44,383 bases of DNA, taken from contig JADFNE010000036.1 in assembly GCA_022563535.1 (NCBI GenBank), forward strand, positions 1-44,383. The letters run 5' to 3'. This stretch comes from Myxococcales bacterium (GTDB lineage: Bacteria > Myxococcota_A > UBA9160 > UBA4427). The notes below the pieces were generated by a model. It made no database searches and had not been told where the DNA came from. It worked only from the letters and a program-made list of their open reading frames with translations. The position numbers and the translations under genes were made by a program. Shown one piece after another: positions 1 through 44,383 of the stretch (its first letter is position 1; each line of letters opens with the position of its first letter).

Positions 1-189
1 GAGTCCCTTTACAACGCGCAACGTCACGTGGGCGGGAGTGAGTTTATTAAAATCAGATCGTTGTCGATGAGGCACCTGGCCACGTCCAACCCGCTTGGCT
101 CCAGCTCCTTTGCGCGGCCCGCCATGCCCAGAGGTCATGCGCTTCTGCATGACGAAGTCAGCGAGTTCGAGCTGCTTGATTACTGCCAT
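1..189 (-). CDS. REP-associated tyrosine transposase (RAYT, Y1/IS200-like), N-terminal part only
   Basis: Translating the minus strand from an ATG at 189 gives 63 open codons that run off the left edge. The residues contain GHGGPRKGAGAKR followed by VPHR and then PAHVTLRVVKGL. This is the usual N-terminal signature of REP-associated transposases (GG.R.GAG..K...VPHR.R......P.HVTLRV..GL), single-strand DNA endonucleases of the Y1 HUH superfamily that process REP palindromes. The catalytic HUH and Tyr motifs would lie outside the window, so activity cannot be judged. Internal ATGs at codons 14 and 18 are alternative starts. No clear REP palindrome is visible in the adjacent 400 bases. Family assignment is from remembered motif similarity. 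Confidence 0.8.
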   Translation of the reverse strand, partial: MAVIKQLELADFVMQKRMTSGHGGPRKGAGAKRVGRGQVPHRQRSDFNKLTPAHVTLRVVKGL

Positions 190-650
190 GCCTCTACTGT
201 AGCAGGAACGATCGTCCTTATCAACCCAATAATGCGTCAGATAACTAAAATAAATAACAACAACAACCCGTGAACTTTCATTCACCCCCTGTCCGCGCCA
301 CCACCACGCCCCGCACCAACCCAGCACCCCCGAAAACCCCCTTTCCCTCATCGCCCAAATGGCAACACGCCCAGTGCAAGACCCCCGAGCCTCACCCCCA
401 AAGCCCCGCGACCACAAGCCCCGCAACCAGAACAACCCAAGCCGAACCAGAACAACCCCGGCCCGATTCGGTGCGAGGCGTACGAGAAACAAGAAGCAAC
501 CCCGACGAAACGACGCCTACGTCTTGCTACCGAGCCCCTCCGCATCTATAAGAAGAGTCGAAGGTCGCGTTCGCGGCGGTCTCGAGCGCGCAGTCTCACG
601 CGGTTCCAATCCCTTCGCGTATTCAGCCCCTCGGGGCCTCGATTGTCGGA
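190..650. other. Non-coding, C-rich and G-poor intergenic stretch
   Basis: The stretch separates the transposase start from hflX. An AT-rich segment (about 200-275) probably holds the transposase promoter. From about 275 to 470 the plus strand is extremely rich in C and A and poor in G. The open frames here translate to low-complexity Pro/Thr/Arg/Gln sequence, not recognisable protein, so I call no gene. A 14-base direct repeat lies at 425-458. Confidence 0.6.
425..458. repeat. Two tandem copies of AACCAGAACAACCC, period 20
   Basis: AACCAGAACAACCC occurs at 425-438 and again at 445-458. It sits within the C-rich non-coding stretch and has no evident function. Confidence 0.6.
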
Positions 651-662
651 GAGGAGGTTGTA

Positions 663-2354
663 ATCCAAGTTTACGGGAACACCCATGGCCTGAAGGCTAG
701 CCAGGTCCAGCGGCTCGAACGCCTCTTCCGCCGGAAACTGGACGCGGACGTGCTCCTCAACAACGACTTCGCCCGGCAGCTTACGGAGTTGAGTCGCGAG
801 ATTCGCCGGCAGGTCGGCGTGCTGGTCGATCGCCGCGGCAACGTCGCCCACGTCATGGTCGGCGGACCCAGTTCATTGGAACTACCCGATTGGGGGCGTC
901 TGCGCGCGGGGGAAGGTCGCTTGCGGGGTCTGCGCTGCATCCACACCCATCTTGCGGGGGAGGGCCTCACTCGGGACGACCAGACTGATCTGTTACTGCT
1001 GCGCCTCGACGCGATGGTGAGCGTAGCAGCGCTCGAAGACGGACTCCCCGGGCTCGCCTATATCGCGGCCCTCGAACCCACCGTCCGCAGCAACAAAGGC
1101 ATTGTCGAACACAAGCCGGTCCATCCTGCGCAGATCAACATCGAATTCCAACACTGGATTCGCGAACTCGAAGACGATCTCACCGCCAGTGTTCGCGGCC
1201 GTGAGGTCGATACCCGCGACCGAGCGATCCTGGTTTCGGTCACCGCCGGGCGCGATGCCCACGAACTCGAGTTGCATCTAGACGAACTGCGCGAACTCGC
1301 GCGGGCTGCCGACGTCACCATCTGCGACGTCCTCACCCAGAATCGCAATCGCGTAGATCCAAAGACCGTCGTCGGCCGGGGCAAGTTGCAGGATCTGATG
1401 GTGTTGGCGTTCCAGAGCGACGTCGACCTCGTCATCTTCGACCAGGATCTCACCCCTACCCAGGCGCGCAACCTGGGTGAGCGGCTCGAACTCCGGGTGC
1501 TCGATCGCAGCCAATTGATTCTCGACATCTTTGCCGGGCGCGCGTCGACCCGGGACGGCCAGGTACAGGTCGAACTGGCGCAACTCAAATACCGGCTGCC
1601 ACGTCTCGCCCAGCGCGCAGAAGTTTCGCTCTCGCGGCTGGCCGGGGGGATCGGCGGGCGCGGTCCCGGCGAAACAAAGCTCGAAGTAGATCGACGTCGC
1701 GTGCGCGACCGGATCACGCGCCTCGAGCGCGAAACCAAGAAACTCGCCGGTCAGCGCGAACAACGGCGTCGCCGGCGCAATCGGCGCGGCGTGCCGGTTC
1801 TCTCGATCGTCGGCTACACCAACGCGGGCAAGAGCACGCTGCTGCGCAGCCTCACCAAAAGTGACCCCTTCATCGAAGACAAGATGTTCGCGACCCTCGA
1901 CCCGATGAGCCGACGCTTGCGCTTTCCCCGAGAGCGCGAGGTAATCATCACGGACACGGTGGGGTTCATTCGCGATCTGCCGGACGAACTGGTGGCTGCT
2001 TTTCACGCTACCCTGGAAGAACTGAGTGACGCTGTGCTGCTGTTGCACGTGGTCGACGCTGCGTCTCCCGACATCGAGTTGCGCATAGAAGCCGTCCACA
2101 GTGTGCTCGAAGGGCTTGGTCTCCAGGGGATTCCCGAGCTTTTGGTTCTAAATCAGGTCGACCGTCTGCCTGACGGGGTTGGGGAGGCGATTGCCCGTCG
2201 CCACGGGGGCATCGCGATTTCGGCGCTCAAAAAACAGGGCCTGCGCGATCTCCTGATGCGGGCGGAAGAAATATTGTGGAGTCCCGAAGCTCCGGACTTT
2301 GACCGGCGGCTACTCGACGGACTCGCGGCCGAGGTTGAAACAGAGGGGGTATAG
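663..2354 (+). CDS. hflX: Ribosome-associated GTPase HflX
   Basis: HflX is a TRAFAC-class GTPase that binds the ribosome 50S subunit and rescues or splits stalled ribosomes. The long two-part N-terminal region is followed by the family linker (GGIGGRGPGETKLE). The G domain has P-loop GYTNAGKST (nt 1812 onward), switch DKMFATLDP, DTVGF, NQVD and a final SALKKQ. The first conventional start codon is GTG 750, but coding similarity begins earlier: codons from about 657 read VIQVYGNTHGLKASQ, matching the conserved HflX N-terminus. No ATG, GTG or TTG lies in frame between the TAA at 549 and 750. GAGGAGG at 651-657 is ideally spaced for ATC 663, which I use as a tentative non-canonical start; GTG 750 is the conservative alternative. 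fabH follows within 11 bases, suggesting co-transcription. Confidence 0.92.
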   Translation: MQVYGNTHGLKASQVQRLERLFRRKLDADVLLNNDFARQLTELSREIRRQVGVLVDRRGNVAHVMVGGPSSLELPDWGRLRAGEGRLRGLRCIHTHLAGEGLTRDDQTDLLLLRLDAMVSVAALEDGLPGLAYIAALEPTVRSNKGIVEHKPVHPAQINIEFQHWIRELEDDLTASVRGREVDTRDRAILVSVTAGRDAHELELHLDELRELARAADVTICDVLTQNRNRVDPKTVVGRGKLQDLMVLAFQSDVDLVIFDQDLTPTQARNLGERLELRVLDRSQLILDIFAGRASTRDGQVQVELAQLKYRLPRLAQRAEVSLSRLAGGIGGRGPGETKLEVDRRRVRDRITRLERETKKLAGQREQRRRRRNRRGVPVLSIVGYTNAGKSTLLRSLTKSDPFIEDKMFATLDPMSRRLRFPREREVIITDTVGFIRDLPDELVAAFHATLEELSDAVLLLHVVDAASPDIELRIEAVHSVLEGLGLQGIPELLVLNQVDRLPDGVGEAIARRHGGIAISALKKQGLRDLLMRAEEILWSPEAPDFDRRLLDGLAAEVETEGV

Positions 2355-2364
2355 GAGCATGGGC

Positions 2365-3366
2365 ATGCGATCAAAGATCGTCGGCACAGGAATGTGCGTA
2401 CCCGACCAGGTCATTACCAACGACGACCTCGCGAAGCGAATGGACACCAGCGACGAATGGATCAGACAGCGCACGGGCATTGCCGAACGACGCTGGATCA
2501 CGGAGGGCGAGACCCCCGCCAGCCTCGGCCGCAAAGCGATCGACCAAGCGCTCGAGCAGGCCAATCTCGAAGTCGGTGACATCGACTGCCTGTTGCTCGC
2601 AACGCTCTCCTCACAGCATGACTTTCCCGGTACCTCGTTTTTCGTCCACGAAGCCCTCGACATGGGCGAAGTTCCCTGTCTCGATCTGCGCGCTCAGTGC
2701 AGTGGCTTTCTCTTTGCCCTGAACATTGCAGACAGCCTGATCATCAGCGGCAAATTCAATCGCGTCATCGTGATGGGCTGTGAAGTGCATTCGACCGGTC
2801 TCGACGTCAGTACCCGCGGCCGAGACGTGAGTGTAATTTTTGGCGACGGATCGGGAGCAGTGATCCTGGAATCGCAGCCCGACGAATCCGATCCAGCGGG
2901 GATTCTCGAAGTACGCATGCACGCTCAAGGCAAGTTCGCGCGCAGACTTTGGATCGAAGCACCGTCTTCTGGGCAAACGCCAGCGAGGCTTACTCACGAG
3001 ATGATCGACGATGGTCGAATCTATCCACACATGGAAGGCCGCTACGTGTTCAAGCACGCCGTCAGTCGTATGCCCGAAGTGTTGATCGAAACACTCAACG
3101 CAGCGAGCGCCAAGCTCGACGATGTCGATCTCTTTCTCTTTCATCAGGCCAACCTCCGGATCAATGAAGCGGTGTCCCAACGCATGGGGATCTCCGAGGA
3201 CAAGGTCTTCAACAACATCCAGAAGTACGGGAACTGCTCGGCAGCTTCGATCCCGATGCTGCTCGCAGAGACCACGAGGAACGGCCGCTTGACGCCGGGA
3301 AAGCTGGTCTCGATGACCGCTTTCGGATCCGGATTCACCTGGGCTAGCGCTTTGATTCGCTGGTAA
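2365..3366 (+). CDS. fabH: Beta-ketoacyl-ACP synthase III (KAS III)
   Basis: FabH condenses an acyl-CoA primer with malonyl-ACP to start fatty acid synthesis in the cytosol. The 333-residue length is normal. The catalytic triad is visible: Cys112 (RAQCSGF), His260 (FHQANLRI) and Asn290 (KYGNCSAAS), and the C-terminal GSGFTWASALIRW is typical. ATG 2365 is chosen because AGGAG at 2353-2357 lies 7 bases upstream; ATG 2359 is too close to that site. The gene begins right after hflX. It is not in a fab cluster, so it could be a paralogue serving branched-chain or specialised primers; residue inspection alone does not decide this. Confidence 0.93.
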   Translation: MRSKIVGTGMCVPDQVITNDDLAKRMDTSDEWIRQRTGIAERRWITEGETPASLGRKAIDQALEQANLEVGDIDCLLLATLSSQHDFPGTSFFVHEALDMGEVPCLDLRAQCSGFLFALNIADSLIISGKFNRVIVMGCEVHSTGLDVSTRGRDVSVIFGDGSGAVILESQPDESDPAGILEVRMHAQGKFARRLWIEAPSSGQTPARLTHEMIDDGRIYPHMEGRYVFKHAVSRMPEVLIETLNAASAKLDDVDLFLFHQANLRINEAVSQRMGISEDKVFNNIQKYGNCSAASIPMLLAETTRNGRLTPGKLVSMTAFGSGFTWASALIRW

Positions 3367-3629
3367 TTCCCTATGCCGCAGCGCGTCGATCTCGACCGCC
3401 ACATTTTTAATTCTATTTGGATATCAATTAGTTAAGTTTTTCTCTGCACTTGTTGATGCCATGACGCAACGTGTTAAACTGCCCCAGCTCACAAGCCGCT
3501 GAAGGTGCGCTCCGGCCCCGCAGACCGATGAGCAGTTTTCTTCCGAACCGATAGGCGCAAACCGTCCCGACTGGGTCCAAGCTGCCTGCGGACTCCGGAA
3601 GCCAGCATTTTCTGAGGAGGGCAACGATC

Positions 3630-3980
3630 ATGGAAGCAAGAGCGAGCCTGTTCGAAGACGGATTGGATCGCGTTCAGGCGGGTATCCGAAACGCGGGCGA
3701 GGAGCTGCACAGGCTCCAGGAACGTGCGGACGAAAACCGACGCGATTTTTCCGAACGCGCACAGGCCAGAGCCGAAAAGGTGCAGAAGCAGCTGCTCGAA
3801 ATTCCCGCAATCAAAGCGGCCGACGACTACCGGATCGAGGTCTTGAAGCAGATCGAAAACAATCTGGACGAGTTCCTGGCCCGACTGCCCGTCGCCAGCA
3901 GCAACGACGTCAAGAAGCTCGAGAAGAAAGTGAATTCACTGACCCGGAAGGTCCGCTCCCTCGAAAAGTTGCTCGAGTAG
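3630..3980 (+). CDS. Small coiled-coil protein, phasin-like
   Basis: A 116-residue, almost wholly helical and highly charged protein with no signal peptide or membrane segment. The N-terminal half has heptad-like stretches of Glu, Arg and Gln. A short linker (LPVASSNDV) leads into a C-terminal leucine-zipper-like coiled coil (KKLEKKVNSLTRKVRSLEK). This layout resembles small phasins and PhaF/PhaI-like proteins that coat polyhydroxyalkanoate granules, but such similarity is weak evidence because coiled coils converge. The start is well supported by GAGGAGG about 8 bases before ATG 3630. A 260-base leader separates it from fabH and an intrinsic terminator candidate follows at 4074, so it is probably monocistronic. 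Confidence 0.7.
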   Translation: MEARASLFEDGLDRVQAGIRNAGEELHRLQERADENRRDFSERAQARAEKVQKQLLEIPAIKAADDYRIEVLKQIENNLDEFLARLPVASSNDVKKLEKKVNSLTRKVRSLEKLLE

Positions 3981-4073
3981 GTCGGACGGCACTGGGTTGA
4001 AGTAGTCGCGCGGGTCGCACAGTCTGCTCCCGCGCATAACCCCACGCCGAAGTAGCCCGCAGATTCGCCCAGC

Positions 4074-4107
4074 AGGCCCGGTCGAAGCCAGATTCGCCGG
4101 GCCTTTC
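4074..4107 (+). terminator. Candidate intrinsic terminator after the phasin-like gene
   Basis: AGGCCCGG (4074-4081) pairs perfectly with CCGGGCCT (4097-4104) around a 15-base loop and is followed by TTTCCT. The U-tract is short, so efficiency is uncertain. It lies between the phasin-like gene and gcdH. Confidence 0.5.
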
Positions 4108-4188
4108 CTGTGCCCGGGGCCCTGTTTCGAGCTGCTAGTCTCTATTTCTCGATCTCAGACCGCAAACATCCCAAGTTCGGAGACCCAC

Positions 4189-5358
4189 GTGGCCGCGTAT
4201 CAATCCCCCGACTTCCTCCTCCTGGACGACTTTCACTTCAGCGAAGAAGAGCGCATGGTGCGCGACTCCGTGCGCGAATGGGTGACCGGCGAATTTCTTC
4301 CCACCCTCACCGATCACATTCGCCGCGACGGCTCCTTCCCGATGCACCTCGTGCCCCAGATTGCCGAGATGGGAATGTTCGGCGCCAACCTCAAAGGCTA
4401 CGGCTGCGCGGGGATGAACAACGTCTCGTACGGATTGATGATGCAGGAACTCGAGCGAGGCGATTCGGGCCTGCGCTCGTTTGCGTCGGTGCAGGGATCC
4501 CTTTGCATGTACCCCATTCACGCCTACGGGAGTGAGGAGCAAAAAGAGACCTGGTTGCCCGCCATGGCGGCGGGAGAGAAGATCGGCTGTTTCGGTCTGA
4601 CCGAGCCGGACTTCGGAAGTTTCGTCACCGGCATGGTGACTCGGGCCGAACGCAAGGGCGGTAGCTGGGTGTTGAACGGGACCAAGCGCTGGATCACCAA
4701 CGGTTCCGTCGCCGATGTCGCGATCGTCTGGGCTAACACCGACGACGGCGTGCGGGGATTCATCGTCGAGACCGATCGGCCGGGCTTCGACGCACGGGAC
4801 ATCAAGGGAAAGTTTTCCTTGCGGGCATCGATCACCTCGGAGTTCTTCATGCACGACGTCGAAGTACCGGAAGCGAACATGCTGCCCGGCGCCAAGGGCA
4901 TCGGCGGACCGTTGAGCTGCCTCACCCAGGCGCGATACGGAATTGCCTGGGGTGTGATGGGCGCCGCCATGGCGTGTTTCGACGAGGTGGTCCAGTACAC
5001 GAAAGATCGGATCGTTCAGGGAGGCCCGCTCGCCAGCAAGCAACTCACCCAACAGAAGCTGACGATCATGCTCACCGAGATCACCAAGGCTCAGCTTCTA
5101 TCGCTGCACCTCGGTCGTATCAAGGATGCCGGGAGCCTGGAGCCCGTGATGGTGTCGATGGCAAAGCGGAACAATGTCGACATTGCACTGCAGGTCGCGC
5201 GGGAAGCGCGAGACCTGCTCGGCGCCAACGGCATCGTGGACGACTACGTTTCCATGCGGCACATGATGAACCTCGAGACCGTGCGAACCTACGAGGGCAC
5301 CCACGATATCCACACGCTCATTGTCGGGGAACACATCACCGGGATGCGGGCGATTTAG
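4189..5358 (+). CDS. gcdH: Glutaryl-CoA dehydrogenase
   Basis: An FAD enzyme that oxidises and decarboxylates glutaryl-CoA to crotonyl-CoA in lysine, tryptophan and aromatic degradation, passing electrons to ETF. All 389 residues follow the acyl-CoA dehydrogenase fold, with GCDH-specific stretches: YGLMMQELERGDSG, CFGLTEPDFGS, GKFSLRAS, ARYGIAWGVMGA, RDLLGANGI and TYEGTHDIH. The catalytic base is Glu369 in the last motif. One variation is Phe in place of the usual Asp after TEPDFGS. The start is GTG 4189, with GGAG six bases upstream. It converges with murQ, the stop codons being only 30 bases apart, and stands apart from the other catabolic genes of the window. Confidence 0.92.
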   Translation: MAAYQSPDFLLLDDFHFSEEERMVRDSVREWVTGEFLPTLTDHIRRDGSFPMHLVPQIAEMGMFGANLKGYGCAGMNNVSYGLMMQELERGDSGLRSFASVQGSLCMYPIHAYGSEEQKETWLPAMAAGEKIGCFGLTEPDFGSFVTGMVTRAERKGGSWVLNGTKRWITNGSVADVAIVWANTDDGVRGFIVETDRPGFDARDIKGKFSLRASITSEFFMHDVEVPEANMLPGAKGIGGPLSCLTQARYGIAWGVMGAAMACFDEVVQYTKDRIVQGGPLASKQLTQQKLTIMLTEITKAQLLSLHLGRIKDAGSLEPVMVSMAKRNNVDIALQVAREARDLLGANGIVDDYVSMRHMMNLETVRTYEGTHDIHTLIVGEHITGMRAI

Positions 5359-5388
5359 CAGCCGCGGCGGGACCTGAACACAATATTG

Positions 5389-6222
5389 TCAATTTCCGCC
5401 CACAGGGCTGCGCGCAGCTTGAAGCGCGGCTTCGACGCAGCCACCGTTTTGATCCAGCAGCTGGCGCGCCCGGTCTGGAGTCAGCTCGGTGAGCTGAAGC
5501 ACGATACGCAGGGCTCGGTCCTTGAGCTTGTCGTTGCTGGGTGCGAGGTTCGTCATCAAGTTTCCCTTGACCCGCCCGAGCTTGACCATGACCGCGGTCG
5601 ATAGGGTGTGGAGAATCATTTTCTGAACCAGGCCACCCTTCATCCGGGTCGAGCCGGCGATCACTTCTGGACCCACATGCGGTGCGATCGAGATTTCCAC
5701 TGCTTCGGCCAGGGGGGAGTTGGGGTCGCAAGAGATCCCGATGCTGCGCGCACCCACTTCGTGGGCCGCTTCGATGGCCCCCAGCGCAAATGGGGTCGAG
5801 CCACTCGCGGAAATCGCCACGATCGCATCACCCATGGTGAGTCCTCGCTCGCGGAGTTCCCAGCTGCCGGCTTCGAAGTTGTCCTCCACCCCCTCGACCG
5901 CAATGCGGAGCGCCCGGTCACCACCGGCGATGATTCCCTGCACGCGTTTTGGTGAAAGTCCGAAGGTCGGGGGAATCTCCGAGGCGTCGAGCACGCCAAT
6001 GCGCCCGCTGGTCCCCGCCCCGACGTTGAACCAGGTTCGGCCCCCCGCGATTGTGGCTTCGAGAACATCGACCGCAGCTTCGATCTGGTCGAAGACCAGG
6101 CTCACGGCTTCGAGCGCGACGGCGTCTTCTCGGTGGATCAACCGGACGATCTCGCCGACACTGCGCTGATCGAGATCGCGCGCGCACTCCAAAATCGCCT
6201 CGGTGGGACATTCTCTCGCCAT
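5389..6222 (-). CDS. murQ: N-acetylmuramic acid 6-phosphate etherase
   Basis: MurQ cleaves the D-lactyl ether of N-acetylmuramic acid 6-phosphate, giving N-acetylglucosamine 6-phosphate and lactate, in cytosolic peptidoglycan recycling. The 277 residues form a SIS-type sugar isomerase domain with the signature GAGTSGRIGVLDASE and PPTFG near residues 68-88, the Ser-rich ISASGSTPFALGA phosphate loop, and GPEVIAGSTRMKGG. It is slightly shorter than the E. coli enzyme, mostly at the ends. Starting ATG 6222 has no clear Shine-Dalgarno sequence and no better upstream start exists. mutS2 begins divergently about 85 bases away. No PTS transporter, kinase or regulator is adjacent, so the source of its substrate is not evident from this locus. 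Confidence 0.93.
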   Translation of the reverse strand: MARECPTEAILECARDLDQRSVGEIVRLIHREDAVALEAVSLVFDQIEAAVDVLEATIAGGRTWFNVGAGTSGRIGVLDASEIPPTFGLSPKRVQGIIAGGDRALRIAVEGVEDNFEAGSWELRERGLTMGDAIVAISASGSTPFALGAIEAAHEVGARSIGISCDPNSPLAEAVEISIAPHVGPEVIAGSTRMKGGLVQKMILHTLSTAVMVKLGRVKGNLMTNLAPSNDKLKDRALRIVLQLTELTPDRARQLLDQNGGCVEAALQAARSPVGGN

Positions 6223-6308
6223 GGCGTTGTATTTCGGCCGGTTCGAACCGTAAGCTGAAGGTTGTACGCAAGATCATTCGAGCAGGGGATCGGGGCTAGG
6301 CTTTGCAG

Positions 6309-8858
6309 ATGGAACTCCTTCTTGCGCAGAAGACCCTCGAAAGCCTTGAATGGCCTGAGGTGGTCAGCCGTTTGCTGCGCTACTGCCGCACGCCTCAGGC
6401 CCGTCTGCGGCTGGGCGTCTTGGGCCAGGTCGACGCCCAGGCCGCAGAAGAAACGGACACACAACGCGGCAACTCCCACGGCCATTCCAGTGAGGAAAGA
6501 ATGCGAGAAGCGTCCACGGGAGTTCGTCTCGTGGACGGTTGCGCACTCGCAGAACTCGAAACTTCAGTTGCGGGAGTGTGCGAGCGTCTCGCCGAAACCT
6601 CCGAAGCTCGCCATCTGCTCGAAGCGGGGGAGAGTCCTCCCCTGCACGGAGTCGCGGACTTGCGGCGCGGCTTGCGGCGGGCCGAGATGGGCGGGATCTT
6701 GTCGGCCCAGCAACTGTTCGATGTTCTCAAGACCCTCGAAGCTGTGGGCCAGGTTCTCGTCTACCTGGGTGCGCGTCGCGACAGTGCACCGCTGCTCGCT
6801 GGTCTCGCCGAGAGCATCGAACTCGACCCTCAGCTCGCGCAAAAAATCTCTCACTGCCTCGATCCCTCGGGCGAGGTTCGCGACGCGGCTTCCCCTGCGC
6901 TGAAACACGCGCGCCGGCAGGCAAGCGATCTCGCGGCGCAGTTGCAACGCCGCCTCGGCAGCTATCTGCGGGATTCGAACGTGCAGGCTGCGCTCTCCGA
7001 TTCTTACTTCACCGTGCGCAACGATCGCTATGTGCTGCCGGTGCGCGCCGACGCTCGCAACCGGGTGCGGGGGATCGTGCACGATGCCTCGCGATCGGGC
7101 ACCACGCTCTTCATCGAACCCGAAGCCGTGGTGGAACTCAACAATCGACTGAAGCAAACCGAACTCGAGGTCGCGCGAGAGATCGAACGTGTGCTGCGCG
7201 ATCTATCCCAAGCGGTGTCAACGGCACGTCCCTCGCTCGAGATTGGGCTCGTGGCCCTTGCGACCATCGACCTCGCCTTCGCCCGCGGTCATTTATCAAT
7301 CGAACTGGATGCCGTGCACCCCGCGGTCGAACGAGGCGGCTGCTTCCGACTCGAGGGACTGCGCCATCCACTGCTCCCCAGGGGCGAAGCGGTGCCAAAC
7401 GACATCGAGTTGGGCGAGCGCCACACCGTGCTCATCATTTCAGGACCCAACGGCGGAGGCAAGACGGTCGCGATGAAGGCCGTAGGCCTGGCGGCGGTGA
7501 TGATTCGCCTGGGCATGCACGTCCCCGCTGCGGCCGGCGCACGAGTCGACTTGTTCGACAACATTCTCGTCGACATCGGCGACGGCCAGGACTTGCGAGA
7601 AAGTCTCTCGACCTTTTCTGCCCACATGGTCAACTTGTCGGGCATCGTGGAGGCGGCATCTCCGCATACCTTGGCCTTGCTCGACGAAGTCGGCGTCGGC
7701 ACGGACCCGAGCGAGGGAGCGGCCCTCGCCCAATCGATCCTCGAGACCCTCGCCGCCCGGGGCGCAAGGGTCATCGCGACAACCCACTACAGCTTGTTGA
7801 AGGAAATGGCCGAGGTCGACGAGCGGTTCTGCAATGCGTGCGTCGAGTTCGACCCCATCACCCTCGCCCCCACCTTTCGTCTCCACACAGGTAGCGCGGG
7901 GGTTTCATCCGCAACCGCCGTCGCGGCGCGCATGGGCATGGCACCGGAGGTGCTCGACCGCGCAAATGCCCTGCTCGAACGCGAGGACCGACAGCTCGAT
8001 CAGATGTTGAGCGAGCTGGCAAACAGTCGGGCCACCCTCGAGCGAGAAAAACAAGAAGCAGTCCGCTTGCGGGCCGAAAGCGAAACGGCGCGAAGCGAGT
8101 ACCAGGGCAAACTCGAACGCCTGCAAGAACGTCGCGACAAGATCTACGAATCCATGCGGGCGGATCTCGACGCGACCTTCAAGGACGCTCACGCCCAGGT
8201 GGCGGCGGTCATTCGAGGACTTCAACGCGCGGGAGACACGACGCCGAAACAGGCTGCACGGGGTGCCGCCCACGCCCGAGAACGCTTGCTGAGCCTCGAG
8301 GAACGGAGCCAGGAGCAGCCCCGAGAACCGCTTCCGGAAGAGCGAACGGGCCCTGCGGTCGACTGGCGTCGCGCGAAACCCGGCGACTCGGTGTTGCTCC
8401 CGGGCGGGCGCAAGGGCGTGCTGAAATCATTACCCGATCGCCGCGGGCGGGTCACGGTTCAGATCGCGAGCGCAAAGTTCGACCTCGAAGCCGCGAAGGT
8501 CCGGCTGCCACTGGACGCGGAGCGATCGAATGCCGCCGCAGCTAACGACGGGCGGGGGAAAGTCCACTTCGAGCGCGCCGAACCCGACTCCACCGAGGTC
8601 GCACCAGGGGGCGGGAGCCGGGAATGCGATCTAAGGGGAAGGCGCGTCGACGAAGCCCTCGACGAACTCGCGCGAGCGCTCGACCTTGGGCTGCGCGACG
8701 GCGACGAGATCCTGCGCATCATCCACGGCATCGGAACCGGCGCCCTGCGCAGTGCCGTGCGCGAACACCTTACTGTTTCACCGCATATCATTTCCCACCG
8801 GGCGGGCGAGCGAGGTGAGGGCGGAGAAGGGGTTACGATCGCGACGCTCCGCAGATGA
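6309..8858 (+). CDS. mutS2: Endonuclease MutS2 (ribosome-collision/recombination factor)
   Basis: MutS2 lacks the mismatch-recognition domains of MutS and is described as an anti-recombination or ribosome-collision splitting factor. The 849 residues show the MutS core and clamp, Walker A GPNGGGKT (about residue 379), Walker B LALLDEVGVGTDPSEG (about 455), a long charged coiled coil (about 560-640), a KOW-like segment (PGDSVLLPGGRKG) and a C-terminal Smr nuclease domain beginning CDLRGRRVDEALDEL with IIHGIGTGALR. ATG 6309 is preferred over the in-frame TTG 6303. A potential regulatory gap of 86 bases separates it from murQ. Its 3' end overlaps the convergent gene by 26 bases. Confidence 0.95.
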   Translation: MELLLAQKTLESLEWPEVVSRLLRYCRTPQARLRLGVLGQVDAQAAEETDTQRGNSHGHSSEERMREASTGVRLVDGCALAELETSVAGVCERLAETSEARHLLEAGESPPLHGVADLRRGLRRAEMGGILSAQQLFDVLKTLEAVGQVLVYLGARRDSAPLLAGLAESIELDPQLAQKISHCLDPSGEVRDAASPALKHARRQASDLAAQLQRRLGSYLRDSNVQAALSDSYFTVRNDRYVLPVRADARNRVRGIVHDASRSGTTLFIEPEAVVELNNRLKQTELEVAREIERVLRDLSQAVSTARPSLEIGLVALATIDLAFARGHLSIELDAVHPAVERGGCFRLEGLRHPLLPRGEAVPNDIELGERHTVLIISGPNGGGKTVAMKAVGLAAVMIRLGMHVPAAAGARVDLFDNILVDIGDGQDLRESLSTFSAHMVNLSGIVEAASPHTLALLDEVGVGTDPSEGAALAQSILETLAARGARVIATTHYSLLKEMAEVDERFCNACVEFDPITLAPTFRLHTGSAGVSSATAVAARMGMAPEVLDRANALLEREDRQLDQMLSELANSRATLEREKQEAVRLRAESETARSEYQGKLERLQERRDKIYESMRADLDATFKDAHAQVAAVIRGLQRAGDTTPKQAARGAAHARERLLSLEERSQEQPREPLPEERTGPAVDWRRAKPGDSVLLPGGRKGVLKSLPDRRGRVTVQIASAKFDLEAAKVRLPLDAERSNAAAANDGRGKVHFERAEPDSTEVAPGGGSRECDLRGRRVDEALDELARALDLGLRDGDEILRIIHGIGTGALRSAVREHLTVSPHIISHRAGERGEGGEGVTIATLRR

Positions 8859-10224
8859 TCAGGGAGCGCACCGCCGCAGCGCGACCCTCCGTCGCAAAGG
8901 GGATGGGGAAGCTCAACTCTGAATGACAAGATTCTCCGGGGTTCCACTGTCCCTGGGCATCGGCGAGATCAGAACCCACTGAATAAATCAGATGTTGATC
9001 CGAGGAATAGCGAATCGCGTGTCCATCGAAGTAGTCGAGCGGAACGTGATCGAGATACTCGGGCACCAGTTCGTCGAGCTTGTCGGGCATACGCCCGCGG
9101 GTTCCCTCGAAGGCCCGCAGCGCAATCATCACCTGAACGGCAGAGACCATCGACTCTGAAACACGGCCCGTCTGCTGATAAATCTGAATTGACCTTTGGG
9201 CCAGGTCAGCCCAGTAATTGCCGAGTGCATTGCGTTCGATCGAATACACGCTTGGCGCAATTTGCACGATAGGCGCTGCCCCCTCGCGACATCGCACACC
9301 GGCACAGGTCGACGAAACACTGCTCACGCTCGTGCTCATGCTGTCGCGGTAATGACCGGCCAGTCTCGCGAGCGTCCTGTTTCGCTGGAGCGAGTACCAT
9401 CTCGGCGCCAGGGTGAGCAGGGATTCGAGGACGTCTCGGGCAAACGGATCTCGCGAAACTCGAGGACCAGCGCTTTCGCGCGCCGCAACCGACTCGTCGA
9501 GCACCGCCTTGATCCATTGATAGTCACCCCGTGCAACCCGGGCCCATCCGTCTCGCTTGAGACGCATGCCGTCCAGTGAGCGCACCAGCTGGTTCGCCAA
9601 CTCGGGGTCTACCGAAGCGTCCTTCAAAACGCTCTGTATCGCCGACAGCGCGACGCGAATGACCGAGGTGCCGGTCAGGTAATGAATCATGCGGCCTCCG
9701 TCGATTTCGCGGATCCGCGTGCCGAAGTGCGCGAGGACGAGCAGCGACTGGAGCGCTCGCTCGGGTTCACCCCCCAGCGCAACTCTCCGCGACTCGAGGG
9801 CGCGGAGCTTCGTCAGCATCAGCCACCCCCCGAGCACTTGCTGCTCGCCGTAGTTCGACACGACGCGAATCTGCAGCGCATCGGTCTCGAACGCACGTTC
9901 GAATCGCTCCAGAGCGATGGCGTTGCTGTCGAGGGTCTTGGCCACCCAGTCGGAATCCCATGCCGCGCCGATAATTGCCAGGTCGATGCGATCGGTGGCC
10001 TCGTCGTAGTCGTGGGGGTATTTCAAGCTCTGCACGGATTCGTTGAGCCTGGTCAGGGCGTTGCGCGCGGCCGGCACAGGTTCGCTCGTGTATGAGAGAT
10101 CTGCGTCTGCGGGGCTGGGGATGTCTTGTGCGTAGAAGTACAGGGCCGCTGACCCGACGATCCAAGAAAATGCGAAAACGCCAAATCCGCGTCTATAACA
10201 ACGACCGAGTGATAACTGCGACAA
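8833..10224 (-). CDS. Membrane-anchored protein of unknown function
   Basis: A 463-residue protein with one N-terminal membrane segment (about residues 13-33) and a large, probably periplasmic, helical domain without known catalytic motifs. The C-terminal region reads ...GRMPDKLDELVPEYL, then VPLDYFDGHAIRYSS and IYSVGSDLADAQG. That pattern (LP..L..LVPEYL...VP.D.FDG..IRY......YSVG.D) recurs in uncharacterised exported proteins of planctomycetes and deltaproteobacteria, often near pseudopilin-like proteins. Cys residues in the C-terminal half (CAGVRC, GESC, ICG) could form disulfides. The start is uncertain: TTG 10224 gives the membrane segment a short basic N-terminus, but its Shine-Dalgarno sequence is weak. 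I do not assign a function. Confidence 0.75.
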   Translation of the reverse strand: MSQLSLGRCYRRGFGVFAFSWIVGSAALYFYAQDIPSPADADLSYTSEPVPAARNALTRLNESVQSLKYPHDYDEATDRIDLAIIGAAWDSDWVAKTLDSNAIALERFERAFETDALQIRVVSNYGEQQVLGGWLMLTKLRALESRRVALGGEPERALQSLLVLAHFGTRIREIDGGRMIHYLTGTSVIRVALSAIQSVLKDASVDPELANQLVRSLDGMRLKRDGWARVARGDYQWIKAVLDESVAARESAGPRVSRDPFARDVLESLLTLAPRWYSLQRNRTLARLAGHYRDSMSTSVSSVSSTCAGVRCREGAAPIVQIAPSVYSIERNALGNYWADLAQRSIQIYQQTGRVSESMVSAVQVMIALRAFEGTRGRMPDKLDELVPEYLDHVPLDYFDGHAIRYSSDQHLIYSVGSDLADAQGQWNPGESCHSELSFPIPFATEGRAAAVRSLIICGASRS

Positions 10225-10321
10225 GCCAAGACCCCAAATCGAAACGCCAAATCGAAACGATTGGAGTCGCTATCGGCGAAACCGTCTCAACAAACAAGCG
10301 TTGCTCACGGCAAAGCGGTGT

Positions 10322-11704
10322 TCAGTCGCCGAAATGGGCGCGCAGCGCTGCGGCGGCGCGGCGCCCCGAAGCCACCGCATGGTTTGCACTCGGCCCGATC
10401 AGATAGTCGCCAGCAAAATAGATTCGCCTTCCGGCGTTGCCGCGATCTTCTTGCACCTTTGCGAAGCGCGCGAGATCCCGATACGCACCGACGTGGAAAT
10501 TTGGCTTGCCGTCGGGACTGCGTCGCAGACGAGTGAATCGCGTCCGACCCACAGCCTCGGGGTGAAATCTCGAAACTGCAGCGAGCAGTGATTTTTCGAC
10601 CACTTCGTCGCTAGCGCTGAGATAGGCCCTGGCAAAACCTACGTTTGCGCGGAGTGTGAGGAGGCCCTTGCCCTCGGGCACGCGACCTTCCGCCGAACCC
10701 GACTCGCAGAGGTAACACTCGATCGAGGAGGCTTCAGCCTTGGGTACCCGGATGAAGCTTGCCCCGGGCACAATCGGCGAATCGAGCGCCAGGGTCAGAG
10801 AAGCCGCAGGTCCGCCACAGTAGCCGGCAAAGAAGTCGCGCTCGGCGGGGACCAGCACCGGGGCGGCAATGCGCCCGGCCGTCTCGGGCGAAGTTGCAAT
10901 CACCACGGCTTCGACTTCTACATCGAGAGAGCCGGACGTCCGGGAAGAAGATTTTGCGCTCGCGCGATCCGCACGACTGCAGTGGACCACGTACCCGCCC
11001 CCGGGTCGAGCGACGACTTCATCCGCTCTCACCTCTCGCGCGACATCGAGCTCCGCCGCAACTCGCTCCACCAACTCCCACAAGCCACTTCGCGGCACGC
11101 CGAGCGGCGCCCGGCCTTCTCGCGACGCAATCCGGGCGAGCAAGAACGCCACCCGGCTCAGCTCCAATTCATCGCCCGCATACTCGCATGTCGTCTCTGG
11201 CGAAATCCAGTAGTCCCACAGCGATTTTCCGAAGTACAGCGTGGCGAAGTCACGCGCACTGCGGAAATCGAGGTCGGCGGCAAGTTCAGGTTGATCCGGG
11301 TCGAGCATGGGGCGGTAGCGATCCATCAAGCGCGGAAGTCGCAACAGGCGCTTCTTGTCCCAAGTCCTCACGCCAGCAATGTTTGCAAGCGCCGCCAGGC
11401 CATGGGTTTCAATTGGCTGGACTGCGCCCCGGTAGATCTGCGAAACGTCGATCGCGCGGGGGGGCAACAACAGTTCGGCGAGCCGGCTCTGCTCGATCCA
11501 CGAGAGCAGCGCGAGGTCCGTGGAGCGCATCACGGGCAGGCTGCCGTCGATGCTGAAGCCTTCGATCCGGCCGCCGGAAGCGGAGCCGCCGACTTCCCGT
11601 CTGCTCTCGAGCACGGTTACGTCGCAACCCGCACGCGACAGGCCTGCCGCAGCCCGCAGCCCGGAAAGCCCCGCGCCGATCACCGCAACCCGCACACCCG
11701 GCAT
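10322..11704 (-). CDS. FAD-dependent oxidoreductase, protoporphyrinogen/amine oxidase-like
   Basis: The 460 residues begin with a Rossmann dinucleotide motif VAVIGAGLSGLRAAAGL and an acidic strand end (VTVLESRREVGGSASGG), the hallmark of the flavin amine oxidase / phytoene desaturase / HemY superfamily. The C-terminus carries the matching FAD-closing motif (IYFAGDYLIGPSANHAVASGRRAAAAL). The middle is divergent, so the substrate cannot be named; protoporphyrinogen oxidase-like and carotenoid desaturase-like activities are both possible. It starts at ATG 11704, 57 bases downstream of the HAD phosphatase gene on the same strand, which suggests an operon. It ends about 100 bases from the start of the membrane-anchored unknown gene. 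Confidence 0.85.
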   Translation of the reverse strand: MPGVRVAVIGAGLSGLRAAAGLSRAGCDVTVLESRREVGGSASGGRIEGFSIDGSLPVMRSTDLALLSWIEQSRLAELLLPPRAIDVSQIYRGAVQPIETHGLAALANIAGVRTWDKKRLLRLPRLMDRYRPMLDPDQPELAADLDFRSARDFATLYFGKSLWDYWISPETTCEYAGDELELSRVAFLLARIASREGRAPLGVPRSGLWELVERVAAELDVAREVRADEVVARPGGGYVVHCSRADRASAKSSSRTSGSLDVEVEAVVIATSPETAGRIAAPVLVPAERDFFAGYCGGPAASLTLALDSPIVPGASFIRVPKAEASSIECYLCESGSAEGRVPEGKGLLTLRANVGFARAYLSASDEVVEKSLLAAVSRFHPEAVGRTRFTRLRRSPDGKPNFHVGAYRDLARFAKVQEDRGNAGRRIYFAGDYLIGPSANHAVASGRRAAAALRAHFGD

Positions 11705-11761
11705 CGCTTCACTCCAAATTCGTGAGGGCGAACACTAACTCGGCTGGCAAACTCCCGCTGG

Positions 11762-12505
11762 CTAAGCGCGCAGCGCCCGAGCCTCGAGGGTCAACGCGTC
11801 GAGCTTGGCGACAACGTCGTGCAGGGACTCGAAGGGCTCAAAGGGTTGCTTTCGCTCCTGCAATGCCTCGGCGAGGGTCTGCTTTGCAAATACGAGGTCC
11901 GCCTCTTCTGCGCCGCAGAGATCCGAGACCCGTCCGTTGCCCACATGCACGCAGAACGACCCGGGACGTTCATTGCGGCGCGCAGCGATAATGCCGGCCT
12001 TACACGTTCCTGTGCCGCAGCCGCACGCGGGGTTGAGACGGCCGGGGGAGATCGTCCATTCCTCCCCCGACTCCCCGCCGTAGACGAGGTGGTTGGATAC
12101 GTAGTCGAACTCGACCCCGTTATGACGCTGCAACCAGTTGAGGTTGTAGTCGAAGCCATCGGACAAGATGCGAAACGCAACGTCGTGATCGCTGCACCAG
12201 GACTGAAGCGCGGGGGCGCCGGGATCGAGTTCGATCGTCGCCAGAAACTCGTGCAGTTCCGGCTCGGGGAGACGGAACCCGGTAAACAGTTCGAGGTTGT
12301 ACTCCCAGGGGGCGAATTCTCCCTGCTCGTACCTGCGCCAAAGGTCCTTGCGGCGCTCGCCGAGGTACTTCATCGCGAGAGTCGAACCCACGTCCTGAAC
12401 TGAATAGGTACCATCAAAGTCACAGAACACGGAGACAGAGGTCGCTTGGGCGAGCCGGGCCGCCAGGTCTTCGCTCGGTTCCAGGCTCTCGAGATTTTTG
12501 GCCAA
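11762..12505 (-). CDS. HAD-family phosphatase, MtnX-like
   Basis: A haloacid-dehalogenase-type phosphatase. Motif I is VFCDFDGTYS, with the usual Asp nucleophile and DGT. The second motif is RILSDGFDYNL, and the last is HVGNGRVSDLCGAEEADLVFAK, the pattern of the MtnX/PSP-like subgroup (2-hydroxy-3-keto-5-methylthiopentenyl-1-phosphate phosphatase in the methionine salvage pathway). A CGCGTGTCK cluster in the cap is typical of this subgroup. TTG 12505 is preferred: AAGGA lies 8 bases upstream. A GTG at 12571 would add only a Pro-rich tail that overlaps the divergent gene's leader. A homocysteine methyltransferase starts divergently, so a sulfur-amino-acid role is tempting but unproven; no other mtn gene is present. 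Confidence 0.82.
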   Translation of the reverse strand: MAKNLESLEPSEDLAARLAQATSVSVFCDFDGTYSVQDVGSTLAMKYLGERRKDLWRRYEQGEFAPWEYNLELFTGFRLPEPELHEFLATIELDPGAPALQSWCSDHDVAFRILSDGFDYNLNWLQRHNGVEFDYVSNHLVYGGESGEEWTISPGRLNPACGCGTGTCKAGIIAARRNERPGSFCVHVGNGRVSDLCGAEEADLVFAKQTLAEALQERKQPFEPFESLHDVVAKLDALTLEARALRA

Positions 12506-12687
12506 TGTTCGGGGTTCCTTGGGCTTCGATGTGGGCCCTGGGGGTGGGCAGGAGTGGGGTCGGGGCAACACTACCCGGCAATCCGATCCGGGGCGAACCG
12601 GTTGTAAGAGTGGAGCCGACAGCCGTGCCGACAGGGCAACAGCGGGACATCCCCGATTCCGATGGAAGCTCGCTCCTCGACCAACGT

Positions 12688-13554
12688 ATGGGCGCGGCGC
12701 GCCCGATCCTGCTGGATGGAGCCACGGGAACCGAACTCGAACGCCGCGGTCACGCGTCCGTCCTGCCGCTGTGGTCGAGCCACGCCCTGTTGGATGCCCC
12801 CGAAGCCATCGCAGAGATCCACGCCGACTACGTCGATTCGGGCGCCGAGATCATCACCGCGAACACGTTTCGCACCCAGTCCCGGGTACTCGAGAAACAT
12901 TCTGGGTTTCGGGGGCGCGCCCGCGAACTCACGCGACTCGCGGTTTCACTCGCGCGCGAAGCGACCAATCGCCGGCCGGGCAAGGTGTGGGTCGCGGGTT
13001 CCGCGCCCCCGCTCGAAGACTGTTATCGACCCGACTGGGTTCCGGACGCCAAATCCCTCGAGATCGAGCACCGCGAACACGCGGACCATCTCGCGGATGC
13101 CGGCGTCGATTTGATTCTGGTGGAAACCATGAACTGTATCGGTGAGTCCCTCGCCGCCGCGCACGCGGCCGCCCTCACACAGCTGCCCTTCTGGATCAGC
13201 TTCATCTGCGGAAGCGACGGGCGACTGCTCTCCGGGGAACCGCTCGACGAAGCCCTGGAAGCCGTCCGCACAACGGGACCCGAGGTCGTCCTCGTCAACT
13301 GCTTGCCTCCCTCGGCCGTCGCCCCGTGCCTCGCTCCCCTGGCGGCTTCGGGACTCGCCTTCGGGGTCTACGCCAACCTCGGGGCACCCTATCCCAATTC
13401 TCCGGATCAGCGGCGAGAGGACTGTGAACCCGCCGCGTTCGCCGAACAGGCCGGGCGTTGGATCGCGGCCGGGGCACGGGTGGTGGGTGGCTGCTGCGGG
13501 ACAACGCCAGAGCACATTCGCGCCTTGGGCGAGGCCTGTCTCCTGGACCGCTGA
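12688..13554 (+). CDS. Homocysteine S-methyltransferase family protein
   Basis: This family moves a methyl group from S-methylmethionine, betaine or a similar donor to homocysteine using a zinc thiolate. The 288 residues start with ILLDGATGTELERRG and contain the barrel motif ITANTFRTQ, the first zinc Cys in VNCLPP, and the paired Cys in VVGGCCGTTPEHI near the C-terminus. The frame is open back to ATG 12505, but the added residues are low-complexity and overlap the divergent phosphatase leader, so I choose ATG 12688, where family similarity begins; its ribosome site is weak and upstream GTGs remain possible. The donor cannot be told from sequence. Confidence 0.88.
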   Translation: MGAARPILLDGATGTELERRGHASVLPLWSSHALLDAPEAIAEIHADYVDSGAEIITANTFRTQSRVLEKHSGFRGRARELTRLAVSLAREATNRRPGKVWVAGSAPPLEDCYRPDWVPDAKSLEIEHREHADHLADAGVDLILVETMNCIGESLAAAHAAALTQLPFWISFICGSDGRLLSGEPLDEALEAVRTTGPEVVLVNCLPPSAVAPCLAPLAASGLAFGVYANLGAPYPNSPDQRREDCEPAAFAEQAGRWIAAGARVVGGCCGTTPEHIRALGEACLLDR

Positions 13555-13594
13555 GAGCTGACTCTGCCCAAAGTGGTCAGCCCACGGCTCGCCG

Positions 13595-13609
13595 GACACA
13601 ATTTGTGTC
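13595..13609. promoter_or_regulatory. Perfect inverted repeat, possible activator site upstream of a sigma-54 promoter
   Basis: GACACAA-T-TTGTGTC is a perfect 7-bp inverted repeat about 130 bases before the -24 element at 13737. That distance suits an upstream activator site for an NtrC-type regulator. The word TTTGTGTCA from its right half recurs at 13824-13832 inside the terminator loop. The binding role is inference. Confidence 0.4.
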
Positions 13610-13736
13610 ACTCCGAATGCGGGGCTGCGCACTCTCTGCCGCTGGGTGGGGGGTCGCTAGATCAACGCTGAGAATATCGATAGCAATTCCAATGACTTAA
13701 ATTGATTCTCATAGTTTTTCCGCTGGCTGGGGCTTC

Positions 13737-13752
13737 TGGCACGCACCTTGCT
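13737..13752 (+). promoter_or_regulatory. Sigma-54 (RpoN) -24/-12 promoter
   Basis: TGGCACG-CACC-TTGCT matches the known consensus TGGCACG-N4-TTGCW at every defined position, with GG and GC at the required spacing. It predicts a plus-strand transcript starting near 13763. The next CDS starts at 13928, but a strong intrinsic terminator lies between. Confidence 0.85.
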
Positions 13753-13762
13753 CTAACTCCAC

Positions 13763-13860
13763 ATAAGAACTGCACGAAATAACAATTTATTCGCGCTCGG
13801 ATTGGCTACCCCTCCCCTGTCACTTTGTGTCAGGAGCCGATCCGGGCGCGTTTTCTTTTT
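13763..13860 (+). ncRNA. Candidate sigma-54-dependent small RNA, about 100 nt
   Basis: No protein gene fits the interval between the homocysteine methyltransferase (ends 13554) and the GH20-like gene (starts 13928). A consensus sigma-54 promoter predicts a start near 13763, and an intrinsic terminator ends transcription near 13857, giving a discrete RNA. Its first 30 nt are AU-rich and unstructured (an Hfq-type site is possible). The rest forms one long hairpin: a 16-bp stem (13792-13807 with 13835-13850), an asymmetric bulge ACCCCTCC (13808-13815), and an upper stem closing on a TTT loop. The C-rich bulge is complementary to a purine-rich ribosome-binding site (GGAGGGG). An alternative is a leader with attenuation for the GH20-like gene. 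Confidence 0.6.
13792..13857 (+). terminator. Strong intrinsic terminator
   Basis: The 16-bp stem 13792-13807 / 13835-13850 has two G-U pairs and no mismatches. It is directly followed by TTTTCTTTTTTT from 13851. It would stop transcripts from the sigma-54 promoter about 70 bases before the GH20-like gene. Confidence 0.85.
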
Positions 13861-13927
13861 TCGCTCCTCACCCACACATCAGCGCTCGGCTGGATCTCGA
13901 CTTGTGGGTATTCGGTAGACTTCGACC

Positions 13928-15979
13928 GTGGCAGCTAGACGTTCCGGCTCGCAAAATTCCAGCGCTCTTCTCAAGACCGACACGCGCTTGACCCGGACGT
14001 CCGGTGCGAAGTCTCTGCCCCCTCTATTGCCCGCACCCAAGAAACTGATCCAGGGGCCGGGCAACTTTCCGCTCGATCGCAATACCCCGATCGTCCTTTC
14101 ACCCAGCGCCGGAGTGACGAGTTGGGCGACCGCACGAATTTTGCGCGACGCCATCGAGCGCGCATGCCGAGTTCGGCTTCCGATCGAAGCTCATTTGCGC
14201 CGCGCAGATCTCGGCCCGCAGATCGCCCTCGGACACGGGGGAGAAACGTCGCGCAAGTCGGGAGATCGCTATCGCATAGAAATCCGACAGGACGCGGTCG
14301 AGTTGCGGGGAGGTGGACGGGCAGGACTGCGTTACGCGGTCGAAACCGTGATCCAACTTCTGGCTGGAGGAACGGAGAAGGAAGCAAGGTCGCTGCCTGT
14401 TTGCGAAATCGAGGACGAACCCGACTTTGCCATGCGGGGCATCATGCTCGATGTCTCTCGAGGCAAGGTTCCGACACTCGAGACTTTGTTCGGCATCGTG
14501 GACGTCGCCGTCAAGCTCAAGCTCAATCTGCTGATGCTCTATACCGAGCACACGTTTCGCTTCCGCCGACATCCGGAGATCGGCGCCGACGCTTCCCCGC
14601 TCGATGCCGAAACCATGCGCGACCTCGACCACTATGCGGCACAGCACCACGTCGAGCTAGTGCCCTGCTTGCAGTCCCTCGGGCATATGGACCACATCTT
14701 GTCGCTTCCCCGCTACCGGGAGTTGGCGGAGACCGACGAAGGCTGGACGATCGCCCCGACCAACCCGGAAAGCCGCGCCTTGTTGCGCGATCTCTACGAC
14801 GAATACTTGCCAAATTTTCGCTCCCCGCTCATGAACGCAAACTGTGACGAGCCTTGGGATCTCGGTCGCGGCCAGGGAAAGGCGCGAAGCGATGAACTGG
14901 GCGCCGGCGGTCTATATCTCGAACACATCGACGTGTTGCGCGAACTCGCGAACCGGCACGGCAAGCGCACGATGATCTGGGGCGACGTGGTCCACGCCCA
15001 CCCCGGGCGCATCTCCAAAATTCCAAAAGACATCGTGATGCTCGACTGGTGGTACGAAGCAGAATTCAAGTACGACCGGGTCAAAGTGTTCAAGGACAAC
15101 GATCTCGAGTTTTTGGTATGTCCCGGGACGTCGAGTTGGAACTCTTTGTTTCCACGGGTCGAGAACAGTCTGCGGAACATCGCAAACTGGGCGGCCGCCG
15201 GCCGCAAGTTCGGCGCGTTGGGCCTGATCAACACCGACTGGGGAGACTTTGGTCACTACAATTTGCTGGGCAACTCCTGGTTCGCCTACGCGTACGGGGC
15301 TCAGCAGAGCTGGTCGGGTGACGTCGACAAGAAATCTTTCGACCGGGCCTTCTCGGCTCGGCTTTTTGGTGAAACCTCGAACCGTGGCACCGCAGCGCGG
15401 CTCTATCGCGAGCTGGGCGACATCCACGACACTGGTTTCAAGGTATTCAACGGATCTCCAATCCAGTACCTCTTCTTCGACACCCTCGAAGAGAGCTACT
15501 TCATTGCGAACTGCAAGAAGGGCGCGCTCGAAAAATCGTGCAAGAAGCTCATCCGAGTGCGAGCGAAGATCGACGACGCGAAGGACTGCTTCCGCGAAGA
15601 GAAGGCTACCTGGCGCGAACTGCTCTACGCCGCGGACGCATCATTGTTCGCCCTCGAAAAAACCCTCGCGGCCCAGCGCTACAACGCCTGGCGTCGCAAA
15701 CCCAAAAGCCTCGCCTCCCGAGACCGCAAACGACTAGCCCAGCGGCTCCGAGCCCTGGCAAAATCTCAGACCGCCCTCCTCACTCGCCTGAAAAAACTCT
15801 GGCTAGCCCGCAGCGCCATCTCAAACTTCGACATCACAGAGCACCGCATCAAACGCTCAACCCAAAGTCTACGCACCGCAGCCACCCACCTGGAAAAAAA
15901 CCTCCCCCCCACTCCAACCAAGCGAGCACCCATCAACCTCGACGGAGTCCGGGCCGCCGTCCGAAAATCTCTCCCCTAA
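13928..15979 (+). CDS. GH20-like beta-N-acetylhexosaminidase
   Basis: A 683-residue glycosidase with a zincin-like N-terminal domain (about residues 35-155) and a TIM barrel. It resembles family 20 hexosaminidases, which remove terminal N-acetylhexosamine by substrate-assisted catalysis with an Asp-Glu pair. The candidate pair is Asp307-Glu308 in NANCDEPWDLGRG, in place of the classical HIGGDE. Other barrel landmarks are FAMRGIMLDVSRGK, PCLQSLGHMDH, TMIWGDVV and INTDWGDFGH. The last 200 residues are a basic helical tail without known match. Translation starts at GTG 13928 with no strong ribosome site and no evident signal peptide, so it may act in the cytosol on cell-wall or chitin fragments. 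The final 250 bases are unusually C/A-rich. Confidence 0.82.
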   Translation: MAARRSGSQNSSALLKTDTRLTRTSGAKSLPPLLPAPKKLIQGPGNFPLDRNTPIVLSPSAGVTSWATARILRDAIERACRVRLPIEAHLRRADLGPQIALGHGGETSRKSGDRYRIEIRQDAVELRGGGRAGLRYAVETVIQLLAGGTEKEARSLPVCEIEDEPDFAMRGIMLDVSRGKVPTLETLFGIVDVAVKLKLNLLMLYTEHTFRFRRHPEIGADASPLDAETMRDLDHYAAQHHVELVPCLQSLGHMDHILSLPRYRELAETDEGWTIAPTNPESRALLRDLYDEYLPNFRSPLMNANCDEPWDLGRGQGKARSDELGAGGLYLEHIDVLRELANRHGKRTMIWGDVVHAHPGRISKIPKDIVMLDWWYEAEFKYDRVKVFKDNDLEFLVCPGTSSWNSLFPRVENSLRNIANWAAAGRKFGALGLINTDWGDFGHYNLLGNSWFAYAYGAQQSWSGDVDKKSFDRAFSARLFGETSNRGTAARLYRELGDIHDTGFKVFNGSPIQYLFFDTLEESYFIANCKKGALEKSCKKLIRVRAKIDDAKDCFREEKATWRELLYAADASLFALEKTLAAQRYNAWRRKPKSLASRDRKRLAQRLRALAKSQTALLTRLKKLWLARSAISNFDITEHRIKRSTQSLRTAATHLEKNLPPTPTKRAPINLDGVRAAVRKSLP

Positions 15980-16008
15980 ACCTCTCTCGCCCCAGACGCG
16001 GTGCTCAA

Positions 16009-18090
16009 TCAACGCTCCCCAAGCACAAGCAAAGTTTCCCCATCCCCCACCTGATCCCCAATACCAACATCCACCCGTTCAACAATCGCCCCCCCCTGCG
16101 CCCGAACACTATGCTCCATCTTCATCGCTTCCAGAATAATCATCACCTGCCCCTTCTCGACGGTGTCCCCTTCGCGCACCAGGACTTCGATGATCTTCCC
16201 CGGCATAGGAGTGTGCACCACCCCTTCGCCCGTGACTTCTTCATCGAATCCCCCCGCGAAATCCTTGGATGAAAGCCGAAACGTCTCCCCCTCGACAAAG
16301 AGCGTAAGCTGCGCGCCGTGTACTACCGACACCAGTTCTAGCGAGCGCCCTGCAAACGTCGCTTCAAAGCGATGCACCACCCCTCGTTCCGAATCAAACT
16401 CTCGCCATTCGAGGGTTCGCCCCATTGCTCGAATCTCCTCCCCCGAGACCCGCACCGAGTATTCGCCTGGGTCGGTCGGGCAGCCTTCGCCTCGAACCTC
16501 ACTTGTCCTTTCCTCTCCATTTGCGACGAAGTGGAGGACGTCGTGGATTTCGTTGTTGAGTCGCCAGCTATCGGTGGCGTTCCAGGGAGAATGGGGGTCC
16601 TTTCTTCGAGCCGCCGACGCATCGCTGCGGCGAGCCCGGGAGAGCACCGAATCGAGGCTCGCCAACACCAGGACATCTGTGTCCGAAATCGCCCCTGCAT
16701 CGAGCAACGCAGATTGGTTGGCTTCGATGAATGTGTTGTCGAAGGACCCGGTCTCGAAGCCCGGGTGGTGGGCAATCCGTGACAGCAACGAGAGGTTGGT
16801 TGCGACCCCCGCCAGGTGATATTGCGACAGAGCTTCGCGCAATCTGCTGATCGCGACCGAGCGATCATCCCCCCACACCACGAGCTTGGCCAGCATCGAG
16901 TCGTAGTGGACCGAGATCTCGTCGCCCTGGCCGATACCGGTTTCAATGCGCAGAGATTCGCGCGGCTCGGGTTCCGCGAGGTAGTCAATCGGGCCCGCGG
17001 TCGGCAGAAAATCCGCGGCTGGATCCTCAGCACAAATGCGGACCTCGACGCTATGGCCCCGCAGCGCAATCTCTTCCTGACCCAGGGGCAGGGGCTGGCC
17101 ATCGGCCACGCGAATCTGCCATTCGACGAGATCGATTCCCGTGACCATCTCCGTGACCGGGTGCTCGACCTGCAACCGCGTATTCATCTCCATGAAGTAG
17201 AAGGGCGGCGGCTCGCCGGACCCCGGGGACCAGGCCTGGTCTGTTCCGGTTGCGAGCAGGAACTCCACCGTGCCCGCGCCCTGGTAACCGATTGCACGCC
17301 CCGCCTTCACCGCCGCAGCGCCCAGTTGACTTCGCAGCCCATCACTCAACCCCGGCGCTGGCGCCTCTTCGACAATTTTTTGATGCCGCCGCTGGATCGA
17401 ACAATCCCGCTCGAACAAATGCACCAGGTTGCCGTGGGCATCGCCGAACAACTGAACCTCGATGTGCCGCGTGGGAGACAGCAGCCGTTCGAGCAACATG
17501 CGGTCGTCGCCAAATGCGCCGCGGGCCTCGCGCTTCGCCGCTTCGAGAGCCGCGGGGAATTCATCGGATGAATGCACGGCGCGCATGCCTCGCCCGCCGC
17601 CTCCGGCGATGGCCTTGATGAGCAGTGGATAACCGAGTTGATCCCCGGCCTCGCGCAACGCTCCGGGGTCCTGGTCCTTTCCCGCGTGGCCGGGAATCAC
17701 GCGAATCCCCGCGGCTTCCATCAACGCCTTGGCGCCGTCCTTCTCCGCCATGGAACGAATCGTGGCAGGCGCTGGCCCGATGAAGATGAAACCCGCATCC
17801 CGGCAGGCCTCAGCAAAATCCGCATTCTCGGACAGGAAGCCGTAACCCGGATGAATGGCATCGGCGCCGGAACGAGCGGCGGCTTCCAGCATCGCCGGGA
17901 TGTTCAGGTAGCTCTCACTGGCCGGCGCAGGACCGATGTGCAGAGCCTCGTCCGCCAGTTGCACGTGACGCGCCTGGGAGTCCGCATCGGAATAGACGGC
18001 CACACCGACGATGCCCATCTGGTGGAGGGTCCGGAAGATGCGACATGCAATCTCCCCGCGGTTTGCAACGAGTACTTTCTCGATCGACAC
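16009..18090 (-). CDS. mccA: Biotin-dependent acyl-CoA carboxylase alpha subunit (methylcrotonyl-CoA carboxylase type)
   Basis: It fuses biotin carboxylase and biotin carrier domains; the alpha subunit carboxylates biotin with ATP and bicarbonate. The 693 residues show the N-terminal VLVANRGEIACRI, ATP-grasp GGGGRGMR, ERDCSIQRRHQKI and EMNTRLQVEHPVTE, and a C-terminal carrier with EAMKMEHS whose Lys is biotinylated. Pairing with a methylcrotonyl-type beta subunit 43 bases upstream indicates leucine degradation; alone it could not be told from acetyl- or propionyl-CoA carboxylase. The start is GTG 18090 with a weak ribosome site. The last 150 codons-worth of DNA is strongly C-rich on the plus strand, continuous with the neighbouring gene's 3' end. 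Confidence 0.9.
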   Translation of the reverse strand: MSIEKVLVANRGEIACRIFRTLHQMGIVGVAVYSDADSQARHVQLADEALHIGPAPASESYLNIPAMLEAAARSGADAIHPGYGFLSENADFAEACRDAGFIFIGPAPATIRSMAEKDGAKALMEAAGIRVIPGHAGKDQDPGALREAGDQLGYPLLIKAIAGGGGRGMRAVHSSDEFPAALEAAKREARGAFGDDRMLLERLLSPTRHIEVQLFGDAHGNLVHLFERDCSIQRRHQKIVEEAPAPGLSDGLRSQLGAAAVKAGRAIGYQGAGTVEFLLATGTDQAWSPGSGEPPPFYFMEMNTRLQVEHPVTEMVTGIDLVEWQIRVADGQPLPLGQEEIALRGHSVEVRICAEDPAADFLPTAGPIDYLAEPEPRESLRIETGIGQGDEISVHYDSMLAKLVVWGDDRSVAISRLREALSQYHLAGVATNLSLLSRIAHHPGFETGSFDNTFIEANQSALLDAGAISDTDVLVLASLDSVLSRARRSDASAARRKDPHSPWNATDSWRLNNEIHDVLHFVANGEERTSEVRGEGCPTDPGEYSVRVSGEEIRAMGRTLEWREFDSERGVVHRFEATFAGRSLELVSVVHGAQLTLFVEGETFRLSSKDFAGGFDEEVTGEGVVHTPMPGKIIEVLVREGDTVEKGQVMIILEAMKMEHSVRAQGGAIVERVDVGIGDQVGDGETLLVLGER

Positions 18091-18133
18091 CTTGAATCAA
18101 TCCCCGATCGCGACAGCGCGCTGGGCGCAGCAG

Positions 18134-19741
18134 CTACATGCGAAAAATTCCAAATCGAGTCTTCACTTCAGGTGCGTTCATCGCGCTCGAAAGTCCCAGG
18201 GCGAGAACCCGGCGGGTTTCATTCGGAGCAATGATGCCGTCGTCCCAGATCCGTGCGGTCGCGTAGTACGGGTGTCCTTCGACTTCGTACTGTTCGCGAA
18301 TCGGCGCCATGAAGGCTTCCTGTTCTTCGTCACTCCAGGCTTCGCCCCTCTTTTCAAGGCCATCGCGTTTGATCGTCGCGAGTACGTTGGCGGCCTGCTC
18401 TCCCCCCATCACCGAGATGCGTGCGTTGGGCCAGGTCCACAAGAAGCGGGGAGAATACGAGCGACCGCACATGGCGTAGTTGCCCGCGCCGAACGAACCC
18501 CCGATCACGACGGTGAATTTGGGAACGTTGGCGCACGCGACCGCCATCACCATCTTTGCGCCGTCCTTTGCGATGCCCCCGGCCTCGTACTTCTGGCCCA
18601 CCATGAACCCGGTAATGTTCTGCAAAAAAACCAGGGGGATATTGCGCTGACAACACAGCTCGATGAAGTGCGCCCCCTTGAGTGCCGACTCCGAGAAAAG
18701 CACGCCGTTGTTCGCGACGATTCCGATTGGCATGCCGTGAAGATGTGCAAAGCCGGTGACCAAGGTCGAGCCGTAGCGGGCCTTGAACTCGTCGAACTCG
18801 CTGGCGTCTACGATCCTCGCGATTACTTCGCGAACGTCATACGGGACTCGTGTGTCCGACGGAATGATGCCCGCGAGTTCTTCGGAGTCGAGTAGTGGGT
18901 CTCTCGGTTCGCGACCCGTTCCGGTGTTTGGCTTGTTGCGATTGAGATGGGCGACCACCTCTCGGGCCAGCGATAACGCGTGGCGATCGTCTTGCGCGAG
19001 ATAGTCGGCGACCCCAGAAGTCATGGTGTGAACATCTGCGCCGCCGAGTTCTTCGGCCGAGACCACCTCGCCGGTCGCCGCCTTGACAAGCGGCGGCCCC
19101 GCCAAGAAGATCGTCCCCTCCTCTTTTACGATGATGGTCTCATCGGCCATCGCGGGCACGTAGGCTCCACCCGCGGTACACGATCCCATCACCACCGCAA
19201 TCTGCGCGATTCCGCGGGAAGACATCTGGGCCTGGTTGTAGAAGATGCGACCAAAGTGATCTCGGTCGGGGAATACCTCGGCCTGATTCGGCAAGTTCGC
19301 CCCGCCGGAATCGACGAGATAAATACACGGAAGGTGATTTTGTTGCGCGATCTCCTGCGCGCGAAGATGTTTCTTGACCGTGATGGGGTAGTAGGTGCCT
19401 CCTTTTACTGTTGCGTCGTTACAAACCACGACGCACTCGCGGTCCGCAACCCGCCCCACACCCGTGATGATTCCCGCCGAAGCAATATTCCCGCCGTACA
19501 GGTCGTGAGCCGCCAGTTGGGAGAGCTCCAAAAACGGAGAGCCCGGATCGAGGAGTTGTCGGATGCGCTCGCGGGGGAGCAGTTTTCCGCGAGAGAGGTG
19601 GCGTGCCACCGCGGCCTCGCCTCCGCCTTCGAGAGTGCGATCAACTTCGCTTCGCAATCCGGCGACAAGTCCCTCCATCCACGCCGCGTTCTCTGCAAAC
19701 GTCGCCGAACCTCTATCGACCTTGTTACCGATCACAGCCAT
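18134..19741 (-). CDS. mccB: Methylcrotonyl-CoA carboxylase beta (carboxyltransferase) subunit
   Basis: It transfers the carboxyl group from biotin to 3-methylcrotonyl-CoA in leucine breakdown. The 535 residues form the tandem crotonase-like carboxyltransferase fold, with MCC-typical stretches: [69 protein letters not shown] and [23 protein letters not shown] 19741 is chosen because GGAGAG lies 6 bases upstream; the frame is open farther but without similarity. mccA follows after 43 bases. Companion leucine genes (isovaleryl-CoA dehydrogenase, methylglutaconyl-CoA hydratase, HMG-CoA lyase) are not in the neighbourhood, although a general acyl-CoA dehydrogenase lies at 42 kb. Confidence 0.92.
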
Positions 19742-19819
19742 TCGATCTCTCCATGATGAAACTCGGAACGCGCAATCCTGCACTCTACCTGGGGAATCGT
19801 CGCACAAGTCGTCCTTCGA

Positions 19820-20026
19820 TCACTCTTCGTCCTCATCCTCACCGGAAGCATCGGAATCGCGATCGGACCCGGAAAGTCCCAAGATGCTGCCCGCGAACCA
19901 GAACCCCAGGATCCACGCGCCCATCGACACCCAGATCTCCCTGTCATCACGTGACTCTTCGGCGAGCCAGTATCCAAATGCGAGGGTCAGAACTCCCGGG
20001 AGCAGAACTAAAAATCGAGGCTTCAT
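19820..20026 (-). CDS. Small two-helix membrane protein
   Basis: Sixty-eight residues: two predicted membrane helices (about residues 4-20 and 34-52) joined by a short charged loop, then a very acidic tail ending DSDASGEDEDEE. GGAGAAG 5 bases before ATG 20026 gives a convincing start. It lies 78 bases upstream of mccB on the same strand and could be the first gene of that operon. I recognise no family. A divergent membrane protein gene begins 118 bases away. Confidence 0.65.
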   Translation of the reverse strand: MKPRFLVLLPGVLTLAFGYWLAEESRDDREIWVSMGAWILGFWFAGSILGLSGSDRDSDASGEDEDEE

Positions 20027-20144
20027 TTCGCTTCTCCAAGTCTCCGGGTAACTTCCCTCAATTCCACTAGCACCGGAAGAGGGGAATCGCCTCTAGTTTC
20101 ATCTCGACCCCGCTCACCGTCGGATTCTGAAGAGAGACAAAAAC

Positions 20145-20828
20145 GTGCGCACAGCGAAACCTTGGGGATTTATCCCGGAGCCCACGGTCCGGGCCTCCCT
20201 GGTCAACGGCTTTCAAGTCTTCATCGACGACGCCGTCCCGCTGCTGGTCCTAGGATTCGTTGTAGTCATCGTAGGCGCAGTCTGTCGGTCTCTGTTCTTT
20301 ATTGTCGAATACGGCCAGTTCTACTCACTCGCCCTGCTTCTAACCATCGCCGCTCCGCTCGAAATGGGTATGTCATTTGTCTGTTTGCGGGCTGTTCGCA
20401 GCGGTCGCATCAACATCGAACACATGATGGCGATCTTCGGCCGATATTCGCAATTGTTCCTCGCCAACGCGTTAATGCTGATGATTCTCCCCGGTATGTT
20501 CGCGCTGCTGGTGGTACCCGGGTTCGCCTTTTATTGCGCCACGAAGTTCGTGCCCTTCCTTTTGCTCGAAGATGAACTCACCGGTGCGCGGGCAATTGTC
20601 GAGAGCATCCGGCTGAGTCGCAGCTGTTTCTGGCAGTTGGCCGGAATCTGCGCCGTGGGAACGCTCGCAACGCTGGTTGGTGGATTTTCCATCCTGGGTC
20701 TGGTGCCGGCACTCGTCTGGTGGAACCTCTCGGTTGCATCGCTCTATCACGCTTCGGTGCGACCTCCGGCCGGCTGGGAACTCGAAGACGCAGAGGACAG
20801 CGAGATGCTGCGAGCCCAGCAGGAATAG
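20145..20828 (+). CDS. Integral membrane protein, unknown function
   Basis: A 227-residue protein with about five or six hydrophobic segments (near residues 32-50, 62-82, 105-130 and 165-195) and an acidic cytosolic C-terminus. The organisation, with an amphipathic stretch after the third helix (EDELTGARAIVESIRLSRSCFWQL), is like DUF975 / glycerophosphoryl-diester-phosphodiesterase-type membrane domains, where a similar 'A..AI..S..L.....W.L' pattern precedes the last helices. The start is GTG 20145, with AGAGAG upstream. No catalytic residues are recognisable. It is divergent from the small membrane protein gene and followed by the HPt-like gene in the same orientation. Confidence 0.75.
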   Translation: MRTAKPWGFIPEPTVRASLVNGFQVFIDDAVPLLVLGFVVVIVGAVCRSLFFIVEYGQFYSLALLLTIAAPLEMGMSFVCLRAVRSGRINIEHMMAIFGRYSQLFLANALMLMILPGMFALLVVPGFAFYCATKFVPFLLLEDELTGARAIVESIRLSRSCFWQLAGICAVGTLATLVGGFSILGLVPALVWWNLSVASLYHASVRPPAGWELEDAEDSEMLRAQQE

Positions 20829-21114
20829 CTTCCCGCCGGTCTGCGCAGTCGAGATGTATTGCGTACTCGAGATGAGTCCAGAGCTGGCTCGAACGAAATT
20901 TTCATCACCCACAAAGCCCCAGTGAAACTGTGACCGTTGCAGCTTCAGTTGCACACCCGCGAGGGTGCAGCCGGAGTTGAGTTCTTCAACCCTGCTGCAA
21001 AAGGCATTTCGACAGTCTAAATTGAAGAACCCAGACCGGAGTCGGGGCTTTTATTGGCTCGACTCAATGGTTTCCCGGGCTTCTACCCCGGTTCCCCGTC
21101 AACACGGAGACGTC

Positions 21115-21456
21115 GTGCACACGGTCACCACGTTCGACATGCACCAGATGCTGCGGGATTTGGACGGCGACCGTTCCCGACTCGCCTCGTTGGCAAACTC
21201 GGTCGTCGGCGAGGTTCCGCACCATATCCGGACCATGCGCACGAATCTCAGCGCGGGGCGACTCGACGGTCTCGAGTTCTCGGCCCGATACATGGGAATG
21301 TTGTTTGACAGCCTGCTCGCCCAGGACGCGTCGGATGCGGCAAGAGACCTCGAGAGCGCTGCGCGCCGGCGTCACGACAGCGAATCCAAATTCGCCTTTG
21401 CAACCCTCGAGAACGAGATCGACGTCCTGTTGAGTTTGCTGGCCGAACTCCGCTAA
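21115..21456 (+). CDS. HPt-like four-helix domain protein lacking the phosphoacceptor histidine
   Basis: The 113 residues read like a histidine phosphotransfer domain: an N-terminal F..H.ML.DLDGDRSRL segment, the helix VVGEVPHHIRTMRTNLSAGRLDGLEF, and the tail DLESAARRRHDSESKF with ENEIDVLLSLLAEL. In an active HPt the next helix carries AHxLKG; here it is SARYMGML, with no His and no Lys. It is therefore either a degenerate HPt acting as an adaptor or inhibitor, or a look-alike helical bundle. GTG 21115 is preferred, with GGAGA five bases upstream and a domain-sized product; the frame is open back to 20965. No kinase or receiver gene is adjacent. Confidence 0.65.
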   Translation: MHTVTTFDMHQMLRDLDGDRSRLASLANSVVGEVPHHIRTMRTNLSAGRLDGLEFSARYMGMLFDSLLAQDASDAARDLESAARRRHDSESKFAFATLENEIDVLLSLLAELR

Positions 21457-21480
21457 GAGCGTTGCTGAAGCGTTCGTAGG

Positions 21481-24192
21481 TTACTTTTTCTTTTCCGGCT
21501 TGGGTGCGAACCCGATGCTCTCCACCTCTACGACGCCGTCTTCTAAGGCGGCGTCAACTTTGCTCTGATGACCATTACAGCGAACGGCCGCCAATACGTC
21601 GGCTTCTACTGCAGCGAGTCGTTCGAGCGTCACGGCGTTTCCGACCAGGGTGAGGTTTTCGACTTCGCGGCCCAGTGAGACTTCGTTGTCGGCCTTGCAC
21701 TTGTTGATTGCGGCGAGCGCCGCCACGGCGAGCGCAAAGCTCTGGGGATCGCGAGGGCTCGCCACGGACTCGAAGTCCGTCGCTGCGGGCCACGCTGCCC
21801 GATGGATCGAGGCCTCACCCGTCTCTTCGGCAAAGGTCCACGACCAAATCTCTTCCGTGATGTACGGCATCACCGGAGCGAGCAGGCGCAGCAACACGTT
21901 GAAACCCAGGCGAAGTGCGGCAACCGCCGAACCGCTCTCGGCGACTCGATCGCCCTGCACTCCGTCTTCGAACCAACGCGCCCGCGGTTTGGCGAGTTCA
22001 AGATAGGTATCTGTGAAATGAGTCCAGAAGAAACTCTCGGTCTCCTGCAGGCCATGAGCAAAATTCCAATCTTCGTACTGACCCGTCACCCGCTCGACCA
22101 ACTGCGCGAGTTCGACCACGAAGGCCCGATCGAGTTCGCACGAGATGGGATGGACTTCACCGGTCTGCGACAGGACAAACTTGCCCGCGTTGTAGAGCTT
22201 GGTGACCAGTCGCTTGCCGATCTTCCAGACCTTCTCGTCGAAGGCGGTATCGACACCGAGCCGAGCACTCGCCGCCCAATAACGGCCCGCGTCGGTGGTG
22301 TATTTTTCGAGCAACGGAATCGGGGTCATGATGTTCCCGACACTCTTGCTCATCTTCTTGCGGTCGGGATCGAGGATCCAACCCGAGATCATCACGTGTT
22401 CCCAGGGCAGGACGTCTTCGTGGAGCATTCCCTTGGCAATTGTATAGAAGGCCCAGGTGCGAATGATTTCGTGGGCCTGGGGGCGAACGTCCGCCGGAAA
22501 CAGCTTGGCGTGACGCTCTTCGTCGAGGCCCCAGTGGGAGCTGATCTGGGGAGTGAGTGAGCTAGTGAACCAGGTGTCGAAGATATCGGCTTCACCGACA
22601 AAGCCCCCGGGTTGGTCGCGCTGGGATTCTTCGTATCCAGGAGCGGTGTCGATCATCGGATCGACTGGCAGGCTCGCGCGCTCGGCCACGATCGGTTCTT
22701 CGTAGTTCGGCTCGCCGTTCTCGTCCAGGGGATACCAGACGGGAATCGACACCCCGAAATAGCGCTGGCGGCTCAGGCACCAGTCCTGATTGAGATTTTC
22801 GGTCCAATCGCGATAGCGGTTTTCCATGTGGGGCGGGTGCCATTTGATCGCAGCGCCATTTCTGAGCATCGCCTCTTTCTTGTCGACCAGACGCGCAAAC
22901 CACTGCCGGGTCGAAAGGTATTCGAGCGGACGATCGCCCTTCTCATAGAACTTCACAGGATGTTGAATCGCTTCGGGCTCGCTGGTGAGCGGCGCACCGT
23001 TGCCCGTCGCGCTACCCGCTGGATCGCGCAACAACTCGACGATTCTTTTCTGGGCTTGCTTGACGTTCTTGCCCGCAATTTCGCCGTAGTACTGATTGGC
23101 CGCTTCGGGATCGAGGCTCTCAAATTCGGGGGTGCCGAAGGTCACGGGTTCGAGTCGCCCGCTCATCGAAACGATCTGGCGCAGGGACAGGCTCTTTTCC
23201 CGCCACCACACGACATCCGTCGCATCGCCGAAGGTGCACACCATCAAAATGCCGGTTCCCTTTTCAGGATCGGCCAATTCACTCGCAAAGATTGGCACCG
23301 GAGCGCGGAACAGAGGCGTGACCGCACGCTTGCCAAAGAGATCTTTGTAGCGATCGTCGTCGGGGTGGGCCGTAACTCCGACGCATGCGGGAAGCAGTTC
23401 GGGGCGGGTCGTCGCGATCGTAAAGCTCGCTTCGCTTCCCTCGACGCCAAATTCCAGCTGGTGGTAGGCACCTGCGAGATCCCGATCCACCACCTCTGCC
23501 TGGGCAACCGCGCACTGGAAGTCGACATCCCACATCGTGGGGGCTTTGTCGGTATAGACTTCGTTCTTCGCGTAGAGATCGAGGAATGAGAACTGCGCAA
23601 TCTCGCGACAGTGGTCGTCGATCGTCTGGTATTCCTGCCTCCAATCCACCGACAGCGCGAGGCGGCGCCACAGCGCGCGGTAGTACTCTTCGTCTTCGTT
23701 GATCAGGCCGTAACAGGTTTCGATGAAGTTGCGGCGCGAGATCAGGCGCGCGGGTTTCTTCCGCTGCTTGGCGTTCGCCTCTTCGAGTTTCAGACCCTCT
23801 TCATAGGGCGACTTTGGATCGCAGCGAACATGGTAATAGTTCTGTACGCGCCGCTCGGTGGGCAGACCATTGTCGTCCCATCCCATCGGGTAAAAGACGT
23901 TCATGCCCGTCATGCGCTTGTAGCGCGCAATCACATCGGTGTGGGTATAGGAAAAAACGTGACCCACGTGCAGAGAACCGGACGCAGTCGGGGGCGGGGT
24001 ATCGATGACGAAAGTTTCGTTGCGCGGACGATCTGGGTCCCAGTGATAGACCCCGCGTTCTTCCCATTCTGCGATCCAGCGCTTTTCAACGTCTTCGGAT
24101 TCGAAGTGCTTGCTGAGCTTGGCTGGATCGATCGAGCGCACTCGCCTGGGCCGGCTGTTTTCACTATCGCGATCATCGAGGTGGTTGGCCAT
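21481..24192 (-). CDS. valS: Valyl-tRNA synthetase
   Basis: A class I aminoacyl-tRNA synthetase that charges tRNA-Val and edits misactivated threonine. The about 903 residues carry the HIGH-type motif in SGSLHVGH and KMSKS in KKMSKSVGN (about residue 612), with a large editing insertion between them and a C-terminal anticodon-binding domain. The N-terminus (IDTPPPTASGSLHVGHVFSY, then FYPMGWDDNGLPTERRVQNYY) is characteristic of the archaeal/actinobacterial/rickettsial ValRS lineage rather than the common E. coli type. ATG 24192 is preferred, with GAGAAG upstream; a TTG at 24234 would overlap the divergent cyclase gene. It is convergent with the HPt-like gene. Confidence 0.95.
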   Translation of the reverse strand: MANHLDDRDSENSRPRRVRSIDPAKLSKHFESEDVEKRWIAEWEERGVYHWDPDRPRNETFVIDTPPPTASGSLHVGHVFSYTHTDVIARYKRMTGMNVFYPMGWDDNGLPTERRVQNYYHVRCDPKSPYEEGLKLEEANAKQRKKPARLISRRNFIETCYGLINEDEEYYRALWRRLALSVDWRQEYQTIDDHCREIAQFSFLDLYAKNEVYTDKAPTMWDVDFQCAVAQAEVVDRDLAGAYHQLEFGVEGSEASFTIATTRPELLPACVGVTAHPDDDRYKDLFGKRAVTPLFRAPVPIFASELADPEKGTGILMVCTFGDATDVVWWREKSLSLRQIVSMSGRLEPVTFGTPEFESLDPEAANQYYGEIAGKNVKQAQKRIVELLRDPAGSATGNGAPLTSEPEAIQHPVKFYEKGDRPLEYLSTRQWFARLVDKKEAMLRNGAAIKWHPPHMENRYRDWTENLNQDWCLSRQRYFGVSIPVWYPLDENGEPNYEEPIVAERASLPVDPMIDTAPGYEESQRDQPGGFVGEADIFDTWFTSSLTPQISSHWGLDEERHAKLFPADVRPQAHEIIRTWAFYTIAKGMLHEDVLPWEHVMISGWILDPDRKKMSKSVGNIMTPIPLLEKYTTDAGRYWAASARLGVDTAFDEKVWKIGKRLVTKLYNAGKFVLSQTGEVHPISCELDRAFVVELAQLVERVTGQYEDWNFAHGLQETESFFWTHFTDTYLELAKPRARWFEDGVQGDRVAESGSAVAALRLGFNVLLRLLAPVMPYITEEIWSWTFAEETGEASIHRAAWPAATDFESVASPRDPQSFALAVAALAAINKCKADNEVSLGREVENLTLVGNAVTLERLAAVEADVLAAVRCNGHQSKVDAALEDGVVEVESIGFAPKPEKKK

Positions 24193-24233
24193 CTGCTTCT
24201 CGTCGTGAATCCCGTGTTCGAGCCCTTTGCGCA

Positions 24234-25503
24234 ATGGACACCACCGCCCTGAGCGAAAGGTTGCTCAATATAGAACACGCCCCGATGACTGCCTCCCAAT
24301 GGGATAAATCGCTAGACGCTTCCCCTGCATTCACCCCTCTCCGAGCCGGCGCGACCATCCGATGGATTCGCATGTTCTGGAAGCGTGAAACACCCAAACC
24401 CGCGACCCGACCCCAGCTGCGCATGAGTTCAGATGGCTCTTCGCCAGTCTCGGCGGAGGCGAGTCTCGACGCCTTGGCGGAGTTTCTGCGCAGCTTCGGC
24501 AAAGGGGCCTTCGACCTCGAAACCAAGAGCGCCGTACAGGTGCAGGAACGCTGCGAGGCCTGGGCGCGCCATCTTCTGGTCGGGGTAGAGCCTCCAGACT
24601 ATCCGGCCGAAGCCGACGATTGGGAACCCGGGGCCGACGCTCCCAGAGACCTGCAGGGTCTGCGGCGCTTCATGGCCGATACCCGGCAGGAAGAACACAG
24701 CTTCATCGGTCGAAGATTGAGCAACATGCTCGAGGCGATCTGGACTTTCATCGCGGGCATGCGTCAAGCCCTGGTCTTCGAACAGCAGACCGACGAACAG
24801 GTTGCCCACAGGCTGCGGCGACTGGAGAGCGCCGCCCGGGGAAACTCGACGGAACAGCTGAAGCGGGAAGCCCTCGAAACGGTCAGCATGCTGCGCCAGT
24901 GCATGCAGGACCGTGGAGCGCACCAGCAGGCCCTGGTCGAGAACCTCGGCACCAGACTCGAGACGCTGCGAAGCGAACTCACCGTCGTGCGCGAACAGGC
25001 GGCCTGCGACGGTTTGACGGGGCTCTACAATCGGGCCTCGTTGGACGAGCATCTCGAGCGAATCGTCGACCTGCGCAATCTGTTCGGGCGCGAGTCGACG
25101 CTTTTCATGATCGACATCGATCACTTCAAATGGGTAAACGACACCCACGGCCATCCGGCTGGAGACACGGTCCTGCGCGAGGTGGCGAACTGCCTGGCAA
25201 ATTGCTTCTCGAGAACGGAAGATTTTGTCGCCCGCTACGGGGGCGAGGAGTTCGTGGTGGTCCTGCAGGAGGGCCGGGCAGGAGATCACCTCGACGCTCA
25301 GCGAGCGCTGCCTCCTGCGCCTGCGAGACCTCGTGTTCGATATTGGCGAGGAGAATCTGCGCATCTCGGCTTCCCTCGGGGTATCGGTCCTCCACATGCA
25401 AGAATCAGCGGCTGCTTGGCTCGAACGCGCAGACCAGGCCCTTTACGAGGCCAAGGAATCGGGGCGAGACCAGGTAGTCGTGCATGCAGACGATCGCGTT
25501 TGA
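24234..25503 (+). pseudogene. Diguanylate cyclase (GGDEF), frameshifted near 25265-25285
   Basis: Frame one encodes an N-terminal helical sensor-like region and a GGDEF domain: DGLTGLYNRASLDEHL, FMIDIDHFKWVNDTHGH, and the catalytic RYGGEEF at about 25233-25253, which would make c-di-GMP from two GTP. After VVVLQEGRAG this frame becomes Arg/Pro-rich noise, while the +1 frame resumes good GGDEF sequence: LRLRDLVFDIGEENLRISAS, LGVSVL and ADQALYEAKESGRDQ, ending at 25503. One extra base (or two missing) thus separates the halves. It may be a true pseudogene, an assembly or sequencing error, or rarely programmed frameshifting; no obvious slippery site is visible. Start ATG 24234 is uncertain; ATG 24372 is an alternative. 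Confidence 0.85.
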
Positions 25504-25733
25504 AAGCCGCCCCCTCGCAGTCCATTGAGGAGTCTGCAGCTGGATTTTGTCAATCTCTTGCGGGGGTTCGAGTGGACGCCTATGGTCCCGCGGCTTCTCC
25601 GAGGGCTCGCCAGCCGAGACTCCCGGAACTGACAAGAGACTCCGAACAGCTTCGGATGTCCTCTATTGGATATTAGATAATCCCGCATCAGAGGTCTGAG
25701 ACAGAAACCTGATTCGGAACAGCGGAGTGCCAG

Positions 25734-26039
25734 ATGGCCAAGACATCTCAGATTTTCCGGGACAACAAGCGCAAGAAGTTGATCAAGAAGTATGCCGCGA
25801 GACGCGCTGAGCTTCGCGCCAAATTGAAGGACCCCAACGTTTCCGTCGAAGAGAAGCTCGAGGTTCAGGATCAATTTGCAAAGCTCCCGCGCAATTCTTG
25901 CCCGACCAGGCTCAATCGTCGCTGTGAGGTTACGGGGCGCTCGAAGTCCTTCTACCGAAAGTTCGGCATTTCTCGCATCGCGCTCCGCGAACTTGCCCTG
26001 CGCGGCCAACTCCCCGGCGTTCGCAAGTCCAGCTGGTAG
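25734..26039 (+). CDS. rpsN: Small ribosomal subunit protein uS14, zinc-independent form
   Basis: The 101-residue long form of S14, beginning [28 protein letters not shown] and ending with the conserved [27 protein letters not shown] region. The zinc-ribbon CxxC pairs of the short 61-residue form are absent (the corresponding place reads [17 protein letters not shown]), so this is the C-minus type. It stands outside the main ribosomal operon, directly before an L31 type B gene, as zinc-sparing paralogues often do. A short inverted repeat at 26041-26060 separates it from rpmE2. Confidence 0.95.
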
Positions 26040-26108
26040 ACCGCCGGAATAGATCGGCGGCGGTAGCACCCATCACTTTTGCCGACCCCCTCGGCCAGGA
26101 AGAGAACA

Positions 26109-26360
26109 ATGAAGTCCGAAATTCATCCCGACTATCACACCGTCATCTTTGTGGACTCTGCCACGGGTAACGAGTGGACGAGCCGCTCCACCATGACCTC
26201 CAAAGAAACGCGAGAAGTCGACGGCGAACAGATTCCCGTGGTCAAGCTCGAAATTTCTTCGGTTAGCCATCCCTTCTGGACTGGCACCATGCGCGAGCTG
26301 GACGCGGACGGAAAGATCGATCGCTTCCGCAGGCGGTACGGCGGCAAGAAGAAGAGCTGA
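26109..26360 (+). CDS. rpmE2: Large ribosomal subunit protein bL31, type B
   Basis: An 83-residue L31 of type B: MKSEIHPDYHTVIFVD, then a middle without cysteines, SHPFWTGTMRELDADGKIDRF and a basic tail. Zinc-binding L31 (type A) has a CxxC motif that is missing here. AGGAAGAG is placed 5-9 bases before ATG 26109, so the longer open frame from 26079 is unlikely. It probably shares a transcript with rpsN 69 bases upstream. In many bacteria this pair is repressed by Zur; I see no convincing Zur box here. Confidence 0.94.
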   Translation: MKSEIHPDYHTVIFVDSATGNEWTSRSTMTSKETREVDGEQIPVVKLEISSVSHPFWTGTMRELDADGKIDRFRRRYGGKKKS

Positions 26361-26367
26361 TTGGGGG

Positions 26368-26385
26368 CGCAGGAGCATTCCTGCG
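26368..26385. terminator. Short hairpin between convergent rpmE2 and rpmB
   Basis: CGCAGGA (26368-26374) pairs with TCCTGCG (26379-26385) around GCAT. There is no U-tract on either strand, so it is at most a weak bidirectional stop between the convergent ribosomal protein genes. Confidence 0.35.
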
Positions 26386-26417
26386 TCAGGTTTGAGCGTT
26401 AGCTCGTCGATCCCGCG

Positions 26418-26699
26418 CTAGTTCCGCAGCCGCTTCATCACGCGACGCTTCAGTCGCTGACCCTCGTCGGCGAGATCTTTTTCCGCCGTCTTGATCAAAT
26501 ACGAATCGAGTCCACCCTTCTTCTGCACCGTGCGCAGAGCCCGCACCGATACGTTCAGCGAGATATCGCAGCCGAGCAGCTCCGAAGTGAACTTGACCTT
26601 CTGAATGTTGGGATGGAAGGTGCGCCGAGTCCTGCGCTTGGAGTGGGAGACATTGTTCCCGAACTGAACTTTCTTTCCGGTAAGCGCGCACTGACCCAT
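26418..26699 (-). CDS. rpmB: Large ribosomal subunit protein bL28
   Basis: Ninety-three residues: MGQCALTGKKVQFGNNVSHSK, RRTRRTFHPNIQKVKF, then VSVRALRTVQKKGGLDSYL, the normal L28 pattern. The paired cysteines of zinc-binding L28 are absent, so it is the C-minus type like its S14 and L31 neighbours. ATG 26699 is chosen because L28 starts with this motif and AGGGA lies upstream; the longer open frame to 26882 has no similarity. It is convergent with rpmE2. Confidence 0.94.
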   Translation of the reverse strand: MGQCALTGKKVQFGNNVSHSKRRTRRTFHPNIQKVKFTSELLGCDISLNVSVRALRTVQKKGGLDSYLIKTAEKDLADEGQRLKRRVMKRLRN

Positions 26700-26917
26700 G
26701 ATGGAATTCCCTTGCGGTCCTAAACGACCAGGGCTGAGTGACCTGGGCGGGGACGGTATCGGTCGAACGGCCGCGACCGCGGCCCTTGAACTCCCCGATT
26801 GGAACTCCCCGATATCAAAACAGAATTGCTGGAGAGCCCAATAGCGAGGGCAATGGATAGCGACTGGCCGGGATCTGGTCAACCGCCCGTCTCGAGCAGG
26901 TCCGAGAGGCAGGGCGA

Positions 26918-26949
26918 GGGCGCCCGGTGACCGTCACCACCGGGTGCCC
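26918..26949 (-). other. Hairpin after the PspA operon, weak terminator candidate
   Basis: On the minus strand GGGCACCCGGTG (26949-26938) pairs with CACCGGGCGCCC (26929-26918) with one A-C mismatch. It lies about 20 bases after the pspA stop codon and has no U-tract, so it may be a weak stop or a 3'-end stabiliser. Confidence 0.4.
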
Positions 26950-26968
26950 AGCAGAACAACCACCGCCG

Positions 26969-27703
26969 CTAGTGGGATACCAGAATGGCCTCTTTCCGGA
27001 CCGGCAGGATCCGCGATGCCATCTCGCTCTTGAGCTGGTCGAGTTCGCTGCGGGCCGCATCGCGCCGGGCCTGGTCGCGAAAGCCGCGCAGCTGGTCGCG
27101 CAGGTCACTGCCACCCATTTCGTAATCCAGCTCGCTCTCGGCGTCCATTCGCTCGATCTGTTCTCGCACGCCTTCGAGAGCTTCCATTTCGGCCTCGACC
27201 GAGAGTCCCTCCATGGCGGACTGCAGCCGGCGGCGGGCCTTCGCGTTGGCGAGGGTCGCGAGCATGCGGCCCTTCTCTCTCACCAGCGAGCGAATCTCTT
27301 CGCGGAAACGAACCAGATTGGCTTTGGATTCGTCAGCCTGGGTGCGCACGACGCCGAGTTCCTTTTCAGCGCGCTCGAGGTCTTCGAACAGGACCTGTTT
27401 GCGCGCGATCAGGGTCAGACACGCGTCCTCGTCACCGCGGGTGAGCGAGCGGCGGGTTTCGTCGTGCAACCGCGCAATTTCGGCCCGGCGCTCGCTGATC
27501 TCGGAGTTGAGCTTGCTTCGCATGTAGAGGATGCCCGCAACGGCATCCTTGAGTTCGCGGTACTGCTTCAGGCGCCCGCGAATGGCCTGTTCGTAGATTG
27601 CTTCGGGGCTCTCGAATTCGCGGTCGCGAACCCATACCGCAAACCAGCCCTGGATCAGACTTCGCAGTCGACTGAACATGCTCGAGGGTTTCGTTCCACT
27701 CAT
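26969..27703 (-). CDS. pspA: PspA/IM30 family protein
   Basis: PspA/IM30 proteins are peripheral membrane proteins of the ESCRT-III superfamily that form large assemblies and protect the inner membrane from proton leakage. The 244 residues start with an amphipathic N-terminal stretch (MFSRLRSLIQGWFAVW) and continue as long charged coiled coils (about residues 45-160 and 170-230), as the family does. AGGAG seven bases before ATG 27703 fixes the start, which overlaps the regulator's stop by four bases (ATGA). It is the last gene of a kinase-kinase-regulator operon. In E. coli pspA is sigma-54 dependent and controlled by an AAA+ activator; the same logic with a two-component regulator is inferred here. 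Confidence 0.85.
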   Translation of the reverse strand: MSGTKPSSMFSRLRSLIQGWFAVWVRDREFESPEAIYEQAIRGRLKQYRELKDAVAGILYMRSKLNSEISERRAEIARLHDETRRSLTRGDEDACLTLIARKQVLFEDLERAEKELGVVRTQADESKANLVRFREEIRSLVREKGRMLATLANAKARRRLQSAMEGLSVEAEMEALEGVREQIERMDAESELDYEMGGSDLRDQLRGFRDQARRDAARSELDQLKSEMASRILPVRKEAILVSH

Positions 27704-29148
27704 TGGTTGTCTCCTTTCGTTGATCGACTCTCGGGCGCGGGAGTTCGTTTTGCGGCTTGCTGTTCCGAGCGCAGATCGAGATCTCGGATTTTCTGTTGGA
27801 GGCTCTGCCGCACCATCCCGATATCTCGGGCGGTCTGGGACACGTTGCCGTCGTTCTTGCTGAGGGCACTCGCCAGAAACTCGCGCTCGAAATCGTCGAT
27901 CATTTGCTTCTTGGCTTCCGCAAAGGTGGCGTCGTCTTTCAAGCTGCTCATCCCTGCGCTCGCGTCTCTGCGAACGGGACTCGCTCCGAGCTGCAGGTCG
28001 GCCTCATCAATTTCTTCACCACTCGAGAGCACCGAGGCCTGTTCCAGAACATTGCGCAGTTCGCGGACATTGCCGGGCCAGGAGTGTTCGAGCAGCCGAG
28101 ACATCGCCAGAGGAGAAAGGGTCTTCTTGTCGCGATCCAGACGCTCGGCGACCTGGCGCAGAAAGCGATCGCATAGAGAGGGGAGATCTTCGCTGCGCTC
28201 TCGCAGCGGCGGAAGTTCGACCTGCACCACTTTGAGCCGGTAGTAGAGATCTTCTCGGAAGCGACCTTCTTTTACTTCTTCTTCGAGATTGCGATGGGTC
28301 GCTGCGACCACCCGAACGTCGACCTCGACGTTCTGGCTACCCCCGACACGTTCGAAGCTTCGTTCCTGGAGAACGCGCAACACTTTGGCTTGGGTCTCCG
28401 CTGCCATGTCCCCAATCTCGTCGAGAAAAATGGTGCCACCGTCGGCCAACTCGAAGCGCCCCTCGCGTTGCTTGTCCGCACCAGTGAATGCACCTTTTTC
28501 GTGACCGAAGAGTTCACTCTCGATGAGTTCCCGATTGATCGCGGCACAGTTGACCGCCACAAAGGGGCGATTGCGCCGCCCGCTCGTGTTGTGGATCGCC
28601 TGGGCGACGAGTTCCTTGCCCGTTCCGCTTTCGCCTCGAATCAAGACAGTGAGATCCGTCTCGGCCACCTTCTGGATCGTCTCATAGACACGCCGCATGC
28701 CGGAACTGGTGCCGATGAGGTTTTCGAAACCGAATTCGCGTTGAACGCGTTCGAGCAGCAGTCGGTGTTCGCGCTCGAGGCGATAGCGATCGAGGGCCCG
28801 GCGCACCACCACGCGGATTTCGTCGTTGTCGAACGGTTTGGGGATATAGTCCTCGGCCCCGGCCTTCATTGCATCGACAGCGATCTTTTCGGAACCGTGC
28901 GCCGTGATCATGACCACGGCAGTTTCAGCGCGCAGACCCTTGGCAAATTCGAGAACATCCATCCCACTGGCTCCGCGCCCCAGCGCCAGATCGGTCAGAA
29001 CCAGATCGAATGGTTTGGCTTCGAGGGCCGCCATGGCAACTTCGCCATTTTCTGCCAACTCGACCTCATAGCCCTCGCGGTTCAGCAACCCATTGAGGGC
29101 GACGCGAATGGCGTGTTCGTCTTCGACGACCAGGATTCGGGGTTTCAC
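27700..29148 (-). CDS. NtrC-family sigma-54 response regulator
   Basis: A 482-residue activator of sigma-54 RNA polymerase. The receiver domain (1-120) has the acidic pocket Glu9-Asp10, phosphoacceptor Asp53 (LVLTDLAL), Thr in MITAHG and Lys104 (YIPKPFD). The AAA+ domain (about 142-380) has Walker A GESGTGKE (172-179), the sigma-54-contacting GAFTGA loop (219-224) and Walker B TIFLDE (239-244). The C-terminus is a Fis-type helix-turn-helix (NVSQTARDIGMVRQSLQQKI). All catalytic and contact residues are intact. It overlaps the upstream kinase gene and the downstream pspA gene by four bases each. Likely targets are its own operon, through the sigma-54-like promoter near 31615, and perhaps the sigma-54 site at 13737; both are inference. 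Confidence 0.95.
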   Translation of the reverse strand: MKPRILVVEDEHAIRVALNGLLNREGYEVELAENGEVAMAALEAKPFDLVLTDLALGRGASGMDVLEFAKGLRAETAVVMITAHGSEKIAVDAMKAGAEDYIPKPFDNDEIRVVVRRALDRYRLEREHRLLLERVQREFGFENLIGTSSGMRRVYETIQKVAETDLTVLIRGESGTGKELVAQAIHNTSGRRNRPFVAVNCAAINRELIESELFGHEKGAFTGADKQREGRFELADGGTIFLDEIGDMAAETQAKVLRVLQERSFERVGGSQNVEVDVRVVAATHRNLEEEVKEGRFREDLYYRLKVVQVELPPLRERSEDLPSLCDRFLRQVAERLDRDKKTLSPLAMSRLLEHSWPGNVRELRNVLEQASVLSSGEEIDEADLQLGASPVRRDASAGMSSLKDDATFAEAKKQMIDDFEREFLASALSKNDGNVSQTARDIGMVRQSLQQKIRDLDLRSEQQAAKRTPAPESRSTKGDNQ

Positions 29149-30410
29149 GCGCGCCCTCCCAACGGATCGCCGTTGCCGCCGTCCATCTGTTTGGGAAAGA
29201 CCAGCACGAACTCGGCGCCCTCACCCGGTTGGCCAGCGACCTCGATACTGCCCTGGTGTGCGTCGACGAGCTTCTTGGTGATCGCGAGACCCAGCCCCGT
29301 ACCCCCGCTCTTGGAGGTGTAGAACGGTGCGAAGATCTGGTCCCGGGTCTCGGCATCGATCCCGAACCCGTTGTCGCGGATCTTGACCCACACTTCACTG
29401 CCAGCGAGGTTCTCCCCCATCGAGACTTCGATCACGGGTTCATCGACTTGGGCATCTGCTAGCGCATCAAAGGCGTTGCCCACCAGGTTGATCATCACCC
29501 GGCGCAACTTTTCGGCGTCACCCCGCATGGCACCCTCGCAGTCGAACACACGCCTGATTTCTACTTGCTCTCGTTCACCGCGCTCGCGGAACGTTTCGAG
29601 TGCCGAATCGAGAACGTCACGCATGAGGATCCGGTTCTTGCGGACCTCTTCATCTCGGCCAAAGCGCAGCAGGTGCGAGATCGAGCGCTCCACCCGCTCG
29701 AGTTCGGCCAACGCCACCTGGGCGTACTCTTCATTGTCTACGGCCTCGGGATCTTCTCGCATTTGTTGCAGAAGACTCTTGGCTGCCGTTATTGGATTGC
29801 GAATCTCGTGGGCGATGGAAGCCGAGAGGACTTCGAGGGAATGCGAATGTTCGTCTGCCAGTTTCCGGCGTTCCTGGCTGAGGTTGGCGTGGATGTGTCT
29901 ACTTACCTGATCTTCGACGAGTCGCTCACGCAGACGCGGCTCAATGGTCATCGCGAACAGCCGGCGGCCATACTTTGCGGCCCAGAAGATTGCAGCCACG
30001 AAGCCGAGCGGGGGGATCACTACCAGCAGGAGCAAAACGATCACGGCCCGCTTGCCCGCGCGGAGAAACAACTCGGCGCGATCCTCCGCAAACATTCGCG
30101 CGTCGCGGTACAGGTGTTCCTCGCGGCTCAGAAGCTTTGGGGCGTCGTCGTCGAGTGCATATCGCGAGTCGTCGTTTTCGAATTCATATTCGTCTTCGTA
30201 GTTTCGCCCGTGACGATGCTTGCGGTGGCGTTTTTGTGAACGCGTTTTTTTGCGAAGATCGCTCCACCTCGATTTCGAGTGACTCGACATCTGCGCGTCC
30301 TCCTGCAGGGAGCTGCACCCTGCGGCCTCAAGAGTATCGAGAATTGCAAGGTCATGTCGCGGTGCGTTCTTCATGAAATCGTTCACGGAATGATTCATGC
30401 AGTCGTTCAT
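29145..30410 (-). CDS. Membrane sensor histidine kinase, second of two paralogues
   Basis: A 421-residue HisKA/HATPase_c kinase. A long basic and acidic cytosolic N-terminus (RKKTRSQKRHRKHRHG, then YEDEYEFENDD) precedes one hydrophobic hairpin (about 121-147). The H-box is SASIAHEIRNPITAAKSL with phosphorylated His201; N-box LVGNAFDAL, G1 RDNGFGID, F-box FAPFYTSK and G2 GGTGLGLAI are all present. There is no sizeable periplasmic domain, so it may sense within the membrane or in the cytosol. ATG 30410 overlaps the first kinase's stop (ATGA) and is coupled to it, but ATG 30290 has a better ribosome site (GGAGG nine bases upstream) and may be the real start. It most likely phosphorylates the NtrC-type regulator encoded next. 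Confidence 0.9.
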   Translation of the reverse strand: MNDCMNHSVNDFMKNAPRHDLAILDTLEAAGCSSLQEDAQMSSHSKSRWSDLRKKTRSQKRHRKHRHGRNYEDEYEFENDDSRYALDDDAPKLLSREEHLYRDARMFAEDRAELFLRAGKRAVIVLLLLVVIPPLGFVAAIFWAAKYGRRLFAMTIEPRLRERLVEDQVSRHIHANLSQERRKLADEHSHSLEVLSASIAHEIRNPITAAKSLLQQMREDPEAVDNEEYAQVALAELERVERSISHLLRFGRDEEVRKNRILMRDVLDSALETFRERGEREQVEIRRVFDCEGAMRGDAEKLRRVMINLVGNAFDALADAQVDEPVIEVSMGENLAGSEVWVKIRDNGFGIDAETRDQIFAPFYTSKSGGTGLGLAITKKLVDAHQGSIEVAGQPGEGAEFVLVFPKQMDGGNGDPLGGRA

Positions 30411-31498
30411 ACTTGTGGCTCCCGGGCTTCGTGCGTCTTTGGGAAGGTCAGAAGAAACTCCGTTCCCGAGTCCGGGGCCGCATGGACCTGCATGCTGCCG
30501 CCATGGGATTCCACCACCTTCTTCGAGAGTGCGAGACCCAGGCCGGTCCCGTCCGCCTTGGTGCTGTAGAACGGGTCGAAGATTCTCTTTCGCACCTCGT
30601 CACTCATCCCCGGGCCATTGTCCCGGATCCGGAACCAGACTTCGGTGGCTGCTAGGTTCTCTCCAGCCATGATGACAATACACGGTGTCGGAGTCGCCGC
30701 ATCTTCGAGCGCATCGATCGCGTTGCCGACCAGGTTCACCAGCACCCGGCGAAGTTTTTCGATATCTCCGCGCATCGTGCAAGGCGCTGACACCTCCACG
30801 TCGACGCCAATACCGATCGCATCGATCCGATCTTGTACCGACGCGACCACAGATTGGATGATTTCAGGAAGCGACATCCGCTCGAAACGAAACTCTTCGT
30901 CGCGAGCGTATTTGAGCAGATGCGAGATCGAGCGTTCGACCCGGTCGAGTTCTTCCAGAGCGATCCGGGCAAATTGAACATTCTCACTCGAGCCAGGATC
31001 CTCTCCCATCTGCTGAACGAGACTCTTGGCGGCGGTCACCGGGTTGCGGATCTCGTGAGCGATGGATGCCGATAGATCTTCGAGGGAGCGGGCGTTGGCG
31101 TTCTCTGCTGCGTGCAGACGGTCGGCTCCCCGTTCGGCGTGACGATCCATTTCTTCGGCAATCCAGCGGCCGCGAAGCATGGGCGCCAGAATGGCCGCCA
31201 CGTAGTGAATCGACAGGCCGATCCCCCAGGCCAGGGCGACGATCACGGTCGCACGCACGCTGCGGGAACTCACGAGAATCAGCGTGAGGACCGAGCCGTA
31301 GGCAACGAGGTGGATGAGCCAACCGATCTTCCGATTTGCCCGGCGGCGCGCCGCCCGATAGCGGCGCTCCTCAGGCGTCAGATTGCGCTTCTTTCGCTTG
31401 AGCATCCCCTTCCAACCGGGCCGACGCGAAGGTCTGAAGTCGCGATCTCGGTGTGACTCTTCACCGCCTCCCCAGCGCCGATGCCTTCGCTGCTTCAT
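30407..31498 (-). CDS. Membrane sensor histidine kinase with 2TM domain, first of two paralogues
   Basis: A 363-residue kinase. The N-terminal 45 residues are strongly basic, followed by a two-helix membrane unit (about 58-76 and 84-106) preceded by YRAARRRANRKIGW, typical of the 2TM domain. The catalytic core repeats that of the following gene: SASIAHEIRNPVTAAKSL with His148, LVGNAIDAL, RDNGPGMS, FDPFYSTK and GTGLGLALS. ATG 31498 is chosen because GGAGGG (31506-31511) is seven bases upstream; the open frame to 31630 would begin inside a sigma-54-like promoter. It opens the four-gene operon, and its stop overlaps the second kinase's ATG. Strong similarity of the two cores points to tandem duplication with swapped membrane parts. 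Confidence 0.9.
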   Translation of the reverse strand: MKQRRHRRWGGGEESHRDRDFRPSRRPGWKGMLKRKKRNLTPEERRYRAARRRANRKIGWLIHLVAYGSVLTLILVSSRSVRATVIVALAWGIGLSIHYVAAILAPMLRGRWIAEEMDRHAERGADRLHAAENANARSLEDLSASIAHEIRNPVTAAKSLVQQMGEDPGSSENVQFARIALEELDRVERSISHLLKYARDEEFRFERMSLPEIIQSVVASVQDRIDAIGIGVDVEVSAPCTMRGDIEKLRRVLVNLVGNAIDALEDAATPTPCIVIMAGENLAATEVWFRIRDNGPGMSDEVRKRIFDPFYSTKADGTGLGLALSKKVVESHGGSMQVHAAPDSGTEFLLTFPKTHEAREPQV

Positions 31499-31606
31499 CC
31501 CCCGACCCTCCATCGACAACGCCGCATCCGCCCTCCACATTTGCGAAACGCCACCGACATCCAAACGGTGCATCTGATTCCAGCCGGTCATCATGCCCCT
31601 ACCAAA

Positions 31607-31622
31607 AGCAATCCCCATGCCG
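31607..31622 (-). promoter_or_regulatory. Sigma-54-like promoter of the kinase-kinase-regulator-pspA operon
   Basis: Read on the minus strand, CGGCATG-GGGA-TTGCT fits TGGCACG-N4-TTGCW with two mismatches, keeping GG, GC and their exact spacing, and is followed by TTT. It predicts a start near 31596, giving a 98-base leader before ATG 31498. The operon encodes its own sigma-54 activator, which fits autoregulation. Confidence 0.6.
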
Positions 31623-31755
31623 AAACCCAAACCCTCGCAAAATCAACCCCTTACCACCCCACTCCCCCCGCTCCCCCGCAGCCCCCACCCGACACCTGCA
31701 GCCCCCAACCTGCACCCAAAACCCCCGCGCGCAAGGGGGATCTCACCGCACACCA

Positions 31756-31940
31756 CCCCAGCGGCGCACGGAGACCACACCCCAACAGCCTCAATCAAAG
31801 GAATTGCGCCCAGCAGCCTGAGCGCAGGAATTGTTCCGCACAGCAGCCCAGCGGCGCACGGAGACCACAGCCCTGAGCGCAGGAATTACCGCACAGCAGC
31901 CCAGCGGCGCACGGAGACCACAGCCCTGAGCGCAGGAATT
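31756..31940. repeat. Imperfect tandem repeats, about 53 bp period
   Basis: A unit beginning CCCAGCGGCGCACGGAGACC and ending CTGAGCGCAGGAATT occurs in full at 847-887 and 900-940 of the 31-kb block (31847-31887 and 31900-31940, period 53). A split first copy has its halves at 31757-31779 and 31818-31832. Copies are near-identical, implying recent expansion. Copies abut without unique spacers, so this is not a CRISPR. Confidence 0.8.
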
Positions 31941-31957
31941 GAGCCCTGCTCAATTCC
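31935..31957. repeat. Perfect 10-bp inverted repeat closing the tandem array
   Basis: GGAATTGAGC (31935-31944), loop CCT, GCTCAATTCC (31948-31957). The left arm starts in the last repeat copy. It is a stable stem with a three-base loop, resembling a REP-type or recombination-site end. Confidence 0.75.
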
Positions 31958-31960
31958 GAA

Positions 31961-32005
31961 AAAAGGAGGGGCGCCCGGGCAACATCACCTCAGCGCCCGG
32001 GCGCC
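31961..32005 (-). terminator. Minus-strand terminator-like hairpin
   Basis: GGCGCCCGGGC (31970-31980) pairs with GCCCGGGCGCC (31995-32005) around a 14-base loop. On the minus strand the stem is followed by CCTCC and then TTTTTT (31965-31960). It would stop leftward transcripts arriving from the 32-34 kb region before the kinase operon. The five-base gap before the U-tract lowers confidence. Confidence 0.55.
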
Positions 32006-32034
32006 TCAACTGTCCTTTGTCTGGATGCGCGCGA

Positions 32035-32073
32035 GTTCTGGTCGCAGCCTCGGGGAGAGGCTGGGGGTAGAAC
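32035..32073. other. Two-tier hairpin, possible structured RNA element
   Basis: GTTCT (32035-32039) pairs with AGAAC (32069-32073) and CAGCCTC (32045-32051) pairs with GAGGCTG (32057-32063). They are separated by a symmetric 5x5 internal loop, with a five-base apical loop. The element is symmetric enough to fold on either strand. It lies 30 bases before the minus-strand terminator-like hairpin and may belong to an unrecognised RNA. Confidence 0.4.
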
Positions 32074-32609
32074 CCTTGCCGCTGACGCAGTGCTCGCCAG
32101 CCCGAGTGGCCCAAAGTCCGGCAATCGAAGACGATCGACCGAACTCCCTTCCCAGGATATGCCATTGCTCCAACCCGTCCCGAGATCTACACGATAACGT
32201 GTCAGACCAAAACTCGGTTGTCTCAATGACTACGGCCACCTGGGCCAACGATCAAAAGCGCCAAATCCAGCAACGGGTCGGACAGCAGACCCGCATCCTC
32301 AGAATACGCTCGGCTCGCTTCGAAGGTCAATCACTATCTCGCGGCGCTGCCGAAATGATAAAGTGAATCACTACGGGACCTTTTTTGTCTCGTTGCTATC
32401 ATGCCCGCAGCCGTTCTCGGTTTACGTTCAACATGCCGTTCTGATTTCTGAAGAGCATTAATTCGGGAACATAAACGCGATGTTGCACATCAGTACACGA
32501 GTTCGATGTGGAATTGGTCCAAAGCAGGGGCTGTGGTGTCGCAGCTTGCCAAGGACCCAGATTATGCGAAGTAGCATGGCGCATTGCCGAAGGAGCAGAG
32601 TAGACCTAG

Positions 32610-33152
32610 ATGAGCCAGATCAATGCCGAGCAGAGGCGCGCGCACTACCAGGCGGGACAGGCCGTCGTATGCATCACGTTGTTCGGCGCGAGAGTGATCA
32701 AAAACATCGCGATTTCGAAAAATCCGGACGACACCTCGGGTTTCGAAACCTACTCGCGGCTACCCGTCCCTCTTTCGTGTAGACCCCCCACCCATCGGCG
32801 CGGAGAAGATCGCAGACCCATCGCGGTCGAAGGAATCGTAGACGGGCACGGCGTACTCGCCTATTCGGGCTTGGCCGCGGTCTACGAATGCCTGCGGGCA
32901 GTCGGAGAATCTGAAGAGTTCGATTACCGCGACGCCGACCACGCGGCCCGCGAAGGGTTGTCCAAGCTCGCCAGCAGCATCGGCTTGGAACGTCCGAGTG
33001 ATCACTTTTACGAAGAGTACTGGAATGAAGCCCTGCGGCTGCTCGAGACCCATTGGGAGACCGTAGAGCGCGTCGCGGAAGCCCTCGTCATACACCAGAC
33101 GCTGAACGGCAATCGAGTGGACGAGTTGATCCTGGGCGATGACAATCCGTAA
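32610..33152 (+). CDS. M41 (FtsH-type) peptidase-like protein without the zinc motif
   Basis: The 180 residues resemble the protease domain of FtsH without an AAA+ module. The N-terminus AEQRRAHYQAGQAVVCITLFGARV aligns with the M41 helix AYHEAGHAVV, but HEAGH has become YQAGQ (residues 13-17): both zinc His and the catalytic Glu are replaced. The C-terminus (ALRLLETHWETVERVAEALVIHQTLNGNRVDELIL) is the familiar M41 tail. A catalytically dead scaffold or regulator is therefore likely, unless the family similarity is coincidental. The start ATG 32610 has GGAG rather far upstream. It stands alone between the non-coding region and the tRNA genes. The residue swaps are read directly; the family call is from remembered patterns. 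Confidence 0.65.
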   Translation: MSQINAEQRRAHYQAGQAVVCITLFGARVIKNIAISKNPDDTSGFETYSRLPVPLSCRPPTHRRGEDRRPIAVEGIVDGHGVLAYSGLAAVYECLRAVGESEEFDYRDADHAAREGLSKLASSIGLERPSDHFYEEYWNEALRLLETHWETVERVAEALVIHQTLNGNRVDELILGDDNP

Positions 33153-33225
33153 CGCCGAGAGCGTCATCCACGATCGCGTCACAACACCTTTACAACACCT
33201 TCACAACAGCATGATCAAAATGAGA

Positions 33226-33256
33226 AATGGCCATCGGATCGAATCCGACGGCCATT
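33226..33256 (-). terminator. Terminator of the tRNA cluster
   Basis: AATGGCCATCGGAT (33226-33239) pairs with ATCCGACGGCCATT (33243-33256) around a three-base loop. The one imperfect pair is G-U on the minus strand but A-C on the plus strand, favouring minus-strand use. The minus-strand tail TCTCATTTTG is moderately U-rich. It lies 56 bases beyond the last tRNA. Confidence 0.6.
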
Positions 33257-33311
33257 CTTGAATTGACGTCTTGATTAAACGAACTGCTCTGATCGCACAG
33301 CGGAAACTTAC

Positions 33312-33388
33312 TGGCGCGCCCGGCACGACTCGAACGTGCGACCCTCGGCTCCGCAAGCCGATGCTCTATCCATCTGAGCTACGGGCGC
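33312..33388 (-). tRNA. tRNA-Arg (anticodon GCG)
   Basis: A full cloverleaf: acceptor GCGCCCG/CGGGCGC, D arm GCTC...GAGC, anticodon stem TCGGC/GCCGA with loop TTGCGGA, T arm GCACG-TTCGAGT-CGTGC, discriminator G and encoded CCA. The anticodon reads GCG, which pairs with CGC and CGU. Most bacteria use ACG (modified to inosine) here, so G34 is uncommon. It is the last of four co-oriented tRNA genes. Confidence 0.93.
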
Positions 33389-33478
33389 GTAAATTTTTCT
33401 GGATCCCAATTTAGCGGCGCCGCAGTCTAGCCCACGTTTGCGCCGATTTGACGCCGAATTGAATGTCTGGCGGGATCG

Positions 33479-33566
33479 TGGCGGAGAGAGTGGGATTCGA
33501 ACCCACGGTACCTTGCAGTACACACGCTTTCCAAGCGTGCGCCTTAAGCCGCTCGGCCATCTCTCC
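33479..33566 (-). tRNA. tRNA-Ser (anticodon GGA)
   Basis: Acceptor GGAGAGA/TCTCTCC, anticodon stem CACGC/GCGTG with loop TTGGAAA, a long class II variable arm, T arm GTGGG-TTCGAAT-CCCAC, discriminator G and encoded CCA. It reads UCC and UCU. Confidence 0.95.
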
Positions 33567-33661
33567 GTTTGTTGATTGCCTCGACTGATCCCGCTACTTC
33601 CTGTTTCTATCTCTACCTACTTCTCTTTTTATAATTACTGCAGTCTCTACTTCTGGAGCTC

Positions 33662-33751
33662 TGGCGGAGAGGGAGGGATTCGAACCCTCGATAGGCTTCC
33701 ACCTATACACCCTTAGCAGGGGCGCGCTTTCAGCCGCTCAGCCACCTCTCC
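33662..33751 (-). tRNA. tRNA-Ser (anticodon GCT)
   Basis: Acceptor GGAGAGG/CCTCTCC, anticodon stem CGCCC/GGGTG with loop CTGCTAA, a long variable arm, T arm GAGGG-TTCGAAT-CCCTC, discriminator G and encoded CCA. It reads AGC and AGU. Confidence 0.95.
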
Positions 33752-33873
33752 GCGCGCGAGACGATAACGTACCGAGCCCGTCCGGGATGTCGAAGTCCGC
33801 CGAATTTATCGGGAATTTGGCTGTCCGCCCGTACTTCGCGCAGCACCGTCGGGCGCTCGGGCTCACTGTCGAG

Positions 33874-33963
33874 TGGCGGAGAGGGAGGGATTCGAACCCT
33901 CGAGGGACGTGAATCCCTGCCGGTTTTCAAGACCGGTGCATTCAACCGCTCTGCCACCTCTCC
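33874..33963 (-). tRNA. tRNA-Ser (anticodon TGA)
   Basis: Acceptor GGAGAGG/CCTCTCC, anticodon stem CCGGT/ACCGG with loop CTTGAAA, a long variable arm, T arm GAGGG-TTCGAAT-CCCTC, discriminator G and encoded CCA. It reads UCA and other UCN codons by wobble. Acceptor and T arms are identical to the tRNA-Ser(GCT) gene, suggesting duplication. It is the first gene of the cluster. Confidence 0.95.
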
Positions 33964-34101
33964 GCGCAGAAATCTTGAGTGGCTAGACCGTATCTCGGGC
34001 CGGGCTTATTCAGCAACCCGGATTGAACCCGTCGCCAGCAAGCGTCCCGGTGAAGAACGGAGCGAAAATCCCGCTCTCGCGGCGACTCCCGTCATCCCTG
34101 C

Positions 34102-34893
34102 TCAGGTAGAAGCGCGGGCTCGGCTGTAGACCTGGAGCATTTCCCCGTTCTCACACACCACCACCGTTGCCCGCCAGTTTTCCAAAGCGTGATCCGCCTC
34201 TTGCTGGCCGATGAGTTCCACGAGGTGTGCGAAGTCGCTGGTCCGCAGCCGCTCGTACTCCTTCCTTACTTGAACCCGGTACCAATCGGAGCGGTCCAAC
34301 ACACTGACTTCGGCGAAGCCCGCTTCGCGCAGGGTCGCGTCCTGGCCGCGAACGGTCTCCATCGCGTAGGTGAGACCCTCCATCTCGAACCAGTACTTCA
34401 TCTCCTCGCTGTACTCTCCCTCGCTCTTCATCCAGTCGTAGCAGCTGAAGGTTCCGCCGGGTTTCAGCACGCGAAGAATCTCTCGGAAGATGCCGATCTT
34501 GTCGGCGATCTGGGTCACGCCGCCGGAACTCATGACGAGGTCGAAGGAGTTGTCGTCGAATGTCAGTGCTCCAGCTTTCACGACCTGAAAGTCGGTTCGA
34601 TCGCTGATGCCCAGCTTTGCTGCACGACTGCGCGCCCGCTCGATCAACGGAGCTTCGAGATCCGTGGCCACCACATGGGCTCTGTACTTCCCCGCCACGA
34701 TGCAGGCCGGCCCGCCGATCCCACAACCCAGGTCGAGCACGCGCCGGCCCTCGAGATTGAGGCCCTCGACCATCTTCGCAACATTGCCCTCGCCGCCGGG
34801 AGCCATGAAACCCTCGCCCCAGATCCACTCCAACATTGCGACCGTCGAGTCGTGGTACTCAATTTGGTGTTCCATGATTCGTACGAACTCCAT
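34102..34893 (-). CDS. SAM-dependent methyltransferase, phosphoethanolamine-methyltransferase-like
   Basis: A class I methyltransferase of 263 residues. Motif I is VLDLGCGIGGPAC and the acidic end of strand two is VVATDLEAP. Motif IV is FDLVMSSGGVTQIADK and the post-motif is LRVLKPGGTFSCYDWMKS. The N-terminal YHDSTVAMLEWIWGEGFMAPGG matches the 'Y......YE.IFG.GF.SPGG' entry of PMT-type enzymes that methylate phosphoethanolamine toward choline, and of related sarcosine/tocopherol methyltransferases. The substrate is thus likely a small amine but not proven. ATG 34893 is preferred; the open frame to 34995 overlaps the divergent gene's start. The second methyltransferase gene is transcribed away from it. 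Confidence 0.82.
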   Translation of the reverse strand: MEFVRIMEHQIEYHDSTVAMLEWIWGEGFMAPGGEGNVAKMVEGLNLEGRRVLDLGCGIGGPACIVAGKYRAHVVATDLEAPLIERARSRAAKLGISDRTDFQVVKAGALTFDDNSFDLVMSSGGVTQIADKIGIFREILRVLKPGGTFSCYDWMKSEGEYSEEMKYWFEMEGLTYAMETVRGQDATLREAGFAEVSVLDRSDWYRVQVRKEYERLRTSDFAHLVELIGQQEADHALENWRATVVVCENGEMLQVYSRARAST

Positions 34894-34964
34894 CTCGTCT
34901 GGGTTCGCTATTGTGGCAGAAACGTCTGGACGACGCTCCAGTAAATGAAGAGGCGGGTAGCGCA

Positions 34965-35735
34965 ATGGACACCTTGGAAAAAAACCAGAAAGCATTCACA
35001 GATCAGTCCCAGGGTTTCTCCCTCGACGGACAAACGTACGCAGATGCAGAAGGACTCGCCTGGATGCTCAAGGATCTCCCCGTATCCCTCGACGCGCAGG
35101 TTCTCGACATTGCGACGGGAACCGGTGAGTTCGCCCGGGCATTGGCGCCCCACGTCGAAAAGGTGATCGGGCTCGACGCGACAGACGCAATGCTGGAGCA
35201 GGGGAAGAAGTTCATCGAACAGGCTGGGATAGACAATATAATATTTCAGCAGGGAGTGGTACAGGAACTCCCCTTCGAGGACGAGACCTTCGACATCGTC
35301 TCATCGCGCTACGCGTTTCACCACTTTGCGGATCCGAAGCCCGTGATCTCGGAGATGGTCCGGGTCTGCAAGACGGGGGGCCACGTCATCATTGTCGACA
35401 TCGTCGTTCCCGACTCATCGACCGCCGCTGAGTACCATTACCACGAGTGGCTCTGTGACCCGTCCCACACGCGATGTCTCGAGGCCGATGAATTCCAGAC
35501 CTACTTTCGGCTCTTCGGGTTGGAGGTCGTGTCTACACGAACTCGGGCTCTTCCGGAGGAACTCGTCGAGTGGATGGACTTTTCTCTCACGGAGAAGAAT
35601 CGCCGTGAGGAGATCATCCGCGCCGTGCGAGCCGAACTGGCTGGCGGCCCGAAGACCGGGCTAACTCCGAGCGAAGAGGACTCCGTTCTCATGTTCCAGC
35701 AGGTCGATCTGTCGATCGTCGGGCGCAAGCTGTAA
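34965..35735 (+). CDS. SAM-dependent methyltransferase, UbiE/Methyltransf_11 type
   Basis: A class I methyltransferase of 256 residues: motif I VLDIATGTGEFARALAP, acidic strand-two end VIGLDATDAML, FDIVSSRYAFHHFADP and VRVCKTGGHVIIVDIVVPD. This pattern is typical of UbiE-like small-molecule methyltransferases. The C-terminal third is polar and variable. ATG 34965 is chosen where similarity begins, with AGAGGCGGG upstream; the open frame extends to 34911. It is divergent from the PMT-like gene, with a 70-base shared promoter region, so the two may act together. The substrate is unknown. Confidence 0.88.
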   Translation: MDTLEKNQKAFTDQSQGFSLDGQTYADAEGLAWMLKDLPVSLDAQVLDIATGTGEFARALAPHVEKVIGLDATDAMLEQGKKFIEQAGIDNIIFQQGVVQELPFEDETFDIVSSRYAFHHFADPKPVISEMVRVCKTGGHVIIVDIVVPDSSTAAEYHYHEWLCDPSHTRCLEADEFQTYFRLFGLEVVSTRTRALPEELVEWMDFSLTEKNRREEIIRAVRAELAGGPKTGLTPSEEDSVLMFQQVDLSIVGRKL

Positions 35736-35741
35736 CCGCCT

Positions 35742-35984
35742 CTACGCGCTGGGACGCCACGCGCGCAGCGAGAGCGCGGCTGCAACGAACAAGCCGGGAG
35801 TCAACAGGAGCGACAGGAAGCGTGGGCGACCCACGTTGAGGGTGACAAACACCCGGTCGCCGAAAATCATCATGATGACCTCGATGCGCCCCCCCCAGTC
35901 GTACAACGAGAGGATTCCGTGGGCGAGCCAGACCGCCAGGGAAACGAGCAGTATCGTTGCGACGACACTAAAAAGGCGCTTCAT
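35742..35984 (-). CDS. Small membrane protein
   Basis: Eighty residues with two hydrophobic segments (about 4-26 and 52-73) around a soluble loop (DWGGRIEVIMMIFGDRVFVTLNVGRPR). ATG 35984 has AGGTGG four to five bases upstream. The start overlaps the end of the preceding ORF by 17 bases, suggesting translational coupling. It converges with the UbiE-like gene, leaving only 6 bases between stops. I recognise no family. Confidence 0.55.
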   Translation of the reverse strand: MKRLFSVVATILLVSLAVWLAHGILSLYDWGGRIEVIMMIFGDRVFVTLNVGRPRFLSLLLTPGLFVAAALSLRAWRPSA

Positions 35985-36252
35985 CAATCCACCTGGTCAT
36001 CCGAGCCAAGCCCGCACGCGGCTCGAGCAGATCGGGAAACGGTTGGGTGTCAGAATGATTGGGACGGGTAGTCAGCGGCATCCATGGATCGTCCTCACGG
36101 GTGTAATCGGGCGGGAATGAATATTGCGAATCCGGCCAACCGACGCCTCGAAAGATCGGGGGCTGAGGTTCATCTGCTTTGTCCCCGGGGGCGATGCCCT
36201 GAGAGCCCGTATAATTGATGGCACTCACGTCCGGATCGCCTGTCCGGAGCAT
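35968..36252 (-). CDS. Hypothetical protein, Pro/Trp-rich
   Basis: A 94-residue frame rich in Pro, Asp, Trp and Tyr (PQPPIFRGVGWPDSQYSFPP, DDPWMPLTTRPN). It has no membrane segment and a codon usage like the real genes around it. The frame overlaps the following small membrane protein gene, as operon genes often do. The ribosome site before ATG 36252 is poor, and GTG 36228 is an alternative. It may be a short remnant of a longer gene. Confidence 0.4.
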   Translation of the reverse strand: MLRTGDPDVSAINYTGSQGIAPGDKADEPQPPIFRGVGWPDSQYSFPPDYTREDDPWMPLTTRPNHSDTQPFPDLLEPRAGLARMTRWIDEAPF

Positions 36253-36823
36253 CCGGACTCGTGGGATAGATGCACGAGGATGCCGGCGGAAATATGCATC
36301 AAAACGGATACAAAATTGCTACACAATTCCGTTCTTCCGTTAATTTGTTGAGGATCCTAAATATGACACCGTCTCCGACGAACTGAATCAAATAGTTACG
36401 ATCTCGCAAAATAACTCTTGTTGATTAGTCTGAACAGCGAGACACTGCGGTCCACCAAAGGCAGGCAAGGAGCGATTGATTGACGGTGACCGGCTACAAC
36501 GGGATCGACAATAAACGGCGGGGTGGCTACTGTGGCCGCACCGGTACCGTGCTCGATCCTACCAGTGCTCGATCCGTCGTTGTTGGTCCGGGGGGATCAC
36601 AAGGCACCGGGCATGATCACATGCGCGATTGGCGAGAGCCTCGCGCTCCCACCCCGGTTCAGTTCGTACATCTGTCCGCCCTAAGGTAAATCGGGCGGGA
36701 AGAGTCCGAAACTATCGAATATCGAACGCACGCGAGGTGCATTCGCGCTGCTGGGAAACTCGATGTGGCTAGAAGTAACACTGGCCCGTCGCGACAACAA
36801 TTGAAAGGTTCGGGGAGAATTTC
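36253..36823. other. Intergenic region upstream of the TonB cluster
   Basis: About 570 bases with no convincing gene. The part from 36290 to 36450 is distinctly AT-richer than its surroundings and should hold promoters for the TonB cluster (rightward) and the small ORFs (leftward). I find no Fur-type box or sigma-54 element. A short frame at 36480-36689 lacks similarity and is not called. Confidence 0.5.
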
Positions 36824-37636
36824 ATGAGGAGATCGAAGCGCCCTCTCGCGGGGCTGTTGGCCTTGGGAGTTCTATTGCTCCCCTTTTCGGCATACGCCGA
36901 GGCAATGCTGGAATTAGCGGTAGGGTCCCAACGCGAAGCGTTTGACAACGCCGTAGAGATCCGCGGCACGGCGAACACCGAGCTGGCCGAATCGCAGGTA
37001 CGCATCGAGGTTCTCAGCGACAAAACTGACGCGCTTCTCACTCAGTATCAGTCTGCGGTGCGACAACACGAGTCGTTGACCATTTACAACCGTCAGCTGG
37101 ATGCGCTGATCGAAGCGCAGGAAGTCGAGCGTTTGTCGCTCGTGGATCAGGTTGATCGGATTGAACTCGTGAGTCGGGACGTGACGCCGCTGATGCTGAG
37201 AATGATCGAGGCGCTGGATGTCTTCGTAGCGCTCGACATACCGTTCCTCGAGGAAGAGCGCTCAGACCGGATCCTCGATCTCCGCAAGCTGATGATTCGC
37301 GCAGACGTAACCGAAGCCGAGAAGTATCGCCGCATCATGGAGGCCTATCAGATCGAGAACGAATACGGCCGCACAATCGAAGCCTACCGCTCGACACACG
37401 CCAGCGGTGACAAGGAGGTGACCGTCAACTTCCTGCGCGTCGGACGCATCGCACTTGTCTATCAAACGCTCGACGAGTCCAAAGCAGGGGTTTGGAATCA
37501 GAAAATGCGGCGCTGGGAGCCGCTAGAGGGGAGCTTCCGTACAGCGATTCGACAGGGCTTGCGCATCGCGCGCAAGCAAGTCGCCCCAGATCTAATCGGG
37601 CTCCCGCTACCGGCGCCGGAAAAGGGAGATAGCTGA
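36824..37636 (+). CDS. DUF3450 periplasmic protein of a TonB system
   Basis: A signal peptide (RRSKRPLAGLLALGVLLLPFSAYA) leads into a coiled coil (about 45-120) and a compact C-terminal domain (MEAYQIENEYGRTIEAYRS, FLRVGRIALVYQTLDES, WNQKMRRWEPL) typical of DUF3450. Such proteins are encoded first in TonB clusters with an unusually long ExbB/TolQ-like protein (the TtpC type known from marine Vibrio) and are thought to help transmit energy across the periplasm. GGAGA precedes ATG 36824. The stop overlaps the next start by one base (TGATG), so the genes are translationally coupled. Confidence 0.88.
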   Translation: MRRSKRPLAGLLALGVLLLPFSAYAEAMLELAVGSQREAFDNAVEIRGTANTELAESQVRIEVLSDKTDALLTQYQSAVRQHESLTIYNRQLDALIEAQEVERLSLVDQVDRIELVSRDVTPLMLRMIEALDVFVALDIPFLEEERSDRILDLRKLMIRADVTEAEKYRRIMEAYQIENEYGRTIEAYRSTHASGDKEVTVNFLRVGRIALVYQTLDESKAGVWNQKMRRWEPLEGSFRTAIRQGLRIARKQVAPDLIGLPLPAPEKGDS

Positions 37637-39033
37637 TGCGGTTGCAATGTCAGATGCTGATCGGAAGAGGTGCCCTGGTGGCACTGTTGACACTCACCTT
37701 CTTTGTTACTGCGGCAGGGGCCCAGGAGCCGACCAACGGGATCAAGGTCGAAGCGAGTTCGCTCGACGAACTGCTGGACATGGTAAAGACGGGCTTCCGC
37801 CTCGAGCGTGAAGCCACCCAGAAGCGCGAGACAATCTTCGTGCAGGCGAAGGATCTGCAGGAAGAACTGCTCCGGGAGATCGAGGGCCGGGTCGCGACCG
37901 AAGAGGCTCGCGCCGAGCGACTGGAGACGACGTTCGCGATCAACGAAGAGAATCTCGCGAAGCTCGAGGACAACCTCGAACAACGACTCGGAACCATGGG
38001 CGAGCTGTTCGGCGTGGTCCGCCAGGTCGCGGGCGACATGCAGGCCCACGTCTGGGAATCAGTGACGAGTTCGCAGCTCCCGGACCGCGAGAAACTGCTC
38101 GAGAGACTCGGCCGAGGCAAGGAACTCCCGAAGACGGACGATCTCGAGAAGCTCTGGTTCGAGCTTCAGCGCGAGATGACCGAGCAGGGGAAGATCGTAA
38201 GCTACACGACCAACGTGCTCACGATGGACGGCGACGAGCACCCGCGCGAGGTAGTCCGCGCGGGTGTGTTCTCGGTCATTTCGGATGACAAGTACCTGGT
38301 CTGGGACCCGGATATCCAGAAGGTCCGCGAACTGAGCCGCCAGCCCCCGACGCGCTACCTCCAGACCGTAGGTCCGTACCAGGACAACACGGGTGAAGGC
38401 TTCACTCTCCTCGCGGTCGATCCGTCGCGCGGCTCGCTGCTCAACGCTCTGCTCGATTCCCCGAGCCCGACGGAGCGAGTCCAACAGGGCGGCTATGTCG
38501 GTTACGCAATCATTGTGATCGGCATCTTCGCGGGGGTGGTAGGAATCTCGAAATTGGTGACGCTGTCCCAGACGAACCGCAAGGTGAAGGCCCAACGCCT
38601 CCGCAACGACGCGAACCCGGACAACCCATTGGGTCGCGTGCTCCAGGTCTACGCGCAAAACCCGACGCTCGACCCCGAGGCCCTCGAGTTGCGGCTCGAC
38701 CAGCAGGTGATCGAAGAGGCGGACCAACTGGACCACAACATGTGGATCGTGCGCGTGGTCTCCGTGGTCGCGCCGCTCATGGGCCTGCTCGGTACCGTGA
38801 CCGGAATGATCAAGACCTTTCAAGCGATCACAATGTTTGGAGCCGGCGACCCGAAGATGATGGCGGGAGGCATCTCGGAAGCACTGGTCACGACCATGTT
38901 GGGACTCATCACGGCCGCGCCGCTCGTGCTGCTCTACGCGTTCATCTCGACCAGCCGCAAGCGGATCCTCGCGGTTCTGATGGGTCAGAGCGCCGGCCTG
39001 GTAGCGATGCGGATCGAAGAGCCCAATGTCTGA
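37636..39033 (+). CDS. Long MotA/TolQ/ExbB proton channel protein (TtpC-like)
   Basis: The 465 residues comprise a signal sequence, a periplasmic coiled-coil region (about 40-150) and a globular part (to about 280). The MotA/TolQ/ExbB channel follows, with helices near YVGYAIIVIGIFAGVVGI (about 292), VVAPLMGLLGTVTGMIKTF (about 378) and LVTTMLGLITAAPLVLLYAF (about 415). The long periplasmic extension distinguishes TtpC-type partners from ordinary ExbB. With ExbD it should conduct protons to power TonB. It overlaps the following exbB gene by 8 bases. Confidence 0.9.
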   Translation: MRLQCQMLIGRGALVALLTLTFFVTAAGAQEPTNGIKVEASSLDELLDMVKTGFRLEREATQKRETIFVQAKDLQEELLREIEGRVATEEARAERLETTFAINEENLAKLEDNLEQRLGTMGELFGVVRQVAGDMQAHVWESVTSSQLPDREKLLERLGRGKELPKTDDLEKLWFELQREMTEQGKIVSYTTNVLTMDGDEHPREVVRAGVFSVISDDKYLVWDPDIQKVRELSRQPPTRYLQTVGPYQDNTGEGFTLLAVDPSRGSLLNALLDSPSPTERVQQGGYVGYAIIVIGIFAGVVGISKLVTLSQTNRKVKAQRLRNDANPDNPLGRVLQVYAQNPTLDPEALELRLDQQVIEEADQLDHNMWIVRVVSVVAPLMGLLGTVTGMIKTFQAITMFGAGDPKMMAGGISEALVTTMLGLITAAPLVLLYAFISTSRKRILAVLMGQSAGLVAMRIEEPNV

Positions 39034-39553
39034 GATCGAGGCATATGCGGCGGTCCGCGACTTCGTTGAGACCGGGGGCGACGTGCTCCTTGTCATCGGA
39101 GTGGTGACCTTCTGGATGTGGATATTGATCCTAGAGCGCTACTGGTTCTTCTTCTGGGTTCACCCCGGGTCCGCAGATCAGGTTCAGCTAGAATGGGACG
39201 CGCGCGAGGACCATAAGAGCTGGGGCGCCCACAAGATTCGGCTACTGCTCCTCACGGACGTGGATATCGAACTCCAGCGCGGGCTTCAGATTATTGTGTC
39301 GCTGGTAGCGCTGTGCCCGATGCTGGGGCTGCTGGGAACCGTCACCGGCATGATCGAGGTGTTCGACGTAATGGCGAGTTCCGGCAGCGGAAATGTGCGC
39401 GGTATGGCCGGAGGCATTTCAAAGGCGACACTGCCGACAATGGCGGGAATGATGGCGGCGCTCTCCGGGCTGGTTTTCAGCGTTCAGCTCGAGCGTCGCG
39501 CGAAAAAAGAAGGCCGGCTGATGTCGGATCGACTGATCACCACGCACGTTTGA
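39026..39553 (+). CDS. exbB: ExbB-type proton channel protein
   Basis: A 175-residue ExbB/TolQ protein with the usual three helices: LLVIGVVTFWMWILILERYWFFF, VSLVALCPMLGLLGTVTGMIEVF, and ATLPTMAGMMAALSGLVFSVQL. ExbB and ExbD form the stator that couples the proton gradient to TonB. It overlaps the long TtpC-like gene by 8 bases and precedes exbD by 60 bases. Confidence 0.93.
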   Translation: MSEIEAYAAVRDFVETGGDVLLVIGVVTFWMWILILERYWFFFWVHPGSADQVQLEWDAREDHKSWGAHKIRLLLLTDVDIELQRGLQIIVSLVALCPMLGLLGTVTGMIEVFDVMASSGSGNVRGMAGGISKATLPTMAGMMAALSGLVFSVQLERRAKKEGRLMSDRLITTHV

Positions 39554-39612
39554 GCACTACACAGAGCTCGATAAAGTTCGTACAGCGAAGGCCCGAAGGA
39601 GAGACTCGATAG

Positions 39613-40023
39613 ATGCGGATGAACATGAACCAATTCGACGACGATAATGAAAACGAGGTGGATCTCACGCCGATGCTCGACGTCGTGTTCATCATGCTGA
39701 TCTTCTTCATCGTGACGGCTTCCTTCGTGAAGGAGTCCGGGATCGAGGTCAACAAGCCGAACGCGGTGACGGCCGAGCGCAAGGAAAAGGGCAACATCCT
39801 CGTAGCGATTTCAGCGGACAACCAAATCTGGATCGACCGACGCCAGGTCGACCCGCGGGCGTTGCGGGCGAACATCGAGCGCATGCACGCGGAAAACCCG
39901 AATGGCGCCGTTGTGATCCAGGCTGACACCGAGAGCAAGAACGGGTTGCTCGTCCTGGTGATGGACGCGGCACGCCAGGCAGGCGTGAAGAGCGTGTCGA
40001 TCGCCGCCGAAGTGGTTGAGTAG
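39613..40023 (+). CDS. exbD: ExbD/TolR biopolymer transport protein
   Basis: A 136-residue single-pass protein with the conserved NEVDLTPMLDVVFIMLIFFIV membrane entry, whose Asp in LTPMLDV is the proton-carrying residue, and a periplasmic domain ending ARQAGVKSVSIAA. The ribosome site (GGAGAG) precedes ATG 39613. The stop is 5 bases before the TonB start. Confidence 0.95.
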   Translation: MRMNMNQFDDDNENEVDLTPMLDVVFIMLIFFIVTASFVKESGIEVNKPNAVTAERKEKGNILVAISADNQIWIDRRQVDPRALRANIERMHAENPNGAVVIQADTESKNGLLVLVMDAARQAGVKSVSIAAEVVE

Positions 40024-40027
40024 GTGC

Positions 40028-40633
40028 ATGGCAATTCGACTTCTTTCAGTGACGATGGTGGCAGCGGCCATCACTTTTTCGCTCTTCTGGGCTATGCAGG
40101 CGCTAGTTGGAGTCGCTTGGGAGGCGATCGAAGCAAAGCCAGCACTCTCGATAGACTTTGTCCGGTTAAAGCGCGATACCTCGGCCGAGACAAAGAAGCG
40201 CGAGATCCCGGACCGGAAGAAGCCCGAAGCGCCGCCGCCGCCGCCGCAGATCAGCGTCACCGAGAACCTGAACCCCGACGATACGGCGGGCATGATCGTT
40301 CCCATGATCGAAGGCACACTCGATCTGGCGATTGCCGACCTGGGTACCGGGGGCTCCGACCGCGATGTGGTACCGCTGGTGCGCATCAAACCCCAGTACC
40401 CGATGAGCGCGAAGCAGCGCGGCATCGAGGGCTGGGTCGAACTCATGTACACGATCACGAAGGCAGGCACGGTCAAGGACATCAGAGTTACCGCCTCCCA
40501 TCCTGGATCGATCTTCAACAAGTCTGCAGTTCAGGCTGTGAGTAAGTGGAAGTACAATGCCAAAGTCGAGCAGGGAGTCGCAGTAGAGCGACCCGGTGTC
40601 CGGCAGCGAATCAAGTTCCAGCTACCGAGGTGA
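40028..40633 (+). CDS. tonB: TonB family protein
   Basis: TonB spans the periplasm and energises outer-membrane receptors. The 201 residues have an N-terminal membrane anchor (about 5-28), a Pro/Lys-rich segment (DRKKPEAPPPPPQ) shorter than in E. coli TonB, and a C-terminal TonB domain (IKPQYPMSAKQRGIEGWVEL, FNKSAVQAVSKWKY). The TtpC-type systems use such short TonBs. ATG 40028 is preferred over the in-frame TTG 40016, which overlaps exbD. Confidence 0.92.
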   Translation: MAIRLLSVTMVAAAITFSLFWAMQALVGVAWEAIEAKPALSIDFVRLKRDTSAETKKREIPDRKKPEAPPPPPQISVTENLNPDDTAGMIVPMIEGTLDLAIADLGTGGSDRDVVPLVRIKPQYPMSAKQRGIEGWVELMYTITKAGTVKDIRVTASHPGSIFNKSAVQAVSKWKYNAKVEQGVAVERPGVRQRIKFQLPR

Positions 40634-40637
40634 CAAG

Positions 40638-41912
40638 ATGAAGCGGTGGACCCTATCTCTGATTTCCTGCGCTTCGATTCTGGCATTGCTTTTGATCGCC
40701 ACTCCATCGATCGCCGAGGATGAGCTCGACCTCGAAGCCATAGGCGAGGAACGTGCTGAGAAGCGCGAGCGGTACAAGATACGCAAGCTCACCCAGGAGC
40801 GTCTCAACCCCGTAACCGAGTTCATCGAGGATGGGCAGTACGACGACGCCCGCATCAAGCTCGAAAAAATGAAGTTCAAACGCTTGAACGCGAATGAGCT
40901 GGCGTCCACGTACAAGTTCCTGGCATACGCCCATATGGGGCTGGAGCAACAAGGGAGGGCCGTTGGGTTCTTCGAAAAGGTGCTCGAGCAAGAAATCGTG
41001 CCCGTCCCTGACGAGGCCATCATTCGCTTCACCATCACGCAGATCCACGCGGGGAACCAAAATTGGGAGAAGGTCGAGAAATCCCTGCACGAATGGTTCA
41101 AATACGTAGACAAATCAAAGCTGAACGGAAACGGCCATTTCCTGCTCTCCATCTCGCACTACCGGCGCGACCAGTTCGACAAGGCGCTGGTTCCCGCGCT
41201 GAAGGCCCTGGAACTTTCAGGTAAGAAACCGCAAGAGCGCTTTCTGCAGTTGGTCGCCGCACTTTACCTTCAGACGGAGGACTACAGCAGCAGCATTCCC
41301 ATCCTCGAGTCGCTGCTGACCAACTATCCAAAGAAGCAGTACTGGATACAACTCGCACTCATCTACGGCGCCGAAGGAGATTACGGAGGCGCCCTGCGCA
41401 TCCAGCAACTTGCGTACACGCAGAATCTGCTCACCAAAAATGACGAGCTGCGCCGACTGGCGCGCACTCTCCTATACCATCAGCTGCCCTACTCGGCGGC
41501 TCAGGTGCTCGAGCGCGGCCTCGAAGAAAACCAGATCGAGATGGACCGCGATGTGCTCGAGCTTCTCGGGAACTCGTGGATCGCGGCCCGGGAGTACGAA
41601 AGATCCCTCGGTCCGCTCCAGCGGGCGGCAGACATGGCGGATGACGGAAGCCTCTACCTGCGCCTCGGGCAGGTCCGTGTACAGCGCGAGGACTGGACGG
41701 AGGCGACGGCGCTCATTGAGAAGGCACTCAAGAAGGGCGGCCTCGAAGATGAGGGCAGGGCGCAGTTGCTCCTCGGGATCTCGCACTACAGCGATGACCA
41801 CACCGAGAGTGCGCGCTCGGCTTTTCTGCTGGCGCAAAAGCATGAATCGAGCCGGAAAGACGCAAAGGCGTGGCTGGACCACATCGCCCGCCAAATCCGC
41901 GAGGAAGGCTGA
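40638..41912 (+). CDS. Exported TPR protein of the TonB cluster
   Basis: A signal peptide (MKRWTLSLISCASILALLLIATPSIA) and about nine tetratricopeptide-like helical repeats in 424 residues, for example RFLQLVAALYLQTEDYSSSI, ALIYGAEGDYGGALRIQQLA and SLYLRLGQVRVQREDWTEA. TPR proteins of this size are encoded last in TtpC-type TonB clusters and are proposed to assist the energy-transducing complex in the periplasm. GAGGTGA lies six bases before ATG 40638, four bases after the TonB stop. Confidence 0.88.
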   Translation: MKRWTLSLISCASILALLLIATPSIAEDELDLEAIGEERAEKRERYKIRKLTQERLNPVTEFIEDGQYDDARIKLEKMKFKRLNANELASTYKFLAYAHMGLEQQGRAVGFFEKVLEQEIVPVPDEAIIRFTITQIHAGNQNWEKVEKSLHEWFKYVDKSKLNGNGHFLLSISHYRRDQFDKALVPALKALELSGKKPQERFLQLVAALYLQTEDYSSSIPILESLLTNYPKKQYWIQLALIYGAEGDYGGALRIQQLAYTQNLLTKNDELRRLARTLLYHQLPYSAAQVLERGLEENQIEMDRDVLELLGNSWIAAREYERSLGPLQRAADMADDGSLYLRLGQVRVQREDWTEATALIEKALKKGGLEDEGRAQLLLGISHYSDDHTESARSAFLLAQKHESSRKDAKAWLDHIARQIREEG

Positions 41913-41931
41913 CATCCATCGGCCTCATTTG

Positions 41932-41977
41932 TTGAGCTGCCGGCCTCACTTGAGCTGCCGGCACCCATTGAGCTGAC
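41932..41977. repeat. Short direct repeats of TTGAGCTGCCGGC, period 18
   Basis: TTGAGCTGCCGGC occurs at 41932-41944 and 41950-41962, with a shorter third copy TTGAGCTGAC at 41968-41977. The third copy also starts the perfect hairpin GCTGAC-ACC-GTCAGC (41972-41986), which reaches the stop of the convergent gene. Confidence 0.65.
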
Positions 41978-41981
41978 ACCG

Positions 41982-43142
41982 TCAGCGCAGCAGCGCGTCG
42001 ATATCTCGCTTCATCACGCCGTTCAGGATGATGGACCGCATGATTTCGGAAGTTCCCTCCCAGATACGGTCTACGCGTGTGTCCCGAAACAGACGCTCAA
42101 CGGCGTAGTCGCAGCAGTAGCCGCGACCGCCGAAGGCCTGCACGGCGCGGTCCGCCACGCGATGCGCCATTTCTGATGCGTAGAGCTTGGCCATCGACGC
42201 CTTCGTATGCAGCTCCTTCACGTTGCACACGCCGGCGTCCTCCTCCCAAGCGGTCTTGTACGTCATGAGCCTGGCTGCGTAGAGTTCGGTCGCCGAGTCG
42301 GCCAACATCCAACCGATCCCCTGGTGCTCGTAGAGCTTCTTGCCGAAGGTCTCGCGTTCCCCACACCACGCCTTCATTTCCTCCATCAGGCGCTGGCCGG
42401 CTCCGACGCAGCGTGCGGCAATGTGCAGGCGCTCTTCGCGAAACCACGCCTTGCTGATCGAGTCGGCTTCGCCGAGTCCGCCGAGCATTTGCTCTTTCGA
42501 CACCGCGCAGTCTTCGAAGACCATTTCGACATGCTCGTCCTCGGTGCGGTTCATGAAACGGGGTTGTCGCGTGATCCGCATCCCCGGCGTGCCGTGGTCG
42601 ACGAGAAAGAGCGTCTCCTCGCCAGGTGCAGTAACTGTGTGAACGATGACGGCGATCCCCTTCTCGCCTCCGGTCACGAACCACTTCTCGCCGTTGATGA
42701 CGTACTGGTCTCCCTGCTTGACCGCGCGCGTCTGGAGGTTGCTGGTGTCCGATCCGGCGCCGGGCTCGGTGACCGCGTACGATGCGGTCCACAACCCTGC
42801 CAGAGCCGGCTCGAGGTACTTTTTTCGCTGCGCCTCGTTGCAATACAAAAGGGCGTTGTAGGGGCCGCCTACGTAGCCCCAGAGGTGATTGGTTGCGCGC
42901 CCGGCCTGCTCCTGCACGATCACCTGCGCGAGTACGGAGGAACCGAGTCCGCCCAGTTTCTCCGGGATGTTCATCGGCCACAGGCCGTCCCGACAGGCGC
43001 GCTCGCGAATGGTTGCGCGTGCGTCGTCGGAGATGCGTGAGTGCTCGTCCACTTCGAGCTCGCGCGGGATGAGTTCCTCGTTGGTGAAGCGTCGGGCGGT
43101 TTCTTGTAGCAGCTTCAGCTCGTCGGACAACTCGAAGTTCAT
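41982..43142 (-). CDS. Acyl-CoA dehydrogenase
   Basis: An FAD enzyme that introduces the alpha-beta double bond of an acyl-CoA, passing electrons to ETF. The 386 residues show the family landmarks YAVTEPGAGSDTSNL, the NGEKWFVTGGE loop, GRGYCCDYAVERLFRDTRV and the catalytic-Glu region DRIWEGTSEIMR near residue 360. The substrate chain length or branching cannot be judged. The start ATG 43142 overlaps the upstream CoA ligase stop by four bases (ATGA), so the pair is one operon: the ligase would activate an acid for this dehydrogenase. Confidence 0.92.
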   Translation of the reverse strand: MNFELSDELKLLQETARRFTNEELIPRELEVDEHSRISDDARATIRERACRDGLWPMNIPEKLGGLGSSVLAQVIVQEQAGRATNHLWGYVGGPYNALLYCNEAQRKKYLEPALAGLWTASYAVTEPGAGSDTSNLQTRAVKQGDQYVINGEKWFVTGGEKGIAVIVHTVTAPGEETLFLVDHGTPGMRITRQPRFMNRTEDEHVEMVFEDCAVSKEQMLGGLGEADSISKAWFREERLHIAARCVGAGQRLMEEMKAWCGERETFGKKLYEHQGIGWMLADSATELYAARLMTYKTAWEEDAGVCNVKELHTKASMAKLYASEMAHRVADRAVQAFGGRGYCCDYAVERLFRDTRVDRIWEGTSEIMRSIILNGVMKRDIDALLR

Positions 43143-44383
43143 GGCATCAGCTCCTTCTCTTTTTCAGGCCAATTTTCTGAGTCCGATTCGTCGCCCTGGT
43201 TGGCCTTGGGTACGACCAGCGCATCGACTACCACCGCTCGATCTGGCAGTGCAACGAGTGGATTGACATCGATCTCACGGATGCAATCTCCCAGATCACT
43301 AGCGAGCGCCGCAAGCGAAAGCGCCGCCTGAACGATCGCCTTGATGTCTGCGGGGGGGCGACCGCGCACGCCGTTCAGAAGGGGCGCCCCGCGCAGACTA
43401 GCGAGCGCTTCACTGACCTCGGCGGATGTGACCGGCAGCGGCAGCATCCGGAAGTCCTTGAGCACCTCGACGAAGATACCGCCGGTTGCAATGGTGAGCA
43501 TCGGCCCGAATTGCGCGTCGAACACCAGGCCGAGGAGCAGTTCGCAGCCGTCGGGAATCATCTCCTGGACGAGCACTCGGGGTCCAAGCCGTGCTTCGAA
43601 GTCCCGATACACGGCCTCGAGCTCGTCCGGATCCGCCACCCCTAGATGCACACCGCGCCGCTCCGTCTTGTGCAGGTCACCCGCAGCCGTCTTCAGTGCG
43701 ATTGGATAGCCGATCTCCGCTGCGGCACGCAGAGCATCATCGAGGGTCGTCACGGCGTGCTCTCGCGTCGTCGTCAGCCCGTAGGCGCTCAGCAGCTCTT
43801 TGCTCGCGTGTTCGTCGAGGGCGTCTGTCGTGCCCTCGAGCTGCCGACGCAGGGCATCGAGATGCTTTGGCGGCTTCACCCGCTCCTCGCTCGTTCGAGC
43901 TAGCCGCTGCGCTCGAGTGCGTTGGAACTCTGCGTATTCGACGACGTGGCGAACGGCGCGCAGCCCCGTCTCGGTTCCCATCAGTACCGGGATTCCGATC
44001 TCGCGCAGTCGACTCGACTGGACCGCACTCGCTGACGAACTCGCGTGTACCAGAAAGGCCAGCGGATTTTGTAGGCGCCCCTGCACCGCTTCCGCGATCT
44101 CGATATTCGACGGCTCTTCGTCGTCCATTGGCCACAGGTCGACTGCAAACAACGTCAGGCCGGTCGCGGGGTCGGCGTCCAGCGCGAGCACGCTCTCGGT
44201 GAAAATCTCGTTGGACCCGTTCCCGGTCCCCCAGGCGTCGAGCGGGTTGATCGGGTCGAGACCCGGATCGAGGACGGCCGCCAGCCGGGCCTCGGTCGCT
44301 TCGTTGATCGCGGCGAATTCGACGCCTTCTGTTTCAGCCAGATCGACCATGTGCGCCCGCTGGCCCCCCGAGTCGAGGATCGC
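43139..44383 (-). CDS. Acyl-CoA synthetase (NDP-forming), 5' end outside the window
   Basis: The minus-strand frame stays open through the right edge: codons 44383-44351 read AILDSGGQRAH and run into MVDLAETEGVEF, matching the middle of acetate/acyl-CoA ligases (ADP-forming), where a DSGG...AD phosphorylation loop precedes the alpha-subunit end. The visible part contains the end of the CoA-binding/ligase region (about 200 residues) and an ATP-grasp region (LLSAYGLTTTREHAV, GYPIALKTAAGDLHKTERRG, VLVQEMIPDGCELLLG, FGPMLTIATGGIFVEVL). The enzyme would make acyl-CoA plus ADP and phosphate. It is coupled to the acyl-CoA dehydrogenase gene. Confidence 0.9.
   Translation of the reverse strand, partial: AILDSGGQRAHMVDLAETEGVEFAAINEATEARLAAVLDPGLDPINPLDAWGTGNGSNEIFTESVLALDADPATGLTLFAVDLWPMDDEEPSNIEIAEAVQGRLQNPLAFLVHASSSASAVQSSRLREIGIPVLMGTETGLRAVRHVVEYAEFQRTRAQRLARTSEERVKPPKHLDALRRQLEGTTDALDEHASKELLSAYGLTTTREHAVTTLDDALRAAAEIGYPIALKTAAGDLHKTERRGVHLGVADPDELEAVYRDFEARLGPRVLVQEMIPDGCELLLGLVFDAQFGPMLTIATGGIFVEVLKDFRMLPLPVTSAEVSEALASLRGAPLLNGVRGRPPADIKAIVQAALSLAALASDLGDCIREIDVNPLVALPDRAVVVDALVVPKANQGDESDSENWPEKEKELMP

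Follow-up and report, generated by a model that had tools for sequence, protein, structure and literature searches.

FtsHi1-5 of plant chloroplasts are documented M41 pseudoproteases, inactive members of the peptidase family whose zinc motifs read TEVGV, NEAAM, REAAV and WAAGR (PMC11266112) and which carry an AAA+ domain (PMC11266112, PMC9020784). In the literature covered, M41 pseudoproteases have so far been plastid proteins joined to an AAA+ motor, and our search of open-licence papers returned no stand-alone bacterial M41 pseudoprotease family. Here we describe a protein for which FtsHi is the nearest precedent. It resembles FtsHi1-5, which are known to be functional, in its M41 fold, in the replacement of the zinc motif and apparently of the third ligand, and in being conserved. 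Unlike the FtsHi proteins, which have an AAA+ ATPase domain and a membrane anchor and form part of a hetero-oligomeric import motor, it consists of the 180-aa domain alone and occurs in bacteria; the AAA+ part that would make it a protein of the FtsHi type is missing.

The window, by which we mean the whole 44,383-nt stretch of DNA analyzed (Myxococcales bacterium, contig JADFNE010000036.1), contains a single open frame at 32610-33152 on the plus strand, from an ATG at 32610 to a TAA at 33150-33152, which is a real gene and whose translation opens MSQINAEQRRAHYQAGQAVVC... The gene and its features are:

32610..33152, plus strand, pseudoprotease gene, 180 aa (model, fold matches, orthologues, dN/dS)
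32646..32660, plus strand, erased zinc motif, residues 13-17 reading YQAGQ in place of FtsH HEAGH (translation, model alignment, columns)
32670..32672, plus strand, invariant Cys21 on the zinc helix, two turns past the former first His (i+8) (family alignment)
32748..32801, plus strand, T47-x-S-x-x-P-x-P-x-x-C-R-P...R64, the former substrate strand and an inserted loop not in FtsH (family alignment)
32841..32864, plus strand, D78-x-H-G-x-x-x-Y85, on the counterpart of the FtsH GGRAAEE helix (family alignment, model)
32880..32882, plus strand, Val91, standing where FtsH has its conserved GRAAEE Glu (E. coli E479, by count) (column comparison)
32946..32948, plus strand, Ala113, presumed position of the Asp that is the third zinc ligand (column contents, model helix order)
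33000..33128, plus strand, C-terminal M41 tail, residues 131-173 (partial PF01434 match, profile match)

A preliminary description made from the sequence had stated that there is no AAA+ module, and this is confirmed, because 180 aa leaves no room for one and domain searches gave no AAA match. The protein is a single domain, with neither the AAA+ ATPase module nor the N-terminal membrane anchor that define FtsH among AAA+ proteases. An NCBIfam search with the window protein and searches of plasmid and phage sequences gave no match, and a PHROGs search gave nothing convincing. Weak matches to query P0001 elsewhere in the genome were set aside as unrelated, FtsH excepted.

Pfam PF01434 (Peptidase_M41) matched the window protein at E = 0.022 and 15 bits, over the C-terminal 43 residues only and below the gathering score of 29.9 bits; because the M41 match of this sequence alone was sub-threshold, homology needed independent proof. 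Across the family, PF01434 matches 12 of 23 members with an E of 1 or less (2.1e-4 and 21.6 bits for the best), and a family profile compared with FtsH in the PDB gave a weak alignment (E 0.03) in which the HEAGH helix and C-terminal tail come in the correct order. Profile-profile comparison with FtsH domains (hhalign), which aligned just the two ends of the M41 domain, gave E 2.5e-6 for the N-terminal part with the HEAGH helix when subset A3 was used (seven members, namely the both-His members, zinc-retaining ones included, and one with the first His only) and E 5e-5 for the C-terminal tail with the whole family (A1). An AlphaFold2 model of the window protein, built on the 23-orthologue alignment, has a mean pLDDT of 89.7 and a pTM of 0.86. 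Its top Foldseek matches in the PDB are all M41-domain proteins, with chloroplast FtsHi-complex chains first (best match 8xks_G, E 9.6e-6), followed by bacterial FtsH and YME1. VIA-align gave Z 14.2 to both 8xks_F (FtsHi complex) and 3kds_E (T. maritima FtsH) over 146-155 residues, and Z 11-14 over about 124-155 residues for the protease domains of FtsH, FtsHi, YME1 and AFG3L2, against 3.2 for the best unrelated fold; the model of an orthologue that keeps HEAGH reached Z 15.9-16.2 to the same set of M41 structures. Identity to the FtsH protease domain is about 12-16%. We conclude that the window protein, as modeled, is an FtsH protease (M41) domain without the AAA+ module, and the C-terminal M41 tail noted in the preliminary description is recovered by both the partial PF01434 match and the profile match. 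The shared features are the helix order, the position of the HExxH helix, the T..LP strand, the GRAAEE helix and the C-terminal tail; unlike FtsH, the window protein has no zinc site and no AAA+ module, an inserted CRP..RRG loop is present, and the FtsH segment GPVSYG..VFLGRD, which links the third-ligand helix to the C-terminal helices, is missing throughout the family.

Structural offsets place model residue 3 at residue 413 of T. maritima FtsH and at 404 of E. coli FtsH, and model residue 2 at 563 of AFG3L2. With the first zinc His at 423, 414 and 574, respectively, these offsets put residue 13 of the window protein on the first zinc His, provided that the first helix aligns without gaps. 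The original observation that YQAGQ stands at the place of HEAGH, with both zinc His and the catalytic Glu replaced, therefore agrees with the translation and the model offsets, and the HExxH motif with its catalytic Glu, the mark of an active M41 peptidase, is absent. On the GRAAEE helix the accessory Glu has likewise given way to V91, a change not seen in the preliminary description. A113 appears to stand where the third ligand Asp should be: the column was chosen from the helix order of the model and from its Asp content, since it holds Asp in every both-His member and is invariant Asp in the seven-member A3, and neither MAFFT nor hhalign aligned the FtsH Asp there.

Whole-genome searches recovered a single orthologue from each of 23 of the 30 genomes of the window's taxonomic family (Myxococcota, GTDB-style grouping). 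A 24th is cut by a contig end, its N-terminal piece reading HHEAAHAVVCFV, so that the gene is single-copy in 24 of 30 genomes and absent from six. Identity of the orthologues to the window protein is 31-63%. No orthologue was found in 61 other genomes of the class or in the rest of the 379 sampled genomes of the phylum, where the weak matches were FtsH and the stand-alone M41 protein L071 only. A protein scan of genome contigs with the single window sequence gave nothing, and the alignment-based scan returned 17 named records, all from Myxococcota or 'Deltaproteobacteria' MAGs. In genomes without the gene, no diverged copy was found beside the DUF3450 gene that adjoins it elsewhere; an HHAAHA match near DUF3450 in one of them was rejected as a shadow reading frame. 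Other stand-alone M41-like proteins do occur. L107 (1581-2135, G007) and L071 (1489-2091, G058) are single M41 domains without AAA+, like the window protein, but they keep HEAGH, lack the CRP..RRG and DxHG..Y motifs, are sporadic and are not orthologous. A 214-aa Peptidase M41 domain-containing protein of an uncultured Caudovirales phage has the same fold as a single domain without AAA+, and 5iqj from Vibrio cholerae is a stand-alone M41-like protein likened to ours by fold alone.

Within the family the zinc site varies widely. At columns 13-17 and 113, the window genus reads YQAGQ/A (window), MRAGQ/A, HQAGQ/T and MRAGQ/A. Elsewhere we observed YFAGK/D (L009), HHAAH/D (L010), HEAGH/D (L011), HEAAH/D (L012 and L013), HQAGH/D (L020 and L027), HDAAQ/D (L025), SAAAQ/G (L026) and AAAAR/D (L015 and L021), and REAGR/G or A in eight members of g10, a REAGR clade without any zinc His. 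G023 keeps HEAAH, with its Asp region cut off. Members of the window genus, L009 and L015/L021 have also lost the accessory GRAAEE Glu. A search for YQAGQ-type members had been proposed; many members of the family share the loss of the site, while the motif itself varies (MRAGQ, HQAGQ, REAGR, AAAAR). When the motif and Asp columns were removed before tree building, the resulting tree called for three or more changes in each of the His pair, the catalytic Glu and the Asp. One loss falls inside the single genus g11, where three genomes have HEAAH and two have AAAAR; from these sequences we count at least three independent site losses. HEAGH is the likely ancestral state given the outgroup of FtsH and L071, with a weakly supported root branch (63/85). 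Independent pairs were too few for any co-loss of site residues to reach significance.

The zinc-site columns rank 90th, 119th and 122nd of 180 for conservation, near or beyond the median variability of the family; in FtsH of the same clade all zinc-site columns are invariant. Other columns of the family are invariant, among them C21, L24, G26, V29, T47, S49, P52, P54, R58, P59, R64, D78, G81, Y85, Y137, E140 and A141, and none of the invariant columns is catalytic in M41. A variable zinc site beside these invariant columns means that selection keeps the scaffold and a new residue set, not the cutting site. Pairwise NG86 dN/dS ranged from 0.13 to 0.33 within the window genus and from 0.03 to 0.20 within the His-less REAGR clade; synonymous sites are near saturation in several pairs, which makes the values rough, and all lie far below 1. 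Judged by these ratios, purifying selection acts on the gene even where the site has been lost. A conserved peptidase fold, loss of the catalytic residues and maintenance by selection, the features of a pseudoprotease, are thus all found here, and the preliminary proposal of a pseudoprotease stands on these and on the loss of the site in many members.

We therefore favor, with some confidence, a stand-alone soluble pseudoprotease of M41 fold that acts by binding. Because its relatives lost the zinc site several times while the rest of the protein was conserved, the window protein probably works by binding rather than cutting, and it is in this sense that we infer both its peptidase inactivity and its binding function. 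The family ancestor would have had an M41 zinc site (HEAGH and Asp); the window lineage would then have replaced the two His, the Asp and both the catalytic and the accessory Glu, with the predicted loss of M41-type zinc binding and cutting. The product is probably a cytosolic binding protein, such as an adaptor, anti-activator or scaffold. Its former substrate cleft, putatively holding a peptide or partner, would be lined by the T-x-S-x-x-P-x-P-x-x-C-R-P...R loop and the D-x-H-G-x-x-x-Y helix, a location suggested by conservation. In L011, L012 and L013, where a complete HEAGH/HEAAH and Asp site persists, cutting may still take place, and the function shared across the family could then be one that leaves cutting optional. 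For the family as a whole, we lean slightly toward a lineage-restricted conversion of M41 from a protease domain to a binding or regulatory module that stands alone and does not cut, that has acquired a new invariant surface (C21, T47-S49, LPxP, CRP..RRG, DxHG..Y) and of which all stages from intact to erased are still extant in single copy. These form a graded series, from an intact site, through sites that retain the zinc ligands but have Gln or His for the catalytic Glu, to loss of the ligands; a free-standing bacterial version with graded losses in true orthologues would let the shift from protease to non-protease be tested directly.

The partner proposed in the preliminary description was FtsH, and this part of the proposal found no specific support. 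A dedicated regulator that docks on the FtsH protease ring or captures FtsH substrates would fit the homology to the FtsH protease domain, the plant FtsHi pseudoproteases that act inside FtsH-type hetero-complexes (PMC11266112), and the window genome itself, whose one M41 match above cut-off is an intact FtsH (HEAGH) on contig 25. However, the protein lacks the AAA+ module by which FtsH subunits also associate; ftsH is not linked to the gene in any locus examined; a single one of the related genomes searched lacks FtsH, which also occurs in genomes without the gene, whereas the pseudoprotease gene is confined to one taxonomic family; and the loop of FtsH before its C-terminal helices was lost and another gained. 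We consider such a regulator unlikely. An equally doubtful reading takes C21, C57, D78, H80, Y85, R58 and R64 as a new catalytic or metal site, making the protein a different enzyme or a metal sensor. They show little or no variation among orthologues with 31-63% identity to the window protein, their types (Cys, His, Asp, Arg and Tyr) are typical of catalytic or ligand positions, and C21 lies eight residues past the first His (i+8) on what was the zinc helix; yet two members of the window genus carry Ser instead of C57, one orthologue has Tyr in place of H80, and structural roles can account for many invariant residues.

Set against binding by a conserved pseudoprotease, simple decay fares worse still. 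It had been suggested that close homologues with HEAGH would point to recent decay rather than to a family. Such homologues exist, in other genera of the taxonomic family (L011, L012 and L013 with the Asp as well, and G023 with HEAAH), and together with the scattering of the losses over the tree they would suit an ordinary stand-alone M41 peptidase family whose window lineage is losing the gene. The losses, however, are old, repeated and followed by conservation, and so recent decay is not the explanation: no stop or frameshift was found inside any aligned member (a TGA in G017 is the gene's own end), other columns are invariant, and the dN/dS values in site-less lineages argue against decay, which we regard as very improbable. 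Least credible of all is peptide cutting by a relocated or non-canonical mechanism, in favor of which one can cite the retained M41 fold and former substrate strand (T..LP), but every catalytic and ligand residue of M41 has been exchanged in the window protein, and differently in each lineage.

Two neighboring operons bear on the possible setting of the putative binding protein:

26969..31630, minus strand, divergent operon of two histidine kinases, an NtrC-type response regulator and PspA/IM30, the last at 26969-27679 (neighbourhood comparison)
36824..40633, plus strand, DUF3450-ExbB-ExbB-ExbD-TonB operon, 3.7 kb from the gene in the window, with ExbD and TonB at 39613-40633

The operon of histidine kinases, NtrC-type sigma-54 activator and PspA/IM30 is divergent from the gene in the window genus and in one neighboring genus, with two of the five loci ending inside kinase genes and the rest of the operon lying beyond the sequence there. 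In six loci of other genera, the gene is directly divergent from DUF3450-ExbB-ExbB-ExbD-TonB, with MATE, PEGA and MotA/ExbB genes downstream in most. In the REAGR clade its neighbor on one side is a metallo-beta-lactamase-fold gene, and on the other a LuxR-type response regulator with PEGA and ExbB genes beyond it. The cell envelope is the common thread of these neighbors and hints at a role in its regulation, which we infer from the neighbors only; as they differ between genera, the link is a weak one.

Several smaller features of the window were also recorded. The adjacent kinases at 29145-31630 (minus strand), followed by the NtrC-type regulator and PspA/IM30, are mutually similar (one similarity cluster) and look like a duplicated sensor in an envelope-stress operon. 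The intergenic gap of about 1 kb between the kinase operon and the pseudoprotease gene holds an array of a 53-bp unit at 31817-31941 (2.3 copies, 93% match). In the window, the divergent pairing with the DUF3450-TonB operon is interrupted by tRNAs and two methyltransferase-like genes. A cluster of four tRNA genes (Arg-GCG, Ser-GGA, Ser-GCT and Ser-TGA) lies at 33312-33963 on the minus strand, just downstream of the pseudoprotease gene, and the tRNA-Arg is kept beside that gene in L031 and L032.
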